A DNA stretch of 64,000 bases from Streptomyces sp. NBC_00448 (lineage in GTDB: Bacteria > Actinomycetota > Actinomycetes > Streptomycetales > Streptomycetaceae). The stretch's first letter is position 1, and each line of letters opens with the position of its first letter. Shown here piece after piece: positions 1 to 64,000 of this stretch. The DNA lies in assembly GCF_036014115.1 (NCBI RefSeq), contig NZ_CP107913.1, forward strand, positions 5,441,001 to 5,505,000, given 5' to 3'. The notes beneath the pieces were generated by a model. It did not search any database. It was not told where the DNA came from and saw only the letters and a program-made list of their open reading frames with translations. A program made the translations under genes and the position numbers.

Positions 1-36
1 CGACGCCTCACCGCCCGTCGTCGCCGTCGGTCGGGT

Positions 37-482
37 GTGGAAACCGTTTCGTTCACCGACCTGTCCAGAAAACCGAAGGCCGTGGCTGCCAAGGCTGCCG
101 CGTTGGGCCGCCTGCGTGTCACGCATCGTGATGCGCCCGACATGGTGCTGACCACCGCTGCCCACGCAGAGCGCGCCGAAGAGAACCTGACCACAGCCTC
201 ACGGCTGTTCCTTGCGCTGATGAAGCAGGACGAAGGCGCGCGGTCGCTGCTGCTCGCGCTGCCCGAGGTTTTTCCCTGGGTGCGCCACCTGGACGGCGAG
301 GAAGTGCGTGAGTTCACCGTGGAACTCCTGGACGCGCTTTCCGACGCCGCCGAACTGGGCGCCCTGGAGGCGGTTCACCGCGCGGGCGACTGCTCGCATC
401 AATGCCGACCCTGACCAGCTCAGGGAGGCGCAGCGCCCGCTGGGGCGGCATCGATCTCGGCCCGGTCGAGGTGCACGAGTGA
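37..482 (+). pseudogene. Phd/YefM-like antitoxin, frameshifted
   Basis: A GTG at 37 opens a frame beginning METVSFTDLSRKPKAV, typical of Phd-fold antitoxins that bind a partner toxin and repress their own promoter. The frame stops at 412-414 after 125 codons with an uncharacteristic end. Family-like C-terminal sequence continues in two other frames: ATARINADPDQLREAQRPL at about 383-440, then GGIDLGPVEVHE ending at TGA 480-482. That last stop overlaps the next GTG as GTGA, the coupling expected of a toxin-antitoxin pair, so I infer that two small indels broke the gene. The N-terminal DNA-binding half is complete and might still work. The family call is from sequence resemblance only. Confidence 0.6.
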
Positions 483-801
483 GCCCGAAGAAGGGTGATC
501 GGGTGAGCGTCCCGCCCCTGACGGGCTGGAATGTCATCCACGGGACGACGGAGCCGCCACCGGGTGGGAGGAGCTGTGCCGGGTGGCTCTGCCCAACGCT
601 CACCGCTGTCTCGAATCCCTGCGCACCGACCCCCTGTCGCGGGCGAACTGGAACCGGCAGCACCAGCTCCGCGGTCGCCATGCCACCAGGGAATGGAAAG
701 GCTCCGAGCTTGAGCAGTGGGAGTACGAGATCACCAGCGGCGGCCGCGTCCGCTACCTGGTCAGCCCACAGACCTCGACCGTGATCCTGGTCTACGCCTC
801 G
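479..801 (+). pseudogene. toxin partner of the antitoxin, one-base frameshift
   Basis: GTG at 479, overlapping the presumed antitoxin stop, begins MSPKKGDRVSVPPLTGWNVI and reads to about HGTTE near 550. From about 562 the same protein continues in a different frame as GWEELCRVALPNAHRCLESL and later YLVSPQTSTVILVYAS. Adding one base near 553-556 would join the halves. The short basic protein with a C-terminal beta-hairpin-like end resembles RelE/ParE-type mRNA-interferase toxins found beside Phd antitoxins. After position 801 the frame runs on without a stop to 1170 through the antisense of the next gene, so the natural end also appears lost. A sequencing error at one base is the main alternative. 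Confidence 0.5.
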
Positions 802-816
802 CCGCCGTCGAGGCTG

Positions 817-1961
817 TCACTCGGCGAGCGACTGGTGCGCGATGAGTTCGGAACGGGTCAGCTCCAGCAGTCGGCCCACCCAGTTCCGTCCGCGACTGTC
901 CGAGGCGTCTCGCCAGAAGGGGGAGTCGGACAACCCGGTGTAGCGGATGGGATGGTGGCGTCGCCGGTGGAGACGAGGATCTCGGCGAGTTCGATGTGCT
1001 GGGCGAACTTTGCCCGCAGCAGGCCGGCCATCACGGCGAGCCGAACGCTGGGCCAGCCTGCTCGCCGGCTCGCGCGTCCCCCCAGGTCATGCGCCTCCCG
1101 GGCGGTGGGAGCGTCTGCTATCTGCCGACGATCGGTGGCATTGGCTGCGGACAGGGACCAGTATCCGTGAAGTACGGAGGGGTAGGACTCGCCCGCGAAC
1201 CGTACGGACGCTGGAAAGTCGTTGCGCAGAACGAACAGTCCCAGTTCTTCGGGCCAGCCTCGCGGATAGACGGTCTCGTGCAAGGTGACGGCCGGGCCGG
1301 TGCCCTCGTGGGGGTCGTCCGCGTGTTGCACAGCGCGTTGCTCCTGCGCCCGTGCAACTCCCTCGTCTCCGCGGTTGAAATAGTCCAGGGCTGACTGGTG
1401 CATGTCCTCCGTCACCACTGGACCGTCACCGTCGACAGGCTTGCCCAACTCGGTGAGCAGGACCCGCAGGGGACGGTCCTGGCGGTCCATGTCGCCGAGA
1501 ACGTAGATGCGCAGGTGCGGCGGTACGGCCAGATATGCGTCCCGCAACAGGGCGCGACGCTCTTCGGACGGACCCTGCTGGTAGCGCCGGATAGCCTCCC
1601 AGCAGCGTTCGCCTGCGGTTGATCGGCCGCTCAGCTCTTCGATCCGGTCGGCGACCTCCGCGAGGAATCCCTCGGGAGCCAGCGGTTCGCCGTGCCGTGA
1701 AAGCCACTTCGACGGTTCGGCGGCCAGCGGGGTGATGCCAGGCTTGGTCGGGGAGAGCATTTCCGATGCCAGCAACTTCTTCAGGCCGGCCAAGTCGGTC
1801 CGGTCCCCGCACATGATCGCGCCGTCGGCATAGACGATCAGATCGTTCACGAACCACTCTGCCTCTCGGCGATGACGCCGCCATACGTGGCACCAGGCCC
1901 CGTCGATCCGTTCCCCGTCCACCATCCGATACGTCGGTCGCCGCCACGTCATGGGCCGCAC
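817..1961 (-). pseudogene. NADAR-domain protein, frameshifted near the C-terminus
   Basis: The minus frame from ATG 1961 encodes 367 residues. The N-terminus (MVDGERIDGAWCHVWRRHRR) precedes a region of unknown role, and the NADAR-like part follows (SVLHGYWSLSAANATDRRQI, then GLLRAKFAQHIELAEILVST). NADAR enzymes hydrolyse N-glycosidic bonds of ADP-ribose derivatives or riboflavin intermediates. After GDATI the annotated frame becomes proline-rich, but the +1 frame carries the expected ending RYTGLSDSPFWRD, RGRNWVGRLLEL and a TGA at 817-819. The break coincides with a tandem GGATG duplication (945-954 on the plus strand), so deleting five bases restores the protein. Some activity could survive because most of the domain is upstream of the break. 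Confidence 0.65.
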
Positions 1962-2073
1962 GCTACCGTCTGCTCACGGGCTTCTGACGAGCACAAGCGT
2001 CAACCCATTGCGAGGAGGTCGTCCATCTCCGTCTGGCGTGGTCGACCTCAGCTGTGAGAAATCCGGGGGGCGG

Positions 2074-2832
2074 CTACGGACGGGCGGACACGGCCGCGGT
2101 CCACGCCTGTGGATCGCGGTAGTGGTTCGTATGGCCGGCGGAGAGGACGGTGCGCAACTCTTCCAGGTGCTCGGTGTCGGCCGGAAGATCCAGTTGCCCG
2201 AGGAGGGCCAGCGCCGCGGACGGTTCGATCGTGCCGTGGACGTCGTGATAGCAGCCGAGCAGGGCCTTGAGCAGCGCCGGCTGCAGGACGGGGAGACGTG
2301 CCGCCGATACGTATGTCGCTTCCTTCGCCGCCCAGGGCACGGGGCCGGAGCACTCCAGTACGCGGCGAGCCCTGCGGAGCAGGGGCGCGGGCGCACCGCT
2401 CGGGAGCCGCTCGACGTCGCGGCCGAGCACTTCGGCGAAGGCTGTCGCCGAAGTGTGGTGGTCCTCGAACCAGTCGACCCAGAGCGAGTACGTGAGGACG
2501 TCCGCGCTCTGGGACCCTTCGAGCCGCCGCCGGTAGCCGTCCCACAGCGCATCCGCCGGTAGGGGGCCGTCGGCGCCTTGATCGGCGCACCGGATCTCGC
2601 ACGTCACCCAGTACTCGTTCAGAAGGTCGAGCAGGCCGAACGCAAGGTGGAGTTGCCCGTGCACGTCGAGGCGTTCGTCGGTGAACACGGCTCCTGCCCA
2701 GGTGTGCGCGACCTCGTCGGCGCTCAGGAACTGACCGGTGTTCGCCCCATCGGTCCACTCGCCGCCGTGAACCTGCGTGACACCGTCCTCAGCGAGCCAA
2801 CGGCGAGCGGCGTCCATGGCGGGAGTGTCCAT
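2074..2832 (-). CDS. hypothetical protein (252 aa)
   Basis: The frame is open further upstream, but coding character begins at ATG 2832 (MDTPAMDAARRWLAEDGVTQ); the extra upstream residues are Arg/Ser/Pro-rich and look like read-through of non-coding DNA. A second ATG at 2817 is possible. The product is a soluble, acidic, Trp- and Leu-rich protein without signal peptide, membrane segment or a motif I recognise. It lies 82 bases downstream of the next unknown gene on the same strand, so the two may be cotranscribed. It belongs to the accessory patch at the left of the window and I assign no function. Confidence 0.55.
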   Translation of the reverse strand: MDTPAMDAARRWLAEDGVTQVHGGEWTDGANTGQFLSADEVAHTWAGAVFTDERLDVHGQLHLAFGLLDLLNEYWVTCEIRCADQGADGPLPADALWDGYRRRLEGSQSADVLTYSLWVDWFEDHHTSATAFAEVLGRDVERLPSGAPAPLLRRARRVLECSGPVPWAAKEATYVSAARLPVLQPALLKALLGCYHDVHGTIEPSAALALLGQLDLPADTEHLEELRTVLSAGHTNHYRDPQAWTAAVSARP

Positions 2833-2914
2833 GCGGACAGTATGAGGAGTCCGCTCGGACGGATGGGCGCCCGTGCTCGCTGCCTCCGAAGCTCGGGCGC
2901 ACCGGAAGTGCCCG

Positions 2915-3532
2915 TCAGACCGTGGCGTGATCAGCAGGCTCTGCGGCTTCAGGAAACCCCAGCCTGTCCAGGAGCGCCGTGAACGACTCCTCCACGAAGA
3001 CCTCGTGGGAGCGCAGAACGGCCTCGATCGAGGCGGGGTCGGCCTTGCCGGGGAAGCCCGCGTTGGCTGCCCACGCGAGAGCAGCCCGCGCATCGGCCGG
3101 CACCGTCGCTTCCAGTTCCGCCAACTTGCGCCGCGTGGCCGCCGCGTAGGCGGGCGTGGTCACCCAAATGCTCATATCACCCATGCTCTCGGGCTCCTCC
3201 TCCCAGAGGTTTCCCGCCTCGCCGGCCGCCAGCAACTCCAGGTGCAGATAGGCATCCCACTGCCGGCCATCGGTCCCCAGCCCGTTGATCAGCGCAGTGT
3301 CGCTGTCGTAGACGGCGGCGCAACAGGCCGCGGCTCCGGTCCACTCGACCAGCGCGGCAAGGTCCGCTGCTTTCCACAGCCCGTAGTCGAGTTGCAGCGT
3401 CTGCCAGCCTCCCGGCCGAGGCCACCATGCGTCGATGCCGTCCCGAACCTCCTCGTGGAGAGCGCGGAAAACCGGCGCCTCCACCAGCGGACGCTCACTG
3501 CGACCAAAGACCAGATACCCGGAGAATCCCAC
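2915..3532 (-). CDS. hypothetical protein (205 aa)
   Basis: Starts MGFSGYLVFGRSERPLVEAP. The central region (WWPRPGGWQTLQLDYGLWKA) contains repeated Trp/Gly residues, followed by an Ala-rich helical second half. There is no signal peptide or membrane segment. Proteins with this N-terminal pattern occur widely in streptomycetes as uncharacterised genes, as far as I recall, and I know no function for them. It sits upstream of another unknown gene on the same strand (82-base gap) and downstream of the VapBC remnant. The reading frame looks intact, unlike several neighbours. Confidence 0.6.
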   Translation of the reverse strand: MGFSGYLVFGRSERPLVEAPVFRALHEEVRDGIDAWWPRPGGWQTLQLDYGLWKAADLAALVEWTGAAACCAAVYDSDTALINGLGTDGRQWDAYLHLELLAAGEAGNLWEEEPESMGDMSIWVTTPAYAAATRRKLAELEATVPADARAALAWAANAGFPGKADPASIEAVLRSHEVFVEESFTALLDRLGFPEAAEPADHATV

Positions 3533-3545
3533 CCCTGCTCCCTCC

Positions 3546-3727
3546 TCAGCGCGTTGCCCGCACGATAGGGCAGGCCACCGACAACAGGTCGCGTCCGAGA
3601 ACGCAACGGCGGATCATCCGACGCGAGAGGCCGGCGGCCATGAGCGCCTCATTGCAGCCGTGGTGTTCCGGATGTGCCGAGTCGAGGGCGGCCAGGAGTC
3701 CGAAAGTGTCGCGAAGACGATGATCAC
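3546..3727 (-). pseudogene. VapC-type PIN toxin remnant
   Basis: GTG at 3727 overlaps the antitoxin stop as GTGA and begins VIIVFA. A one-base deletion then shifts the frame, because the following frame reads DTFGLLAALDSAHPEHHG, the classic first strand of a PIN domain with its metal-binding Asp. Rejoined, the protein would read VIIVFADTFGLLAALDS. Similarity is lost after about 35 residues (MAAGL) and the frame ends at 3546, so the other acidic metal ligands of the PIN nuclease are missing. The toxin must be inactive. The truncation suggests that a deletion removed the rest of the gene. Confidence 0.6.
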
Positions 3728-3978
3728 GTGTTGTCCTTCTCCCCCGACCCACGGCCGGCGGTGTCGGCAACCGTGCTGCGCACGTCCGCCTTGGTCGGCG
3801 TGCGGCCGGAGCCTTCGAAGGTGCGCGAGAACAGGGGCTCGTCCCACACGCGGTTCGCCATGGCTGCGAGGTGAATGCCCTGGCGGATGATCTCGGCTTC
3901 GCTGATCCCACGCCGTTCGGCGGCGCCCTTGATGATGGCGAGGTCTTCCGGGTCGGCATAGACGTTCGTGCGTTTCAT
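3724..3978 (-). CDS. VapB-like ribbon-helix-helix antitoxin
   Basis: Starting at ATG 3978 the 84-residue product reads MKRTNVYADPEDLAIIKGAA, a ribbon-helix-helix beta strand followed by the helix ERRGISEAEIIRQGI. The acidic and basic C-terminus would wrap a toxin. An in-frame ATG six bases upstream (3984) is an alternative start; neither has a clear Shine-Dalgarno. The stop overlaps the start of the broken VapC gene. The antitoxin frame itself is intact, so this is an orphan antitoxin that may still bind its own promoter or neutralise related toxins encoded elsewhere. Confidence 0.7.
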   Translation of the reverse strand: MKRTNVYADPEDLAIIKGAAERRGISEAEIIRQGIHLAAMANRVWDEPLFSRTFEGSGRTPTKADVRSTVADTAGRGSGEKDNT

Positions 3979-4112
3979 GGACATGTACCGAAGCTGATGC
4001 ATGTCCCATGGGCGGTACACGTCTGATCGAGGTCCGAGCAACGGCGTCTCATAGGGCTGCCGGTGAGCGGCCTGCCACGACGTTGGACAGGAACGCGCGA
4101 CTGGCGGTGGCC

Positions 4113-5390
4113 TCAGCCGTGGAACGCCCCGCGAAGGCGTTCGGCCGCCTCGGTCAGGACCTTCTCCTTCTTGCAGAAGGTGAAGCGGACCTGGGTGCGG
4201 CCGGCGTCGGGGTGGTCGTAGAAGACCGAGTTGGGCACGGCGACGACCCCGCAGCGCTCGGGGAGGGAACGGCAGAAGGCGAGGGCGTCCTTCTCTCCGA
4301 GCCCCGCGACGTCCGTGGTGATGAAGTACGTGCCCTGGGGCTGGAAGACCTCGAAGCCGGCGTCTCGGAGGCCCGCGGCCAGCAGGTCGCGCTTGGCCTG
4401 GAGGGTGTCGCGGAAGGCGGTGAAGTAGTCGTCCGGGAGGCGGAGGGCTTCGGCGATGGCGTACTGGAACGGGCCCGAGGCGACGTAGGTGAGGAACTGC
4501 TTAGCGGTGCGGACCGCCGCGATCAGGGGAGCGGAGGCGGTAACCCAGCCGACCTTCCACCCTGTGAAGGAGAAGGTCTTGCCGGCTGAGGAGATGGAGA
4601 CGGTGCGGTCGCGCATGCCGGGCAGGGAGATCAGCGGGATGTGCTCGCCGTCGAAGACCAGGTGCTCGTAGACCTCGTCGGTGACCACGACGAGGTCGCG
4701 CTCGACGGCCAACTCGGCGATGGCGGTCAGCTCGTCGCGGGTGAGCACCATGCCCGTGGGGTTGTGCGGGCTGTTCAGGAGCAGCAGGCGGGTGCGCGGG
4801 GTGACGGCGTCGCGTAGAGCGTCCAGGTCGGGGCGGAAGTCGGGGGCGCGCAAGGTCAGCGGGACGCGGGTCGCGCCGGCCATCGCGATGCAGGCCGCGT
4901 AGGAGTCGTAGAACGGTTCGAACGCGATCACCTCGTCGCCCGGTTCGAGCAGCGCGAGCATCGCCGCCGCGATGGCCTCGGTCGCCCCGGCGGTGACGAG
5001 GACCTCGCTGTCCGGGTCGAAGTCCAGTCCGTAGAAGCGCCGTTGGTGGTCGCTGATGGCGGCGCGCAGCGGGGGCACCCCCATGCCCGGCGGGTACTGG
5101 TTGCCGTGGCCGTCCCGCAGCGCCTGAACGGCCGCTTCCCGGATCGCTTCCGGCCCGTCGGTGTCGGGGAAGCCCTGCCCGAGGTTGATCGCGCCGGTGG
5201 CCACGGCCAGGGCGGACATCTCCGCGAAGATCGTCGTCCCGAGGCCGTCCAGCCTGCGGTTCAGCAGAGGGCGGCCGGGGCGGTGGATGCCGTGGCGGCG
5301 GTCAGTGCCGCCCGCGGTACCGGCATCGCCCGCGGCGCCGGCGTCGTCCGGGGTGCCCGCCCTGCCCGTCGCATCGGCCGTGCCCGCCAT
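4113..5390 (-). CDS. PLP-dependent class I/II aminotransferase
   Basis: The fold-type I domain is complete: INLGQGFPDTDGPEAIREAA near the N-terminus, the LNSPHNPTGMVL loop, the VVVTDEVYEHLVFD strand, and the Schiff-base lysine in SISSAGKTFSFTGWKVGW. A C-terminal Arg in QVRFTFCKKEK binds the substrate carboxylate. The sequence closely resembles the Mycobacterium DapC group (N-succinyldiaminopimelate aminotransferase, lysine pathway) and also kynurenine or methionine transaminases of the same subfamily, so the substrate is uncertain. From ATG 5390 there is an extra Ala/Gly/Asp-rich N-terminus of about 40 residues before PLLNRRLDGLGTTIF; no better internal start is evident. It is transcribed alone, divergently from the DUF2617 gene. 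Confidence 0.9.
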   Translation of the reverse strand: MAGTADATGRAGTPDDAGAAGDAGTAGGTDRRHGIHRPGRPLLNRRLDGLGTTIFAEMSALAVATGAINLGQGFPDTDGPEAIREAAVQALRDGHGNQYPPGMGVPPLRAAISDHQRRFYGLDFDPDSEVLVTAGATEAIAAAMLALLEPGDEVIAFEPFYDSYAACIAMAGATRVPLTLRAPDFRPDLDALRDAVTPRTRLLLLNSPHNPTGMVLTRDELTAIAELAVERDLVVVTDEVYEHLVFDGEHIPLISLPGMRDRTVSISSAGKTFSFTGWKVGWVTASAPLIAAVRTAKQFLTYVASGPFQYAIAEALRLPDDYFTAFRDTLQAKRDLLAAGLRDAGFEVFQPQGTYFITTDVAGLGEKDALAFCRSLPERCGVVAVPNSVFYDHPDAGRTQVRFTFCKKEKVLTEAAERLRGAFHG

Positions 5391-5759
5391 TGCGTTCCAC
5401 CCGCTCTCCGCCGCGTGCCCGCCATTCGATCAGCCGATGGTACCGGGTTGTCATATCGGAACACCTGAACTCGTAAGCGCTCCAAGGGATGGAAAGTACG
5501 CACAGATGGGTAAAAACGCTGAGAAGGGGATGCGATCCGTGATTCCGTTGGTTCCGGATCTCTTCGGGGCCTCCCGATCATCCAGATCACCCCGAGCCCG
5601 CTGGACCAAGCCTGGTCCACCGCGATCCGTATCCGTATCACCCCTGATCCACCCGGCCCACGCCGGCGCAAGCCACCGCACCTTCGCCTCGCGGCGGGGG
5701 CGGGACGGCCCGATTCGCGCCGCGTGTGCGATCCCCAGCGTGACCCGCGGAGCCTTCCC
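5391..5759. other. divergent intergenic region, 369 bases
   Basis: This is the shared upstream region of the leftward aminotransferase and the rightward DUF2617 gene. I see no conserved ORF. It is less GC-rich than its surroundings near 5450-5560, which is consistent with promoter DNA, and it contains the inverted repeat listed at 5602-5619. Confidence 0.6.
5602..5619. promoter_or_regulatory. inverted repeat, possible operator
   Basis: TGGACCA and TGGTCCA form perfect 7-bp inverted arms separated by four bases, in the divergent promoter region. This is the size and spacing of a dimeric GntR- or TetR-type operator. The half-site is not the DasR consensus in the right order, so I do not name a regulator. 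Confidence 0.3.
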
Positions 5760-6281
5760 ATGCTCACCACCCTTGATACCGCATACACGGACACCCGGGC
5801 CGGCGACCTCGCCTGGTGCCTGGACAAGGATGCGCTGCCCGCGCTCGCCACCCTCGGCGTGCGGATCGGCGACGCCGCCCGGCTCCACGCCGACGTCGAG
5901 TTACGCCTGCTCGGTGCCTCCCACCAGGTGCTCGTCGACGCCGGCCGGGGCAGCTGCTCCGAGACGGTCGCCTGCCTGCCCGGCAGCCAGGCGCCACTGC
6001 CCTTCGGCGTCTCCCGCCGCGTCGGCCCGTGGGACTACGAGTTCGCCGCCCGCATCGAGCACCTCTCGCTGGGCTCCTTCACCGCCCGGGCCCAGGAGTT
6101 GCTCGCCCTGGTCGCGGACCACCCGCACGGCCTCGCCGGCACCTTCCCGGGCGACCCGAACGCGTTCACCGCGATGCTGGTGCAGTGCGGGGAGGGGAAC
6201 GTGCGGTGGCGGACATGGCACGCGTACCCGCAGGAGGGGCGGTTGGTGGCGACGCGGACGAAGGTGCGGGTGGCGGGGTGA
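5760..6281 (+). CDS. DUF2617 family protein (173 aa)
   Basis: ATG at 5760 gives MLTTLDTAYTDTRAGDLAWC. The product matches the small actinobacterial DUF2617 family: ALATLGVRIGDAARLHADVE, CSETVACLPGS and a Trp-rich C-terminus (VRWRTWHAYPQEGRLV). It is soluble, without signal peptide or membrane segment, and its role is unknown. An upstream frame extension to 5724 exists but lacks family-like sequence. It precedes the spermidine-synthase-like gene, and I recall the two being neighbours in other streptomycetes, which hints at a linked but undefined job. Confidence 0.8.
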   Translation: MLTTLDTAYTDTRAGDLAWCLDKDALPALATLGVRIGDAARLHADVELRLLGASHQVLVDAGRGSCSETVACLPGSQAPLPFGVSRRVGPWDYEFAARIEHLSLGSFTARAQELLALVADHPHGLAGTFPGDPNAFTAMLVQCGEGNVRWRTWHAYPQEGRLVATRTKVRVAG

Positions 6282-6353
6282 GCAAAGTCCTCACGAGGAA
6301 CGCTGTTTGTACGGTGCGCCGCCAACCGGCCTTGCCGGGCGGGCTCGTGGCGC

Positions 6354-6414
6354 CGGACGGCCTCGCGGTGCCGTGCCGTCCCGCGTTGTCGGACGGCCTC
6401 GCGGTGCCGTGCCG
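6354..6414 (+). repeat. two 25-bp direct repeats, period 36
   Basis: A 25-base GC-rich sequence beginning CGGACGGCCTCGCGGTG occurs at 6354-6378 and again, identically, at 6390-6414. Related fragments (CCCCGTACG) recur at 6450-6480. It lies in the 353-base gap between the DUF2617 gene and the spermidine-synthase-like gene, which otherwise holds no gene that I can support. A local slippage duplication is the simplest explanation. Confidence 0.6.
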
Positions 6415-6634
6415 CCTTGCGCCACTCCGTTCCCGTAGCAGGCTGTGTCCCCGTACGAAGCCGCATCCCCGTACGGCGAATGCCCGCGGGGCGCATACCG
6501 TCCGATGCCGGCGGCCCGTCGTACCCCTGCGTGCTTCCGGGCGCCGTCGCCCGCCGCCACCCGCCTGCCTGGCCGCGCCGATTGAACCCTTGTGGGTGAC
6601 CGGCGGCGGAGCAAGCCTGACATAACGTGCACTC

Positions 6635-8350
6635 ATGCTTGACCAGCGCGGCCGTCCGCAAGCCCCCCACCAGCTCTCCTTAGCGCTGCCCGTCCCCGCG
6701 CGGGCGGCCCGCGCGCTGGTGCTCACCGCCGTCTTCGTCTGCGCCGCCTGCGGCCTGGTCTACGAACTCGAACTCGTCGCCCTCGCCTCGTACTTGGTCG
6801 GCGACTCGGTCACCCAGGCGTCGCTCGTACTGTCGGTGATGGTCTTCGCGATGGGCTGCGGCTCGCTGCTGGCAAAACGGTTACGCAACCGTCCCGCCGC
6901 CGCGTTCGTCGCCGTCGAGTCCGCCCTCGCACTCGTCGGCGGGCTGTCGGTGATGACGCTGTACGCCGTCTTCGCCTGGTACGGGCAGGCCCGCTTCGCC
7001 ATGATCGGCTGCGCCTTCGCGATCGGCGTGCTGATCGGCGCGGAGGTGCCGCTGCTGATGACGCTCGTGCAGCGCATCCGCCGCCAGGACGCGGGCGGAG
7101 CCGTCGCCGACCTGTTCGCCGCGGACTACGTGGGCGCGCTCGTCGGCGGCCTCGCCTTCTCCTTCCTTCTGCTGCCGTATCTGGGGCAGTTGACCGGCGC
7201 GCTCGCCACTGGCGCGGTCAACGCGGTCGCGGGCGGCGCCACCGTGCTGTGGCTCTTCCGCGGCGACCTGTCCGGCCGCGCCCGCGGCTGGCTGCTCACC
7301 GCGAACGTCGGCGTGCTCGCCCTGCTGGCCTGTGCCGCCGTCGGCGCCGGGCCGTTCGAACGCGCCGCCCGCCACGCGGTCTACGGCAGCCGGGTGCGGG
7401 TCGCCGAGCAGACCGGCGCGGAGGAGATCGTGCTGACCGGGGGGACCGGCGCGAGCGGCGTCTCCTCGCTGCGTCTCTACGTCGACGGCGACCTCGCGGT
7501 GTGCGGCGCCGACGAGGCGGTCTACCACCAGGCGCTGGTGGAGCCGGCGATGACCGGACCGCACGCCCGGGTGCTGATCCTCGGCGGCGGCGACGGGCTC
7601 GCGCTGCGGGAAGTGCTGCGCCACCAGGGCGTCGAGGCGGTGACGGTGGTCCCGGACGACGACGAACTCGCCCGGCTTGGCCGCACCGATCCGGGGCTCA
7701 CCGCGCTCAACGGGCACGCGTTCGACGACCCGCGCGTGCGGGAGGTGGGGGGCGACGCGTTCGACTGGCTGCGGAGGGCGACGAGGCAGAGCGCCGAACG
7801 GGCAAGCGGGGCATGGGCGTTCGGGAGTGCGGGTGCCGATACGGGCGGGGGTCGTGTGGCCGGGGGAGTCGGTGCCGATACGAGCGGGGGCGGCGGGGCG
7901 CCCGACGCAGGAAGCCCCGGCCGGCAGCGGTACGACGTGATCATCGCGGACCTGCCCGCACCCGGCGCCTCCGACAGCGCCAAGCTCTACTCGCAGGAGT
8001 TCTACGGACTCACCGCGCACGCGCTCGCCGGCGGAGGGCGGCTCGCCGTCCATGCCGGTTCCTCTGCCCACACCCTGTGGACAACCGATGCCACGCTCCA
8101 CACCGTCTCCCTGCGCACCACTCCGTACGCGATGACCGGCACCCGTGCCTGCGGCTCCTCCGCCGGCTGGAACTTCCTGCTGGCCGCGCCCACTTCGGCC
8201 CCGCCCCACCTCGCGCTCCCCAACCGTCCGCCGCCCGGCCAATCCCTCACCGCCGCCGGCCTCCGCGCCGCCGCCCGCCAGGCCCGCCGCACCCGCCCGT
8301 CCCGCCCCATGCCCCCCTCCACCCTCCTGCGCCCGCGCATCACCGAGTAG
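6635..8350 (+). CDS. membrane-anchored spermidine synthase-like protein
   Basis: The 571-residue protein has an N-terminal block of about seven hydrophobic segments (residues 25-240; for example [20 protein letters not shown]) followed by a polyamine aminopropyltransferase fold. The latter shows [20 protein letters not shown], the S-adenosyl-binding loop [15 protein letters not shown] and the strand [10 protein letters not shown]. In soluble SpeE the equivalent of [10 protein letters not shown] binds decarboxylated AdoMet. Between residues 380 and 430 sits a Gly/Ala-rich insertion with two near-copies of GADTGGG. Such membrane versions are common in actinobacteria, and whether they make polyamines is not established. 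A Pro/Arg-rich tail follows the domain. Confidence 0.8.
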
Positions 8351-8434
8351 CGAGCGCGCGCGAGCATGCGCGCACAGGGAGTGACACGCGGTGTCCGAGT
8401 TGTGCCAGAATTCCTATGTGTCGTGGGGGAGTTG

Positions 8435-8824
8435 ATGACCCCACGCGACGAGCGCACCATCGCGCGGACCAGCGCGGTGCGAGCACCGGACGAGTACGGG
8501 AGACGGCGAGTGGCGGCGTACGACGACCACGGGCCCATGGTCGACAATCCGTGGCGGCAGCACCTGGTGACGTTGAGGAGCGACCTCCTCAAGGAGATGC
8601 ACGAACTCCGGTCCCTGTTCCAGGGCCCCTGCGCCGACATCGGCCTGGGGGAGACCTGGGTCGGCCCGGCCGCCGACACCTGGCACACCGAGGCCCAGGG
8701 CCGCCGGACCGACATACTCGCGCAACTCGGCCGGCTGGTCCCGCTGGTGGAGGCGGCGATCGGCACGTGCGCGGAGAAGGTCACGGTGGGCGAGGCGAAG
8801 AGCCTCCAGGTGGACCTGTTGTAG
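8435..8824 (+). CDS. WXG-like small helical protein
   Basis: ATG 8435 is preceded by GGGGGAG at a good distance, so the 129-residue form is preferred over the open frame starting at 8366. The core is two helices around a Trp-x-Gly turn (GLGETWVGPAADTWHTEA), preceded by LVTLRSDLLKEMHELRSL. This geometry is that of WXG100/ESX-type proteins, which are exported by type VII secretion or serve as chaperoning partners of larger substrates. There is no signal peptide. It lies 190 bases upstream of the large DUF6571-like gene on the same strand, which supports a joint role. The family assignment is inferred from shape rather than from a close match. Confidence 0.5.
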   Translation: MTPRDERTIARTSAVRAPDEYGRRRVAAYDDHGPMVDNPWRQHLVTLRSDLLKEMHELRSLFQGPCADIGLGETWVGPAADTWHTEAQGRRTDILAQLGRLVPLVEAAIGTCAEKVTVGEAKSLQVDLL

Positions 8825-10434
8825 CCGGTCACGAGTGGTCGCAGCCCGCAGCCCGTAACCGACCGCCCATCAGCCGAAATCCGTCAGCGGGTGGCCGTAG
8901 CCCGCAGCCCGTAACTCGTATCCGCCGACAGCGGATCGCACCCCTTGAACCGTACGTACGCGGGCCCGCCGCGAGAGCGCGCCCGCGTACGGCAGCACCC
9001 TGGGACGACACGTGGGACACCCCGAGCACCAGCCGACCTTCTCCGGCATCGACCCGGACAAGCTGCCCGGCACCATCAACTCCCTTGAGCGCGACAAGAA
9101 CCGGCTGCAAGAGAGCGCCGCCCGCTTCCGTACCCGCTTCACCCGCTACGGCCTCGACACCCGGCCGCTGGACCGGCTGATCGCCATCTCCCGCTGGGCC
9201 GACGGCGAACTCCCCCTGCTCCGCCGCCGGCAGCGCCTCGCGGTGGCCATCGGCGAACACGGCTCCCAGCGCACGCTGATCTACCTCCCTGACAGTGCGG
9301 TCACGCCGGGCGCCGCCGCCCGGGCCACCGCCCAGGGGCGCGCCCTCGCCCAGCGCTTCGACCGGCAGATGGCCGACCACGACGGCGCCGTACCCGAAAC
9401 CCTCTTCACCGCACTCGCCGCGGGCGGCGGCGACGGCGACTTCCTCTACGGCTTCTACTCCTCCCTCGGCCCCCGCCGCCTCTCCCAACTCTCCAACTCC
9501 ATGTCCGGCAACCCCTACGACCGTCGCTACCCCGACCACCCCGACCAACTCGCCTACGACCGCGACGTCCTGGCCCGCACCTTCGGCGGCTTCACCCGCG
9601 TCGCCGCCGACACCCGTCCCCGGCCCGGCCAACGCACTTTCTGGTCCACCTGGTTCGACCACTTCGACGACCCCGGCCAGGGGTTCCGCCCCGACCTCCT
9701 CCTCCCGCTCGTCGACAGCGGCACCTACGACCCCGACTTCCTCGTGGCCCTCGCCGACCGTGCCTTCACCACCGACCCGAACCGCAGTGTCACCCCACGC
9801 ATGCCCGGTTCCCCCGGCGCCGACGACCCCTGGCACGCCGACCACTACGTCCAGCTCTTCAACGCCCTCACCAAGAACCCACTCGCCGCAGGCCAGTTCA
9901 TCGCCCTCCGGCCCGACATCGCCGTCAACGCCCTCTACCCGGGCGGCGGCAGCACCACCCCCGACCGCATCGCCGCCTTCACCGCCACCCTCAAAGCCGC
10001 GACGATCACCCTCCGCGCCTCCCACCCCACCCTCTCCGACCGCAACACCGCGTGGCTCCTCACCACCAACCTCGCCCACACCCAGGACCCCGCCCTCCAG
10101 ACCACTCACCCCTACCCCGCGGTCTCCCTCCTCTTCTCCGAGATCCTCGCCCAGCACTGGGACGACCTCCAATACGCGATCACCTCCCCGGCCCAGGACG
10201 CCTTCTGGCCCGCCCCCACCTGGAACCCCACCGCCTTCACGAACTCCCAGAACCCCACCCGCGACGGCCTCGAACTCCACCCCACCGTATGGAAAGCCTT
10301 CATGGAAGAGGCCATCCGCGACCCCCACGCAGCAGCAAGCATGAGCGCACTCTTCGAGACCTACAGCAACAAACTTGCCGCGCTTACGTCCACTGCTATC
10401 CGTAGTACCGATGAGTCGGTCGACTTCATCAGCT

Positions 10435-10442
10435 TCAAAATG
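10435..10442 (+). repeat. 8-bp target site duplication, left copy
   Basis: TCAAAATG at 10435-10442 is repeated at 13529-13536 on the other side of the ISL3 element. Eight bases is the usual ISL3 duplication length. Confidence 0.9.
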
Positions 10443-10454
10443 GGGTCTTCGAAT

Positions 10455-11804
10455 TTAGTGGGGGTGGGTCTCTCGTCGGCTTCGCCGGGTGGTTGCGCAG
10501 CGTGAGCGTAGGCGTTGGTTGGTGCGGTTGCTGAAGCCGAAGGCGTTGCGGGCTTCGAGTTTGATGAGGCGGTTGTTGCCTTCGGAGGCGGCGTTGGTGA
10601 TGCCGGTGGTGAGGTAGGTCTCGATGCCGTCCCACCATTGCTCGACGGTCTCGGCGAGGGTGACGAGTTCGGGCAGGTGGGCGTGGTCGGCGACGTGGGA
10701 GAAGAAGCGGTGGCGGGCGGCGGAGATCGTGGAGTGGTCGGGGGTGACGTGCCTGCGGGTGACGGCCAGGTGCAGGAGGTCGCGCAGGAGTTCCTTGCTC
10801 TGCCAGGCCGCGTAGATCTGCTTCCCGTAGGTGCCCATGTGCTCCAACTCGGTTTTGAGGAGCTGGCGTTGTTCGTGGTTGAGGTCCTCCTTGTTGCGGC
10901 GCAGGATTTTGCGGACGGTGTAGATGCTGTCGCCCTTGCGGGCCCGGCGGCCGTGTTGCTTCCAGGTGAGGCGTCGGCGCAGGTCGGCGAGGTGTCTTTG
11001 GGCGAGTTGCACGATGTGGAAGCAGTCGACGACGACCTTGGCGTGGGGCAGGGCACGGTGGATCGCGGCGCGGAACGTGGCGCACAGATCGATGGCGACG
11101 TAGCGGACGGCCTCGCGCCAGGTCGCGGGCTGGAGGGCAAGCCACTCAGCGACCGAGGCCGCGTTGCGGCCCTCGACCTGCCCGAACAGCCCGCGCCCAC
11201 CGATCGCGTCGACGAACCCGATGTGCCAGGCGTCCGCGACGAGCTCCCACTTGTCGGTGTCCGGGTTCTGTTTCCAGACCGGCTTGCCCCGCCTCGTCTC
11301 ATCGATCCCGATCGCCTCGGTCTCAGCCGGCTCGGCGGGCAGGGACCTGGCCGCGTGGACTTCGAAGCAGTGCTGGACGATCGGCCAGGACAGGCCCAGG
11401 TCCCGGCCGGCCTGCACGACGGTGCGGCCGCCATCGGCCACCGCGGCCCCGGCCGCTTCGCGCAGCGCGGCGGTGGTCCGCATCCGGGCTGGCACCTGGG
11501 GTATCGCCTCGGTGAACGTCCGACGCGCGCAGGCCGCTTCGGTGCAGTGCCAGCGTGCCTTGCGCCAGCGGATACTCACCTGGCGTCCGCCGCAGGCCAG
11601 ATGTCTGGGAGCGGTGGTGCGGTAGTCCTTCAGCCGCGTGGCGAACACCCCGCACGAGGGGCAGGCCCGCGCGGAATCCTCGCCTGTTACGACGTACACC
11701 GTCGATCCACCCGCCCCGTCGTCCTTGACCTTGGTCACACTCACCCCCTCCAGCCCCAGCAGTCGTGTCGCGTCCCTGTTGATCTCGGTATCGTGAGTAC
11801 TCAA
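10455..11804 (-). CDS. ISL3 family transposase (449 aa)
   Basis: Starts with TTG at 11804 (MSTHDTEINRDATRLLGLEG). An N-terminal zinc ribbon (CPSCGVFATRLKDY, then HLACGG and CTEAACARR) is followed by a helix-turn-helix and the DDE catalytic domain: AIGIDETRRGKPVW and YVAIDLCATFRAAI supply the aspartates, and TNAASEGNNRLIKLEARNAF the glutamate region. It catalyses cut-and-paste transposition of the surrounding element. The full-length frame looks intact. The nested IS5-type unit begins only 28 bases upstream of the start codon, so its native promoter is displaced and expression is probably reduced or driven by the inserted DNA. Confidence 0.92.
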   Translation of the reverse strand: MSTHDTEINRDATRLLGLEGVSVTKVKDDGAGGSTVYVVTGEDSARACPSCGVFATRLKDYRTTAPRHLACGGRQVSIRWRKARWHCTEAACARRTFTEAIPQVPARMRTTAALREAAGAAVADGGRTVVQAGRDLGLSWPIVQHCFEVHAARSLPAEPAETEAIGIDETRRGKPVWKQNPDTDKWELVADAWHIGFVDAIGGRGLFGQVEGRNAASVAEWLALQPATWREAVRYVAIDLCATFRAAIHRALPHAKVVVDCFHIVQLAQRHLADLRRRLTWKQHGRRARKGDSIYTVRKILRRNKEDLNHEQRQLLKTELEHMGTYGKQIYAAWQSKELLRDLLHLAVTRRHVTPDHSTISAARHRFFSHVADHAHLPELVTLAETVEQWWDGIETYLTTGITNAASEGNNRLIKLEARNAFGFSNRTNQRLRSRCATTRRSRRETHPH

Positions 11805-11914
11805 GCCCGTGGGTTCTTCGCGTTTGGTTGCCTAAGACTTGTCCCGCAAACTGCCTGCTCAGGGCCTGATGGCATGATCGAGGAGTGATCAGTGAACTCG
11901 GTCGTCCTGGTGCG

Positions 11915-12559
11915 ATGAGGTATGTCCTGTTTGATGTCGATGGCACATTGATCGATGCCGTGGACAACCAGCGCCTGGTCTGGTGCACGTGGGCAGAGCA
12001 GTACGGGCTGGACCCTGTTGAGGTCTACCGGGTGGCGCTGCGGACGAGGCCGATGGAGACGTTCGCGCAGGTTGCCCCGGACCAGAACCCCCAGGAGTGC
12101 CTGGCCGCGCTGCATGAGCTGGAGGACGAGGACGTCCGCTCCGGCGCGTATACGGCCTTCGACGGTGCCTCGGAGCTGCTGAGTGCGCTGCACCCCGGGG
12201 CCTGGGCATTGGTGACTTCGAACTATGAGCACCGGGTACGTGGACGTTTCGCGCGGACGGGCCTCGCGGTCCCGGACCTTGTCGTGGATGCGGCCGCTGT
12301 GACGGAAGGCAAGCCGTCGCCGGTGCCGTATCTGCAGGCAGCCGCGCGACTTGGTGCCCAGCCGGAGGACTGCCTGGTCATCGAGGATGCCCCTTCGGGG
12401 GTGCAGTCCGGTTTGCGTGCCGGGATGACGGTGTGGGGCGTCAACACCCCTGCGGCGGTGGACGGCGTGCATCGTCACTTCGGCAGCCTGCGCGAGGCAG
12501 TCCGTGACATCCTCGCCTTTGCGTCCGGGCGGGTGGAGGGATCAGCCGCAGTGGAATGA
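11915..12559 (+). CDS. HAD family hydrolase (phosphatase), IS passenger
   Basis: ATG 11915 gives MRYVLFDVDGTLIDAVDNQR, containing the HAD motif I with nucleophile Asp (DVDGT). Motif II is the Thr in WALVTSNYEHRV, motif III the Lys in EGKPSPVPYLQA and motif IV the acidic LVIEDAPSGVQSG. It belongs to the phosphoglycolate/beta-phosphoglucomutase-like subfamily with a helical cap, which dephosphorylates small sugars or metabolites. A GTG at 11885 could add ten residues. The C-terminus (FASGRVEGSAAVE) appears to read into the transposase leader. The gene sits between the left end of the IS5-type unit and its transposase. All catalytic motifs are present, so it is probably active. Confidence 0.8.
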   Translation: MRYVLFDVDGTLIDAVDNQRLVWCTWAEQYGLDPVEVYRVALRTRPMETFAQVAPDQNPQECLAALHELEDEDVRSGAYTAFDGASELLSALHPGAWALVTSNYEHRVRGRFARTGLAVPDLVVDAAAVTEGKPSPVPYLQAAARLGAQPEDCLVIEDAPSGVQSGLRAGMTVWGVNTPAAVDGVHRHFGSLREAVRDILAFASGRVEGSAAVE

Positions 12560-12566
12560 TCTTGCT

Positions 12567-13334
12567 GTGGCTGGTGTGATCACGGCGTCGGAGCCGTCTT
12601 GGATACTCCCGTTCACCGGGCTGAGCCCGCGACGGTTCACGAAGTTGGTGACGGCACTGCGTCGCGCGGGGGTCGATGCCGCTCGCCGGGGCAGGCCGTG
12701 GAGCCTGCCGCTGGAAGACAGAACACTGCTGGTCACGGCGTACTGGCGCACCAACTTGACGATGCGCCAACTCGCCGTGTTGTTCGGCATCTCCAAGTCT
12801 GCTGCCGACCGCATCATCGACCACCTCGGTCCGCTCCTGGCGCTTCAGCCCCGGCGCCGCTTCGCCAGAGATGCCGTACTCATTGTCGACGGCACCTTGG
12901 TCCCCACCCGCGACCACACGATCGCCGAACAGTCCAAGAATTACAGGTACTCCACCAACCACCAGGTCGTCATCGACGCCGACACCCGCAGAGTCGTCGT
13001 GGTCGGCCGGCCCCTGCCGGGCAACCGCAACGACTGCAAGGCGTGGGAGCAATCCGGCGCCAAAGCCGCCGTCGGAAAGACGATGACGATCGCCGATGGC
13101 GGCTATCCGGGCACCGGGCTCGTCATGCCCCACCGCCGCCCCAAGGGCGAGGAACTCCCCGACTGGAAACAGGAGCACAACCGCTCCCACAAGCAGGTCC
13201 GCGCCCGCGTCGAGCACACCTTCGCCCGCATGAAGACCTGGAAGATCCTCCGGGACTGCCGCCTCAAGGGCGACGGCGTCCACCACGCCATGCTCGGCAT
13301 CGCCCGCCTCCACAACCTCAACCTCGCCGGATGA
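12567..13334 (+). CDS. IS5 family transposase (255 aa)
   Basis: GTG 12567 begins MAGVITASEPSWILPFTGLS. A helix-turn-helix (RQLAVLFGISKSAADRIIDH) precedes the DDE_Tnp_4-type catalytic core: LIVDGTLVPTRD carries the first Asp, MTIADGGYPGTG the second, and RARVEHTFARMKTWKILRD the Glu. The length is usual for this streptomycete group. The gene lies eight bases downstream of the HAD gene and ends 50 bases before the right inverted repeat. The frame is intact, so the unit may still be mobile. Confidence 0.9.
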   Translation: MAGVITASEPSWILPFTGLSPRRFTKLVTALRRAGVDAARRGRPWSLPLEDRTLLVTAYWRTNLTMRQLAVLFGISKSAADRIIDHLGPLLALQPRRRFARDAVLIVDGTLVPTRDHTIAEQSKNYRYSTNHQVVIDADTRRVVVVGRPLPGNRNDCKAWEQSGAKAAVGKTMTIADGGYPGTGLVMPHRRPKGEELPDWKQEHNRSHKQVRARVEHTFARMKTWKILRDCRLKGDGVHHAMLGIARLHNLNLAG

Positions 13335-13528
13335 ACGAGCAGACTCTCAGCGGCCGACCCCATCCAACTCGACTCGAAGATCTTTTGCGGGACAAGCCTT
13401 AGACAACAACCATGATCACGAAGGCCCGCGGGCTCCTTGCGTCCGGGGCACCCACACCACAGACCCATCACGGACGGTGACCGAACGTCAAGCCGCCACC
13501 GTCGTACCCCCACTAAATTCGAAGACCC

Positions 13529-13536
13529 TCAAAATG
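13529..13536 (+). repeat. 8-bp target site duplication, right copy
   Basis: TCAAAATG, identical to 10435-10442. The reading frame of the interrupted gene resumes directly after it. Confidence 0.9.
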
Positions 13537-14181
13537 GGCCTGAGCGAGAACTTCTACAGCAGCGCGTTCGGTGAGACCGAGAAGAACTTGGGAGACGAGG
13601 CGCAAGCGTGGGCTGACGACATGTCCAAGATCCGAAAGGACCTTGTTCTCACAGTGGTGGGGCTTGCGGCTGGCGGCGAGGAAGGTGCCGTGGAGTTCGC
13701 CAGGGAGCAAGGCAAAGGCTATGCGACCAGTCTGCTGGAGGGCTGGGTCGGTCGGCAGGTACAGGTTCCGCCGGAGCGGGCTCCGACGGACCTCATCGAG
13801 GGAATCAAGGGCCTCAAGAACACCCGTCTGGAGTCGACTTGGAGGTCCGCGTTTGCCACAGGGGTGGGTGCGCTGGTTGGCGCGAATTTCACGAATATTC
13901 CTAAGGTGAAATTCGTCGTCCCAGGAGAATCAAAGAAGCGCCACTCCTTTTCGGGAAATCCATATTCTGCTGGCGCGCCTGATGATGGGCCGCGCTATAT
14001 CACCGGCCCGGCAGACGACTTCGTCGCGGTGATCAGAAGGAACCACGGGCAAGTGGACACAAGCAAGATGACGCCACAACAGCAGGGCGCGTACTCGAGT
14101 TGGTTGGAGGACCCCGCTGTGGTCGCCAAACTCGGCGATGACCGGGTCTACTTGCACATCATGGGGCAAGGCTGAACCGAG

Positions 14182-14700
14182 TCACTCTGCGACCGCGATA
14201 ACCTGCCAGGCGAGGATCGCTGAGGCGGGCTTGTACGTCTGGAAGGCGAAGGAGATGAGATCGCCTCCGGTGAAGGCGTATCGCAGCACATGGCGATTGC
14301 AAGTCACTGTTGGGTTGCCGGTGTGCGGGACTGCGGTGACCCGGGAGAATCCCAGGCTCCCCACCCCAGCGCACGCCGCCTCCACAACGTAGGACCCACC
14401 GTCGTTGAGATCGACCGCCGTCCGCGGAAGGGCAGTCGGACCCTTCACCGGGCCGACCCAGTGCAGCTTCACCTGTGAGGATCGGGTGAGACTTGCCTCG
14501 GCTTTGTGTCGCAGGTCGTCCTCACTGCGGGCCGGGTTCCTGCTGTGGACGGGTGAAGTGGTCGGTGTCGGCTGGACCGGGTGTCCGTGGGGCGAGCTGC
14601 ATCCTGTGAGAGATAGGCCCGTCAGGACGAAAGCGACGGCGAAGGCGGGGGCGAGAGGCACAGCTCTTCCGGCTGCTGATCTCAGCCACATATTTCCCAT
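14182..14700 (-). CDS. putative secreted lipoprotein (172 aa)
   Basis: From ATG 14700 (MGNMWLRSAAGRAVPLAPAF) the protein has a signal peptide with a hydrophobic stretch and the lipobox LSLTGC, so lipidation at the Cys is expected. A Pro/Thr/Ser linker follows (PVQPTPTTSP), then a soluble domain of about 110 residues with two Cys that could form a disulphide (EAACAGVGS and VTCNRH). I recognise no family. It converges on the interrupted DUF6571-like gene, with stop codons six bases apart. Its position inside the insertion suggests a function related to that gene, possibly protective or surface binding, but nothing in the sequence proves it. ATG 14691 is an alternative start. Confidence 0.6.
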   Translation of the reverse strand: MGNMWLRSAAGRAVPLAPAFAVAFVLTGLSLTGCSSPHGHPVQPTPTTSPVHSRNPARSEDDLRHKAEASLTRSSQVKLHWVGPVKGPTALPRTAVDLNDGGSYVVEAACAGVGSLGFSRVTAVPHTGNPTVTCNRHVLRYAFTGGDLISFAFQTYKPASAILAWQVIAVAE

Positions 14701-14901
14701 ACTGCTCTTTATACAGTTAATCGGGCAGAACCGAAGATAGTGCACCCCCGTTCGTGGGGGTGGGCCGGCGCGGCTGACGGGGACCGTGGGGAAGGGGGAA
14801 AGCAGCCGGGCGGAGTAGCGGCGGGTGGGGACGGGCGGGCGGGCGGGGGAAAACCGCAGAGGGAGCCGTCATCACGGCCGCACGTGGGTAGGCTCCGCCG
14901 C

Positions 14902-15792
14902 ATGGAGCACGAGTCTTTCGTCCCGACCCCGTCCGCCCGGGTGGCGGAAACGTTCCGTACCCCGGGCGCCGTGGCGTCCGCGCTGCCGGGATGGCAGCCG
15001 GACCCGGACGCGACGGAGGGCGAGCGCGTGGCGCGGGGGAGGTTGCGACTGCGCATCGCCGGCTCGACCATCACGTACCGCGGATTCGTCACCGTGAAGG
15101 GTGACACCCCGCCGTTCACGCTGGAAGCTCGGGGCACGGAGGTGCGCGGCGACGGCGTGGTCGAGGTCAGCGCGCGGATCACGCTGACGGACACGGAACT
15201 GCCCCAACCGGGCACGACCGTGGAGTACCGAGGCGAGGCGACCGCGAACGGCCGGCTCGCGTCCTACGACCCGGCGGTGGCGGACGCCGCGGTCCGGCGT
15301 CTGCTCGACCGTTTCTCCGCGGGCATCGCCGAGCTGGCCGCGGCGGCCGGCCCCACCGAGACCGCCGACTCCGGGAGCCCCGCGCCCGCCGCCGCGGACC
15401 GTACCGCCGCGGACCCCACCGCCGCCGACCCCGCACCGGCCGACCCCGAGCCCGATGAGCCGGAATCCGAGGAGCCCGACGTCGTGGACGACCTCGGTGA
15501 CCCGAGCCCCGAACTGGAGGAGTTCGAACTCGTCGAGGTCGAGGTGGACGTCCCGGAGAGCGCCGCCGCGTTGGACGACCTGGTGCCGCCCGCCGAGGCC
15601 GCGCACGCCCGGCGGACGATGATCGGGCGCAGCGCGGAGGAGGTCGACCACGCGCCGCCGCGCGGCCGGTACGCGCCGGTGCCCGCGCCGGATACCACCT
15701 CGGCGGCGACGCTGCGGTGGGCGGCGCCGGCGGCCGCGGCACTGCTGGCCTCGGCGGTCGTGGTGGGCAGGGTGCTGCGCCGCCGCAGGTGA
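14902..15792 (+). CDS. CoxG/SRPBCC-domain membrane protein
   Basis: ATG 14902 gives MEHESFVPTPSARVAETFRT. Residues 1-150 form an SRPBCC lipid- or ligand-binding fold of the CoxG type, with GAVASALPGWQPD and RLRLRIAGSTITYRGF. A disordered acidic and Pro-rich linker follows (about 155-265; DPEPDEPESEEPDVVDD), and a single C-terminal membrane helix (WAAPAAAALLASAVVVGRVL) ends in RRRR, so the domain is tethered to the cytoplasmic face. CoxG proteins help anchor CO dehydrogenase, but no such enzyme is nearby and this tail-anchored form is probably a general streptomycete variant. The upstream open frame to 14740 is non-coding in character. Confidence 0.75.
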   Translation: MEHESFVPTPSARVAETFRTPGAVASALPGWQPDPDATEGERVARGRLRLRIAGSTITYRGFVTVKGDTPPFTLEARGTEVRGDGVVEVSARITLTDTELPQPGTTVEYRGEATANGRLASYDPAVADAAVRRLLDRFSAGIAELAAAAGPTETADSGSPAPAAADRTAADPTAADPAPADPEPDEPESEEPDVVDDLGDPSPELEEFELVEVEVDVPESAAALDDLVPPAEAAHARRTMIGRSAEEVDHAPPRGRYAPVPAPDTTSAATLRWAAPAAAALLASAVVVGRVLRRRR

Positions 15793-15867
15793 TACGGGGT
15801 CGACCCGACGGCGAACCCGGGCGAGCGCGCGTGAGTCGACGGCATCACGGCCGCTACGCTCGCTTCC

Positions 15868-16665
15868 GTGGAGACTGAAACGAAACTGACGGCGGGCGAC
15901 GCCGAACTGACCTTGCAGCCCGAGCACGGTTGCCGGATCGCCTCGCTGAAGGTCGGCGGGACCGAACTCCTGCGCCAGGGCGAGAAATTCGGCGCCTTCC
16001 TGATGGTGCCGTGGTGCGGCCGCACCGAGAACGGCGTGTTCCGCAACGGCGGGGTGACCCACCAGCTCCCGATCGACGCGCCGCCGCACGCGATCCACGG
16101 CACCGGACGGCACTCGGCCTGGCACGAGGCGTCCCCGGCGACGCAGACCACCGCGGCCTACTACTACGACCTCGCTGACCCGTGGCCGTACCCCGGCCGC
16201 GTCACGCACACCATCGAGCTCGCCCCGCACTCCGTGAAGCTGTCGCTGAGCGTGGAGGCACGCGGCGACTCCTTCCCGGCGCAGGCCGGCTGGCACCCGT
16301 GGTGGCTGCGCAACCTCGGTCAGGGCGGCCAGGACGTCGAGTTGGCGTTCAGCGCCGCATGGCAGGAGGAGCGCGGCGACAACCACCTGCCCAACGGCAA
16401 CCGCATCGACCCCAAGCCCGGCCCGTGGGACGACTGCTTCGGGATGCCGGACGGTGTGGACGTCACCCTGAAGTGGCCCGGGGAGATGACGGTGCGGGTC
16501 AGCAGCCCGAGCGAGTGGGTCGTCGTCTACACCGAGCAGCCCGAAGCGGTGTGCGTGGAGCCGCAGTCAGGCCCGCCCAACGGCCTGAACACGCGACCCC
16601 GCCTGGTCACCCCGATCGACCCGCTGGAGATCAGCACGGTGTGGAGCTGGCAGAAGGTCGGCTGA
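15868..16665 (+). CDS. aldose 1-epimerase family protein
   Basis: GTG 15868 (METETKLTAGDAELTLQPEH). Conserved features of the galactose-mutarotase superfamily are present: FLMVPWCGRTENGVFRNGG for the sugar-binding Asn/Arg, the catalytic-type His in PHAIHGTGRHSAWH, the second His in AGWHPWWLRN and the Glu base in CVEPQSGPPNGLN. It would interconvert alpha and beta anomers of an aldose or hexose phosphate in the cytoplasm. There is no signal peptide. It lies between the CoxG-like gene and pyrE on the same strand. The exact sugar is not readable from sequence. Confidence 0.85.
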   Translation: METETKLTAGDAELTLQPEHGCRIASLKVGGTELLRQGEKFGAFLMVPWCGRTENGVFRNGGVTHQLPIDAPPHAIHGTGRHSAWHEASPATQTTAAYYYDLADPWPYPGRVTHTIELAPHSVKLSLSVEARGDSFPAQAGWHPWWLRNLGQGGQDVELAFSAAWQEERGDNHLPNGNRIDPKPGPWDDCFGMPDGVDVTLKWPGEMTVRVSSPSEWVVVYTEQPEAVCVEPQSGPPNGLNTRPRLVTPIDPLEISTVWSWQKVG

Positions 16666-16797
16666 CGGGACCGGGGTAATGGCCGGTCGGAGCGTCGGTC
16701 CGGCGACTGGACCGGCGGTTCGCCCGGCTCCCGGGACCCGCTTCCGCCCTTCTGCTCGGAACATACCCATGCCTGTCGCTCGGCTAATCTCATCCGT

Positions 16798-17337
16798 ATG
16801 AGCGACGTACGCACCGCCCTCCTGCGGCAGATCAAGGACAAGGCCGTCGTGCACGGCAAGGTGACCCTCTCCTCGGGCCTCGAAGCCGACTTCTACATCG
16901 ACCTGCGCCGGATCACCCTGGACGGACAGGCCGCCCCGCTCGCCGGCCAGGTGATGCTCGACCTGACCGCGGACCTGGAGTTCGACGCGGTGGGCGGACT
17001 CACCCTGGGCGCCGACCCGGTGGCCACGTCGATGCTGCACGCGGCCGCCGCCCGCGGGCAGCGGCTGGACGCGTTCGTGGTGCGCAAGGCCACCAAGACC
17101 CATGGTCTCCAGCGCCGGATCGAGGGCACCGACGTCAAGGGCCGCCGGGTGCTGGTGGTGGAGGACACCTCCACCACCGGCGGTTCACCGCTCACCGCCG
17201 TCGAGGCGGTCCGCGAGGCCGGTGGCGAGGTCGTGGCCGTCGCGGTGATCGTCGACCGGGGCGCCGCCGCGAAGATTGCCGAGGCGGGCCTGCCGTACCT
17301 GGCGGCGTACTCCCTCGCGGACCTTGAGCTGTCCTGA
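16798..17337 (+). CDS. pyrE: orotate phosphoribosyltransferase
   Basis: Transfers phosphoribose from PRPP to orotate, giving OMP in pyrimidine synthesis. The 179-residue protein has the expected N-terminal HGKVTLSSGLEADFYIDLRR, the catalytic loop FVVRKATKTHG and the PRPP-binding signature VLVVEDTSTTGGSPLTAVEA. ATG 16798 matches the family length. Its product should be soluble and dimeric. The gene is monocistronic in appearance, since a 38-bp palindrome containing a parS sequence follows 75 bases downstream and fba has its own leader. Confidence 0.96.
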   Translation: MSDVRTALLRQIKDKAVVHGKVTLSSGLEADFYIDLRRITLDGQAAPLAGQVMLDLTADLEFDAVGGLTLGADPVATSMLHAAAARGQRLDAFVVRKATKTHGLQRRIEGTDVKGRRVLVVEDTSTTGGSPLTAVEAVREAGGEVVAVAVIVDRGAAAKIAEAGLPYLAAYSLADLELS

Positions 17338-17411
17338 CCGCCCGAGACCTGAGCGTGCGAGTCGCGAACGCCCGCTGAGACCGGAGCGTCTGTCCTGACC
17401 TGGGATTTCAC

Positions 17412-17449
17412 GGCTCCTGGGATGTTTCACGTGAAACATCCCAGGAGCC
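17412..17449. promoter_or_regulatory. parS site (ParB-binding) at the centre of a 38-bp perfect palindrome
   Basis: TGTTTCACGTGAAACA at 17423-17438 is identical to the bacterial parS consensus recognised by ParB. It forms the middle of a perfect 38-bp inverted repeat with 19-nt arms, 17412-17430 and 17431-17449. In streptomycetes parS copies lie mostly around oriC and seed ParB nucleoprotein complexes. The extended GC-rich arms could also act as a pyrE transcription terminator, although there is no T-run. Confidence 0.9.
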
Positions 17450-17591
17450 TTCGCGTGTGCGTGGCCCGCCCACCGCGGGCCCCGGGTACGGCGAGGTGGT
17501 GTATTCGTTCGAGTCTGGGAAGATAAGGGCGACGATGACGTCGCCACGCATGTCAGCAGTACCACCCGCACAGTCATGAGGAGCGGAAACG

Positions 17592-18614
<1,023 letters not shown>

Positions 18615-18670
18615 CGGTCGGGCGCGCCTGGTTCGGCGCCTGCGATGCGGCGGGAGCCGTGCGGAATCGA

Positions 18671-18694
18671 GGCCCCCGGCAGCTGCCGGGGGCC
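18671..18694 (+). terminator. fba terminator
   Basis: A perfect 24-bp palindrome (arms GGCCCCCGGCAG and CTGCCGGGGGCC, no spacer) lies 57 bases after the fba stop and is followed by TTCTGCC. It is a typical GC-rich actinobacterial intrinsic terminator. Confidence 0.8.
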
Positions 18695-18726
18695 TTCTGC
18701 CTGCCCACTCGGGCAGACTGGAACCC

Positions 18727-19140
18727 ATGGCCAATCACGAGAACCTGCTCGGGGGTCCCGCCCCCACCCACCTGCCCGACGACCCGGAGCCGCGTGAACT
18801 GCTCGCCTCCGGTGCCGCGCCCGCCGAGGTGGCGGCGAAGTACCCGTCCTCCTCGCTCGCCTGGGCACAGCTCGCCGACGACGCGTTCGAAGGCGGCCGG
18901 GTGGTGGAGTCCTACGCCTACGCGCGGACCGGCTACCACCGCGGTCTGGACGCGTTGCGCAGGGCCGGATGGCGTGGCCACGGCCCCGTACCGTTCGAGC
19001 ACGAGCCGAACCGCGGCTTCCTGCGCGCCCTGCACGCGCTGGCCCGGGCCGCTCAGGGCATCGGCGAGCAGGAGGAGTACGAGCGCTGCACCACCTTCCT
19101 GCGGGACAGCTCGCCGACCGCCGCGGACACGCTGGGCTGA
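18727..19140 (+). CDS. DUF3151 family protein (137 aa)
   Basis: MANHENLLGGPAPTHLPDDP starts at ATG 18727, 32 bases past the fba terminator. The protein matches the actinobacterial DUF3151 family: AEVAAKYPSSSLAWAQLADD, ESYAYARTGYHRGLDALRRA, EPNRGFLRALHALARAAQGI. The helix-pair pattern with small residues suggests a TPR-like fold, an inference only. It is soluble with no signal peptide, and its function is unknown although the family is widely conserved in actinobacteria. It is followed by its own hairpin terminator. Confidence 0.85.
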   Translation: MANHENLLGGPAPTHLPDDPEPRELLASGAAPAEVAAKYPSSSLAWAQLADDAFEGGRVVESYAYARTGYHRGLDALRRAGWRGHGPVPFEHEPNRGFLRALHALARAAQGIGEQEEYERCTTFLRDSSPTAADTLG

Positions 19141-19185
19141 CCCGCCGGTCCGCCCACACGCCGGTACGCCTGGTACTGGGCGGTG

Positions 19186-19224
19186 CCGGGAGGTGCCGGG
19201 GTGGCTCACCCCGGCACCTCCCGG
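19186..19224 (+). terminator. terminator after the DUF3151 gene
   Basis: A perfect 17-bp stem (left arm CCGGGAGGTGCCGGGGT at 19186-19202, right arm 19208-19224) closes a five-base loop, 46 bases after the stop codon. The remaining 300 bases up to the next gene contain no ORF that I support; an AT-richer part at 19340-19400 probably holds the DUF3152 promoter. Confidence 0.85.
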
Positions 19225-19522
19225 AGCGGCCCCAGCAGAGCGGTCCAGCGCCCCCGGTTTCTCCCCTCGTCTCCCGACGCCCCTCCCTTCCCGTCACGAT
19301 CACCGTCGCCGACCTGCCCAAATGTCGCAGTTCGGCAACAGTCGGTTGACTCATGGCATATTCACGTATCCATGTGCGATCGTGTCCATGCCGTCCTCAC
19401 CGCAGGGCGGCATCACTACGTTCGGGACAGCCCGAACGTACGCATGACGCCGACACGCAGCTCGGAAGCGCCACGGGGGGCCGGGGCCGCGGTTCCGGCT
19501 GCCGACGCCCTCAGGGGGAGCC

Positions 19523-20425
19523 TTGGCAGCAAAGGGCCGCCACGGCCGACATCAGCACAGCCGCCGTACGACACGACGTCGGGTCGCGTTCGCCGGCCCG
19601 CTGGCGGTGCTCTGCGTGGTCGTACTCGGCTGCGGCGGGGGCTACGCGGCCTGGCACAAGTCCAGGGGCGGCGGCTCCGCGGCGGCGATCGACGCGCCGA
19701 TATCCCACTCGCCCTCGCCCGGCGGTGGCTCGCTCGCGCCGGCCAACGGCGACAGGACGGGCTCGGGCACCTCCTCCCCGTCGTCGCCGTCCACCGCCGG
19801 CAAGCCCGCGACCGGCGGCCCGAGCGCGAGCCGCTCACCCGCGCCCAAGCCCTCCAGCGTGCCCAAGTCGGGCACCGGCGCCTTCGGCACGGCGCACGCC
19901 ACCGGCACCGCCTCCGGGCACGGCAAGATCCGCCGCTACAAGGTCGAGGTCGAAGGCGGCATCCAGCTCTCCGCCAGTGACGCCGCTCACGAGATCGCCG
20001 GCATCCTCGCCGACCCGCGCGGCTGGGAGAACGACGGCCACGACGGCTTCCAGCTCGTCTCCTCCGGCCCCGCCGACTTCGTCATCAAGATCGCCACCCC
20101 CGACACGGTGGACAAGATCTGCGGCGCCGCCGGCCTGCTCACCCGGGGCGAGGTCAACTGCGACGTCGGCGCGACCGTCGTGGTCAACCTCAAGCGCTGG
20201 ATGCTCGGCTCGCCGGAGTTCCCCGGGCCGATCCACGACTACCGGGCCCTGATCATCAACCACGAGGTCGGCCACCGCATCGGCCACGGCCACGAGGGCT
20301 GCCCCGGCCCCGGCAAACTCGCCCCCGTGATGATGCAGCAGATCAAGGGCCTGCACGGCTGCAAGGCCAACGCCTGGCCGTACGACAGCAAGGGTCGCTA
20401 CATCCAGGGCCCGCCCACCGCCTGA
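19523..20425 (+). CDS. DUF3152 secreted/anchored metalloprotease-like protein
   Basis: TTG 19523 is chosen because AGGGGGAG lies six bases upstream and the product begins with a basic N-terminus and a membrane helix (residues 20-45: AFAGPLAVLCVVVLGCGGGY). A Ser/Pro/Gly-rich linker to about residue 130 suggests that the domain crosses the cell wall. The C-terminal DUF3152 domain contains HEVGHRIGHGH, an HExxH-like zinc site with a third His, and ends GCPGPGKLAPVMMQQIKGLH, resembling the metzincin Met-turn. Four Cys could pair outside the cell. The protease function is inferred from the zinc motif; the HEVGH form retains the catalytic Glu. Confidence 0.85.
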   Translation: MAAKGRHGRHQHSRRTTRRRVAFAGPLAVLCVVVLGCGGGYAAWHKSRGGGSAAAIDAPISHSPSPGGGSLAPANGDRTGSGTSSPSSPSTAGKPATGGPSASRSPAPKPSSVPKSGTGAFGTAHATGTASGHGKIRRYKVEVEGGIQLSASDAAHEIAGILADPRGWENDGHDGFQLVSSGPADFVIKIATPDTVDKICGAAGLLTRGEVNCDVGATVVVNLKRWMLGSPEFPGPIHDYRALIINHEVGHRIGHGHEGCPGPGKLAPVMMQQIKGLHGCKANAWPYDSKGRYIQGPPTA

Positions 20426-20562
20426 ACGGTCCGCCGCATCGGTCACCCCGCCGCGCCGCGCCACACCTCCGCCCATCGCCGTCGGCTCTTGCCGGATCTG
20501 TCCGCACCGCAGATGATCGCGGCACAGGCCCGGTGACCCCGGGACACGATGGAGGTAGAACC

Positions 20563-21399
20563 ATGTCCGACGCACCGACCGACGAGGCGGCGACCCCGAA
20601 CCTCTCGTTCGAAGGCAGCACGCCCTACGAGGACTACGTGCAGGCGTCCGTCCTCACCCACCTGCAGCACCCGCTCTCCGACGAACCCGGAGAGATGGCC
20701 TTCCTGGTCACCACCCAGGTGATGGAGTTGTGGTTCACCCTCTTGGTACACGAGTGGACCACGGCGGCCGCGGCTCTGCGTCAGGACGACCTGCCGACGG
20801 CCAGGGCCGCGCTGCTCCGCAGCCTGCCGGAGCTGGAGTCGCTCAACGCCTCCTGGAAACCGATCGCCCACCTCACCCCTGCCCAGTTCAACGCCTACCG
20901 GTCCGCCCTCGGCGAGGGCTCCGGCTTCCAGTCCGCGATGTACCGCCGCCTGGAGTTCCTGCTCGGCGACAAGTCCGCGTCCATGATCGTCCCGCACCGC
21001 GGCACCCCCAGCGCGCACGCCGAACTGGAGAAGGCCCTCACCGAGCCGAGCCTCTACGACGAGGTGCTGCGGCTGCTGGCCCGCCGCGGCTACGACCTGC
21101 CCGCCGCCGTGCTCGACCGCGATCCGGCGCTGCGCTACGAGCCGCACCCGGAGGTCGAGGCCGCCTGGCAGGCCGTCTACGCGGACGACGACCAGGACTC
21201 CGACCTGATCCGGCTCGGCGAACTCCTCACCGACGTCGCCGAACTCGTCTGGCGCTGGCGCAACGACCACCTCGTGGCGACCCGGCGCGCGATGGGCGCC
21301 AAGGCCGGCACCGGCGGCTCGGCAGGGGTGGCCTGGCTGGAGAAACGCGCCACGAAGAACGTCTTCCCCGAGCTGTGGACGGCGCGCAGCCATGTCTGA
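20563..21399 (+). CDS. kynA: tryptophan 2,3-dioxygenase
   Basis: Haem enzyme that opens the tryptophan indole ring to N-formylkynurenine, first step of the kynurenine pathway. ATG 20563 follows GGAGGTAG. Typical family sequence includes TPYEDYVQASVLTHLQHPLS, FLVTTQVMELWFTLLVHEW, LTPAQFNAYRSALGEGSGFQ and the proximal haem His in WRWRNDHLVATRRAMG. Its length (278 aa) is normal for bacterial TDO. The stop overlaps the start of kynU by eight bases, so translation is coupled. Confidence 0.95.
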   Translation: MSDAPTDEAATPNLSFEGSTPYEDYVQASVLTHLQHPLSDEPGEMAFLVTTQVMELWFTLLVHEWTTAAAALRQDDLPTARAALLRSLPELESLNASWKPIAHLTPAQFNAYRSALGEGSGFQSAMYRRLEFLLGDKSASMIVPHRGTPSAHAELEKALTEPSLYDEVLRLLARRGYDLPAAVLDRDPALRYEPHPEVEAAWQAVYADDDQDSDLIRLGELLTDVAELVWRWRNDHLVATRRAMGAKAGTGGSAGVAWLEKRATKNVFPELWTARSHV

Positions 21400-22735
21400 C
21401 GTCCCCTCCGTCCCCGCCGCCCTCGCCCTGGACGCGCTCGCCGAGCGCGCCGCCGCCCTCGATGCCGCCGACCTCCTCGCACCTGTCAGGGATCGCTTCT
21501 TCCTCGGCGGCAGCTCCCCTGCCGAAGGCCGTGGGGGAGGCACCGTCTACCTCGACGGCAACTCGCTGGGCGCGCTGCCCACCACGGTGCTGCCGCGGCT
21601 GACCGAGGTGATCGGCCGTGAGTGGGGCGAACTGCGCATCCGCTCCTGGGAGGAGAGCGGCTGGTGGACGGCGCCCGAGCGGATCGGCGACCGGATCGCC
21701 CCGCTGGTCGGTGCCGCGCCGGGCCAGGTCGTGGTCGGCGACTCCACCAGCGTCAACGTCTTCAAGGCGCTGATCGCCGCCATCCGTATGGCCCCCCAGG
21801 ACCGCGACGAGATCCTGGTCGACGCCGCCACCTTCCCCACCGACGGCTACATCGCGCAGTCCGCGGCCCGCTTCACGGGCCGGACCGTGCGAGCCGTGCC
21901 CGCGGGCACGATCGCCGAGGCGGCCGGCGCCCGCACCGCCGTCGCCCTCGTCAACCACGTGGACTACCGCACCGGCCGGCTGCACGACCTGCCCGCCGTC
22001 ACCGCCGCCCTGCACGCGGCCGGGGCACTGGCCGTATGGGACCTGTGCCACAGCGCCGGGGCCCTGCCGGTCGCCCTGGACGCCGACGGGGTGGACCTCG
22101 CGGTCGGCTGCACCTACAAGTACCTCAACGGCGGGCCAGGCGCGCCGGCGTACCTCTACGTGCGAGCCGAGCACCAGCCCCGCTTCGACTCCCCGCTGCC
22201 CGGCTGGAACTCGCACGCCGACCCCTTCGGCATGGCCCGCGAGTACGTGGCCGCCGAGGGCGCGCCGCGCGGACGCGTGGGCACGCCGGAGATCCTGTCG
22301 CTGCTCGCGCTGGACGCGGCCCTCGACGTCTGGGAAGGCGTCGCGCTCGCCGATGTGCGCGCCAAGAGCCTCGCCCTGACCGACTTCTTCCTCGACTGCG
22401 TGGCCGCGGCCGCCCCCACCGGACAGCTGCGGGCCATGACGCCCGAGGCACACGCGGAACGGGGCAGCCAGGTGTCGCTGCGCTGCGCGGACGCCGGCGA
22501 GGTGATGCGCGAGCTGATCGCACGCGGCGTCGTGGGCGACTTCAGGCCGCCCGATGTGCTGCGCTTCGGCTTCACCCCGCTCTACACCCGCTACGTGGAC
22601 GCCTGGCGCGCCGCCCGTGTGCTGGCCGACATCCTTGAGGAACGCGACCCCACCCCCGCTGGTGCCCGCCCGGGCGCCGGCACCGATACCCGACCCGACG
22701 GCCACCCCGACGGCGACCGCGAAGGGAACCCGTAA
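21392..22735 (+). CDS. kynU: kynureninase
   Basis: PLP enzyme cleaving kynurenine to anthranilate and alanine. ATG 21392 overlaps the kynA end. The 447-residue protein contains VYLDGNSLGALPTTVL, the PLP phosphate site VVGDSTSVNVFKAL, the aspartate region VWDLCHSAGALPVAL and the Schiff-base lysine in VGCTYKYLNGGPGAPAYLYV. The last 25 residues are a Pro/Asp/Gly-rich tail beyond the fold. The next gene begins four bases later. Confidence 0.95.
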   Translation: MSDVPSVPAALALDALAERAAALDAADLLAPVRDRFFLGGSSPAEGRGGGTVYLDGNSLGALPTTVLPRLTEVIGREWGELRIRSWEESGWWTAPERIGDRIAPLVGAAPGQVVVGDSTSVNVFKALIAAIRMAPQDRDEILVDAATFPTDGYIAQSAARFTGRTVRAVPAGTIAEAAGARTAVALVNHVDYRTGRLHDLPAVTAALHAAGALAVWDLCHSAGALPVALDADGVDLAVGCTYKYLNGGPGAPAYLYVRAEHQPRFDSPLPGWNSHADPFGMAREYVAAEGAPRGRVGTPEILSLLALDAALDVWEGVALADVRAKSLALTDFFLDCVAAAAPTGQLRAMTPEAHAERGSQVSLRCADAGEVMRELIARGVVGDFRPPDVLRFGFTPLYTRYVDAWRAARVLADILEERDPTPAGARPGAGTDTRPDGHPDGDREGNP

Positions 22736-22738
22736 CCG

Positions 22739-23728
22739 ATGACCGCTGCCGCGCCCCGCCCACCCTCGCCCCAGCCCGCCGACCGGGCGGCGGCCGAGGA
22801 GGCATCGGCGTTCGGCCACGACCCCGTGCCCCCGGACGCCACGGCGTCCTACGGCGCCCACCCCGACCAGGTGGTCGACTTCTACCGGCCCGCCGGCACC
22901 GGGACCGCCCGCCCGGCACCCCTGGTGGCGCTGCTGCACGGCGGCGCCTGGCGGGACGCCCACGACCGCACCCACGTCTCCCCGCTCGCCGCGCATCTCG
23001 CGGCGCGCGGGCTGGCGGTGGCGTCGGTCGAATACCGCCGCGGCGGTACGGGCGGCGCGGCGGGCGGTCCGGAGGCACCCGGCGACCAGCCGGCCGACGG
23101 TAAGCAACTGCCCCGGCAGGCGGAGGTCCGGGCGGAGACCGCCGAGCCCCCGCTTCCGCCCGCCGGCCGCTGGCCCGACACCTTCGACGACGTCGCCGCC
23201 GCGATGGACGCCCTGCCCGCGCTCGCCCGCGATGCCCTCGGTGAGGACACCGTCGACCCCCGCCGCATCGTGCTCACCGGGCACAGCGCGGGCGGCCACC
23301 TCGCGCTGTGGGCCGCCGCCCGCCACCTGCTGCCCGCCGACTCCCCTTGGCACCGCCCCGCACCTCCAGCCGTCCGCGGTGTCGTGGCCCTCGCCCCGAT
23401 CGCCGACTTCACCTCGGCGATCCGGCTGCGCGTCTGCTCCGGTGCGGTGCTGGACCTCCTCGGCGGACCCGACCACGCCACCGACCGCCTGCCCCACGCC
23501 GACCCGGCCGCGCTGCTTCCCACCGGCATCGCCACCACCATCGTGCACGGCACCACTGACAATGTGGTTCCGCCGCAGGTCAGCGCGGCTTTCGCCCGTG
23601 CCGCCGGAGCGGCGGGGGAGGAGCCCACCGTGGCGTGGCTGCCGGCCACCGGCCACTTCCCGCTGATCGACCCGTCGAGCGACGCGTGTACGGCCGTGGC
23701 GGACGAGATCGGCCAACTCGCCTGGTGA
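22739..23728 (+). CDS. alpha/beta hydrolase, probable kynurenine formamidase
   Basis: Begins MTAAAPRPPSPQPADRAAAE three bases after kynU. It has the oxyanion motif LLHGGAWRD, the nucleophile elbow LTGHSAGGHLALW, the Asp in VHGTTDNVVPP and the His in PATGHFPLIDP, a complete triad of the HGGxW hydrolase group to which eukaryotic arylformamidases belong. Its place behind kynA and kynU supplies the missing middle step, hydrolysis of N-formylkynurenine, so that role is likely, although canonical bacterial KynB is an unrelated metalloenzyme. A Gly/Pro-rich insertion lies at residues 100-140. A general esterase remains possible. Confidence 0.75.
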   Translation: MTAAAPRPPSPQPADRAAAEEASAFGHDPVPPDATASYGAHPDQVVDFYRPAGTGTARPAPLVALLHGGAWRDAHDRTHVSPLAAHLAARGLAVASVEYRRGGTGGAAGGPEAPGDQPADGKQLPRQAEVRAETAEPPLPPAGRWPDTFDDVAAAMDALPALARDALGEDTVDPRRIVLTGHSAGGHLALWAAARHLLPADSPWHRPAPPAVRGVVALAPIADFTSAIRLRVCSGAVLDLLGGPDHATDRLPHADPAALLPTGIATTIVHGTTDNVVPPQVSAAFARAAGAAGEEPTVAWLPATGHFPLIDPSSDACTAVADEIGQLAW

Positions 23729-23750
23729 GTCCGCCCGAGGGCAAACCGAA

Positions 23751-23784
23751 GCGCCGGCGCCCATCCATCGATGGGCACCGGCGC
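23751..23784. terminator. hairpin terminator after the kynurenine operon
   Basis: GCGCCGGCGCCCATC and GATGGGCACCGGCGC form a stem with a single mismatch and a four-base loop, 23 bases past the hydrolase stop, between convergent genes. Confidence 0.75.
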
Positions 23785-23884
23785 GAACGGTAAGGGCGAC
23801 CCCACCGGGGACGGGCACGAGCCGCATCCCGGCTCGAGTGCGACGGCCCCACCTGGGGCCTGCCGTGACCGCAGACCGGCTACC

Positions 23885-23905
23885 GGAAGCCAGTCACCGG
23901 CTTCC
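23885..23905 (-). terminator. possible crp terminator
   Basis: GGAAGCC and GGCTTCC are 7-bp inverted arms with a seven-base loop, ten bases downstream of the crp stop on the minus strand. The stem is short. Confidence 0.45.
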
Positions 23906-23914
23906 AGCGACCAG

Positions 23915-24589
23915 CTACCGGCTGCGCTTCGCGAGCCGCTCCACGTCGAGGAGGATGACCGCGCGAGCCTCCAGCCGCAGCCAGCCGCGGCCGGCGAAGT
24001 CGGCGAGCGCCTTGTTCACGGTCTCGCGGGAGGCGCCGACGAGCTGCGCCAACTCCTCCTGGGTGAGGTCGTGCACGACGTGGATGCCCTCTTCGGACTG
24101 CACGCCGAAGCGGCGGGACAGGTCCAGCAGGGCCTTGGCGACACGGCCGGGCACGTCGGAGAAGACCAGGTCGGACATGACGTCGTTGGTGCGGCGCAGG
24201 CGCCGGGCGACCGCGCGCAGCAGCGCGGTGGAGACCTCGGGCCGTACGTTCAGCCAGGGCTGGAGGTCGCCATGGCCCAGGCCGAGCAGCTTCACCTCGG
24301 TGAGCGCGGTGCCGGTGGCGGTGCGCGGACCGGGGTCGAAGAGCGACAGCTCGCCGATCAACTCGCCGGGGCCCACCACGGCCAGCATGTTCTCCCGGCC
24401 GTCGGGCGAGGTGCGGTGCAGTTTCACCTTGCCCTCGGTCACGACGTACAGCCGGTCCCCGGGGTCACCCTCGTGGAACAGCGCGTCGCCACGCGCCAGC
24501 GTGACCTCGGTCATGGAGGCACGCAGTTCAGCGGCCTGCTCGTCGTCGAGCGCCGCGAAAAGCGGGGCACGGCGCAGAACGTCGTCCAC
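23915..24589 (-). CDS. crp: Crp/Fnr family global regulator
   Basis: Starts with GTG 24589, eight bases after GGAGAGAG. Residues 1-120 form the cyclic-nucleotide-binding jelly roll (GDALFHEGDPGDRLYVVTEG, GPGELIGELSLFDPGPRTAT) and residues 150-215 a winged helix with recognition helix LTQEELAQLVGASRETVNKA. The length of 224 residues and the sequence match streptomycete Crp, which in S. coelicolor affects germination, development and antibiotic synthesis. It stands alone, convergent to the kynurenine operon and divergent from nth. A 15-bp palindrome lies immediately upstream of its ribosome-binding site. Confidence 0.93.
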   Translation of the reverse strand: MDDVLRRAPLFAALDDEQAAELRASMTEVTLARGDALFHEGDPGDRLYVVTEGKVKLHRTSPDGRENMLAVVGPGELIGELSLFDPGPRTATGTALTEVKLLGLGHGDLQPWLNVRPEVSTALLRAVARRLRRTNDVMSDLVFSDVPGRVAKALLDLSRRFGVQSEEGIHVVHDLTQEELAQLVGASRETVNKALADFAGRGWLRLEARAVILLDVERLAKRSR

Positions 24590-24601
24590 GAGCTCTCTCC
24601 T

Positions 24602-24616
24602 TGTCGACTGTCGACA
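24602..24616. promoter_or_regulatory. 15-bp palindrome in the crp leader
   Basis: TGTCGAC-T-GTCGACA is a perfect inverted repeat (7-bp arms around one base) located 13-27 bases before the crp start codon. It could be an operator or a small hairpin affecting translation. It is not the Crp consensus that I know. Confidence 0.4.
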
Positions 24617-24882
24617 TCACCGGGTTGTCCGCCGGGCTGTCCCCATGATGCATGACACGAGAAACAGTGCGATCAATCACAAGTTTGTCTTATGTGTGCG
24701 CGGCGCCGTGCCGCGGGGGTCCGATTGGCGGTCGGAATTCCGTGGTTAGGGGCGGCGCTGCGGCCGAATGAGTGGCCACCACGGGGTGTTCCGCTGTCAG
24801 CGAACACGCTACCGGAGCCGACCTCGGAAGGCACCGGTGTGACCGGTCCCACGCTGTCGGACCTTCGGCGTAGCCTTCGTAC

Positions 24883-25680
24883 ATGGCAGAGAGCAAGGTC
24901 GGCAAGGCCCCCAAAACGGAGTCCCAGGTAGCGAAGGTCCGCAGGGCCCGCCGGATCAACCGCGAACTCGCCGAGGTGTATCCGTACGCACATCCGGAGC
25001 TGGACTTCGAGAACCCGTTCCAGCTCCTGATCGCCACGGTGCTGTCCGCGCAGACCACCGACCTGCGGGTCAATCAGACGACACCCGCACTGTTCGCGAA
25101 GTACCCGACGGCGGCGGACATGGCGGCGGCCGACCCGGCGGACCTGGAGCAGATCCTGCGGCCGACCGGCTTCTTCCGGGCCAAGACGAGGTCCGTGCTG
25201 GGCCTGTCCGCCGCGCTGCGGGACGAGTTCGGCGGCGAGGTGCCCGGCCGCCTGGCCGACCTGGTGAAGCTGCCCGGCGTCGGCCGCAAGACCGCGAACG
25301 TGGTGCTGGGCAACGCGTTCGGGGTGCCCGGCATCACGGTCGACACCCACTTCGGCCGGCTCTCGCGCCGCTTCGGCTGGACCACCTCGCAGGACCCCGA
25401 GGAGGTCGAGCGGGATGTGGCCGCGCTCTTCCCCAAGTCGGACTGGACGATGCTGTCGCACCGCGTCGTCTTCCACGGCCGCCGGATGTGCCACGCCCGC
25501 AAGCCCGCCTGCGGGGTGTGCCCGATCGCCGCGCTTTGCCCGTCGTACGGCGAGGGCGAGATGGACCCGGAGAAGGCGAAGAAGCTGCTGAAGTACGAGA
25601 AGGGCGGCTTCCCCGGGCAGCGGCTGAACCCGCCGCCGGACTACCCGGGGCAGCCCGCGCCCCCGCTGGGCGCCTCATGA
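24883..25680 (+). CDS. nth: endonuclease III
   Basis: DNA glycosylase/AP lyase removing oxidised pyrimidines in base excision repair. The helix-hairpin-helix is [20 protein letters not shown], the catalytic Asp is in [17 protein letters not shown] with the Lys in the hairpin loop, and the 4Fe-4S cluster is [17 protein letters not shown] (C-x6-C-x2-C-x5-C). ATG 24883 is followed by a Lys-rich N-terminus, usual in actinobacterial forms. The stop codon overlaps the next ATG, so it is cotranscribed with the NUDIX gene. Confidence 0.96.
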
Positions 25681-26360
25681 CGCGGTCCTGGGAGGCCGGC
25701 GCGTCGAAGGTGGACGTCAGCGCCGGCGGGCTGCCGCAGTGGCTGGAGCCCGTGGTCGACGCCGTCGGCAGCGTGCGGCCCGAGCAGCTCAGCAGTTTCC
25801 TGCCGCCCGACGGCGGGGGGCGGCAGTCGGCCGTGCTCGTGCTGTTCGGCGAGGGCGATCAGGGACCCGACCTGCTGCTCATCGAGCGTTCCGCGGCGCT
25901 TCGTTCGCACGCGGGCCAGCCGTCCTTCCCGGGCGGCGCGCTCGACCCCGAGGACGGCGACCCGGACGGCGAGGGCCCGCTGCGGGCGGCGCTGCGCGAG
26001 GCCGAGGAGGAGACCGGCCTCGACCCGGCGGGCGTGCAGCTCTTCGGCGTCCTGCCGCGGCTCTATATCCCGGTGAGCGGTTTCGTGGTCACTCCGGTGC
26101 TGGGCTGGTGGCGCGAGCCGAGCCCGATCCGCGCGGTCGACCCCGCGGAGACCGCTCGCGCCTTCCGGGTTCCCGTGACGGATCTCACCGATCCGGCCAA
26201 CCGTGCGACTCTCGTGCACCCCAGCGGTTTCCGCGGCCCGGCCTTCCTCGTCCAGGGCGCCCTGGTGTGGGGCTTCACCGCCGGCCTGATCGACAAGTTG
26301 CTGCACTACGCGGGCTGGGAGCGGCCCTGGGACCGGGAGCGCACCGTGCCGCTGGCCTAG
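25677..26360 (+). CDS. NUDIX hydrolase, CoA-pyrophosphatase type
   Basis: ATG 25677 overlaps the nth stop (ATGA). The NUDIX box is split by a short Asp/Gly stretch: GGALDPED, then [15 protein letters not shown], with all metal-binding Glu residues. The preceding [20 protein letters not shown] is the pattern of the NudL/YeaB coenzyme-A pyrophosphatase subgroup, which hydrolyses CoA or acyl-CoA to 3',5'-ADP and phosphopantetheine. 227 residues, soluble. Its coupling with nth suggests shared expression, perhaps for housekeeping of damaged nucleotides or cofactors. Confidence 0.88.
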
Positions 26361-26462
26361 CGGCGGACCGTATCTCCACCGCATGGCCGCCGGGCCCGTC
26401 CGTGTGCGCCGATCGGACCGGCGGGGCCGTACCGCCCCACGCGCTCAGGCCGACGTGAGACC

Positions 26463-27671
26463 GTGTTCCCCGTGAACGTGCTGGACATCCTGCTCATCCT
26501 CGCCGCCGTGTGGTTCGCCGTGATCGGCTACCGGCAGGGCTTCGTCGTCGGCGTCATGTCGGTGATCGGCTTCCTCGGCGGCGGCCTGGCCGCCGTCTAC
26601 CTGCTGCCGCTGCTGTGGGACAAGGCGACGGACCATGCGACCCCGGGCTCGGCCGCGGTGATGTCCGCGGTCGTGATCGTGATCGTGTGCGCGTCGGTGG
26701 GGCAGGCGTTCACCACGCACCTGGGCAACAAGGCGCGCACCCGCATCACCTGGTCCCCGGCCAGAACCCTGGACGCAGGCGGCGGCGCCCTGGTCAACGT
26801 GCTGGCGATGCTGCTGGTGGCGTGGCTGATCGGCAGCGCGCTGGCGACCACGACGCTGCCGACGATAGGGCGCGAGGTGCGGTCGTCGAAGGTGCTGATC
26901 GGGGTGTCCCGGGTGATGCCGCCGTCGGCCGACACCTGGTTCACCGACTTCAGCGACACCCTGGCGCAGAACGGCCTGCCGCAGGTCTTCGGCACGTTCG
27001 GCTCAGAGCCGATCACCTCGGTACCCGCCCCCGACCCCGCGCTGGTCGGCAGCCCCGCGGTGGCCGACGCCCGCCCCAGCATCGTCAAGGTCGTCGGCAC
27101 CGCCCCGAGCTGCGGGAAGGTGCTGGAGGGCTCGGGCTTCGTCTTCGCCAAGGACCGGGTGATGACCAACGCGCACGTCGTCGGCGGCGTCTCCGAGCCC
27201 ACCGTGCAGGTCGGCGGCAAGGGCCGGCTGCACGACGCCCGCGTGGTCCTCTACGACTGGCAGCGCGACATCGCCGTCCTCGACGTGCCCGGGCTGGACG
27301 CGCCCGCGCTCCACTTCGCCACCACGAGCGAGCAGAGCCGCGACGACGCCATCGTGGCGGGCTTCCCCGAGAACGGCCCCTTCGACGTGCGCGCCGCCCG
27401 GATTCGGGACCGCATCAAGGCCAGCGGGCCGGACATCTACCACCGCGGCACCGTGCACCGCGACGTGTACTCGCTGTACGCGACGGTCCGGGCGGGGAAC
27501 TCGGGCGGTCCGCTGCTGACCACCGACGGCGAGGTCGCCGGGGTGGTCTTCGCGAAGTCCCTGGACGACTCGCACACCGGTTACGCGCTGACCGCCGCCG
27601 AGGTGGCCCCGGACGTCACGGCCGGGCGTACCGCGAACCGGCAAGTGGACACCGAGGGGTGCGCGCTGTGA
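26463..27671 (+). CDS. membrane-anchored serine protease, CvpA plus trypsin domains (MarP-like)
   Basis: Residues 1-150 form a CvpA-like block of four membrane helices (LDILLILAAVWFAVIGYRQG, GVMSVIGFLGGGLAAVYLLP and others). The extracytoplasmic trypsin-like domain follows from about residue 200, with His in VMTNAHVVGG (about 237), Asp in WQRDIAVLDV (about 269) and Ser in VRAGNSGGPLLTT (about 346). Two Cys (APSCGKV and EGCAL) match the disulphide of Mycobacterium MarP, a protease required for acid and oxidative stress tolerance. GTG 26463 is used; GTG 26472 (MNVLDILL) fits the family start equally well. Confidence 0.88.
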   Translation: MFPVNVLDILLILAAVWFAVIGYRQGFVVGVMSVIGFLGGGLAAVYLLPLLWDKATDHATPGSAAVMSAVVIVIVCASVGQAFTTHLGNKARTRITWSPARTLDAGGGALVNVLAMLLVAWLIGSALATTTLPTIGREVRSSKVLIGVSRVMPPSADTWFTDFSDTLAQNGLPQVFGTFGSEPITSVPAPDPALVGSPAVADARPSIVKVVGTAPSCGKVLEGSGFVFAKDRVMTNAHVVGGVSEPTVQVGGKGRLHDARVVLYDWQRDIAVLDVPGLDAPALHFATTSEQSRDDAIVAGFPENGPFDVRAARIRDRIKASGPDIYHRGTVHRDVYSLYATVRAGNSGGPLLTTDGEVAGVVFAKSLDDSHTGYALTAAEVAPDVTAGRTANRQVDTEGCAL

Positions 27672-27989
27672 CGGGGACCCGCGGTCTCATTCCTTCACAT
27701 GGCGCAGCCGAGCGCTGACCCAGCGGGCCCGGCGGCCGAGTATGCGGGGGATGCCGAGACGGCCGGCCCCCGTGGGGATCAGCGTCATCGGGACCCGGTC
27801 GGCGGCTGCGAAGCTGCGGTGAGTGCGTGATACGTCACGGTAGTCGTGCGTCGAACCCATACGGAGCTACGTGCCCGCGCCGATAGGTCGGTAATCGCCC
27901 TCGGGTCGTCCGATTGGCTTATGCGCCCGGCATTTTGGCGATCATCGTACTGTCGCAATGTGGCCGTAGTGCGGCCGTATCGCGCCGGT
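27672..27989. other. intergenic region, 318 bases
   Basis: Between the convergent protease and hydrolase genes. The only candidate is a 33-codon minus-strand ORF at 27687-27788 (MTLIPTGAGRLGIPRILGRR at its start), basic and Arg-rich. It has no clear ribosome-binding site and I do not call it a gene. An AT-richer stretch lies at 27880-27970. Confidence 0.5.
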
Positions 27990-28997
27990 TCAGCGGTCCG
28001 GTTCCGGGTCCTTGAGCCAGTTGACCAGCTCGGTCGAGAAGGCCACCGGGTCCTCCTCGTGCGGGAAGTGCCCGAGGCCGTCGAAGAGCCGCCAGCGGTA
28101 GGGCGCCTCCACATACTCCCCGCTGCCTGCCACGCTCCTGGTGCCGACCGCCCGGTCGAGCGAGCCGTGCATCTGCAGGGTGGGCACGCGCACCGGGCGC
28201 TTCATCCGGCGGTTGAACTGGAGGCCGTCCGGCCGGGCCATCGACCGCACCATCCAGCGGTAGGGCTCGACCGCGCAGTGCGCCGTGGACGGGATCTGCA
28301 TGGCCTCGCGGTAGACGTCGATCGACTCCTCGTCCAGCGGCCGCGGTCCCGACCAGTCCCGGATCATCTGGCCGACCAGTGCCGCGTCGTCGGCGACGAG
28401 CTGCCGCTCGGGCACCCAAGGGCGCTGGAAGCCCCAGATGTAGCCGCCCGACCTGCTCTGCCGCAGGTCGGTGAGCATCGCGGCCCGCCAGCGTCGTGGG
28501 TGCGGCATCGAGCAGACGGCCAGCCGACGTACCAGCTTCGGCCGCATCGCGGCGGCGGTCCAGGCCAGGTATCCGCCCAGGTCGTGGCCGACCAGCGCGG
28601 CGTCGGGCTCGCCGAGCGAGCGGATCACCCCGGTCACGTCGAGTGCCAGGTTGCCGGGGTCGTAGCCGCGGGGCGTACGGTCGCTGCCGCCGACCCCGCG
28701 CAGGTCCATCGCGACCGCGCGGAAGCCCGCGTCGGCGAGCGCGGTGAGCTGGTGCCGCCAGGCCCACCAGAACTGCGGGAAGCCGTGCAGCAAGAGCACC
28801 AGCGGGCCGTCGCCGGCCTCGGCGATGTGGAAGCGGGCGCCGTTCGCGGCCACCTCGCGGTGGGTCCAGGGTCCGTCGAGGCGGGGCACCTGGCCACCTC
28901 GGCCGAGCTCCGCGCCGACCGGCCCGCTCCGGTCCGTCGCGTCCGGCACCGGGACGGGCCGGTTGGGCTGGCTGGGCGAGCCGGCGGGGAGGTTCAT
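27990..28997 (-). CDS. alpha/beta hydrolase, epoxide-hydrolase-like
   Basis: The N-terminal 45 residues are a Pro/Gly-rich leader; the fold begins near residue 60 with LVLLLHGFPQFWWAWRHQLT. The HGFP oxyanion motif together with the Asp nucleophile elbow VGHDLGGYLAW identifies the epoxide hydrolase/haloalkane dehalogenase branch. The catalytic His is in GLGHFPHEEDP and a cap domain lies between. It would open epoxides or hydrolyse related xenobiotics in the cytoplasm. The start at ATG 28997 could be too far upstream. It is followed by the holin-fold gene on the same strand, which lies 13 bases upstream of it. Confidence 0.82.
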   Translation of the reverse strand: MNLPAGSPSQPNRPVPVPDATDRSGPVGAELGRGGQVPRLDGPWTHREVAANGARFHIAEAGDGPLVLLLHGFPQFWWAWRHQLTALADAGFRAVAMDLRGVGGSDRTPRGYDPGNLALDVTGVIRSLGEPDAALVGHDLGGYLAWTAAAMRPKLVRRLAVCSMPHPRRWRAAMLTDLRQSRSGGYIWGFQRPWVPERQLVADDAALVGQMIRDWSGPRPLDEESIDVYREAMQIPSTAHCAVEPYRWMVRSMARPDGLQFNRRMKRPVRVPTLQMHGSLDRAVGTRSVAGSGEYVEAPYRWRLFDGLGHFPHEEDPVAFSTELVNWLKDPEPDR

Positions 28998-29010
28998 GGT
29001 GACGAGCGTG

Positions 29011-29487
29011 TCACATCTTCGATTCGAGCGCGGGAGCCGCGACGGTGGCGCCCAGCGGCTTGGCGTCCTGCGGACCGAGCTCGCGCGGGCGCGGCTTGGC
29101 CTTCTGCAGCACCGCGGCGGTCTCCTTGGCCGAGGCGATGGAGCGCTCCGGCTTCTTCACCTTCTTGAACCGGCTGTACGCCAGTGCGGCGAGCAGCACG
29201 CCGAGGACCACGAAGGCGCCGCACACGATGCCGAACGACGCGTCGAGCGGCAGTCCGGTGCGGTGGATGACGTACGCCAGTGCCATGCAGCCCATGGGTA
29301 CCGCGAACAGGCAGAGCGCCAGCGCCACGATCAGCGCGCCGCTGCCGATCGTGGCGCGCTTCACGTCCTGCCGGATCTCGGTCTTGGCCAGCGCGATCTC
29401 GTCGTGCACCAGGGCGGACAGCTCCGTCGTGGCGGCGGAGAACAGCTCGCCGAGGCTGCGCTCGTCACCGTTCGAGGCTGGGCTCAT
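29011..29487 (-). CDS. phage-holin-superfamily membrane protein (158 aa)
   Basis: MSPASNGDERSLGELFSAAT, then an amphipathic helix (ALVHDEIALAKTEIRQDVKR) and two membrane helices (SGALIVALALCLFAVPMGCM and FGIVCGAFVVLGVLLAALAY), then a Lys/Ala-rich cytoplasmic tail. This matches the PF07332 holin_3_6 family, common in actinobacteria and not a sign of a prophage. The role is unknown and may concern membrane stress. It lies between nhaA and the hydrolase, all on the minus strand, and may be read from its own promoter. Confidence 0.8.
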   Translation of the reverse strand: MSPASNGDERSLGELFSAATTELSALVHDEIALAKTEIRQDVKRATIGSGALIVALALCLFAVPMGCMALAYVIHRTGLPLDASFGIVCGAFVVLGVLLAALAYSRFKKVKKPERSIASAKETAAVLQKAKPRPRELGPQDAKPLGATVAAPALESKM

Positions 29488-29567
29488 CGAGTCCTCCGTG
29501 GTCGTCGCACCGCTTCGCTCGCGGGTGGTGTGGTCCGGACAAGGGAATGTCTGCCCCCGATCATGCC

Positions 29568-31004
29568 TTACGTGTCGTCAGGGCCGCCCGCCTGCCGCCG
29601 CCGGGCGAGCGCGGCGAGCCTGCGGTGCTCGGCGGCCTGGCGCTCCAGGATCTCGGCCATCCGCATGTGGTAAGCGGGTTGGTCCTGCTCGTAGATGTCG
29701 GGGATGCCGTCCCCGTCGTCGTCCCGCTCCTCCTCCGTGGTCAGCTTCCGGTATCTGTCGTTGCGCAGTTTGAGCAGGACCGCGGCCAGCACGGCCGCGA
29801 TCACCGAGCCGACCAGCACGGCGGCCTTGGCCTCGTCGGCGAGCTTCGGGTGGGCGGCGAAGGCGAGTTCGCCGATCAGCAGGGAGACGGTGAAGCCGAT
29901 GCCGGAGAGCGTCGCGAGCGCGAGGACGTCCGGCCAGCGCAGGTCCGGATTCAGCTCCGCGCGGGTGAAGCGGACTGCCAGCCAGGTGCCGCCGAACACG
30001 CCGATGGTCTTGCCGCAGACCAGGCCGAGGACGACGCCGAGGGTCTCCGGGCGGTGGAACACGTCGGCGAGCGCACCGCCGGAGATCGACACGCCCGCTG
30101 CGAACAGCGCGAACAGGGGTACGGCCAGGCCCGCCGACAGCGGCCGCACCAGGTGCTCGACGCGCTCGGCCGGCGGGTGCTGCTCGTCGCCCTGGCGGGT
30201 GCAGCGAAGCATCAGACCCATGGCGACGCCCGAAATCGTGGCGTGGACGCCGCTGTTGTACATCAAGGCCCAGGTGACGAGCGCGAGCGGGACGTACACG
30301 TACCAGCCGTGCACGCCGGCGCGTTGCAGCAGCCAGAACAGCACCAGGCACGCTGCCGCGCCGGCCAGGGCCGCGTAGTTGAGGCCGGAGGTGAAGAAGA
30401 TCGCGATGATCAGGATCGCGAAGAGGTCGTCGACGACGGCGAGGGTGAGCAGGAACGCGCGCAGTGCCGAGGGCAGTGCGGTGCCGAGCACGGCGAGGAC
30501 GGCGAGTGCGAAGGCGATGTCGGTGGCGGTGGGCACCGCCCAGCCCTTGAGCGAGCCGCCGCCCGCGGCGGCCACCACGGTGTACACGACCGCGGGCGCG
30601 GCCATGCCGCACAGGGCGGCGATGACGGGGAGCGCGGCCTTGGCCGGTTCGCGCAGTTCGCCCGCGACGAGTTCGCGTTTGAGTTCGATGCCGGCGACGA
30701 AGAAGAAGACGGCGAGCAGGCCGTCCGCCGACCAGTGCGCGACGGACAGGTGGAGGCCGAGCGCGGACGGGCCGAAGTGGAAGTGCGCGGTGGACTCGTA
30801 GCTGTGGTGGAGGGTGTTCGCCCAGATGAGGGCGATGACGGCGGCGAGCAGCAGCAGGATGCCGCCGACGGTCTCGGTGCGCAGGGCGTCGGCGACGAAG
30901 TTCCGTTCGGGCAGCGGGAGACGGCCGAAGAGGACTGAGGAGCGGCGGCGCGGCTGCTCGGTCACGGGGGTGGCCTCCTGGGCGTCGTAGCCGGCTGTGG
31001 ACAC
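29568..31004 (-). CDS. nhaA: Na+/H+ antiporter NhaA
   Basis: Twelve-helix electrogenic antiporter expelling Na+ or Li+ in exchange for two protons. GTG 31004 starts MSTAGYDAQEATPVTEQPRR. Diagnostic segments include LLAVFFFVAGIELKRELVAG, the AVPTATDIAFALAVLAVLG pore motif and the paired aspartates of TLAVVDDLFAILIIAIFFT. The C-terminal 60 residues are a charged cytoplasmic extension ending RRRQAGGPDDT, longer than in E. coli. Transcribed leftward ahead of the holin-fold gene. Confidence 0.95.
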   Translation of the reverse strand: MSTAGYDAQEATPVTEQPRRRSSVLFGRLPLPERNFVADALRTETVGGILLLLAAVIALIWANTLHHSYESTAHFHFGPSALGLHLSVAHWSADGLLAVFFFVAGIELKRELVAGELREPAKAALPVIAALCGMAAPAVVYTVVAAAGGGSLKGWAVPTATDIAFALAVLAVLGTALPSALRAFLLTLAVVDDLFAILIIAIFFTSGLNYAALAGAAACLVLFWLLQRAGVHGWYVYVPLALVTWALMYNSGVHATISGVAMGLMLRCTRQGDEQHPPAERVEHLVRPLSAGLAVPLFALFAAGVSISGGALADVFHRPETLGVVLGLVCGKTIGVFGGTWLAVRFTRAELNPDLRWPDVLALATLSGIGFTVSLLIGELAFAAHPKLADEAKAAVLVGSVIAAVLAAVLLKLRNDRYRKLTTEEERDDDGDGIPDIYEQDQPAYHMRMAEILERQAAEHRRLAALARRRQAGGPDDT

Positions 31005-31112
31005 AGTTGTCCTGTGTGCCGACCAGACTTCCCGGCGCGCCCATAAGTCTCGTCGCCATGGTGCGGCGACGCGGGGTCAGCTTAACCCGGACAGGTGAAG
31101 GGGCGAGGGGGA

Positions 31113-31163
31113 CCACGACGAGGGGCGCCCGCACTGCTGGAGTGCGGGCGCCCCTCGTCGTGG
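31113..31163. terminator. very strong hairpin, probable original acs terminator
   Basis: A perfect 23-bp stem with a five-base loop (arms 31113-31135 and 31141-31163; core GGGGCGCCCGCACT). It lies upstream of the leftward nhaA gene and downstream of the leftward acs gene, so it best fits termination of acs transcripts. An IS110 element now separates the two. Confidence 0.8.
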
Positions 31164-31218
31164 CGGCTCTTACGTCGTGACGGTTCCTATGTCCTGAAGG
31201 CTCTTACGGGGCCCGGAT

Positions 31219-32422
31219 GCTCCTATGGATGTCAAGCGGCTTCAGTGAGGTCGCTTTGAGTGGTGTCGTGGCTGGTGTCGGTGGTGCGGATCGACCGCAT
31301 GAGGACGCGGTAGACCTCGCGGGCGACGTGGCGTTTCAGGCAGCGCATGATGTCCTTCTTCGCGAGTCCTTCGGTGGTGCGTCGCTCGACGTAGGCGCGG
31401 GTGCGTTCGTCCCAGCGCATGCGGCTGAGCACGATGGTGTGCAGGGCGTGATTGGCGGCGCGGTCGCCGCCGCGGTTGAGTCGGTGGCGGTCCCTGCGTC
31501 CGGATGAGGCCGGTATGGGCGCGACGCCGCAGAGGTGAGCGAAGGCCGCCTCGGAGTTCAGCCGGCCAGGGTTGTCACCGGCGGTGGCCAGGAGCTGACC
31601 GGCCACATCCGAGCCGACGCCTTTGAGCGCCAGCAGTTCGGAGGCGGCCTGGGTGGTCAGGGCCGTGAGCTCGGCTTCCAGCCCGTCGATCTCCTCGGTC
31701 AGAGCCAGGACGCGCCTGCCCAGACGGCGCAGGGCAGCTTTGGCCGCCTGCTCGGGATCGGCAAGGTCCGCACCCGGCCGGAGACGGGCACATGCTTTGG
31801 CCAGGGCTGCTACCGGCAGGCCGCGGAACTGGGCCCGCAGTCTCTCCGGTGCGGTGACCAGCAGCTGACGGGCCTGGTTGACCGCCTGCGTTCGGGACTT
31901 CACCGCCGAGCGACGCACCACGCGTAGCGTGCGGACCGCCTCGACGATGCCGTCCCGGGTCTTCGGCGTGCCCGTGGCCCGGCCTGAAACGACCGCCTCG
32001 GCCGCGGCGTAGGCGTCGATCGGATCGGACTTGCCCTTCATCCGCCGCGTCTTGCGATCGGGCCGGTCGACCTCGACCACCTTCAACCCCGCGCGTCGCA
32101 GAGTGCGAGCCAGCTCGGCGCCGTAGGCGCCGGTGCCCTCCACCCCGACGGCAGTCACCGTTCCGAACGACCCGATCCAGGCCAGGAGTTGGCGGTATCC
32201 ACTCCCGGTCGCGGGAAACTCCCGGTCGGCCAGGTGGCGGCCGATGCGGTCGATCACCGCCGCGTGATGGGTCTCGCCATGGGTGTCGACGCCGCTTGTG
32301 ACTTCCAGGGCCTGGTCCGTCATGCTGGTCACTGCCGTCCTCTCGCTGATCCCGGTGGGGCGGCACGCGCCGGCCGGGCGGGCGGACAAGACAGTGGCGG
32401 GGCTTCTTGACCAAGCTCCTAT
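31219..32422 (-). mobile_element. IS110-family insertion sequence
   Basis: One DEDD transposase gene with short flanks. GCTCCTAT occurs at 31219-31226 and 32415-32422, marking the likely ends as an 8-bp direct repeat; there are no inverted repeats, as expected for IS110. About 90 bases lie between the transposase start and the outer repeat, where IS110-group elements encode their bridge RNA. Exact ends are uncertain by a few bases. Confidence 0.75.
31232..32323 (-). CDS. IS110 family transposase (363 aa)
   Basis: ATG 32323 is preceded by GAGAGGA and starts MTDQALEVTSGVDTHGETHH; the longer open frame to 32542 is not coding in character. The RuvC-like DEDD residues are in GVDTHGE, VGVEGTGAYG and KSDPIDAYAAAEA. 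The C-terminal Transposase_20 domain has the helix-hairpin-helix LLALKGVGSDVAGQLLATAG and the serine nucleophile region IPASSGRRDRHRLNRGG. The frame is intact to TEAA, so the enzyme is probably functional. Recombination by these enzymes is guided by an RNA bridging donor and target. Confidence 0.93.
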   Translation of the reverse strand: MTDQALEVTSGVDTHGETHHAAVIDRIGRHLADREFPATGSGYRQLLAWIGSFGTVTAVGVEGTGAYGAELARTLRRAGLKVVEVDRPDRKTRRMKGKSDPIDAYAAAEAVVSGRATGTPKTRDGIVEAVRTLRVVRRSAVKSRTQAVNQARQLLVTAPERLRAQFRGLPVAALAKACARLRPGADLADPEQAAKAALRRLGRRVLALTEEIDGLEAELTALTTQAASELLALKGVGSDVAGQLLATAGDNPGRLNSEAAFAHLCGVAPIPASSGRRDRHRLNRGGDRAANHALHTIVLSRMRWDERTRAYVERRTTEGLAKKDIMRCLKRHVAREVYRVLMRSIRTTDTSHDTTQSDLTEAA

Positions 32423-32557
32423 AAGGTCACGGACACCCGTCCGGTCGCGTGCAATGCCTCCTCCGCACGGGCCGACATATCCGCTAAAGGACAGCCATTC
32501 GGCGTCGGTCAGTCCGTGAGTCAGACCCGGCGGAGAAGACACGTCACATCCTCACTG

Positions 32558-34516
32558 TCAGTCCTCGCTGGGGGCGGAGGGCAGCTTGGTCTGGATCAGG
32601 TCCATGACGGAGGAGTCGGTGAGGGTGGTGACGTCGCCCAGCGCGCGGTTCTCCGCGACGTCGCGCAGCAGGCGGCGCATGATCTTGCCGGAGCGGGTCT
32701 TGGGCAGCTCGGAGACGATCAGGATGCGCTTGGGCTTGGCGATCGGGCCGAGTGTCTTGCCGACGTGGTCGCGCAGCTCGCCGACGAGTTCGGCGCTGTC
32801 CTCGGCGGTGCCACGCAGGATCACGAACGCGACGATGGCCTGCCCGGTGGTCGCGTCGGCGGCGCCGACCACGGCGGACTCGGCGACCTTGGGGTGCGAG
32901 ACGAGCGCGGACTCGACCTCGGTGGTGGAGATGTTGTGGCCGGAGACCAGCATCACGTCGTCGACCCGGCCGAGCAGCCAGATGTCGCCGTCCTCGTCCT
33001 TCTTCGCGCCGTCGCCCGCGAAGTAGCGGCCGGGGAAGCGGGACCAGTAGGTGTCGATGTAGCGCTGGTCGTCGCCCCAGATGGTGCGGAGCATCGACGG
33101 CCAGGGCTCGGTGAGGACCAGATAGCCGCCGGAGCCGTTGGGCACTTCGTTCGCCTCGTCGTCCACGACGGTGGCCGCGATGCCGGGCAGCGGGGTCTGC
33201 GCGGAGCCGGGCTTGGTCTCGGTGACGCCGGGCAGCGGGCTGATCATCATGGCGCCGGTCTCGGTCTGCCACCAGGTGTCCACGATCGGCGTCTTGCCGG
33301 CGCCGATGTGCTCGCGGTACCAGATCCACGCCTCGGGGTTGATCGGTTCGCCGACGCTGCCCAGGACGCGCAGGCTGCTCAGGTCGAAGTTCGCGGGGAT
33401 GTCGTCGCCCCACTTCATGAACGTGCGGATCGCCGTCGGCGCGGTGTAGAGGATGCTGACGCCGTACTTCTGCACGATCTCCCAGAACCGGCCCTGGTGC
33501 GGGGTGTCGGGCGTGCCCTCGTAGATCACCTGGGTGGCGCCGTTGGCGAGCGGGCCGTAGACGATGTACGAGTGGCCGGTGACCCAGCCGATGTCCGCGG
33601 TGCACCAGTAGACGTCGGTCTCCGGCTTGAGGTCGAAGACGGCGTGGTGGGTGTAGCTGGCCTGGGTGAGGTAGCCGCCGGAGGTGTGCAGGATGCCCTT
33701 CGGCTTACCGGTGGTGCCCGAGGTGTAGAGGATGAACAGCGGCTGCTCGGCCTCGAACGCCTCGGGGGTGTGCTCGGTGGACTGGCGACCGAGGATCTCG
33801 TGCCACCACACGTCGCGGCCCGAAGTCCACTCCACGTCCTGGCCGGTGCGGCGGACCACCAGGACGTGCTCGACCTGCGGGGTGCGGGACACCGCGTCGT
33901 CGATGGCGGGCTTGAGCGCGGACGGCTTGCCCCGGCGGTAGCCGCCGTCGGCGGTGATGACCAGCTTCGCGTCGGCGTCGTCGATGCGGGAGGCGACGGC
34001 GTCGGCCGAGAAGCCGCCGAAGACCACCGAGTGCGCTGCGCCGATCCGGGCGCAGGCGAGCATCGCGACCACGGCCTCGGGGATCATCGGCAGGTAGACC
34101 GCGACGCGGTCGCCCTTGCGCACGCCGAGTTCCGTCAGGGCATTGGCGGCGCGGGACACCTCGTCCTTCAGCTCCGCGTACGTGATCGCGCGGCTGTCGC
34201 CCGGCTCGCCCTCGAAGTGGATGGCGACGCGGTCGCCGTGGCCGGCTTCGACGTGGCGGTCCACGCAGTTGTAGGCGACGTTCAGCCGTCCGTCCGCGAA
34301 CCATTTCGCGAACGGCGGGTTCGACCAGTCAAGTGTCTGGGTGGGCTCGGTCTCCCAGGTCAGACGGCGGGCCTGCTCGGCCCAGAAGCCCAGCCGGTCG
34401 GCCTTGGCCTGCTCGTACGCGGCCGCGGTGACATTGGCCGCAGCGGCCAGTTCTTTCGGGGGAGCAAACCGCCGCTCCTCCTTCAGCAGGTTGGCCAGGC
34501 TCTCGTTGCTGCTCAC
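32558..34516 (-). CDS. acs: acetyl-CoA synthetase
   Basis: AMP-forming enzyme activating acetate to acetyl-CoA through acetyl-AMP. GTG 34516 follows AAGGAG. The 652-residue protein shows the AMP-binding P-loop [20 protein letters not shown], the adenine site [16 protein letters not shown], the hinge [20 protein letters not shown] and the C-terminal catalytic, acetylation-sensitive Lys in [16 protein letters not shown]. Full length compared with 650-660 in the family. A long inverted repeat lies directly upstream of its ribosome-binding site, and an IS110 copy sits downstream. Confidence 0.96.
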
Positions 34517-34524
34517 GCCAGCTC

Positions 34525-34585
34525 CTTGTCAGGGTGTCCCAGATGTCCCGCCACTACCTCATCAGTCCTGGAGCACCCTGACAAG
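34525..34585 (-). promoter_or_regulatory. 12-bp inverted repeat in the acs leader
   Basis: CTTGTCAGGGTG and CACCCTGACAAG are perfect 12-bp inverted arms separated by 37 bases, between the SulP fusion stop and acs. In acs sense the second arm runs directly into the Shine-Dalgarno (its last AAG is part of AAGGAG). It could be a long RNA hairpin controlling translation or a paired operator. Confidence 0.5.
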
Positions 34586-34603
34586 AGCCTCCGGTGAACT
34601 GGT

Positions 34604-36883
34604 TTAGACCTTTGTGATGAGAGTGACTGCTGATGCGCCTGGGTCCTCGTCCTGCTGCCGAGGCGTGCCGGCCTCCGGCCGGATCGGTGCGAACACCCCG
34701 GTGGTGTGGTCGAGGATGTACGCCTGCGCCTCGGCGACGTGGAAGTACATGCCGTGCAGTTGGAGGGTGCCGTCGGCGATCCGGCGGGCCACGCACGGAT
34801 GGGCCGTCAGGTGCTCCAGCTGGGTGGTGACGTTGACCAGTGCGAGGCTCTCCTGGTCGTCGGCCGCCGGGCGGCCTGCGAAGGTGGGGACGGCGGCGTG
34901 GCCGGCTGTGGAGCCGTTGTTTTGGTCCACGGCGGCAATGGCATTGAGCCGGGCCAGACTCGGTCGGCCGTGCCGCAGCCATCTGGCCAGCGGGGTCCGG
35001 GCGCCCGGTTCGTGGTCGGAGCCGAGGAGTGCCTGCATCGCGCCGCACCCGGAGTGCCCGCACACGGTGATGCTGGAGACCCGCAGGACGTCGACCGCGT
35101 ACTCCACGGCGGCGGCCACCGAGTCGCAGGACTCGTCGGAACCGGGCGGCGGCACCATGTTGCCCACGTTGCGGACGGTGAACAGGTCGCCCGGGCCGCT
35201 TGAGGTGATCATGCTGGTGACCAGCCGGGAGTCGGCGCAGGTCAGGAAGAGCTGACCGGGGCGCTGGCCTTCGCGGGCGAGTCTGGCGAGTTCGTCGCGC
35301 ACGAGCGGGGCGGTGTGGCGCTGGAAGTTGCTGACCCCGCCGAGCAGTTGGCCGCCGCTGGTGGCCGGGATGGCCGCGGGGCGGGTGCAGTGGTGGTTGT
35401 GCCAGGGCGTCCAGGGGCGGCAGACGTGCGCGCTGACCGTCTCGCTGACGGTCCGTCCGGAGCCGTCGCCCAGGACGACCCGGCCACCGCGTGAGCGGTG
35501 CCGCGCGCACCACGCGCTCAGTGCCTCGTAGGCGGCGTGGTCCATGAACGAGCCGTCCAGTTCCACCACGACACTCGCCCGCTCCGGCACCTCGGCGAAC
35601 GCCTTGGTCAGCCGCGGCACCGCCAGGAATGTCAGTTGCCCGCGGGCGCGGACCCGGTGGCACGTCGCTTCTTCGGTGACGGTGACCCGCGTGTGGGTGA
35701 GGTTGCGCAGTGCGAGGACGACGGCGATCGCGATGCCCGCGGCCACTCCCTGGAGCACCCCGAAGACCACCACGGTGCCGAGGGTCACCGCGTACACCGG
35801 GAACTCGCGATGCCTTTGAATGTGCCGGATGTGGGCGAAGCTGACCATGCGTACGCCGACCAGCATCACCAGTGCGGCGAGCGCCGCGAGCGGGATCTGC
35901 TCCAGGACGCCGGCCGCGAGCCCCGCGCACAGCAGCACCCAAACACCGTGCAGCACCGTGGCCCGCCGGGTGCGGGCCCCCGCCTCGACGTTGGCGGAGC
36001 CACGCATCGCGCCGCCCGCCACCGGCAGTCCGCCGAGCAGCCCGGACACGACATTGGCCGCACCCTGGCCGAGCAGTTCGCGGTCGAGGCGGGCCGGGGG
36101 AGCATGCGGTCCCGGGCGCCGTGCCTGCAGGGCGTCCACCGCGACGGCCGACAGCAGCGACTCCATGCTCGCCACCAGGGTGACGGTCAGGACGGCCGCG
36201 ACGAGCGCGGAGACCGGGCCGCCGGGGATGACCGGCAGGCCAGGCGCGGTCAGGCGCGGCAGATCGACCCGCGGCACCGACCATGCGGCGCTCACCGCGG
36301 TGGCCAGGGCGACCGCCGCGAGTGGTGCCGGGACGGCGCGCAACGCCCGGGCCCGGCCGCGCAGCCGCGGCCATCCGAGCAGCACGCCCACGGTGACCGC
36401 GCCGATGACCGGGGTGATGGGGTGACTGTGCATCAACTGATCCGGCAGCGCCGCGATGTTGGCGAGCGCGGAGATCTGCGGGCTGCCGCCGAGCACGACA
36501 TGCAGTTGCCCGACGGCGATGACCGTGCCGATGCCGGCGAGCATGCCGTGCACGATGGCCGGGCTGACCGCGAGCGCGGCTCTGGCCACCCGCAGCCCGC
36601 CGAGCAGCAGTTGCGCCAGACCGGCCAGCACGGTGATCGCGCAGGTGGCCCGCCAGCCGTAGCGCTCGACGAGGCCCGCGGTGATCACGACCAGGCTGGT
36701 GGCGCCGCCGCTGACCTGCAGCGGCGCCCCGCCCAGCAGTCCGGCGACGATGCCGCCGACCGCCGCGGCGACCAGGCCGGACTGCAACGGGGCGCCGGTC
36801 GCCAGCGCGATGCCGAGCGACAGGGGCACGGCGATCAGGAAGACGGTGATCGACGCGGACAGATCGGACCGATGGCATCTCAT
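34604..36883 (-). CDS. SulP-type anion transporter fused to a beta-carbonic anhydrase
   Basis: 759 residues. Residues 1-390 are a SulP membrane domain (LIAVPLSLGIALATGAPLQS, LVVITAGLVERYGW, helices to VVVFGVLQGVAAGIAIAVVL). A STAS-like domain follows at about 400-480 (VVVELDGSFMDHAAYEALSA). From about 500 a complete beta-class carbonic anhydrase follows, with zinc ligands in LFLTCADSRLV (about 549) and VCGHSGCGAM (about 607-610) and the Asp-Arg dyad. The protein probably couples bicarbonate (or another anion) transport to CO2/bicarbonate interconversion. ATG 36883 has GGAG upstream. It lies 87 bases upstream of acs, also leftward. Confidence 0.9.
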   Translation of the reverse strand: MRCHRSDLSASITVFLIAVPLSLGIALATGAPLQSGLVAAAVGGIVAGLLGGAPLQVSGGATSLVVITAGLVERYGWRATCAITVLAGLAQLLLGGLRVARAALAVSPAIVHGMLAGIGTVIAVGQLHVVLGGSPQISALANIAALPDQLMHSHPITPVIGAVTVGVLLGWPRLRGRARALRAVPAPLAAVALATAVSAAWSVPRVDLPRLTAPGLPVIPGGPVSALVAAVLTVTLVASMESLLSAVAVDALQARRPGPHAPPARLDRELLGQGAANVVSGLLGGLPVAGGAMRGSANVEAGARTRRATVLHGVWVLLCAGLAAGVLEQIPLAALAALVMLVGVRMVSFAHIRHIQRHREFPVYAVTLGTVVVFGVLQGVAAGIAIAVVLALRNLTHTRVTVTEEATCHRVRARGQLTFLAVPRLTKAFAEVPERASVVVELDGSFMDHAAYEALSAWCARHRSRGGRVVLGDGSGRTVSETVSAHVCRPWTPWHNHHCTRPAAIPATSGGQLLGGVSNFQRHTAPLVRDELARLAREGQRPGQLFLTCADSRLVTSMITSSGPGDLFTVRNVGNMVPPPGSDESCDSVAAAVEYAVDVLRVSSITVCGHSGCGAMQALLGSDHEPGARTPLARWLRHGRPSLARLNAIAAVDQNNGSTAGHAAVPTFAGRPAADDQESLALVNVTTQLEHLTAHPCVARRIADGTLQLHGMYFHVAEAQAYILDHTTGVFAPIRPEAGTPRQQDEDPGASAVTLITKV

Positions 36884-37090
36884 GGGCTCCCCACTCCTTC
36901 ATTCCCTTGACACTCTCAAGCATCTGTAAATGGAGAGTAATGGAACGACTGCGGAGAGTGAAGTCCAGAATCCGAATCCGTGTGCTATTTCCGTCTTTCG
37001 AGTGAACTGGTGCTGGTGGTGGTCGCGGTTGATCGAGGTGACGGGCCGTCGCGCCGCAGGGGCGAGGTGGACCCGAGCGGACCCCGTGGG

Positions 37091-38092
37091 TCAGTGCGCG
37101 AGCGCGGCGGGCGCTTCGATCAGGTCCTCGCTGAGCGTGAAGTCCGGGTCGATCTGGGCAGCGAGGTCGGCGCCGGTCCTGGCGTTGCCCCAACTCTCCG
37201 CGTTCTTCCGGTGGAAGTGCGCCATCTGCTGGGTGTAGCGGTCCCAGTCGCGGGCCTGGTACGAGCGGTCGGCGCGCTCGTGCATGACGCGCAGGGCCTG
37301 GCGGTTCGGCTCTTCCAGCTGTTCGAATCGGGGCGGGCCGCCCTTCTCCATCGCCCGTACCCAGTCCGAGTGCCCGACGGTGACCAGCAGGTCGTCTCCG
37401 ACCTCGGCCCGCAGGAAGGCGAGGTCGTCCTCGCCGTGCACCTTGTTGCCGATCACGACCAGGCCCACGCCGAAGTCGCGGGCGTACTCCTTGTACTGCC
37501 GGTAGACCGCGACGCCCTTGCGGGTCGGCTCCGCCACCAGGAAGGTCAGGTCGAACCGGGTGAACAGGCCCGAGGCGAAGGAGTCGCTGCCGGCGGTCAT
37601 GTCGACCACCAGGTACTCGTCGCGGCCGTCCACCAGGTGGTTCAGGCACAGCTCGACCGCCCCGACCTTCGAGTGGTAGCAGGCCACGCCGAGGTCGGAC
37701 TCGGTGAAGGGGCCGGTGACCATCAGCCGTGCACTGCCGGCGTCGGGGCCGAACACGAGCGGGCGGGCGCACGCCGTATAGACCGGGTTGTCCCCGCGCA
37801 ACCGCAGCAGGCGGGAGCCGCGCCCGGGCGGGGTGGTCTTGATCATGCTGTCGGCCGAGGCGATGAGCGGGTTGGAGCCGCGCAGGTGCTCCTTGATCTC
37901 CGGCAGGTGCGCGCCGAGAGAGGGAAGCGCCGCCGCGTCGTCCTCGTCGAGCCCGAGCGCGGGGCCGAGGTGCTGGTTGATGTCCGCGTCGATCGCGACG
38001 ACGGGGACGCGGGCGGCGGCGAGATGGCGGATGAACAGGGAGGACAGCGTCGTCTTGCCGCTGCCGCCCTTCCCAACGAAAGCGATCTTCAT
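37091..38092 (-). CDS. CooC/ParA-like P-loop ATPase (333 aa)
   Basis: ATG 38092 gives MKIAFVGKGGSGKTTLSSLF; the longer open frame upstream lacks family sequence. The deviant Walker A (GKGGSGKTT) and VVAIDADINQHLGPALG, VVDMTAGSDSFAS and VVIGNKVHGEDD place it in the SIMIBI class near CooC, which inserts nickel into carbon monoxide dehydrogenase, and near MinD-like ATPases. No nickel enzyme is nearby, so the client is unknown. It acts in the cytoplasm, presumably as an ATP-gated dimer. It is divergent from the Fic-like gene with about 105 bases between starts. Confidence 0.82.
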   Translation of the reverse strand: MKIAFVGKGGSGKTTLSSLFIRHLAAARVPVVAIDADINQHLGPALGLDEDDAAALPSLGAHLPEIKEHLRGSNPLIASADSMIKTTPPGRGSRLLRLRGDNPVYTACARPLVFGPDAGSARLMVTGPFTESDLGVACYHSKVGAVELCLNHLVDGRDEYLVVDMTAGSDSFASGLFTRFDLTFLVAEPTRKGVAVYRQYKEYARDFGVGLVVIGNKVHGEDDLAFLRAEVGDDLLVTVGHSDWVRAMEKGGPPRFEQLEEPNRQALRVMHERADRSYQARDWDRYTQQMAHFHRKNAESWGNARTGADLAAQIDPDFTLSEDLIEAPAALAH

Positions 38093-38197
38093 GTTCACTG
38101 AGCGTAGGGGTGTCTCCGGGGGAGAACTGACGGGGAGTGGGCAAGGCCACTCGATCGTGGTCTTTCCGGGCTGCGAGCGGTGCGTAGGGTCGGGGAC

Positions 38198-39055
38198 ATG
38201 GCTACGAACGCTGCTCCTTCTCCCGCTCCCGGGCAGGCGGACCCGCTGGTCGTACTCGCCGCGCTGCCGGGTGTGCCCGACGCGGTGGAGTCCGTGCGGC
38301 AGGCCGTGGATCGGGTCTACGGTCACCGGGTCATGCGCCGACGGGCCGGCGAGGTCGCGTCGGAGGCCGCCCTGCGCGGCGCCCGGGCTTCCGCGGCGCT
38401 CGCCGGCGCCGACTGGCCGCTGGAAGAGGTGCGCCGCCGCAGCGACTTCTCGGCCGACGACCAGTCACGAACGGTCGGGGCCGCGCTGCGGGTGACCGCC
38501 GAGGCAGGACAACTCCTCAGCGTGTGGCGGCAGTCGCCGGTCCAGGCACTGGCCCGGCTGCACCTGGTCGCGGCCGGCGGGGCCGCCGAGGAGCCCACGG
38601 TCGGGCGGCCGCGGCTGAGCGGCGAGCCGGTGGTCGACGAGACGGCCGGGTTCGAGCAGATCCCGCTGCCCGAGCCGTCCGAGGTCGCGGCGCGGCTCGA
38701 CGGGCTGGTCGGACTGCTGCGGTCAGGCTCCGCGGCGCCCGCACTGGTGGTGAGCGCGGTCGTGCACGGCGAGTTGCTCTGCCTGCGCCCCTTCGGCTCG
38801 TTCAACGGCCCGGTGGCCCGCGCCGCCGAGCGGATCGTCCTGGTCGGCAGCGGGCTGGACCCCAAATCCATCTGCCCCGCCGAGGTCGGCCACGCGGAAC
38901 TGGGCCTGGCCGGATACCTCAAGGCGCTGGAGGGATACGCCTCCGGTACGCCGGAGGGGATGTCCGAGTGGATCGCCCACTGCGGGCGGGCGCTCGAACT
39001 CGGGGTACGCGAGAGCGTCGCGGTCTGCGAGGCGCTGCAGCGCGGCGCGGCCTGA
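38198..39055 (+). CDS. Fic-like protein with a degenerate active-site motif
   Basis: ATG 38198 (MATNAAPSPAPGQADPLVVL). The helical protein (285 aa) has, at about residue 197, the segment LRPFGSFNGPVARAAERIVL, which aligns with the Fic signature HPFx(D/E)GNGRxxR but has Arg for the catalytic His, Phe for the Gly before Asn, and Pro for the first Arg. The flanking helices are as in Fic folds. AMP-transfer by the usual mechanism therefore looks impossible; a structural or ligand-binding role is likelier. It is transcribed divergently from the CooC-like ATPase. Confidence 0.7.
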   Translation: MATNAAPSPAPGQADPLVVLAALPGVPDAVESVRQAVDRVYGHRVMRRRAGEVASEAALRGARASAALAGADWPLEEVRRRSDFSADDQSRTVGAALRVTAEAGQLLSVWRQSPVQALARLHLVAAGGAAEEPTVGRPRLSGEPVVDETAGFEQIPLPEPSEVAARLDGLVGLLRSGSAAPALVVSAVVHGELLCLRPFGSFNGPVARAAERIVLVGSGLDPKSICPAEVGHAELGLAGYLKALEGYASGTPEGMSEWIAHCGRALELGVRESVAVCEALQRGAA

Positions 39056-39417
39056 ACGAAAATGCGGCGACACCCGCGGGTGCCGCCGCTCGACACGTCC
39101 GCCGAGTTACCAGTGCGTGCTCGAATGGTGCCGATCAGGGCGGGCACTTTGCCCGCTGCCTGGTGCGGCTGGCCCGGTTGGCGGGTCGGCTACGCGTGGG
39201 TGCCCGGTTTTCGTGCTCGGTCCGTGGGGCCAACTGCTGAACTGCGGTCTTCCTCTCGGAACTCCGTGGTCTCGCGGGCCGCTAACTCTTTTGTACTCCC
39301 GACCGGCAGGTAGCGGAACCCCTGGCTGCACTTTTTACTTTTGCCGCCAATCGGGACATTTCGCTTGACTTTCTGCCACCTCGGGTCGCTGTGGCCCCAG
39401 TGGCCCCATCGGTGTGG
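39056..39417. other. intergenic region between convergent genes, 362 bases
   Basis: Between the Fic-like gene and the HAD-IB phosphatase, which converge. GC content falls at 39210-39400. A small stem (GCGGGCACTTTGCCCGC at 39140-39156) may terminate the Fic-like transcript. No ORF here that I support. Confidence 0.5.
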
Positions 39418-40263
39418 TCAGGACGCCGACAGTGGACGGCGCCGGCGCGCCGCGAGCCACACCAGCCCGGCGGTGGCGGCGGCGGCGCCGATCGCGGCCG
39501 CGGCCAGAACCGGGCGAGGCGGCATCGACAGTGACTGGATGCGCTGCTTCAGGCGCACCGGGCGGCTGAAGGTGAGGATCGGCCAGTCCCGGGCGGCGGC
39601 CTCCTTGCGCAGTGCCCGGTCGGGGTTGACCGCGTACGGGTGGCCGACCGATTCCAGCATGGGGATGTCCGTAGCCGAATCGCTGTAGGCGAAGGACCGT
39701 TGCAAGTCGTAGCCTTCGGACTCCGCCAGCCGGGTGATGGCTTCGGCTTTCGCCTGACCGTAGACGTAGTGCTCGATCTCCCCGTTGTACGCGCCGTCGG
39801 CTACCACCATCCGGGTGGCCACGACGTGGTCGGCGCCCAGCATCTCCCCGATCGGCTCGACGACTTCGGACCCCGAGGCGCTGACGATCACCACATCGCG
39901 GCCTGCCGCGTGGTGCTCCTCGATCAGTGAGGCGGCCTCGTCGTAGATGATCGGGTCGATCAGGTCGTGCAGGGTCTCGGCGACGATCTCCCGGACCTGC
40001 TGCACATTCCAGCCGCGGCACAGATCAGAGAGGTATTTGCGCATACCTTCCATCTGGTCGTGATCTGCGCCGCCGACGAGGTACACGAACTGGGCATATG
40101 CGGTACGCAATACCGCTCGCCTGTTGATGAGCCCGCCGTGGTAGAAGGACCGTCCGAAGGCGAGCGTGCTGGACTTGGCGATCACGGTCTTGTCGAGATC
40201 GAAGAACGCCGCAGTGCGCGGGGGCAGGTGGTTTTCCACGAGACGAGCATAGGCAACCACCAT
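39418..40263 (-). CDS. HAD-IB family phosphatase (SerB-like) with C-terminal membrane helix
   Basis: The start is uncertain: ATG 40326, ATG 40263 (MVVAYARLVENHLPPRTAAF) and GTG 40239 are in frame, none with a good Shine-Dalgarno; 40263 is used. Motif I is FFDLDKTVIAKSS, motif II is VVIVSASGSEVVEP, the motif III Lys is in GQAKAEAI and motif IV is AYSDSATDIPMLESVG. This is the HAD-IB phosphoserine-phosphatase-like class. A hydrophobic helix near the end (PVLAAAAIGAAAATAGLVWL) followed by RRRR would tether it to the membrane. I recall related streptomycete genes linked to morphological differentiation, which is not provable from sequence. Confidence 0.85.
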   Translation of the reverse strand: MVVAYARLVENHLPPRTAAFFDLDKTVIAKSSTLAFGRSFYHGGLINRRAVLRTAYAQFVYLVGGADHDQMEGMRKYLSDLCRGWNVQQVREIVAETLHDLIDPIIYDEAASLIEEHHAAGRDVVIVSASGSEVVEPIGEMLGADHVVATRMVVADGAYNGEIEHYVYGQAKAEAITRLAESEGYDLQRSFAYSDSATDIPMLESVGHPYAVNPDRALRKEAAARDWPILTFSRPVRLKQRIQSLSMPPRPVLAAAAIGAAAATAGLVWLAARRRRPLSAS

Positions 40264-40315
40264 TCGGCCTAAGGTCCGGCGCGTGGGTTTGCCTGAGAGT
40301 GCCTTCGGGTACACC

Positions 40316-40422
40316 ATGGAAGTCACGGATCGTTCGCGACCGTGCTAACCCGGTCTGGCTCCTCCCCCCCCCGAGTCGGACCGTGGGGACGACCCCCGCT
40401 CTCCCCCCCGGCGGGGGTCGTC
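40316..40422 (+). promoter_or_regulatory. leader with tiny ORF and GC-rich hairpin
   Basis: A 10-codon ORF MEVTDRSRPC (40316-40348) is followed by a hairpin with 12-bp perfect arms GACGACCCCCGC at 40388-40399 and its complement at 40411-40422. It sits 290 bases upstream of the Tad locus in an otherwise empty 449-base gap. It may be an attenuator or a stand-alone terminator; there is no T-run, and the ORF lacks a Shine-Dalgarno. Confidence 0.3.
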
Positions 40423-40588
40423 GCATGTCCGGATGCGTTTGGGCGGTCGACCCCGGGGCTGTGGCACCAGTCGGCATGTTCATGTTGCTCCCACTCCTTC
40501 GCGCATGTGTGCGTTTCTATGTGTACGACACGTGACGTTCGGTAATCGTTCGCAGATCTCGTGGAACTCACCCGTCCGGGTGGCGAAG

Positions 40589-40615
40589 ATATCCACAATC
40601 GCCGAGTTATCCACA
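40589..40615 (+). promoter_or_regulatory. two DnaA-box-like 9-mers
   Basis: ATATCCACA at 40589-40597 and TTATCCACA at 40607-40615, same orientation, 18 bases apart. The second is the classical DnaA box and the first differs at one position. They lie about 100 bases upstream of the CpaE-like gene, near its presumed promoter. Confidence 0.45.
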
Positions 40616-40712
40616 GATTCCGACCAAGATCATCTCAATTCCACTTCCTGTCCCAAGCTGATCGCGGGCGAAGCACACCGTGCTCGCACGACTAGCGACA
40701 GGGGACAGGGAA

Positions 40713-41831
40713 ATGGCCCGGACCAACGCATCCGATCGACCGCGCAGCGCTACCGAAGCGGCCCGCGGACCGCTCATTGTGACCGAGGACGAAAGCCTCC
40801 TCGACGATCTGCTCAGACTGTGCGCCGCGGCCGGCACAGAACCGGAAGTCGTCTTCACCGCGCCCCCGCGCGCGGTGAGTTGGGACAACGCACCACTTGT
40901 CCTGGTCGGAGTGGAAGCATCCGGAAGGGCCCGCGGCTGCGGGCGGCGCAAGGGCGTTCTGCTGGTCGGACGCGGCGGCACCGACTCGGCCGACTCCGAA
41001 GCGTGGCGCCGGGCCGTCGCGGTCGGGGCCGACCATGTCCTGTTCCTGCCGGCCGCCGAGACATGGCTGGTGGACCGCCTCGCAGACGTCGCCGAGGGCA
41101 GCGGCGGTCCGGCCCTGACCATCGGCGTGGTCGGCGGGCGCGGCGGCGCCGGTGCCAGCACCCTGGCCTGCGGCCTCGCGGTCACCGCCGCCCGCACCGG
41201 CCTGCGCGCCATGCTCGTCGACGGAGACCCGCTCGGCGGCGGCCTGGACATCCTGCTCGGCGCGGAGCGCACGGGAGGGCTGCGCTGGCCCGACCTCGCC
41301 GACTCCCGCGGCCGGGTCAACAGCGGAGTGCTGGAGGAATCGCTGCCCCGGCTCGGCTCGCTCAGCGTGCTGAGCTGGGACCGCGGGCAGTCCGTGCTCA
41401 TTCCGCCCCAGGCGATGCGGTCGGTGCTGGGCGCCGCCAGGCGGCGGGGCGGGGTGGTCGTCGTCGACCTGCCGCGCAAGGTGGATGACACCGTCGCCGA
41501 GACGCTCGGCCAAGTGGACGTGGGACTGCTGGTGGTGCCCGCCGAACTCCGCGCGGTGGCCGCGGGATGCAGGGTGGCCGCGGCCTTCGCCCAGGAAATC
41601 GACGACCTGCGGGTGGTCGCCCGCGGCCCGTTCGGTTCCGGCCTGGACGGCGCCGAGATCGCCCGGCTGGTCGGCCTGCCGCTCGCCGGGGAACTGGCGC
41701 CGGAACCCGCGCTGGCCGACCCGCTGTCCGGCGGCGCACCACCGGGTTCCGCCACCCGCGGTCCCCTCGCACGCTTCAGCGGCGCCTTCCTCGGGCAGGC
41801 GCTCGCGGCGACCGGGTGCGTGGCGGCATGA
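40713..41831 (+). CDS. CpaE-like pilus-assembly ATPase (septum-site-determining-like)
   Basis: ATG 40713 (MARTNASDRPRSATEAARGP) follows GGGGACAGGG. The N-terminal 130 residues resemble a receiver-like domain without an obvious phospho-acceptor Asp. The C-terminal MinD/ParA-like domain has the deviant Walker A VGGRGGAGASTLACGLA, VDGDPLGGGLDILLG and VVVDLPRKVDDTVAE. CpaE proteins position the Tad pilus machine at the cell pole; the actinobacterial version also appears in septum control. Its stop overlaps the TadA start as ATGA, the first of several couplings in this locus. Confidence 0.88.
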   Translation: MARTNASDRPRSATEAARGPLIVTEDESLLDDLLRLCAAAGTEPEVVFTAPPRAVSWDNAPLVLVGVEASGRARGCGRRKGVLLVGRGGTDSADSEAWRRAVAVGADHVLFLPAAETWLVDRLADVAEGSGGPALTIGVVGGRGGAGASTLACGLAVTAARTGLRAMLVDGDPLGGGLDILLGAERTGGLRWPDLADSRGRVNSGVLEESLPRLGSLSVLSWDRGQSVLIPPQAMRSVLGAARRRGGVVVVDLPRKVDDTVAETLGQVDVGLLVVPAELRAVAAGCRVAAAFAQEIDDLRVVARGPFGSGLDGAEIARLVGLPLAGELAPEPALADPLSGGAPPGSATRGPLARFSGAFLGQALAATGCVAA

Positions 41832-42982
41832 GCGCCGCACTGCTGGACGCGGTCCGGCTCCACCTCGCCGAACACGGCGGCGAACCCACCCCGGCCCGCG
41901 TCGCCGCCGCGCTGCGCGCCCAAGGACGCCTGATCGGGGACTCCGAAGTGCTCGACGTGGTCGCCGCGTTGCGTTCCGAACTGGTCGGCGCGGGCCCGCT
42001 GGAACCCCTGCTGGCAGACCCCGACGTCACCGACATCCTCGTCAACGCACCCGACCAGGTCTGGATCGACCGGGGCCGCGGTCTCGAACGCAGCCCGATC
42101 CGGTTCACCGACACAGCCGCGGTGCGCCGCCTCGCGCAGCGGCTGGCCACGACCGCCGGCCGCCGCCTCGATGACGCGCGGCCCTGGGTCGACGCCCGCC
42201 TGCCGGACGGCACAAGGCTGCACGCGGTGCTGCCGCCCGTCGTGGTCGGCTCGCCCTGCCTGTCCCTGCGTGTCGTGAGAGCCCGCGCCTTCACGCTCAC
42301 CGAACTCGTCGCGGCCGGCACGCTCGACGAGGAGACCGCCGCGCTGCTGCGCGCGATGCTCGACGCGCGGCTGTCGTTCATGATCAGCGGCGGCACGGGC
42401 TCGGGGAAGACCACCCTGCTCAGCTGCCTGCTCGGCCTGGTCGACCCAGCGGCCCGGATCGTCCTCGCCGAGGACTCGGCCGAACTGCGCCCGGACCACC
42501 CGCACGTCGTCCGGTTGGAGACCCGGCCCGCCAACCAGGAGGGCGCCGGGCAGGTCACGCTGCGGGACCTGGTGCGGCAGGCGCTGAGGATGCGGCCCGA
42601 CCGGCTCGTGGTCGGCGAGGTCCGCGGCGCCGAGGTGCTCGACCTCCTGGGTGCCCTCAACACCGGCCACGAGGGCGGGTGCGGCACCGTTCACGCGAAC
42701 GCCGCGGCGGATGTGCCCGCACGTTTGGAGGCGCTCGGTTCGACCGCCGGCCTGGACCGGGCCGCGCTGCACAGCCAGTTGGCCGCCGCGCTGTCGGCCG
42801 TCGTCCACCTGGTGCGGGACGGTGAGGGCCGCCGCAGAGTGGCCGAGATCCATGTCTTGAGCCGACGCCCGGACGGGCTGGTCGGCACCGTTCCCGCGCT
42901 GGTCCGGCACACCGGGGGCGGTGCCGAACGCGGCCCGGGCTGGCGGCGCCTGACGGACCTGTGCTCGGCGGGTGCGTCATGA
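41828..42982 (+). CDS. tadA: TadA/CpaF-type secretion ATPase
   Basis: Hexameric ATPase powering pilus or type II-like secretion assembly. 384 residues from ATG 41828. It has the N-terminal winged region PLLADPDVTDILVNAPDQVW, Walker A MISGGTGSGKTTLLSCLLG near residue 188, the Asp box VLAEDSAELRPDHPHVVRLE, Walker B RLVVGEVRGAEVLDLL and the His box HEGGCGTVHAN. It is coupled at both ends with CpaE and TadB by ATGA overlaps. Confidence 0.94.
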   Translation: MSAALLDAVRLHLAEHGGEPTPARVAAALRAQGRLIGDSEVLDVVAALRSELVGAGPLEPLLADPDVTDILVNAPDQVWIDRGRGLERSPIRFTDTAAVRRLAQRLATTAGRRLDDARPWVDARLPDGTRLHAVLPPVVVGSPCLSLRVVRARAFTLTELVAAGTLDEETAALLRAMLDARLSFMISGGTGSGKTTLLSCLLGLVDPAARIVLAEDSAELRPDHPHVVRLETRPANQEGAGQVTLRDLVRQALRMRPDRLVVGEVRGAEVLDLLGALNTGHEGGCGTVHANAAADVPARLEALGSTAGLDRAALHSQLAAALSAVVHLVRDGEGRRRVAEIHVLSRRPDGLVGTVPALVRHTGGGAERGPGWRRLTDLCSAGAS

Positions 42983-44151
42983 GCGCGGCGACCTCTGCGG
43001 CGGTGACTCCCGCCGTCGCGCTGTGGGCCGCGCTGCTGATGGCCTGTCTGCCCGCCTGGACGGCCCTGCAGCGACACGGACGCAAGCGCCGGGCGTGCGG
43101 CCTTCTGAAGGGCCCACAAGCCCGTCCTGCGCCCGCTCCAGACGGTGTTGGGCGAGGGCAGGCGTGGTGGAGTCGCGTGGTCGCCGGCAGCCGGGTGCGG
43201 ATCGGCGGCCGAGGCCCGGGCAGGCGTCGGCGGCCGGGCCGAGTGCTCCTTGGTGGGTGGCGTGCCAGGCGTCCGGGCGGGCGTGGAGATCCAGGCAGCG
43301 ATGTCGGGCGCCGAGCGCCGGGGACCATCGGAGCGCGGCAGAGCGGTGGCGGGCCCGAGTGGCTGTGCCTGCCCGCCGGCGCGGTGCTCGCGGCGATCAC
43401 CTGGTCGGTGGTGCCGATGGTCGCGGGAATGGTCGCGATGCCGTTGGTGCGGGGCGCTTTGCGAGGCCGCGTCGAGCGGGCGGCGGCCGAACGGACCGCG
43501 GCCGCCGTGAGCGCGCTGTGCGGCACCCTGGCGGGTGATCTGCGGGCAGGACGGCCACCGCACGCCGCGCTCGCGGACGCGGTGCAGTCGGCTGGATGGC
43601 CCGGCTCGCCCGAACTGGGCCGGATCTCGGGCCTGCTGCTGTCCGCCGCCCGGTTCGGCGGGGACGTGCCACGAGCGCTGCGCACGGCGGCGCGCGTCGG
43701 GCCGGGCGCACAGGGGCTCGCCGCGGTGGCCGCGTGCTGGCAGGTCGCGGTGGACGGCGGTGCGGGGCTGGCCGCGGCGCTGGACCGGGTCGCCGCCGCG
43801 CTGCGCGCCGAGTCGGACCAACGCGATGACCTGCGTGCCCAGTTGGCGGGCCCGCGCTCCACGTCGGTGCTGTTGGCGCTGCTCCCCGTCTTCGGGCTGG
43901 TGCTGGGTACGGCGCTGGGCGCAGACCCGGCGGGGGTGCTGCTGCACACACCCGCCGGGCTGGCCTGCCTGGTCGCGGGCGCGTTCCTGGAGTGGGCCGG
44001 TCTGGCCTGGACGGCGCACATCATCCGGGCGGCCGAAGGCGGCCCGCCCCGTGGCGCGGAGAGCGATCCGCGCGGCCCTGAGCCGGGCGGGGCGGGAACG
44101 CGGTTCGCCCGGGCGGCGCGTGAGTCGGCTGCGGAAGGGGGCCGGCCATGA
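42979..44151 (+). CDS. tadB: TadB-like inner-membrane platform protein
   Basis: ATG 42979 overlaps the TadA stop. After an N-terminal membrane helix (AVALWAALLMACLPAWTALQ) there is an unusually Arg/Gly/Pro-rich stretch (residues 35-110), then the GspF-type domain: LCGTLAGDLRAGRPPHAALA, LLLSAARFGGDVPRALRTAA, VDGGAGLAAALDRVAAALRA, and two C-terminal helices (LLALLPVFGLVLGTALGADP). The Gly/Arg stretch looks unlike other TadB proteins and could be a linker of local codon-bias origin. It forms the membrane platform with TadC. Confidence 0.85.
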   Translation: MSAATSAAVTPAVALWAALLMACLPAWTALQRHGRKRRACGLLKGPQARPAPAPDGVGRGQAWWSRVVAGSRVRIGGRGPGRRRRPGRVLLGGWRARRPGGRGDPGSDVGRRAPGTIGARQSGGGPEWLCLPAGAVLAAITWSVVPMVAGMVAMPLVRGALRGRVERAAAERTAAAVSALCGTLAGDLRAGRPPHAALADAVQSAGWPGSPELGRISGLLLSAARFGGDVPRALRTAARVGPGAQGLAAVAACWQVAVDGGAGLAAALDRVAAALRAESDQRDDLRAQLAGPRSTSVLLALLPVFGLVLGTALGADPAGVLLHTPAGLACLVAGAFLEWAGLAWTAHIIRAAEGGPPRGAESDPRGPEPGGAGTRFARAARESAAEGGRP

Positions 44152-44948
44152 GCGGCGGGTCTGTCCACAGCCTGGGGACGGCGGCGGCCGTCGTGGCGGC
44201 AGTGTGTGCCGGGGCGGTGGGAGCGATGGCGACGAGGGAGCGGAGGCATGGCGGTGTGCGCAGGCTGCGCCGCGTGCTGCAGGGAGCGCGGCCGGCGAGG
44301 GCCCACCGGGCGTGGCGGGCAAGGGCGCGCCGTGCCGGGCGGACCTGGCTGCCGGTGGTCGCGCCGGCGCTGGGGGCGGTGGTGCTTGTGGGCGGCGTCG
44401 CGGGCGTTCTGGCCGGGATCGTGATCGGGGCCGGAACGAGGGTGGCGCTCGCCCGGCGTCGGCCTCCCGCCGTCGAGCGGGCGGCCGGCGCGGAACCTGA
44501 TCCGGCCGAACTGCCGCTGTGCGCCGACCTGATGGCGGCCTGCCTGGCGGCGGGCGCCACGCCCGGGGAGGCGGCGGGGGCGGTGGGGCGGTGCCTGGAC
44601 GGGCCGTTGGGGGCCGCGCTGCTGCGGGCGGAGGCGGAGTTGCGGCTCGGCGGGGAGCCGTCGGAGTGCTGGGGCAGGTTCGGGCGGTTGCCCGCGGCGA
44701 GGGCGATGGGCCGTTGCCTGGCGAGGGCGTCGACGACGGGCAGCGCACCGGTGGCCGAAATGGCGCGGCTGGCCGCGGACTACCGCGCCGAGCAGGGGCG
44801 TTCGGCGCTCGCCCGGGCCCGCAAGGCGGCGGTGCTGGCGACCGCGCCGCTGGGCGTGTGCTTCCTCCCGGCCTTCCTGCTGGTGGGTGTCGCCCCGGTG
44901 GTGATGGGGCTGGCCGGGGCGGTGCTGGGCGGCCCGATGAGCGGATGA
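44148..44948 (+). CDS. tadC: TadC-like platform protein
   Basis: ATG 44148 overlaps TadB. 266 residues. Membrane helices at about 8-30 and 68-95 (WLPVVAPALGAVVLVGGVAG), the GspF-like cytoplasmic domain (LPLCADLMAACLAAGATPGE; LGGEPSECWGRFGRLPAARA; LAADYRAEQGRSALARARKA) and a final helix pair (LGVCFLPAFLLVGVAPVVMG). It works with TadB under TadA. It is followed by a 230-base gap before the pilin gene, so the pilin may have an independent ribosome-binding site and promoter for higher output. Confidence 0.88.
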   Translation: MSGGSVHSLGTAAAVVAAVCAGAVGAMATRERRHGGVRRLRRVLQGARPARAHRAWRARARRAGRTWLPVVAPALGAVVLVGGVAGVLAGIVIGAGTRVALARRRPPAVERAAGAEPDPAELPLCADLMAACLAAGATPGEAAGAVGRCLDGPLGAALLRAEAELRLGGEPSECWGRFGRLPAARAMGRCLARASTTGSAPVAEMARLAADYRAEQGRSALARARKAAVLATAPLGVCFLPAFLLVGVAPVVMGLAGAVLGGPMSG

Positions 44949-45178
44949 GGAGGTGGCGATCGACGGCCTGCCGTGCCCCGCCCGGCCGGCCGCGCCGATG
45001 GGAACAGCAGGGAAACGCGGGAGCCCGGCACGGCCCGAGGCCGCGAGCCGCCGCACACGCGAGCACGTGACGCGGCCCGGGCCGGCGAGTCGATGGACGG
45101 CAGCGGCACCGGTGACGCGGGCAGTGGCATCGGATGCGGGGCCGGCAGAAAACACAGGAAACCAGGAGGAGAACGGAA

Positions 45179-45400
45179 ATGGCGATGCGGAAGAAGACAG
45201 AGCGGGTGGCGTGCTGGTGGGCCGGACGGGTCCGGCGGTGCCGGGCCGCGGCCGACGCGGGGATGAGCACCGCGGAGTACGCGGTGGGCACGATCGCGGC
45301 CTGCGGGTTCGCGGCAGTGCTCTACAAGATCGTGACGAGCGGGCCGGTGCGGACGGCGATGACCTCGGTGATCGAGAAGGCACTCCATGCGCCGTTCTGA
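45179..45400 (+). CDS. Flp-type pilin (DUF4244 family)
   Basis: ATG 45179 has AGGAGGA eight bases upstream, the best ribosome-binding site in this locus, as expected for the abundant subunit. The 73-residue prepilin has a basic leader (MAMRKKTERVACWWAGRVRR) longer than in gamma-proteobacterial Flp, a processing site in ADAG-MSTAEYAVG with Glu at +5, and the hydrophobic assembly helix TIAACGFAAVLYKIV. It would be cut by a TadV/CpaA peptidase, for which I see no gene in this window. It overlaps the TadE gene by 14 bases. Confidence 0.85.
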   Translation: MAMRKKTERVACWWAGRVRRCRAAADAGMSTAEYAVGTIAACGFAAVLYKIVTSGPVRTAMTSVIEKALHAPF

Positions 45401-45788
45401 GCCGTTGAGGAGGGCCGTTCGGCCCGAGCGGGCCGGACCGGTGCGCCGCGGGGACCGGGGCTACGTCACGGCGGAGGCGGCCGTGGTGATCCCGACGCTG
45501 GTGGCGCTGGCGGGGCTGCTGGTGTGGGGGCTGATGGCGGCGGCCGCGCAGATCCGCTGCGTGGACGCCGCCAGGGCCGGGGCGCGCGCTGCTGCGCGGG
45601 GGGAAGGCGGGGGGGATGTGGTGCGGGTCAGCCGCGCGGCAGCGCCGGAGGGAGCGGAGGTGAGGGTGCGCCGGGGCGGGGGGTTGGTGAGGGTGCGGGT
45701 GACGGTGGGGCGGCCGCGGTTTCCGGTCACGTTGACGGCGGAGGCGGCCGCGTTGGACGAGGAGACGGTGGGGGGTGGTGGGCCGTGA
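45387..45788 (+). CDS. TadE-like minor pseudopilin
   Basis: ATG 45387 lies within the pilin gene end. After a basic leader comes RGYVTAEAAVVIPTLVALAG, the TadE signature with conserved Glu and hydrophobic helix (LLVWGLMAAAAQIRCVDAAR). A short beta-rich outer domain follows (VRVRRGGGLVRVRVTVGRPR). 133 residues. It is coupled by a four-base overlap to the next gene and probably acts as a minor component in pilus assembly or secretion. Confidence 0.85.
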   Translation: MRRSEPLRRAVRPERAGPVRRGDRGYVTAEAAVVIPTLVALAGLLVWGLMAAAAQIRCVDAARAGARAAARGEGGGDVVRVSRAAAPEGAEVRVRRGGGLVRVRVTVGRPRFPVTLTAEAAALDEETVGGGGP

Positions 45789-46390
45789 GGCGGGACCGGG
45801 GGTCGGCAACGGTGTGGTCGCTGGGGCTGATGGCGGTCTTGATGGCGATCTTCGCGGGTGTGGCGCTGATGGGGCGGGCGGTGGTCGCCAGGCATCGGGC
45901 GGGCGGAGCCGCGGACCTGGCCGCTCTGGCCGCGGCGGACCATGCGCTCGACGGTGAGGCGGTGGCGTGCGGGCTGGCCGAGCGGGTGGCGGCCGCCCAG
46001 GGATCGGTGCTGCGCGGGTGTGCGGTGTCGGGGGAGGTGTCCGAGGTCGTCGCCGAGGTCGGGGGAGCGCGGGTGAGGTCGCGGGCGGGGCCGGCGTCGG
46101 GGTCGGTGCGGGTCCCCGAGGACGGCTCGGCTCGACCGGCGGGCCTGGGTGCGGGCTACGACTGCGGTCGCGGGGCCTGGCCGGAAGCGAGCAGGCAGTC
46201 CAGGAGACGGACGGCGGCGGCTTTGTCGAGCGGGTCGTTGCCGTTGCCGCACTTGGGCGACTGCACGCAGGAGGGGCAGCCGTGGTCGCACTCGCAGGAG
46301 GAGATGGCCTCGCGTGTGGCGGCGAGCCAGCTGCGGGCGGTGCGGAAGGCGCGCTCGGCGAAGCCCGCACCGCCCGGGTGGCCGTCGTAG
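45785..46390 (+). CDS. TadG-like / Rv3654c-type protein with read-through tail
   Basis: GTG 45785 overlaps the TadE stop. MRRDRGSATVWSLGLMAVLM, followed by IFAGVALMGRAVVARHRAGG, is the TadE/G-like Rv3654c pattern: a membrane helix and an extracytoplasmic domain (AADLAALAAADHALDGEAVA, with Cys pairs). Recognisable similarity ends near VRVPEDGS (about residue 115). From there the frame runs 80 more codons as the exact antisense of the helicase 3' end and stops at 46390, a 235-base convergent overlap. Loss of the original stop is likely; the tail may be translated but is not family sequence. Confidence 0.75.
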   Translation: MRRDRGSATVWSLGLMAVLMAIFAGVALMGRAVVARHRAGGAADLAALAAADHALDGEAVACGLAERVAAAQGSVLRGCAVSGEVSEVVAEVGGARVRSRAGPASGSVRVPEDGSARPAGLGAGYDCGRGAWPEASRQSRRRTAAALSSGSLPLPHLGDCTQEGQPWSHSQEEMASRVAASQLRAVRKARSAKPAPPGWPS

Positions 46391-48684
46391 ACGAAGACGG
46401 TGGGCAGGCCCGTGTCGGCGTGCAGCGGTATGGACACGCCACCGATGTCCCAGCGGTCGCAGGTGGCGAAGAGCGGGAGGAGGCCGATGGAGGCGTGCTC
46501 GGCGGCGTGCAGGGCGCCGGGCAGTTCCTCGGGATGGATGCCGGCGGCGTCGAGTTGGGCGTCGGTGACGGTCCACCAGACCGCCCGGGTGCGCAGGGTA
46601 CGAGGAGGGAGGTCGAGTTTGGACTCGCCGAGGATCTCGCCGGTCAGCAGCCGGCGGCGCAGGTAGGAGACCACCTGGTGGGTGACCTCGACGGAGCCGA
46701 AGTGGATGCGGGCATCGCCCCAGGGCTCCTCGACGTCGGTCGACAGCACGCGGACGTCGGTGGTGTCGCGGGCCATGGTGGAGAAGGGCGGGTCGGCGCG
46801 CTCGACCAGGGCGACGGAGTCGTCGAGGTCCAGGTGCCGCACGAGGTAGGTGCGGCCCTGGTGGAGGTGGACGGCGCCCTCGTGGACGGTGGTGTGGGCC
46901 GAGGACGCGTCCACGGTGCCCAGCAAGCGCCCGGTGCCCGCCTCGACGACCTGGATCGGGGCGCCGCCCTCCCCGCGGATGTCGGTGAGGTCCGCGGCCC
47001 GCTCCCGTCGGGTCCAGTACCAGCCGTTGGCCCGGCGGCGCAGCAGCCCGCGCTTCTCCAACTGCGGTACCAGGTCGGCGGCTTCGGGCCCGAACAGCGC
47101 CAGGTCGTCATCGGTCAGCGGCAGTTCGGCGGCGGCCGCACACAGGTGGGGCGCGAGGACGTACGGGTTGTCCGGGTCGAGGACGGTGGATTCGACGGGC
47201 CGTTCGAAGATCGCCTCGGGGTGGTGGACGAGATACGTGTCCAGCGGGTCGTCGCGGCCGACCATGACCGCGAGCGCGCCCTGGGCCGTGCGCCCGGCCC
47301 GCCCGGCCTGCTGCCACAGCGAGGCGCGGGTGCCCGGGTAGCCGGCCAGCAGGACGGCGTCGAGGCCGGAGACGTCCACGCCGAGTTCGAGGGCGGAGGT
47401 GGACGCCAGGCCGAGCAGCCGTCCGGAATGCAGGTCGCGCTCCAGGGCGCGGCGCTCCTCGGGCAGGTATCCGCCGCGGTAGGCGGCGACGCGCTGCGGG
47501 AGGGAGGCGTCGATCTCGGCGAGCCGCTCCTGGGCGATGAGGGCGACGAGTTCCGCGCTGCGCCGAGAGCGGACGAAGGCGACGGTTCGTACGCCTTGGA
47601 GGACGAGGTCGGTCAGGAGTTCGGCGCACTCCGCGGTGGCGGTGCGGCGGACCGGGGCGCCGTGCTCGCCCGACAGTTCGGTCAGCGGCGGCTCCCACAG
47701 CGCGAAGGCGAGTTCGCCGCGCGGCGAGGTGTCCTCGGTGACCTCGACGACGGGCACGCCGGTCAGGCGGGTGGCGGCCTGGGCCGGTTCGGCCGCGGTG
47801 GCGGAGGCGAGCAGGAAGACCGGCTCGGCGCCGTAGCGGGCGCAGATCCGCCGCAGGCGGCGCAGCACCTGGGCGACATGGGAGCCGAAGACGCCGCGGT
47901 AGGTGTGGCACTCGTCGATGACGACGTAGCGCAGACCGCGCAGGAAGGAGGACCAGCGGGCGTGCCCGGGCAGGATGCCGCGGTGCAGCATGTCGGGGTT
48001 GGTCAGCACGTAGGTGCCGTGCCGGCGGACCCATTCGCGTTCCTCGAACGGGGTGTCGCCGTCGTAGACGGCGGGGCGGACCGCGGTGCCGAGCGGGGCC
48101 GCGAGGGCACTGACCGCGCGGCGCTGGTCGGCGGCGAGCGCTTTGGTGGGCGCGAGGTAGAGCGCGGTGGGCCCGCGCGCCCCCGCCGCGCCCGCCCCGG
48201 CCCGTCGCGCTGCGACCGTACCGCCACGTACGGCCCTCACGGCCTGTCCGGGCCGTCCGCCGTCCGCCCCGGGCACCTGCGCGCCAGGGGCCCCCGCCGG
48301 CCCGTCCGGAGCCCCTGGCGCCCCAGCGTCGTCGGACCCCCGCTGCTCCGGCAGCAGCGCGCTGAGCACCGGCGCCAGATACGCCAGCGACTTGCCGGAG
48401 GCGGTGCCGGTCGCCACGACCACCGACTCGCCGCGCAGCGCGTGCCCGGCGGCGAGCGCCTGGTGCTCCCACGGACGGTCGATCCCGGCGGCGCGGATCG
48501 CGTCGACGACCTCCGGACGGATGCCCTCCGGCCAAGATGCATGACGGCCGACCCGCGGGGGCAGGTGCTCCGTATGGGTGATGCGTACGGCGCGGTCTGC
48601 CCCCGCGGAGAGCCGCTCCAAAGCGGTCCGTGGGGACGGGCGGCCGTGCGCCGACTGCGGAAGTTGATCCTGGGCCATCGGCAC
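46156..48684 (-). CDS. DEAD/DEAH helicase with Cys-cluster C-terminus (MrfA-like)
   Basis: 842 residues. Helicase motifs: Walker A VVATGTASGKSLAYLAP, Ia ALYLAPTKALAADQRR, DExH VVIDECHTYRGVFGSH, SAT in LLASATAAEPAQ, and motif VI WQQAGRAGRTAQGALAV. The C-terminal DUF1998-type region ends CECDHGCPSCVQSPKCGN, the four-Cys cluster seen in Bacillus MrfA and fungal Hrq1, 3'-5' helicases linked to repair of crosslinks such as mitomycin. Residues 118-170 are an Ala/Gly/Pro/Arg-rich insertion between motifs I and Ia. ATG 48684 is used. The 3' end overlaps the TadG-like gene antisense. Confidence 0.9.
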   Translation of the reverse strand: MPMAQDQLPQSAHGRPSPRTALERLSAGADRAVRITHTEHLPPRVGRHASWPEGIRPEVVDAIRAAGIDRPWEHQALAAGHALRGESVVVATGTASGKSLAYLAPVLSALLPEQRGSDDAGAPGAPDGPAGAPGAQVPGADGGRPGQAVRAVRGGTVAARRAGAGAAGARGPTALYLAPTKALAADQRRAVSALAAPLGTAVRPAVYDGDTPFEEREWVRRHGTYVLTNPDMLHRGILPGHARWSSFLRGLRYVVIDECHTYRGVFGSHVAQVLRRLRRICARYGAEPVFLLASATAAEPAQAATRLTGVPVVEVTEDTSPRGELAFALWEPPLTELSGEHGAPVRRTATAECAELLTDLVLQGVRTVAFVRSRRSAELVALIAQERLAEIDASLPQRVAAYRGGYLPEERRALERDLHSGRLLGLASTSALELGVDVSGLDAVLLAGYPGTRASLWQQAGRAGRTAQGALAVMVGRDDPLDTYLVHHPEAIFERPVESTVLDPDNPYVLAPHLCAAAAELPLTDDDLALFGPEAADLVPQLEKRGLLRRRANGWYWTRRERAADLTDIRGEGGAPIQVVEAGTGRLLGTVDASSAHTTVHEGAVHLHQGRTYLVRHLDLDDSVALVERADPPFSTMARDTTDVRVLSTDVEEPWGDARIHFGSVEVTHQVVSYLRRRLLTGEILGESKLDLPPRTLRTRAVWWTVTDAQLDAAGIHPEELPGALHAAEHASIGLLPLFATCDRWDIGGVSIPLHADTGLPTVFVYDGHPGGAGFAERAFRTARSWLAATREAISSCECDHGCPSCVQSPKCGNGNDPLDKAAAVRLLDCLLASGQAPRPQS

Positions 48685-48869
48685 TCAGTGTGTCACCGGC
48701 ATGACGGACAATCGCAGTAAGGCGTCGTGCGGGCCCACCGCGAAGTGATTGAATGCCATCGCGGCCCAACTCCTTCCCCCACCTGTCGGTGGAGGAGTCG
48801 CCACTACCGTTAACGTTTCGGTGGAGGCCCCAGGGGGGCGCCGCGTCGATGCAAGGTGCTGGAGGATCA

Positions 48870-49211
48870 GTGGACCTGTCCCTGTCGACCCGAACCGTCG
48901 GCGATCGCACGATCGTCGAGGTCGGCGGCGAGATTGATGTGTACACCGCGCCCAAGCTGCGTGAGCAGCTCGTGGAGCTCGTGAACGACGGGAGTTACCA
49001 CCTCGTCGTGGACATGGAGGGAGTCGACTTCCTCGACTCGACCGGCCTGGGTGTGCTCGTCGGTGGGCTCAAGCGGGTACGTGCGCACGAAGGATCGTTG
49101 CGTCTGGTGTGCAACCAGGAGCGGATTCTGAAGATTTTCCGAATCACCGGTCTGACCAAGGTGTTCCCCATTCACACCTCGGTCGACGAGGCTGTCGCGG
49201 CGACCGACTGA
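48870..49211 (+). CDS. bldG: anti-anti-sigma factor BldG
   Basis: GTG 48870 after GGAGGA gives the 113-residue product beginning [20 protein letters not shown], the usual BldG length; the frame upstream to 48753 is non-coding. The STAS fold carries the phosphorylated Ser in [19 protein letters not shown]. BldG is required for aerial growth and antibiotic production in S. coelicolor and is inactivated by phosphorylation by an anti-sigma kinase. The next gene, an HATPase-type anti-sigma factor, is its known neighbour and partner, and the two are read together. Confidence 0.97.
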
Positions 49212-49291
49212 CGTTCGTCCGAGAGGGGCACCGGGCGGACCGCCGTCCGGGCCCCTGTGATGCCCAACCACAGGACCGGAGGGGGAGCCCC

Positions 49292-49711
49292 ATGCCCACC
49301 GTAGAACTGCTCTTCAGCGCCCAGCCCGAGCATGTGCGCACCGCACGGCTCGTGGCTGCTCAGGTGGCGCGCCGAGCGGGGGTGGACGAGGCGTCCCTGG
49401 ACGAGGTCCGGCTGGCGGTCGGCGAGGCGTGCAGCCGCGCCGTCGGCCTGCACCGCAACAACGGCGTCGAAGAGCCGGTGCGTGTGCTGCTCAACGAGGA
49501 CGAGAAGAAGTTCTCCATCGAGGTCGTCGACGAGGTTCCCGGCAACGCGACCGGTGGCGGCCACACCGACGGCCCGCCCACCGACGACGCTGCCGAGGAC
49601 GAGGGCGAGATGGGCCTGGCCGTCATCAGCGGCCTGGTCGACGACGTCGAGGTGATCGACGGCGAGCGCGGCGGAGTGATCCGGATGACCTGGCCGACGG
49701 TCTCCGTCTAG
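49292..49711 (+). CDS. anti-sigma factor (BldG partner, SCO3548/ApgA type)
   Basis: ATG 49292 has GGAGGGGGAG upstream. The 139-residue protein is an HATPase_c-type kinase-like domain: MPTVELLFSAQPEHVRTARL, the N-box-like ASLDEVRLAVGEACSRAVGL, an acidic insertion (TDGPPTDDAAEDEGE) and GLAVISGLVDDVEVIDGERG. In S. coelicolor the homologue binds BldG and antagonises a stress or developmental sigma factor. The N-box Glu and Asn region is partly divergent, so kinase activity is not certain. It starts 80 bases after bldG. Confidence 0.88.
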   Translation: MPTVELLFSAQPEHVRTARLVAAQVARRAGVDEASLDEVRLAVGEACSRAVGLHRNNGVEEPVRVLLNEDEKKFSIEVVDEVPGNATGGGHTDGPPTDDAAEDEGEMGLAVISGLVDDVEVIDGERGGVIRMTWPTVSV

Positions 49712-49979
49712 CCCTGTCCTCCATATGGATCAGTGGCCGCGCCCTGTCCCGTAGATCGAAAACGCGGCTCTCGTAGATCGAAGACGAGTCCGCGATCGGC
49801 CTTTTTCGCGCCGCGCGGAATGGTGCTGCCTCCTTTACCGTGGGAATTCCCTGCGAGCACCCTTTTTTGATCTTCTGCTGCTCCCTACAATCCGTCCATC
49901 TTGCTCAGCTCGCCTGAGCGTTGCGGCTTGATCAGCCGTAGGAGCCGCACGCCCATGCGCCAAACGTCAAGGAGGACGA

Positions 49980-52460
49980 ATGGCGGGGCCACTCACCCCT
50001 TACCCGGGGTCGCTCAACTCTCCTCACGCGCTGGCCGCAGCTCCGGTGCTGACCAGCGGGAACCGTACCCTGGTCTGGATCATCGCGGTCGTCGCGCTCG
50101 CCGCCCTCGCGCTCGCCTGGGTGCTGGTGCGCCAAGTGCTCAGGTCGGACGAGGGGTCCGACGCCATGAAAAAGATCGCCGCTGCCGTGCAGGAAGGCGC
50201 AAACGCCTATCTCGCACGGCAGTTCCGCACGTTGGGGATCTTCGCCGTGGTGGCGTTCTTCCTGCTCATGCTGCTGCCCGCCGACAATTTGTCGCAGCGA
50301 ATCGGCAGGTCGATCTTCTTCCTGGTCGGTGCGGTGTTCTCCGCGATCACCGGCTATATCGGAATGTGGCTCGCGGTCCGCAGCAACGTCCGGGTCGCCG
50401 CCGCGGCCAGGTCGGCGACCCCCGCGCCGGGTGAGCCGCCCGCGGACCTGACCTCCGTCTCGCACCGGGCGATGCGGATCGCGTTCAGGACCGGCGGCGT
50501 GGTCGGCATGTGCACCGTGGGCCTCGGCCTGCTCGGCGCGTGCGCGGTGGTGCTGATCTACAAGGCCGACGCGCCCAAGGTGCTGGAGGGCTTCGGCTTC
50601 GGCGCGGCGCTGCTGGCGATGTTCATGAGGGTCGGCGGCGGCATCTTCACCAAGGCCGCCGACGTCGGCGCGGACCTGGTCGGCAAGGTCGAGCAGGGCA
50701 TCCCCGAGGACGACCCGCGCAACGCCGCCACCATCGCGGACAACGTGGGCGACAACGTCGGGGACTGCGCCGGCATGGCCGCGGACCTGTTCGAGTCCTA
50801 CGCCGTCACCCTGGTAGCCGCCCTCATCCTCGGGAAGGTCGCCTTCGGCGACTCCGGGCTGGCGTTCCCGCTGCTCATACCGGCGATCGGCGTCCTCACC
50901 GCCATGGTCGGCATCTTCGCGGTCTCCCCGCGCCGCGGCGACCGCAGCGGCATGACCGCCATCACCCGCGGCTTCTTCGTCTCCGCGGTGATCTCGCTGG
51001 CCGGTGTGGCGATCGCCAGCTACGCCTACCTGCCCTCCTCCTACGCCGACCTCAAGGGAGTCGGCTCCGACATCACCGGCCACGGCGGCGACCCGCGGGT
51101 GCTCGCCCTGGTCGCGGTGGCCATCGGCATCGTGCTGGCCGCGCTGATCCAGCAGCTCACCGGGTACTTCACCGAGACCTCCCGGCGCCCGGTCAGCGAT
51201 GTCGGCAAGACCTCGCTGACCGGCCCGGCCACGGTGATCCTCTCCGGCATCTCGCTCGGTCTGGAGTCCGCGGTGTACTCGGCGGTGCTGATCGCGCTCG
51301 CCGTCTACGGCGCGTTCCTGCTCGGCGGCACCTCGGTGTGGCTGGCGCTGTTCGCGGTGGCGCTGGCCGGCACCGGGCTGCTGACCACGGTCGGCGTGAT
51401 CGTCGCCATGGACACCTTCGGTCCGGTCTCGGACAACGCGCAGGGCATCGCCGAGATGTCCGGCGACGTGCACGGCGAGGGCGCCCAGGTGCTCACCGAC
51501 CTCGACGCGGTCGGCAACACCACCAAGGCGATCACCAAGGGCATCGCCATCGCCACCGCGGTGCTGGCCGCGACCGCGCTGTTCGGGTCGTTCAAGGAGG
51601 CGGTCGACACCGCCGTGGGCAAGGCGCACCCGCCCGTCTCCGACGGGCGCTGGCTGAGCCTGGACATCTCGCAGCCGAACAACCTGGTCGGGCTGCTGCT
51701 CGGCGCGGCCGTGGTGTTCCTCTTCTCCGGTCTGGCGATCAACGCGGTGTCCCGGTCGGCCGGTTCCGTGGTCTTCGAGGTGCGCCGGCAGTTCCGCGAG
51801 CACCCCGGGATCATGAGCGGCGACGAACTGCCCGAGTACGGCCGGGTGGTGGACATCTGCACCAAGGACGCGCTGCGCGAGCTGGCCACCCCGGGCCTGC
51901 TCGCTGTCCTCGCCCCGATCGCGGTCGGCTTCTCGCTCGGCATCGGCTCGCTCGCCTCCTACCTGGCGGGCGCGATCGGAGCGGGCACGTTGATGGCGGT
52001 CTTCCTCGCCAACTCCGGCGGCGCGTGGGACAACGCCAAGAAGCTGGTGGAGGACGGCCACCACGGCGGCAAGGGCAGCGCGGCCCACGCCGCCACGGTG
52101 ATCGGCGACACCGTCGGCGACCCGTTCAAGGACACCGCGGGCCCGGCGATCAACCCGCTGCTGAAGGTGATGAACCTGGTGGCGCTGCTGATCGCGCCCG
52201 CCGTGGTGAAGTTCAGCTACGGCGTGGACGCCAACCTCGCGGTACGGGTGCCGGTCGCGATCGCGGCCGTCGCGGTCATCGTGATCGCGGTGTACGTGTC
52301 CAAGCGGCGCGGCATCGCGGTCGGCGACGACAGCGCGGACGGTGGCAGCGGCGGCGGAAGCGGAAGCGGTAGTGACGGTGGAAGCGGAACGGGAAGGGGA
52401 AGCGGCATCGGAAGCGACCGTGACAGCGGCAGCGACGACGGGACCGCCGCGGCGGCCTGA
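49980..52460 (+). CDS. hppA: K+-insensitive H+-translocating pyrophosphatase
   Basis: Membrane proton pump driven by pyrophosphate. The 826-residue product has about 16 helices, the substrate motifs DVGADLVGKVEQGIPEDDPR and ATIADNVGDNVGDCAGMAAD, and the distal motif IGDTVGDPFKDTAGPAINPL. GNTTKAITKG carries Lys where K+-dependent enzymes have Ala, so it should be K+-insensitive. The last 40 residues are a Gly/Ser/Asp repeat tail (GGSGGGSGSGSDGGSGTG) absent from most homologues. ATG 49980 follows CAAGGAGGA. A 23-bp hairpin terminates it. Confidence 0.96.
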   Translation: MAGPLTPYPGSLNSPHALAAAPVLTSGNRTLVWIIAVVALAALALAWVLVRQVLRSDEGSDAMKKIAAAVQEGANAYLARQFRTLGIFAVVAFFLLMLLPADNLSQRIGRSIFFLVGAVFSAITGYIGMWLAVRSNVRVAAAARSATPAPGEPPADLTSVSHRAMRIAFRTGGVVGMCTVGLGLLGACAVVLIYKADAPKVLEGFGFGAALLAMFMRVGGGIFTKAADVGADLVGKVEQGIPEDDPRNAATIADNVGDNVGDCAGMAADLFESYAVTLVAALILGKVAFGDSGLAFPLLIPAIGVLTAMVGIFAVSPRRGDRSGMTAITRGFFVSAVISLAGVAIASYAYLPSSYADLKGVGSDITGHGGDPRVLALVAVAIGIVLAALIQQLTGYFTETSRRPVSDVGKTSLTGPATVILSGISLGLESAVYSAVLIALAVYGAFLLGGTSVWLALFAVALAGTGLLTTVGVIVAMDTFGPVSDNAQGIAEMSGDVHGEGAQVLTDLDAVGNTTKAITKGIAIATAVLAATALFGSFKEAVDTAVGKAHPPVSDGRWLSLDISQPNNLVGLLLGAAVVFLFSGLAINAVSRSAGSVVFEVRRQFREHPGIMSGDELPEYGRVVDICTKDALRELATPGLLAVLAPIAVGFSLGIGSLASYLAGAIGAGTLMAVFLANSGGAWDNAKKLVEDGHHGGKGSAAHAATVIGDTVGDPFKDTAGPAINPLLKVMNLVALLIAPAVVKFSYGVDANLAVRVPVAIAAVAVIVIAVYVSKRRGIAVGDDSADGGSGGGSGSGSDGGSGTGRGSGIGSDRDSGSDDGTAAAA

Positions 52461-52483
52461 CGCCGTGTGAATTGTCACACCGC

Positions 52484-52544
52484 CAGGTGGGCGGCGGAGG
52501 CGCGGGCAGAACCGTACGAGGCCCGCGCATCCGCCGCCCACCTG
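52484..52544 (+). terminator. hppA terminator
   Basis: Arms of 23 bases at 52484-52506 and 52522-52544, complementary except for one pair, with a 15-base loop, 23 bases after the hppA stop. Confidence 0.85.
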
Positions 52545-52672
52545 CGGTTCAGCACATGCGACGAATGGCTTGAATATCAGATAAAAGGGGTCAACGGAGG
52601 TCAGGTCTGCGGAAGCGGTACCGCTCGGCCGTGTATGTTCCGGGGCCGTAAGGCCACGGAAGGGATCACCCG

Positions 52673-53257
52673 GTGAAGGTGAAGAAGAAGTTCCTGGCCG
52701 CGCTGTCCGGCGGCGCGGCCGTACTGCTCGCGGTGTCCGCGTGCGGCGGGGACGACACCGGCAAGAAGCAGGACGACTGGGCGAAGGGCGTCTGTGACCA
52801 GGCCCAGGTCCAGCTCAACAAGATCAACACCGCGAACACGTCGTTCGGCAAGGTGGACAGCGGCGGCAAGCCGCAGGACGTGAAGAGCGCCGACTCCGCC
52901 GCCTTCCAGTCGATCTCCGACGCGTACAAGTCGCTGGCCGGAATCTTCGGCAAGGCGGGGGCCGCGCCGGGTGACGACGGCGCGAAGTTCCAGCAGAACG
53001 CGGTGAGCGTGTTCAACCAGCAGTCCGCGCAGTACGCCGCGCTGAAGAAGCAGGTCGACGGCCTGGACACCAGCGACCAGGCGAAGTTCGCGGCCGGCCT
53101 CGGCGACGTCTCCACCTCGCTCCAGCAGACCGCCGCCAACGGCCAGAAGTCGCTCGACACCCTCCGCCAGGGCGACATGGGCAAGGCCCTCGCCCAGCAG
53201 CCCGGCTGCCAGGGCGTCTCCGGCGGTTCGACGAGCGCGAGCCCGACGGCGTCGTAA
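52673..53257 (+). CDS. small secreted lipoprotein (194 aa)
   Basis: GTG 52673 after GGAAGGGA. A signal peptide with Lys-rich start (MKVKKKFLAALSGGAAVLLA) ends at the lipobox AVSAC, so it should be lipid-anchored outside the membrane. The mature part is helical and Gln/Ala/Lys-rich (FQQNAVSVFNQQSAQYAALK) with two further Cys (GVCDQAQ and QPGCQGV). It has no family that I can name. It lies between hppA and the methyltransferase, and I recall the same placement in other streptomycetes. Confidence 0.8.
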   Translation: MKVKKKFLAALSGGAAVLLAVSACGGDDTGKKQDDWAKGVCDQAQVQLNKINTANTSFGKVDSGGKPQDVKSADSAAFQSISDAYKSLAGIFGKAGAAPGDDGAKFQQNAVSVFNQQSAQYAALKKQVDGLDTSDQAKFAAGLGDVSTSLQQTAANGQKSLDTLRQGDMGKALAQQPGCQGVSGGSTSASPTAS

Positions 53258-53371
53258 CCGAACGGCGCCGTCGTCACCGGACCGCGACATCGCCGGACGG
53301 TGTGGTCACCGGACGGCCCACCCGGACCGCACCGGACCGCGGTACGGCACCCCTCCCCGGATTCCGGGACA

Positions 53372-54985
53372 ATGAGCGGCGTGAGCGATCCGAGCAAACC
53401 GACCCAGCCGACCGGCGGTCCGCACTCCCCGCACCACCCGGGCGGCTCCGGCCGACCACTGCCCGATCCCGGCGCCGCGCCCGCCCTCCGCGCCGACCTG
53501 CTCGCCGCCGACTTCACCGCCGACGGCTGCCTGGAGCTGCTCGGGGCCGTCGCGTACACGGCCTTGTCCCGCGCCGAGACCGTCCCCGCGCTGCGCGCCA
53601 CCCGCGGCGGCAGCCCCCTGGAGACCCTGGTCCGGCTCTTCCTGCTCCAGCAGGCGGTCCCGCTCACCCGCGCCCGCGCAGCCCTGGGCGGCACCGACAC
53701 GGGCACCGGCACCACGGGCCTGGACCGTTACGAGGCCACCGGCTGGCTGCTCCGCGACGGCGACGACATCCGCGCCACCGTCGACGTACGCCCCTACGCC
53801 GGGGACGCCGGCGCCGACTGGTGGATCGTCTCCGACCTCGGCTGCGCGGTCGGCGGCGCGGCCGGCGTCGGCAGCGCACCCGGCGTGGACCGGGCCGACC
53901 TGGTGCTGGGCGTCGGCGGCGCGTCCACCACGCTCGCCGGGCTGACGGTACGCGAGCCGGTCGGCAGCGCGCTCGACCTCGGTACGGGCTCGGGCGTGCA
54001 GGCGCTGCACGCGTCCCGGCACGCCACCCAGGTGACCGCCACCGACGTCAACCCGCGCGCCCTGCACTTCGCCCGGCTCACCCTCGCGCTGTCCGGCGTG
54101 CCGGAGCCGGAACTGCGGCAGGGCGGCCTCTTCGAGCCGGTCGGGGACGCGCGGTACGACCTGATCGTGTCGAACCCGCCGTTCGTGATCTCGCCGGCCG
54201 GGCGGTTCACCTACCGCGACGGCGGCATGGCGGGGGACGACCTGTGCCGCGAACTGGTCCAGCAGTCCGCCGACCACCTCACCGAGGGCGGCTACTGCCA
54301 GCTCCTCGCCAACTGGCAGCACACCGAGGGCCAGGACTGGCGCGAACGCGTCACGTCCTGGCTGCCCGCCGGATGCGACGCGTGGATCGTGCAGCGCGAG
54401 GTGCAGGACGTGGCGCAGTACGCCGAGTTGTGGCTGCGCGACGGCGGCGACCACCACGCCGACCCGACCGCGTACGCGCGGCGCTACGACGCCTGGCTGG
54501 ACGACTTCGAGCGGCGCAAGGTCAACGGCGTCGGCTTCGGCTGGATCACGCTGCGCAGGTCAGGTGCCGAGCAGCCCTCGGTCACCGCGGAGGAGTGGCC
54601 GCATCCGGTGGAGCAGCCGCTCGGGCCGTACATCGCGGACTGGTTCGGCCGGCAGGACTTCCTGCGCGGGCACGACGACGCGGCGCTGCTCGCGGCCCGC
54701 TTCACCCTCGCGCCCGACGTGGTGCAGGAGCAGGTCGGGCTGCCCGGGGCGGAGGACCCCGAGCACGTGGTGCTGCGCTCCGCGCGGGGCATGCGGCGGG
54801 CCACGAAGGTCGACACCGTCGGAGCCGGGTTCGCCGGGGTCTGCGACGGCTCGCTGCCGGCCGGCCGCATCATCGACGCCATCGCCCAGCTCCTCAACGA
54901 GGACCCGGTGGTGCTGCGCGACCGCACCCCCGCGTCGATCCGCCTCCTGGTCGAGCAGGGCTTCCTCGCCCCGGTCCCGGAGTAG
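53372..54985 (+). CDS. class I SAM-dependent methyltransferase
   Basis: ATG 53372 (MSGVSDPSKPTQPTGGPHSP). A helical N-terminal domain of about 180 residues precedes the Rossmann methyltransferase core: SALDLGTGSGVQALHASRHA (motif I), ATDVNPRALHFARLTLA, and the catalytic NPPF motif in DLIVSNPPFVISPAGRFTYR, which marks enzymes that methylate amide or exocyclic amino nitrogens (PrmC/RsmC-like). A C-terminal extension of about 150 residues is conserved in streptomycete versions. The substrate, likely protein glutamine or rRNA/DNA base nitrogen, cannot be decided. It converges on the DUF2752 gene, ten bases away. Confidence 0.85.
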   Translation: MSGVSDPSKPTQPTGGPHSPHHPGGSGRPLPDPGAAPALRADLLAADFTADGCLELLGAVAYTALSRAETVPALRATRGGSPLETLVRLFLLQQAVPLTRARAALGGTDTGTGTTGLDRYEATGWLLRDGDDIRATVDVRPYAGDAGADWWIVSDLGCAVGGAAGVGSAPGVDRADLVLGVGGASTTLAGLTVREPVGSALDLGTGSGVQALHASRHATQVTATDVNPRALHFARLTLALSGVPEPELRQGGLFEPVGDARYDLIVSNPPFVISPAGRFTYRDGGMAGDDLCRELVQQSADHLTEGGYCQLLANWQHTEGQDWRERVTSWLPAGCDAWIVQREVQDVAQYAELWLRDGGDHHADPTAYARRYDAWLDDFERRKVNGVGFGWITLRRSGAEQPSVTAEEWPHPVEQPLGPYIADWFGRQDFLRGHDDAALLAARFTLAPDVVQEQVGLPGAEDPEHVVLRSARGMRRATKVDTVGAGFAGVCDGSLPAGRIIDAIAQLLNEDPVVLRDRTPASIRLLVEQGFLAPVPE

Positions 54986-54995
54986 CCGGAACAGC

Positions 54996-55427
54996 TCAGT
55001 TCAGGTTGCGGAACAGCGTCCACACCACGGCCACGACCAGCAGGGCGTATTGGGACCGGGGGCGGAGGATCGGCTGCCAGCGCCGGCCGCGCAGGCCCTC
55101 GACCACCCAGCGGCCGAACATCCAGACCAGCGCGGGGGACAGCACCAGGACCAGGGCGTTGTCGTGGAAGGCCCGTACGGGGTCGCCGTGCAGGAGGTCG
55201 TACGCGAGGCGGGTGGTACCGCAGGCGGGACAGAGCAGTCCGGTGAGCCAGTTGAAGGGGCAGCGCGGCAGGAAGTGCCCGCTTTGGTGCGGGTCGGTGC
55301 GGTAGAGGTAGGCGGACGCGGCCACCCCCGCGGCGAGGGTGGCCAGCGGCACGACCGCCGGGTGCGGGCGCCGCGGCCCTGAGCGGGGCGGCTCGGAGCG
55401 GTGCGGTGCGGTGGTGGGGTAGCTCAC
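54996..55427 (-). CDS. DUF2752 membrane protein (143 aa)
   Basis: GTG 55427 (MSYPTTAPHRSEPPRSGPRR) is chosen because it overlaps the stop of a short upstream ORF as GTGA; longer frames upstream are Arg-rich and non-coding. The DUF2752 signature FNWLTGLLCPACGTTRLAYD follows a first membrane helix (PAVVPLATLAAGVAASAYLY), and helices at ALVLVLSPALVWMFGRWVV and ALLVVAVVWTLFRN complete three or four spans. The CPACG motif is invariant in the family, whose function is unknown. Confidence 0.8.
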   Translation of the reverse strand: MSYPTTAPHRSEPPRSGPRRPHPAVVPLATLAAGVAASAYLYRTDPHQSGHFLPRCPFNWLTGLLCPACGTTRLAYDLLHGDPVRAFHDNALVLVLSPALVWMFGRWVVEGLRGRRWQPILRPRSQYALLVVAVVWTLFRNLN

Positions 55428-55510
55428 GGGGACAGGTCCCCGCGTTCCGGCCGGCTCTCGTACGGGTTGTCCCCGTACGACTCGCCGGCGGACAGATTCC
55501 GGTCGGACAT
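55424..55510 (-). CDS. 28-codon ORF translationally coupled to DUF2752
   Basis: ATG 55510 is preceded by AGGGGGAC at a good distance and encodes MSDRNLSAGESYGDNPYESR plus eight residues ending LSP. Its TGA overlaps the DUF2752 GTG start (GTGA). The strong ribosome-binding site and overlap favour real translation. The Tyr/Asn/Pro-rich composition resembles the N-terminal tail of CD225/TM2-type proteins that I recall beside DUF2752 genes in streptomycetes, so it may be a remnant of such a gene. It could also act only to couple translation. Confidence 0.45.
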   Translation of the reverse strand: MSDRNLSAGESYGDNPYESRPERGDLSP

Positions 55511-56041
55511 GACGCGTCCCCCTGCCCCTGCGTTCCCGCCGTCGTGCGGATCGGTCGTCGTGCGGATCGGTCGTCCGCCTGCCCGCGGTCATTTTTGCAG
55601 CACCCGGCGCGCCGCGTCCCGTACTGCCGTTGATACGAACATTGATGCGAACCGGCCCGTGAGCCAGCCCGTGAACCGGCTTGTGGACCGGCCGCGGACG
55701 AGCCGCGGACAAGCCTCGGGCGCATCGCGCCGACCGCCGCCGCGGGCCCGGCCCGCCCGGCCCGCGGACCCCGCCGCCGCCGTACCACCCGTGTGACCGT
55801 CCGCCGGAGCGGACGTAGAGTCGGCAGTGGAGCGGCATTGAGCCGCGGGGGTCGGAAAGCGCGATTTCGGGCAGGATCAAGCCCGTGGACGTAGCCTGCT
55901 GGAGGACCCCGCCGGTGTGGATAGAACGTACATCGGGTTACCGTTCGAGTGGCGTTGCGGACTTTTCCCGTTTGACACGGGCCCAGGAGGTACGGTCACA
56001 CTCCGCAGCGACACCCCTTCGAACCGGAGAGAAGAGCGAAG
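55511..56041. other. divergent intergenic region upstream of topA, 531 bases
   Basis: No ORF that I support. It contains two perfect tandem copies of a 16-bp unit GTCGTGCGGATCGGTC (55541-55572) and several imperfect 12-bp repeats of the type ACCGGCCCGTGA at about 55645-55690. An AT-richer part at 55910-56010 probably contains the topA promoter. Confidence 0.6.
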
Positions 56042-58879
56042 TTGTCCCCGACCCGCGAGACCGCACAGGGCGGCCGCCGACTCGTCATCGTCGAGTCGCC
56101 TGCCAAGGCGAAGACGATCAAGGGCTATCTCGGCCCTGGATACGTCGTCGAGGCCAGCGTCGGGCACATCCGCGACCTCCCCAACGGGGCCGCCGAAGTG
56201 CCGGCGGAGTACAAGGGCCAGCCGTGGGCACGGCTGGGCGTCAATGTGGACAGCGATTTCCAGCCCATCTATGTCGTGAACGCCGACAAGAAGGCACAGG
56301 TCAAGAAGCTCAAGGATCTCCTCAAGGACTCCGACGAACTATTCCTGGCCACTGACGAGGACCGCGAGGGCGAGGCCATCGCCTGGCATTTGCAGGAAAT
56401 CCTCAAGCCCAAGGTGCCGGTGCACCGGATGGTGTTCCACGAGATCACCAAGGACGCCATCCAGGAGGCCGTGCGGAATCCGCGCGAGCTGAACCAGCGC
56501 TTGGTGGACGCCCAGGAGACCCGCCGTATCCTCGACCGGCTCTACGGCTACGAGGTCTCCCCGGTGCTGTGGAAGAAGGTCATGCCGCGGCTGTCGGCGG
56601 GCCGGGTCCAGTCCGTGGCGACCCGCCTGGTGGTCGAGCGCGAGCGCGAGCGGATCGCCTTCCGCACCTCCGCGTACTGGGACCTGACCGGCGTCTTCAA
56701 CACCGGCCGGGCCGGTGACGCCTCCGACCCCGCCACGCTCAACGCCAGGCTCGTCGCGGTCGACGGCCGCCGGGTCGCCCAGGGCCGCGACTTCGACGCC
56801 TCCACCGGCGAGCTCAAGCAGAGCGCCGCGGTGCTGCACCTCGACGAGGAGAACGCCCGGGCGCTGGCCGCCGCGCTCGCCGACTCGCAGTTCTCGGTGC
56901 GCAGCGTCGAGTCCAAGCCGTACCGCCGCTCGCCGTACGCGCCGTTCCGCACCACCACCCTCCAGCAGGAGGCGTCGCGCAAGCTCGGCTTCGGCGCGAA
57001 GGCCACCATGCAGGTCGCCCAGAAGCTGTACGAGAACGGCTTCATCACCTACATGCGTACGGACTCCACCACGCTGTCGGAGACCGCGGTGGGCGCCGCC
57101 CGCGCGCAGGTCGCCCAGCTCTACGGCTCCGACTACCTGCCGGACAAGCCGCGGGTCTACGCGGGCAAGGTGAAGAACGCCCAGGAGGCGCACGAGGCGA
57201 TCCGCCCCTCCGGCGACCGCTTCCGTACCCCCGCCGAGACCGGCCTGACCGGCGACCAGTTCCGGCTCTACGAACTGATCTGGATGCGCACGGTCGCCTC
57301 CCAGATGAAGGACGCGGTCGGCCAGTCCGTCACCGTCAAGGTCGGCGGCGCCGCCTCCGACGGCCGGGACGCCGAGTTCTCCGCCTCCGGCAAGATCATC
57401 ACCTTCCACGGCTTCCTCAAGGCCTACGTCGAGGGCGCCGACGACCCCAACGCGGAGCTCGACGACCGCGAGCGCCGGCTGCCGCAGGTCACCGAGGGCG
57501 ACCCGCTGACCGCCGACGAGATCACCGCCGACGGCCACTCCACCAAGCCGCCCGCCCGCTACACCGAGGCGAGCCTGGTCAAGGAGCTGGAGGAGAAGGA
57601 GATCGGCCGCCCGTCGACCTACGCCACGATCCTCGGCACCATCCTGGACCGCGGCTACGTCTTCAAGAAGGGCACCGCGCTCGTCCCGTCCTTCCTCTCC
57701 TTCGCCGTGGTCAACCTGCTGGAGAAGCACTTCGGCTGGCTGGTGGACTACGACTTCACCGCCTCCATGGAGGACGACCTCGACCGGATCGCCCGCGGTG
57801 AGGCGCAGGCGGTGCCGTGGCTGCGCCGGTTCTACTTCGGCGCGGAGGGCGACGGCGACGCGGCCCCGGCCGCCTCCGCCAACGGCGGCGACGGCGATCA
57901 CCTCGGCGGCCTCAAGGAACTCGTGGAGGACCTGGGCGCGATCGACGCCCGCGAGATCTCCTCGTTCCCGGTCGGCGAGGGCATCATGCTGCGGGTCGGC
58001 CGCTACGGGCCGTACGTCGAGAAGGGCGAGCGCGGCGAGGAGAACCACCAGCGCGCCGACATCCCCGAGGACCTGCCGCCGGACGAGATGACCATCGAGC
58101 TGGCCGAGGAGCTGTTCGCCAAGCCCAGCGGCGAGTTCGCGCTCGGCGACGACCCCGAGACCGGCCGCCCGATCGTCGCCAAGGACGGCCGCTACGGGCC
58201 GTACGTCACCGAGGTGCTGCCCGAGGACACCCCGAAGACCGGCAAGAACGCGGTGAAGCCGCGCACCGCCTCCCTCTTCAAGTCCATGACCCTGGACACC
58301 GTCACGCTCGCCGACGCCCTCAAGCTGATGTCCCTGCCCCGGGTGGTCGGCACCGACGCCGAGGGTGTCGAGATCACCGCGCAGAACGGGCGCTACGGCC
58401 CCTACCTGAAGAAGGGCACCGACTCGCGCTCCCTGGAGAGCGAGGACCAGCTCTTCAGCATCACCCTCGAACAGGCGCTGGCGATCTACGCGCAGCCCAA
58501 GGTGCGCGGCCGCGCCGCCGCCAAGCCCCCGCTGAAGGAACTGGGCACCGACCCCGTCAGCGAGCGCCCGGTCGTGGTCAAGGACGGCCGCTTCGGTCCC
58601 TACGTCACCGACGGCGAGACCAACGCGACGCTGCGCCGCGACGACGACGTCGAGACGATCACCCCCGAGCGCGGCTACGAACTCCTCGCGGAGAAGCGGG
58701 CGAAGAGCCCGGTGAAGAAGAAGACGGCCGCGAAGAAGGCACCGGCGAAGAAGGCCCCCGCCAAGAAGACGGCCGCGAAGAAGACCGGTTCGGCCACGGC
58801 GGCGAAGAAGGCGCCCGCCAAGAAGGCCGCGGCCACGAAGAAGACCGCGGCGAAGAAGGCGAGCTCCGCCAAGGAGTGA
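56042..58879 (+). CDS. topA: DNA topoisomerase I
   Basis: Type IA enzyme relaxing negative supercoils. TTG 56042 follows GGAGAGAAGAG; product 945 residues. The TOPRIM domain has LVIVESPAKAKTIKGYLGPG and ATDEDREGEAIAWHLQ; the catalytic Tyr is in GFITYMRTDSTTLSETAV. Four C-terminal repeats with the GRYGPYV-type motif (RYGPYVEKG, RYGPYVTEV, RYGPYLKKG, RFGPYVTDG) replace zinc fingers, and the tail is a run of KKAPAKK/AAKK units (about residues 890-945). This Lys-rich tail is known to increase processivity in streptomycete TopA. Confidence 0.97.
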   Translation: MSPTRETAQGGRRLVIVESPAKAKTIKGYLGPGYVVEASVGHIRDLPNGAAEVPAEYKGQPWARLGVNVDSDFQPIYVVNADKKAQVKKLKDLLKDSDELFLATDEDREGEAIAWHLQEILKPKVPVHRMVFHEITKDAIQEAVRNPRELNQRLVDAQETRRILDRLYGYEVSPVLWKKVMPRLSAGRVQSVATRLVVERERERIAFRTSAYWDLTGVFNTGRAGDASDPATLNARLVAVDGRRVAQGRDFDASTGELKQSAAVLHLDEENARALAAALADSQFSVRSVESKPYRRSPYAPFRTTTLQQEASRKLGFGAKATMQVAQKLYENGFITYMRTDSTTLSETAVGAARAQVAQLYGSDYLPDKPRVYAGKVKNAQEAHEAIRPSGDRFRTPAETGLTGDQFRLYELIWMRTVASQMKDAVGQSVTVKVGGAASDGRDAEFSASGKIITFHGFLKAYVEGADDPNAELDDRERRLPQVTEGDPLTADEITADGHSTKPPARYTEASLVKELEEKEIGRPSTYATILGTILDRGYVFKKGTALVPSFLSFAVVNLLEKHFGWLVDYDFTASMEDDLDRIARGEAQAVPWLRRFYFGAEGDGDAAPAASANGGDGDHLGGLKELVEDLGAIDAREISSFPVGEGIMLRVGRYGPYVEKGERGEENHQRADIPEDLPPDEMTIELAEELFAKPSGEFALGDDPETGRPIVAKDGRYGPYVTEVLPEDTPKTGKNAVKPRTASLFKSMTLDTVTLADALKLMSLPRVVGTDAEGVEITAQNGRYGPYLKKGTDSRSLESEDQLFSITLEQALAIYAQPKVRGRAAAKPPLKELGTDPVSERPVVVKDGRFGPYVTDGETNATLRRDDDVETITPERGYELLAEKRAKSPVKKKTAAKKAPAKKAPAKKTAAKKTGSATAAKKAPAKKAAATKKTAAKKASSAKE

Positions 58880-58970
58880 GGGCGGCGCGGACCCGTTGAC
58901 GTGGCGAGCGGCACTGTCCGTTTGTTCGGGCGGACACGTTTGGTTCGGGTGGGACGGATAGGCTGTCAGA

Positions 58971-61900
58971 ATGACGCGATCCGAGCAGCCAGCGCAGCCC
59001 GCGACGGACGTCACCGAGGCGTTCGCGACCGACCTCTCGGCCGACTCCCGTGAGCGTGCCGTGGGCGCGTTGCTGAAGATTCCCACGCTGCGCAAGCTGT
59101 GGAGCGCGCAACTGACCGGTGCGGTCGCCGACCGCCTCGGCCTGCTGGTGCTGCTCGTGCTCACCGTGCAGGCGACCGTCACCGCGCACTCCTTCGGCGG
59201 CGGCTACCGGGGTGTCGCGTACGCCGTCGCCGCGGTGTTCGCCGCCCGCCTGGTGGCCACCCTCCTCTTCGGCGCGGTGCTGCTCGGACCGCTGACCGGG
59301 CTCACCGCGGAGAGCGGCCCGCTGGACCGGCGCTGGACGATGATCGGCGCGGACGGCGTACGGCTCGCGCTGTTCATCGTCGCCCCGCTGTGGGTCACGT
59401 GGGTCCCGCACTCGGCGCACCTGTGGCTGCTGGCCACCGCGTTCGTCGCCGGACTCGCCGAGCGGCTGTGGACGGTCGCGAAGGACGGCGCCGCCCCGGG
59501 GCTGCTGCCCCCGGCGGGCGACACGTCGGTCCGGCCCGCGCCCGACCACCTCGCCACGCTGCACCGCCTCGACCTGCGCACGAGCTTCGTCGCACTGCCG
59601 CTGGCCGCCGCCTCCCTGGTCGTCGTCACCCTCGTCAACACGCTCATCGCGGTGGGCGTCGACTGGTTCCACCTGCACCAGGTCGCGCTGTCGTCGTACG
59701 TGGCCGCCGGGCTCTTCTCGTCCTCGATGGCCGTGCTGTACCTGCTGGAGCTGCCCGCCGGCGGCGCCGCGAAGCCGCACTCCCCGCTCCAGGGCCTGCG
59801 GCTGCCGAAGGGCCCGGCGGGTGCCGAGCGGGGCCGGACCGGCGCGCTGCCGCTGCTGGTGCTCGCCACCGCCGCGGTGGCCGGCGCGATCGGCGTCGCC
59901 GTTTCGGTCGCCGTCCTGCACGCGCTCGCCCTCGGCTTCGGCCCGACCGGCTTCGGCCTGCTGGTCCTGACGCTGACCGCCGGCACCGTGATCGGCATCC
60001 GGATCGCCCCGCACACCCTGCCCGCTCTCTCCCGCCGCCGCCTGCTGGCCGTGGGCACCGGCTTCACCGGCGTCGCGCTGCTGCTGACCGGCATCGTCCC
60101 CGACCAGGCCACGGTGCTGCTGCTGTCGCTGCTGGCCGGCACCGCCGCGGGCGTCACCGCGAACGCCGGGCACACCCTGATCGAGCAGGAGGCCGAGGAG
60201 TCGCGCCGGGTGCGGAGCGTCGAGCACCTGCACGCGGTCGTGCGCGCCGTGCTCGCCGTGGCCGCGATCGGCGGGCCGCTGGTGGCCGCCGCGATCGGCC
60301 CGCACCGCATCCAGAACGGCCACTTCACCTTCGACCACAGCGGTGCCGCATACACCCTGATCCTGGTCGGCGCGCTGCTGCTGCCGGTCGCCGCGCTGGT
60401 CCTCGGCAAGACCGACGACCGTACCGGGGTGCCGCTGCGCCGCGACCTGCGCGAGGCACTGCGCGGTGCGGAACCGGCCACCGGACCCGCCGCCACCGGC
60501 TTCTTCATCGCGATCGAGGGCGGCGACGGCGCCGGCAAGTCCACCCAGGTCGAAGCGCTCGCCGAGTGGATCAGGGCCAAGGGCCACGAGGTCGTGGTCA
60601 CCCGCGAGCCCGGCGCCACCGCCGTCGGCAAGCGGCTGCGCTCCATACTCCTGGACGTCTCCTCCGCCGGGGTCTCGCACCGCGCCGAGGCCCTGCTCTA
60701 TGCCGCGGACCGTGCGGAGCACGTCGACACCGTGGTGAAGCCCGCTCTCGACCGCGGCGCCGTCGTCATCTCCGACCGCTACATCGACTCCTCCGTCGCC
60801 TACCAGGGCGCCGGACGCGACCTCGCGCCCACCGAGATCGCCCGGATCTCGCGCTGGGCCACCGACGGGCTCGTCCCGCACCTCACGGTGCTCCTCGACG
60901 TCCCGCCGGAGACCGCCCGGGAGCGCTTCACCGAGGCACCGGACCGGCTGGAGTCCGAGCCGGCCGAGTTCCACCAGCGGGTGCGCTCGGGATTCCTGAC
61001 GCTCGCCGCCGCCGACCCCGCGCGCTACCTGGTGGTCGACGCGGCCCAGGAGCCCGAGGCGATCACCACCGACGTACGGCACCGGCTCGACCGCATGCTG
61101 CCGCTCTCCGCCCAGGAGATCGAGGCCCGTGCCGAGGCCGAGCGCAAGGCGGCCGAGGAAGCGGCCCGGCTCGCCGCCGAGGAGGCCGCCCGCAAGGCCG
61201 AGGAGGAGCGGCAGGCCCGCGAGCGCCAGGAGCAGCTCGAACGGCTGCGCCGCGAGGAGGAGGAGCGTCGGCTCGCCGCGGAGGAGGCCGCGCGCCGCGA
61301 GATCGCCGAGCGCAAGGCCGCGCAGGAGGCCGAGGCGGCCCGGCTCGCCGCCGAGGAGGCCGCCCGGCGGCAGGCCGAGGAGGACGCGCGGATCGCCGCC
61401 GAGGAGGCGGCACGTGCGGCCGAGCAGGAGCGGCTGCGGCGGCTCGCGGAGGAGCAGGCGCGGCTGCGCGCCGAAGCGGCCGAGAAGCGGCAGGAGAAGC
61501 AGCGCAAGGCCGAGGAGGCGCTGTTGCGCGCGGAGGCGGCGCGAGCCGCTGCCGCTGCCGCGTCCGATTCGGAGGAGACCGCGGTGCTGCCCGCGGTGTC
61601 GGACGCCCCCCCGGCGGATTCCGACTCCGACTCCGGTTCCGGGTCCGGCACGGACTCCCCGTCCGGCTCCAGCTCTGATTCCGGCTCCGGGTCGGGCTCT
61701 GGGTCTGGGTCTGGGTCTGGGTCTGGGTCCGACGCGGGACCCGACTCGACGTCCGGTGCTCCGTCCGACGCCGACGAGACCACGGTGCTGCCCGCGCTGC
61801 GGGACGAGCCCCACGCGGGGCCCGACGACGTCTCGGACTCCGATCGGACCGCGGTGCTGCCTGCCGTCGCGCCGCCCGCGTCGCCTTCCTCGGAGACGAC

Positions 61901-62243
61901 GACGGTCATGACCCCGATCACGCCCGAGCCTGAGCCCGCGCATACGCCCACGCCGCAGTCGGCGCCGGCGCCGGAGACCTCGGGCAGCAATGACGAGACC
62001 ACCGAGCTGCCTCCCCCCACGCCCGGCACCGCTCGCTCCGACGACCCCACCGACCGCGTGCCGCCGTGGCTCTTCCGCCCCGACCAGCCCACCGGCGACG
62101 AGCGCACCCATGAGCTCCCCGCCGCCCAGGCCGCGCGCCGCCCCCGTCCCGAGTGGGCGGAGGAGACCCCTCTCGACGACCTTCCCACCCTCGCGGACGA
62201 GCTCCTCGGCCCCCACGACCGGGAAGACCCCCCGCGCGGCTGA
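58971..62243 (+). CDS. tmk: thymidylate kinase fused to an MFS-like membrane domain and a long C-terminal tail
   Basis: 1090 residues. Residues 40-490 form an MFS-like block with about ten helices (LGLLVLLVLTVQATVTA; LLVLATAAVAGAIGVAVSVA). Residues 508-710 are a complete dTMP kinase: P-loop IAIEGGDGAGKSTQVEALAE, VVTREPGATAVGKRLR, DRYIDSSVAYQGAGRDL and the LID region. Residues 711-865 are an Ala/Glu/Arg coiled coil, then a Ser/Gly/Asp stretch, then a Pro-rich tail with six motifs such as DETTVLPAL. It phosphorylates dTMP to dTDP, presumably at the membrane. The fusion is usual for Streptomyces, as far as I recall; the length of the tail is variable. It follows topA by 91 bases. Confidence 0.93.
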   Translation: MTRSEQPAQPATDVTEAFATDLSADSRERAVGALLKIPTLRKLWSAQLTGAVADRLGLLVLLVLTVQATVTAHSFGGGYRGVAYAVAAVFAARLVATLLFGAVLLGPLTGLTAESGPLDRRWTMIGADGVRLALFIVAPLWVTWVPHSAHLWLLATAFVAGLAERLWTVAKDGAAPGLLPPAGDTSVRPAPDHLATLHRLDLRTSFVALPLAAASLVVVTLVNTLIAVGVDWFHLHQVALSSYVAAGLFSSSMAVLYLLELPAGGAAKPHSPLQGLRLPKGPAGAERGRTGALPLLVLATAAVAGAIGVAVSVAVLHALALGFGPTGFGLLVLTLTAGTVIGIRIAPHTLPALSRRRLLAVGTGFTGVALLLTGIVPDQATVLLLSLLAGTAAGVTANAGHTLIEQEAEESRRVRSVEHLHAVVRAVLAVAAIGGPLVAAAIGPHRIQNGHFTFDHSGAAYTLILVGALLLPVAALVLGKTDDRTGVPLRRDLREALRGAEPATGPAATGFFIAIEGGDGAGKSTQVEALAEWIRAKGHEVVVTREPGATAVGKRLRSILLDVSSAGVSHRAEALLYAADRAEHVDTVVKPALDRGAVVISDRYIDSSVAYQGAGRDLAPTEIARISRWATDGLVPHLTVLLDVPPETARERFTEAPDRLESEPAEFHQRVRSGFLTLAAADPARYLVVDAAQEPEAITTDVRHRLDRMLPLSAQEIEARAEAERKAAEEAARLAAEEAARKAEEERQARERQEQLERLRREEEERRLAAEEAARREIAERKAAQEAEAARLAAEEAARRQAEEDARIAAEEAARAAEQERLRRLAEEQARLRAEAAEKRQEKQRKAEEALLRAEAARAAAAAASDSEETAVLPAVSDAPPADSDSDSGSGSGTDSPSGSSSDSGSGSGSGSGSGSGSGSDAGPDSTSGAPSDADETTVLPALRDEPHAGPDDVSDSDRTAVLPAVAPPASPSSETTTVMTPITPEPEPAHTPTPQSAPAPETSGSNDETTELPPPTPGTARSDDPTDRVPPWLFRPDQPTGDERTHELPAAQAARRPRPEWAEETPLDDLPTLADELLGPHDREDPPRG
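61698..61727 (+). repeat. (TCTGGG)5 hexanucleotide repeat in tmk
   Basis: Five perfect copies inside the Ser-Gly part of the tail. Because the unit is six bases, slippage adds or removes Gly-Ser pairs without a frameshift. Confidence 0.85.
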
Positions 62244-62379
62244 CCCACGGGACCGCTGACCCCTCGGAACCCCCGGACCTTCGGGACCGCTTGCCCTCGG
62301 AACCGCTCGCGCCGAGCGAGCCCGGGTTTCGAGGGCGGCAGAGGACAGCGGACCCCTCGCCCGGCCGCAGGCAGGGACA

Positions 62380-64000
62380 ATGGACGGCGTGCGCTACTTC
62401 GTGCTCGGGGTGACCGAGGCCAGGTCGGAGGACGGCACCGTGCTGCCCCTGGGCGGCGCGAAGGTCCGCACGGTCCTGACCGTCCTCGCCGCGCACGCGA
62501 ACCGCCCGGTCCCGCCCGAGTCGCTGATCGCCGAGGTGTGGACCCAAGACCCTCCCGCCGACGCCGCGGGCGCCCTCCAGGCCCTGGTCGCGCGCCTGCG
62601 CAAAGCCCTCGGCCGGGACGCGGTGGCATCGGAGCCGGGCGGATACCGGCTGAACACACCGCGCGAGAGCGTCGACCTGTTCGCGTTCGAGGCACTGCTG
62701 CGCGCGGGTGAGGCGGACCTGCGAGGCGGCCGCCCGGACAGCGCGGCCCGCACCCTGGACCGGGCACTCGGCCTGTGGCGCGGCCCGGCGCTGTCGGACC
62801 TGCCGGACCGCGACGCGGCGGCGGCCCGCACGGACGCGCTGCGGCTGGCCGCGCTCCGCTCGAAGTTCGAGGCGGAACTGGCCCGCGGGCAGACCGCCGC
62901 CGTACTGCCCGCGCTGCGGGAGGCGGTGGCCGCGCACCCGCTGGACGAGCCGTTCCACGCGCAGCTCATCCGCGCGCTGCGGGCGACCGGCAGCAGCGCC
63001 GACGCCCTGATGGCGTACGAGGAGGCCAGGACCGTACTCGCCGACACGCTCGGGGCCGACCCGGGACCGGAGCTGCGGGCGCTGCACGCGGAACTGCTGG
63101 AGTCGCCGGAGCCGGCCGGGCGGGTCGGGACCGCCGACCCGCACGGGACCGCAGCCGGTGCGCACGGGACCGCCGCCGCCCGGCCGGGTCGTCCGCAGCG
63201 CGGCAACCTGCGGGCCCGGCTGACGAGTTTCGTCGGCCGGGAGACGGACCTCGCCGCGATCCGGGCCGACATACGGGCCGCCCGGCTGGTGACCCTCACC
63301 GGGCCCGGCGGCTCCGGGAAGACCCGGCTGGCCCAGGAGGCGGCCGAGGCCGCGCAGGACGGCTACCCGGACGGCGCGTGGCTGGCCGAACTCGCCCCGC
63401 TGGACGATCCGCACGCCATCCCGCACGCCGTGCTGAGCGCGCTCGGCCGCCGCGACACCTTCGTCCTCGGCCCGGCCCGCGACGCGCTGAGCGGTGAGCC
63501 GCACACCGAGAACCCGATCGAGCGGCTGGTCGAGTACTGCACCGGCCGCCGGCTGCTGCTGGTGCTGGACAACTGCGAGCACCTGATCGAGGCCGCCGCG
63601 TACCTGGCCGCGGAACTGCTCGCCCGCTGCCCGGACCTGACCGTCCTCGCCACCAGCCGCGAACCGCTCGGCGTGCCGGGGGAGTTGGTCCGCCCGGTGG
63701 AGCCGCTGCCGCCGCGGACCGCGTTCCGGCTGTTCGCCGAGCGCGCCAGGACCGCCCGCCCGCACGCGGCGCCGTACCCGAACCCGCCCGAGGATCTGGC
63801 CGAGGACCCGTCCGGGCGCCCCCACGCCGATGCCAAGGACACCACCGGCACCGATGTCGCGGCGGTCCAGGAGATCTGCCGCAGGCTGGACGGCCTGCCC
63901 CTGGCGATCGAACTCGCCGCGGCCCGGCTGCGCGCGCTGTCCCCCCGGCAGATCGCCGACCGGCTGGACGACCGGTTCCGGCTGCTGACCGGCGGCAGCC
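62380..64000 (+). CDS. AfsR/SARP-type regulator with BTAD and NB-ARC domains (partial)
   Basis: ATG 62380 after AGGGACA (or GTG 62389, MRYFVLGVTEAR) starts a frame open to the window edge, so the C-terminus is missing. Residues 1-95 are an OmpR-type winged helix (VLPLGGAKVRTVLTVLAAHA), 95-235 a BTAD helical domain (LFAFEALLRAGEADLRGGRP; ALMAYEEARTVLADTLGADP), and from about 285 an NB-ARC-like ATPase (LVTLTGPGGSGKTRLAQEAA; RLLLVLDNCEHLIEAAAYLA; ATSREPLGVPGELV). Such proteins activate secondary-metabolite or developmental genes. I recall holB-like genes following tmk in streptomycetes; here this regulator follows instead. No biosynthetic genes are visible. Confidence 0.88.
   Translation, partial: MDGVRYFVLGVTEARSEDGTVLPLGGAKVRTVLTVLAAHANRPVPPESLIAEVWTQDPPADAAGALQALVARLRKALGRDAVASEPGGYRLNTPRESVDLFAFEALLRAGEADLRGGRPDSAARTLDRALGLWRGPALSDLPDRDAAAARTDALRLAALRSKFEAELARGQTAAVLPALREAVAAHPLDEPFHAQLIRALRATGSSADALMAYEEARTVLADTLGADPGPELRALHAELLESPEPAGRVGTADPHGTAAGAHGTAAARPGRPQRGNLRARLTSFVGRETDLAAIRADIRAARLVTLTGPGGSGKTRLAQEAAEAAQDGYPDGAWLAELAPLDDPHAIPHAVLSALGRRDTFVLGPARDALSGEPHTENPIERLVEYCTGRRLLLVLDNCEHLIEAAAYLAAELLARCPDLTVLATSREPLGVPGELVRPVEPLPPRTAFRLFAERARTARPHAAPYPNPPEDLAEDPSGRPHADAKDTTGTDVAAVQEICRRLDGLPLAIELAAARLRALSPRQIADRLDDRFRLLTGGS

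What the first reader, a model, noticed from the sequence alone, without database searches (positions are those of the whole stretch)
17412..17449. parS embedded in a perfect 38-bp palindrome between pyrE and fba
The 16-bp ParB-binding consensus is exact and is extended by GC-rich arms to 19 nt each side, so one element may serve as segregation site and pyrE terminator. Its presence suggests proximity to oriC and a link of central metabolism genes with the ParB complex.
Basis: partly seen in the sequence, partly recalled or inferred. Interest (0 to 1): 0.6.

Follow-up and report, generated by a model that had tools for sequence, protein, structure and literature searches.

The report
Centromere site doubling as terminator hairpin
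A bacterial chromosome-segregation site lies at the tip of a long inverted repeat after the gene pyrE; in relatives the tip sequence stays fixed while the flanks change in matched pairs, so one short DNA element probably serves both as a ParB docking site and as an RNA hairpin that ends transcripts.

Summary
In detail: an exact 16-bp parS (17423-17438) sits in a perfect 38-bp palindrome (17412-17449) between pyrE and fba in an Actinacidiphila chromosome, about 457 kb from dnaA and outside the main oriC parS cluster. The site is conserved: it lies between pyrE and fba in 32 of 34 Actinacidiphila examined, in several other Streptomycetaceae genera and in part of Streptomyces, but in none of the Kitasatospora or out-of-family spacers examined. 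Among 79 distinct copies the 14-bp ParB core is nearly invariant, while the outer arms change sequence but stay complementary (covariation 0.603 versus 0.176 shuffled). The sense strand folds better than the antisense and carries more 3' U. Among 168 parS sites in 8 genomes, extended arms occur at convergent gene ends (19/47) and in tandem spacers (11/62), rarely inside predicted genes (1/34) and not at divergent or gene-start sites (0/25). The same kind of element recurs at trxA><GNAT and in a few other Actinomycetota. Best reading: a composite parS-terminator, comparable to uptake-sequence terminators of Neisseria. ParB binding and transcript 3' ends at this locus are untested.

The parts
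16798..17337 (+). pyrE (orotate phosphoribosyltransferase), the gene whose 3' end precedes the element
17412..17449 (.). perfect 38-bp palindrome; predicted 17-bp RNA hairpin with a 4-nt loop
   Evidence: perfect; -33.2 kcal/mol, z -9.8
17423..17438 (.). parS, exact 16-bp ParB-binding consensus, at the apex of the hairpin
   Evidence: 14-bp core nearly invariant in 79 distinct copies
17412..17422 (+). 5' outer arm (11 nt), covaries with the 3' arm
17439..17449 (+). 3' outer arm (11 nt)
17450..17457 (+). short 3' tail TTCGCGTG, 3 U in 8 nt; weak U tract
   Evidence: read; among 79 copies 3 or more U in 20 sense versus 4 antisense
17592..18614 (+). fba, class II fructose-bisphosphate aldolase, downstream gene
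   Evidence: ORF; PF01116 252.7 bits

Best explanation
The element is a composite of a chromosomal parS and a transcription-terminator-type RNA hairpin. As duplex DNA, the central 14-16 bp load the ParB clamp of the organism's own ParABS system, making an accessory loading site about 0.46 Mb from the dnaA/oriC region. When pyrE is transcribed, the same parS plus its GC-rich arms folds into a 17-bp hairpin behind the stop codon that ends and/or protects the pyrE mRNA and keeps RNA polymerase from running on into fba. Selection holds the core for sequence (ParB) and the arms only for pairing. Shown: anatomy, conservation, covariation, 3'-end bias, presence of parA, parB and dnaA. Inferred: ParB occupancy at this site, termination at this site, and the reason the two are fused.
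For: Core/arm contrast: in 79 distinct pyrE-fba copies 12 of 14 core columns are invariant, while all 13 arm pairs and one core pair show changes on both sides; cells paired 87.7% versus 62.8% shuffled, double-change cells 363 versus 142, covariation score 0.603 versus 0.176 shuffled and at most 0.221 when slid. Sense strand: folds better than antisense in 45 of 79 copies against 25 the other way (medians -32.3 and -28.5, Wilcoxon p 0.009), and 3 or more U in the 8 nt after the stem in 20 of 79 versus 4 of 79. Location: of 168 parS in 8 genomes, net arm extension of 6 or more occurs in 19/47 convergent, 11/62 tandem (5 of these 11 are pyrE-fba), 1/34 in-gene (that one is 11 nt from a stop), 0/14 divergent and 0/11 gene-start sites; random centres 0.6%. 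Second locus: trxA><GNAT parS, 246 of 351 arm pairs formed versus 146 shuffled (maximum 178 in 1000 shuffles) in 27 genomes. One relative (L062) has lost the core (6 mismatches over the 16-mer) but keeps a 15-bp stem. ParB, a ParA-type ATPase and DnaA are encoded in the genome.
Against: No ParB ChIP or 3'-end data for this genome or locus. The own U tail is weak and the consensus terminator scan (at least 5 T of 8) does not list the site. G.U over A.C in the arms (87 to 42) is only a little above the composition baseline (67% against 59%); for isolated interior pairs (31 to 12) p is 0.12 against that baseline, 0.005 against one half. Where parS is absent the spacer usually has no strong hairpin (z at or below -2 in 7 of 39, versus 47 of 54 with parS), so pyrE does not strictly need one. 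Some relatives keep parS with poor arms (for example L067, L096, L113, L199, L226), and 137 of 168 census parS lack extended arms. Species are related and orthologous sites recur, so the p-values overstate the evidence. The structure counted was named from the palindrome itself.
Confidence: 0.7

Rival explanations
1. Mutational origin: parS is a short palindrome, and template switching at such sites copies one arm onto the other, so long perfect arms arise and stay matched without any selection for RNA structure.
For: At trxA><GNAT arms look nearly all-or-none: 14 of 27 genomes have at least 19 perfect pairs from the centre, the other 13 lack such arms although parS is kept. Quasipalindromes are known template-switch hotspots (PMC7202029, only the start of the abstract seen in the listing).
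Against: Long arms are missing at divergent and gene-start parS (0/25), most of which are also outside predicted genes, though promoters there may select against palindromes; the mechanism predicts no sense-strand bias in energy or U tail. The two can act together: template switching may supply what selection keeps.
Confidence: 0.14
2. Plain parS with incidental arms: only ParB binding matters, and the palindrome is by-product or chance.
For: Most parS in the same genomes have no extended arms (137 of 168; own genome 16 of 20), so ParB does not need them.
Against: Covariation far beyond shuffles at two loci; random centres reach such extension in 0.6%.
Confidence: 0.05
3. The arms act at the DNA level, for example cruciform extrusion or a DNA geometry that helps ParB loading or SMC recruitment.
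For: Arms are complementary with free sequence, as a cruciform would need.
Against: Would apply equally to divergent and gene-start parS, where none of 25 has them; the sense-strand asymmetry is unexplained.
Confidence: 0.06
4. Plain pyrE terminator that resembles parS by chance or is bound by another protein.
For: A hairpin persists in L062 without a parS core.
Against: The core is invariant at 12 of 14 positions in 79 copies while arms vary freely, and it belongs to the same motif as the sites clustered around parAB and dnaA of the same genome.
Confidence: 0.05

Closest known systems
Chromosomal parS of the ParABS system (Streptomyces; many per chromosome, near oriC)
   Same: Same 16-bp sequence; ParB, a ParA-type ATPase and DnaA encoded close together in this genome.
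   Different: About 457 kb from dnaA and outside the main cluster; extended by covarying arms that most parS in the census lack.
Intrinsic terminators of high-GC Actinobacteria (highly structured, U-rich or U-poor 3' ends described for S. clavuligerus, PMC8269248, passages seen)
   Same: Stable GC stem with a short loop behind a stop codon; U-poor tails were the larger part of the highly structured 3' ends there.
   Different: The apical 14 bp are fixed, apparently by a second function.
DNA uptake sequence terminators of Neisseria (PMC2397512, passages seen)
   Same: A DNA-recognition motif arranged as an inverted repeat that functions as a rho-independent terminator.

Membership tests
chromosomal parS | 16-bp consensus TGTTTCACGTGAAACA | tested here: met
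   exact, (the consensus was typed from recall; sites of the same motif cluster around parAB and dnaA of this genome)
chromosomal parS | cognate ParB encoded in the genome | tested here: met
   ParB_N 121.2 bits and HTH_ParB 122.3 bits at C1 about 4.993 Mb; ParA-type ATPase next to it
chromosomal parS | core conserved at the orthologous place in relatives | tested here: met
   55 of 109 spacers (22 of the 109 outside the family, none positive) and 26 of 80 further ones, 4 of which repeat named loci; 32 of 34 Actinacidiphila
chromosomal parS | usual, not defining: lies in the oriC cluster | tested here: not met
   about 457 kb from dnaA; the other 17 sites at up to 2 mismatches lie at 4.80-5.03 Mb. 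[quoted passage not shown] coelicolor (PMC4852455, passage)
chromosomal parS | ParB occupancy in vivo | not testable with these tools
   no ChIP data for this organism; supplementary site lists of S. venezuelae could not be read
intrinsic terminator | stable GC-rich stem-loop behind the stop codon | tested here: met
   -33.2 kcal/mol, z -9.8; 74 nt after the pyrE stop
intrinsic terminator | U tract after the stem | tested here: inconclusive
   3 U of 8: reaches the 3-U class limit of PMC8269248, fails the 5-of-8 scan
intrinsic terminator | pairing kept by compensatory change | tested here: met
intrinsic terminator | transcript 3' ends at the site | not testable with these tools
   no Term-seq data for this organism
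known structured RNA family (Rfam 15) | match above gathering score | tested here: not met
   in 17200-17700 only microRNA models far below their gathering scores

The most novel reading that the evidence does not exclude
Insulated centromeres: the hairpin exists for the parS, not for the gene. Actinobacterial parS placed at gene 3' ends repeatedly acquire terminator arms so that elongating RNA polymerase stops at the ParB loading site, keeping the loading zone and the sliding clamps beyond it free of traffic; transcription punctuation and segrosome assembly would be coupled by design, with repeated gain in several Actinomycetota families.
Probability: 0.33. Interest if true: 0.75.

Novelty: new variant of a known kind. 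Interest (0 to 1): 0.55.

Why it matters
It points to a centromere-like DNA site and an RNA hairpin sharing the same bases, with separable constraint (core for sequence, arms for pairing). That makes a question directly testable: do ParB loading and sliding need protection from transcription? Paired arm mutations change the RNA hairpin without touching the ParB core. It also warns that parS or terminator prediction alone misses half of such an element, and offers many natural replicates (168 sites in 8 genomes, with and without arms).

Tried and rejected
Rejected: (a) chance palindrome; (b) known Rfam element: only microRNA models far below gathering score; (c) special link with fba/pyrE: the parS is missing in many lineages in which fba was found, and long-arm parS also lie beside other genes; (d) distance from oriC as the reason for absence: G191 and G181 lack the site although fba lies within about 0.3 Mb of their main parS cluster (judged by eye). 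Weak or unhelpful: the G.U versus A.C test leans towards the sense RNA but is not decisive against the composition baseline; T content after the arm is modest; the promoter scan found nothing. The idea that a terminator was there first is not supported in general: 7 of 39 spacers without parS have a hairpin at z -2 or below (letter shuffles, 30 per spacer; the last 90 nt before fba were left out, and only 93 spacers with a recognisable pyrE end and enough length were scored).

Limits: gene calls in the census are my own GC-frame predictions, so class labels can err, especially near gene starts. Orthologous sites recur among the 8 genomes, so the Fisher tests are descriptive. The arm measure is ungapped and misses bulged stems: a check showed that the census holds six pyrE-fba sites, not five; the sixth (G165, L371) has an uneven internal loop, scores 0 and is still inside the line 'without pyrE-fba', where tandem should read 6 of 56. 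The own-genome census holds 20 sites from fetched stretches and is not a genome-wide scan with the looser pattern; for G181, 23 of 24 sites were available (the list was cut). Genus labels for G103-G199 were copied by hand from the table. In the tree the bootstrap had not settled. Literature: open-access PMC library only; no parS-terminator report was seen in the listings, which is not proof that none exists; Jakimowicz 2002 is known only from citations.

Full report
Observation. The exact parS TGTTTCACGTGAAACA is at 17423-17438, the only match at up to 3 mismatches in the window. It is the centre of a perfect 38-bp palindrome, 17412-17449. The element lies in the 254-nt spacer between pyrE (16798-17337, +; PF00156) and fba (17592-18614, +; PF01116), 74 nt after the one and 142 nt before the other. 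As RNA it folds into a 17-bp stem with a 4-nt loop, -33.2 kcal/mol, z -9.8.

Genome context. The window is C1:5441001-5505000 of a 9.65-Mb single-contig genome. At up to 2 mismatches the genome has 18 sites, two of them exact; the other 17 lie at 4.80-5.03 Mb. That region encodes ParB, a ParA-type ATPase, GidB, YidD and DnaA; dnaA runs from about 4.999 Mb to at least 5.001 Mb, so the pyrE-fba site is about 457 kb away, isolated. The genus is Actinacidiphila: one genome of the same genus (G011) is identical to A. paucisporea over the 300 bases compared.

Conservation. I examined the spacer upstream of fba in 109 loci: 30 from the genome search and 79 named ones; one further named locus (L075) was left out as a repeat of L065. 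The core at up to 2 mismatches is present in 55: 27 of 29 Actinacidiphila, 1 of 1 of genus g6, 27 of 57 other Streptomycetaceae, 0 of 22 outside the family (row lists). In 80 further spacers it is present in 26: g1 5/5, g7 2/2, g8 2/2, g12 1/1, g13 3/3, g16 2/2, g17 1/1, g9 10/33, g14 0/21, g3 0/6, g11 0/2, g10 0/1, g4 0/1. Here g9 holds Streptomyces and g14 Kitasatospora, judged from identical named loci; 4 of the 80 repeat named loci. In one search every spacer is either at 0 mismatches or at 5 and more. On an fba DNA tree of 90 rows the trait needs 11 changes against 28 on average in 500 shuffles, none as low (bootstrap not settled), so it is inherited, with repeated loss and/or gain.

Core versus arms. 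79 distinct 48-nt stretches align without gaps; they come from the 55 and 26 positive spacers less one too short (L110) and one repeat (L233). Twelve of the 14 core columns are invariant. All 13 arm pairs and one core pair show changes on both sides. Paired cells 87.7% versus 62.8% in shuffles, double-change cells 363 versus 142, further pair types 60 versus 48, covariation score 0.603 versus 0.176 shuffled and at most 0.221 slid; 0 of 500 shuffles reach the observed value for these measures, while the count of pairs with a two-sided change (14) is reached by 286 of 500 and is uninformative. The structure was named from the palindrome, which favours it over the slid versions to some degree. 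The arms thus conserve pairing, not sequence; the core conserves sequence.

Which strand. If the arms work in the pyrE transcript, + strand wobble should be favoured. G.U pairs number 87 and A.C 42 in the arms, a 67% share against 59% expected from composition; for isolated interior pairs 31 and 12 (p 0.12 against that baseline, 0.005 against one half). Sense folding is better than antisense in 45 copies and worse in 25 of 79 (p 0.009), and 20 of 79 have 3 or more U in the 8 nt after the stem on the sense side versus 4 of 79 on the antisense side. In 46 of 55 loci my pattern found the end of pyrE, and its stop lies 23-177 nt before the parS centre; in the other 9 the pattern failed. Together this leans towards a sense RNA hairpin with a weak U tail. 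Highly structured, U-poor 3' ends are a described class in S. clavuligerus (PMC8269248, passages).

Is it general? A covariance model of the 79 copies (R1) scores the window site best in its genome (58.6 bits) and a 46-bp palindrome at C1:4992057 second (41.9 bits). In 22 genomes chosen by me, many of the hits lie at places other than pyrE-fba. I then classified 168 parS (GTTYCACGTGRAAC) in 8 genomes by my own gene predictions. Net arm extension of 6 or more: convergent 19/47, tandem 11/62, in genes 1/34, divergent 0/14, gene starts 0/11; random centres 0.6%. The census holds six pyrE-fba sites, all tandem: five pass, the sixth (L371) has an uneven internal loop that my ungapped measure scores as 0. 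Convergent against divergent plus gene starts: p 1.2e-4. These tests treat orthologous sites as independent and are descriptive. Extended arms are thus a property of part of the parS at gene ends, not of parS in general: 137 of 168 lack them.

Second locus. Between trxA and a convergent GNAT gene next to parB, 27 of 30 Actinacidiphila loci examined have parS and 3 have none. Fourteen of the 27 have perfect arms of 19-26 nt half-length with differing sequence; 13 lack such arms. 246 of 351 arm pairs are formed against 146 in shuffles, maximum 178 of 1000. The nearly all-or-none look suggests that template switching helps to make these palindromes perfect.

Beyond the family. A scan of 296 genomes of the phylum with stricter filters finds model hits at E 1e-4 in 15: the own genome, eight of g9 and six in other families. 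I read those six: each has a parS with arms; L313, L317, L325 and L326 have a ParA-like gene within the 3-kb stretch (recognised by eye), and L316 and L323 have an A-tract before the stem, L316 also T-rich letters after it, as in classical terminators.

Separable parts. L062 has lost the core (6 mismatches over the 16-mer) yet keeps a 15-bp stem. Others keep the core with poor arms. But spacers without parS usually lack a strong hairpin: z at or below -2 in 7 of 39, versus 47 of 54 with parS. This counts against 'pyrE needs a terminator here' as the only cause and keeps open that the hairpin serves the parS.

Mechanism. Most likely the duplex core loads ParB, and the transcribed strand folds to end or protect the pyrE mRNA. 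ParB itself need not block RNA polymerase: B. subtilis ParB clusters did not hinder E. coli RNA polymerase in vitro (PMC10681803, passages). Whether transcription disturbs ParB loading is the untested step behind the insulation reading.

Known kinds. parS clusters near oriC in Streptomyces are well described, with ChIP in S. venezuelae (PMC4852455, PMC12511625, PMC8410768, PMC8743542; passages). In C. glutamicum 9 of 10 parS are intergenic (PMC7083940, passage). DNA uptake sequences as inverted repeats that function as terminators in Neisseria are the nearest analogue (PMC2397512, passages). I saw no report of parS as terminator in the listings; the library is open-access only.

Verdict. Observation confirmed; dual function partly supported and generalised; oriC proximity loose; metabolic link unsupported. 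A new variant built of two known kinds, interest moderate.

Noticed in passing
window 18670-18695: A perfect 26-bp palindrome AGGCCCCCGGCAGCTGCCGGGGGCCT 55 nt after the fba stop, without parS; probably an ordinary fba terminator.
   Followed up: partly
window 17528-17545: A dyad around GACGATGACGTC upstream of fba is conserved: exact in 84 of 190 spacers and at most 1 mismatch in 105 of 190, out-of-family and a few repeated loci included; perhaps a promoter or operator element of fba.
   Followed up: partly
window 17330-17339 and 17391-17400: TGTCCTGACC occurs at the pyrE stop and again 61 nt later (read); the pyrE-parS distance varies from 23 to 177 nt among relatives.
   Followed up: no
L329:1518 and 1563; also L318, L327: In Streptomyces, pairs of parS hairpins sit side by side at a gene end; one in L329 is perfect over the 52 bp shown.
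   Followed up: partly
G000:C1:4340891-4340939: A model hit of 35.1 bits with one extra base, far from the parS cluster; no parS core was found in the fetched stretch L259.
   Followed up: no
window 10455-11804 (-) and 12504-13334 (+): Two ORFs that look like transposases from their translations (recalled resemblance, not searched).
   Followed up: no
G028 parS sites, L281-L289: In Actinacidiphila G028, 11 of 21 parS are GTTCCACGTGGAAC, whereas in the Streptomyces genomes scanned nearly all listed sites are GTTTCACGTGAAAC; possible drift of ParB preference.
   Followed up: no
L371 around the parS core: The G165 pyrE-fba site keeps 9-bp outer arms but with an uneven internal loop next to the core, so ungapped arm counts miss it.
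   Followed up: partly
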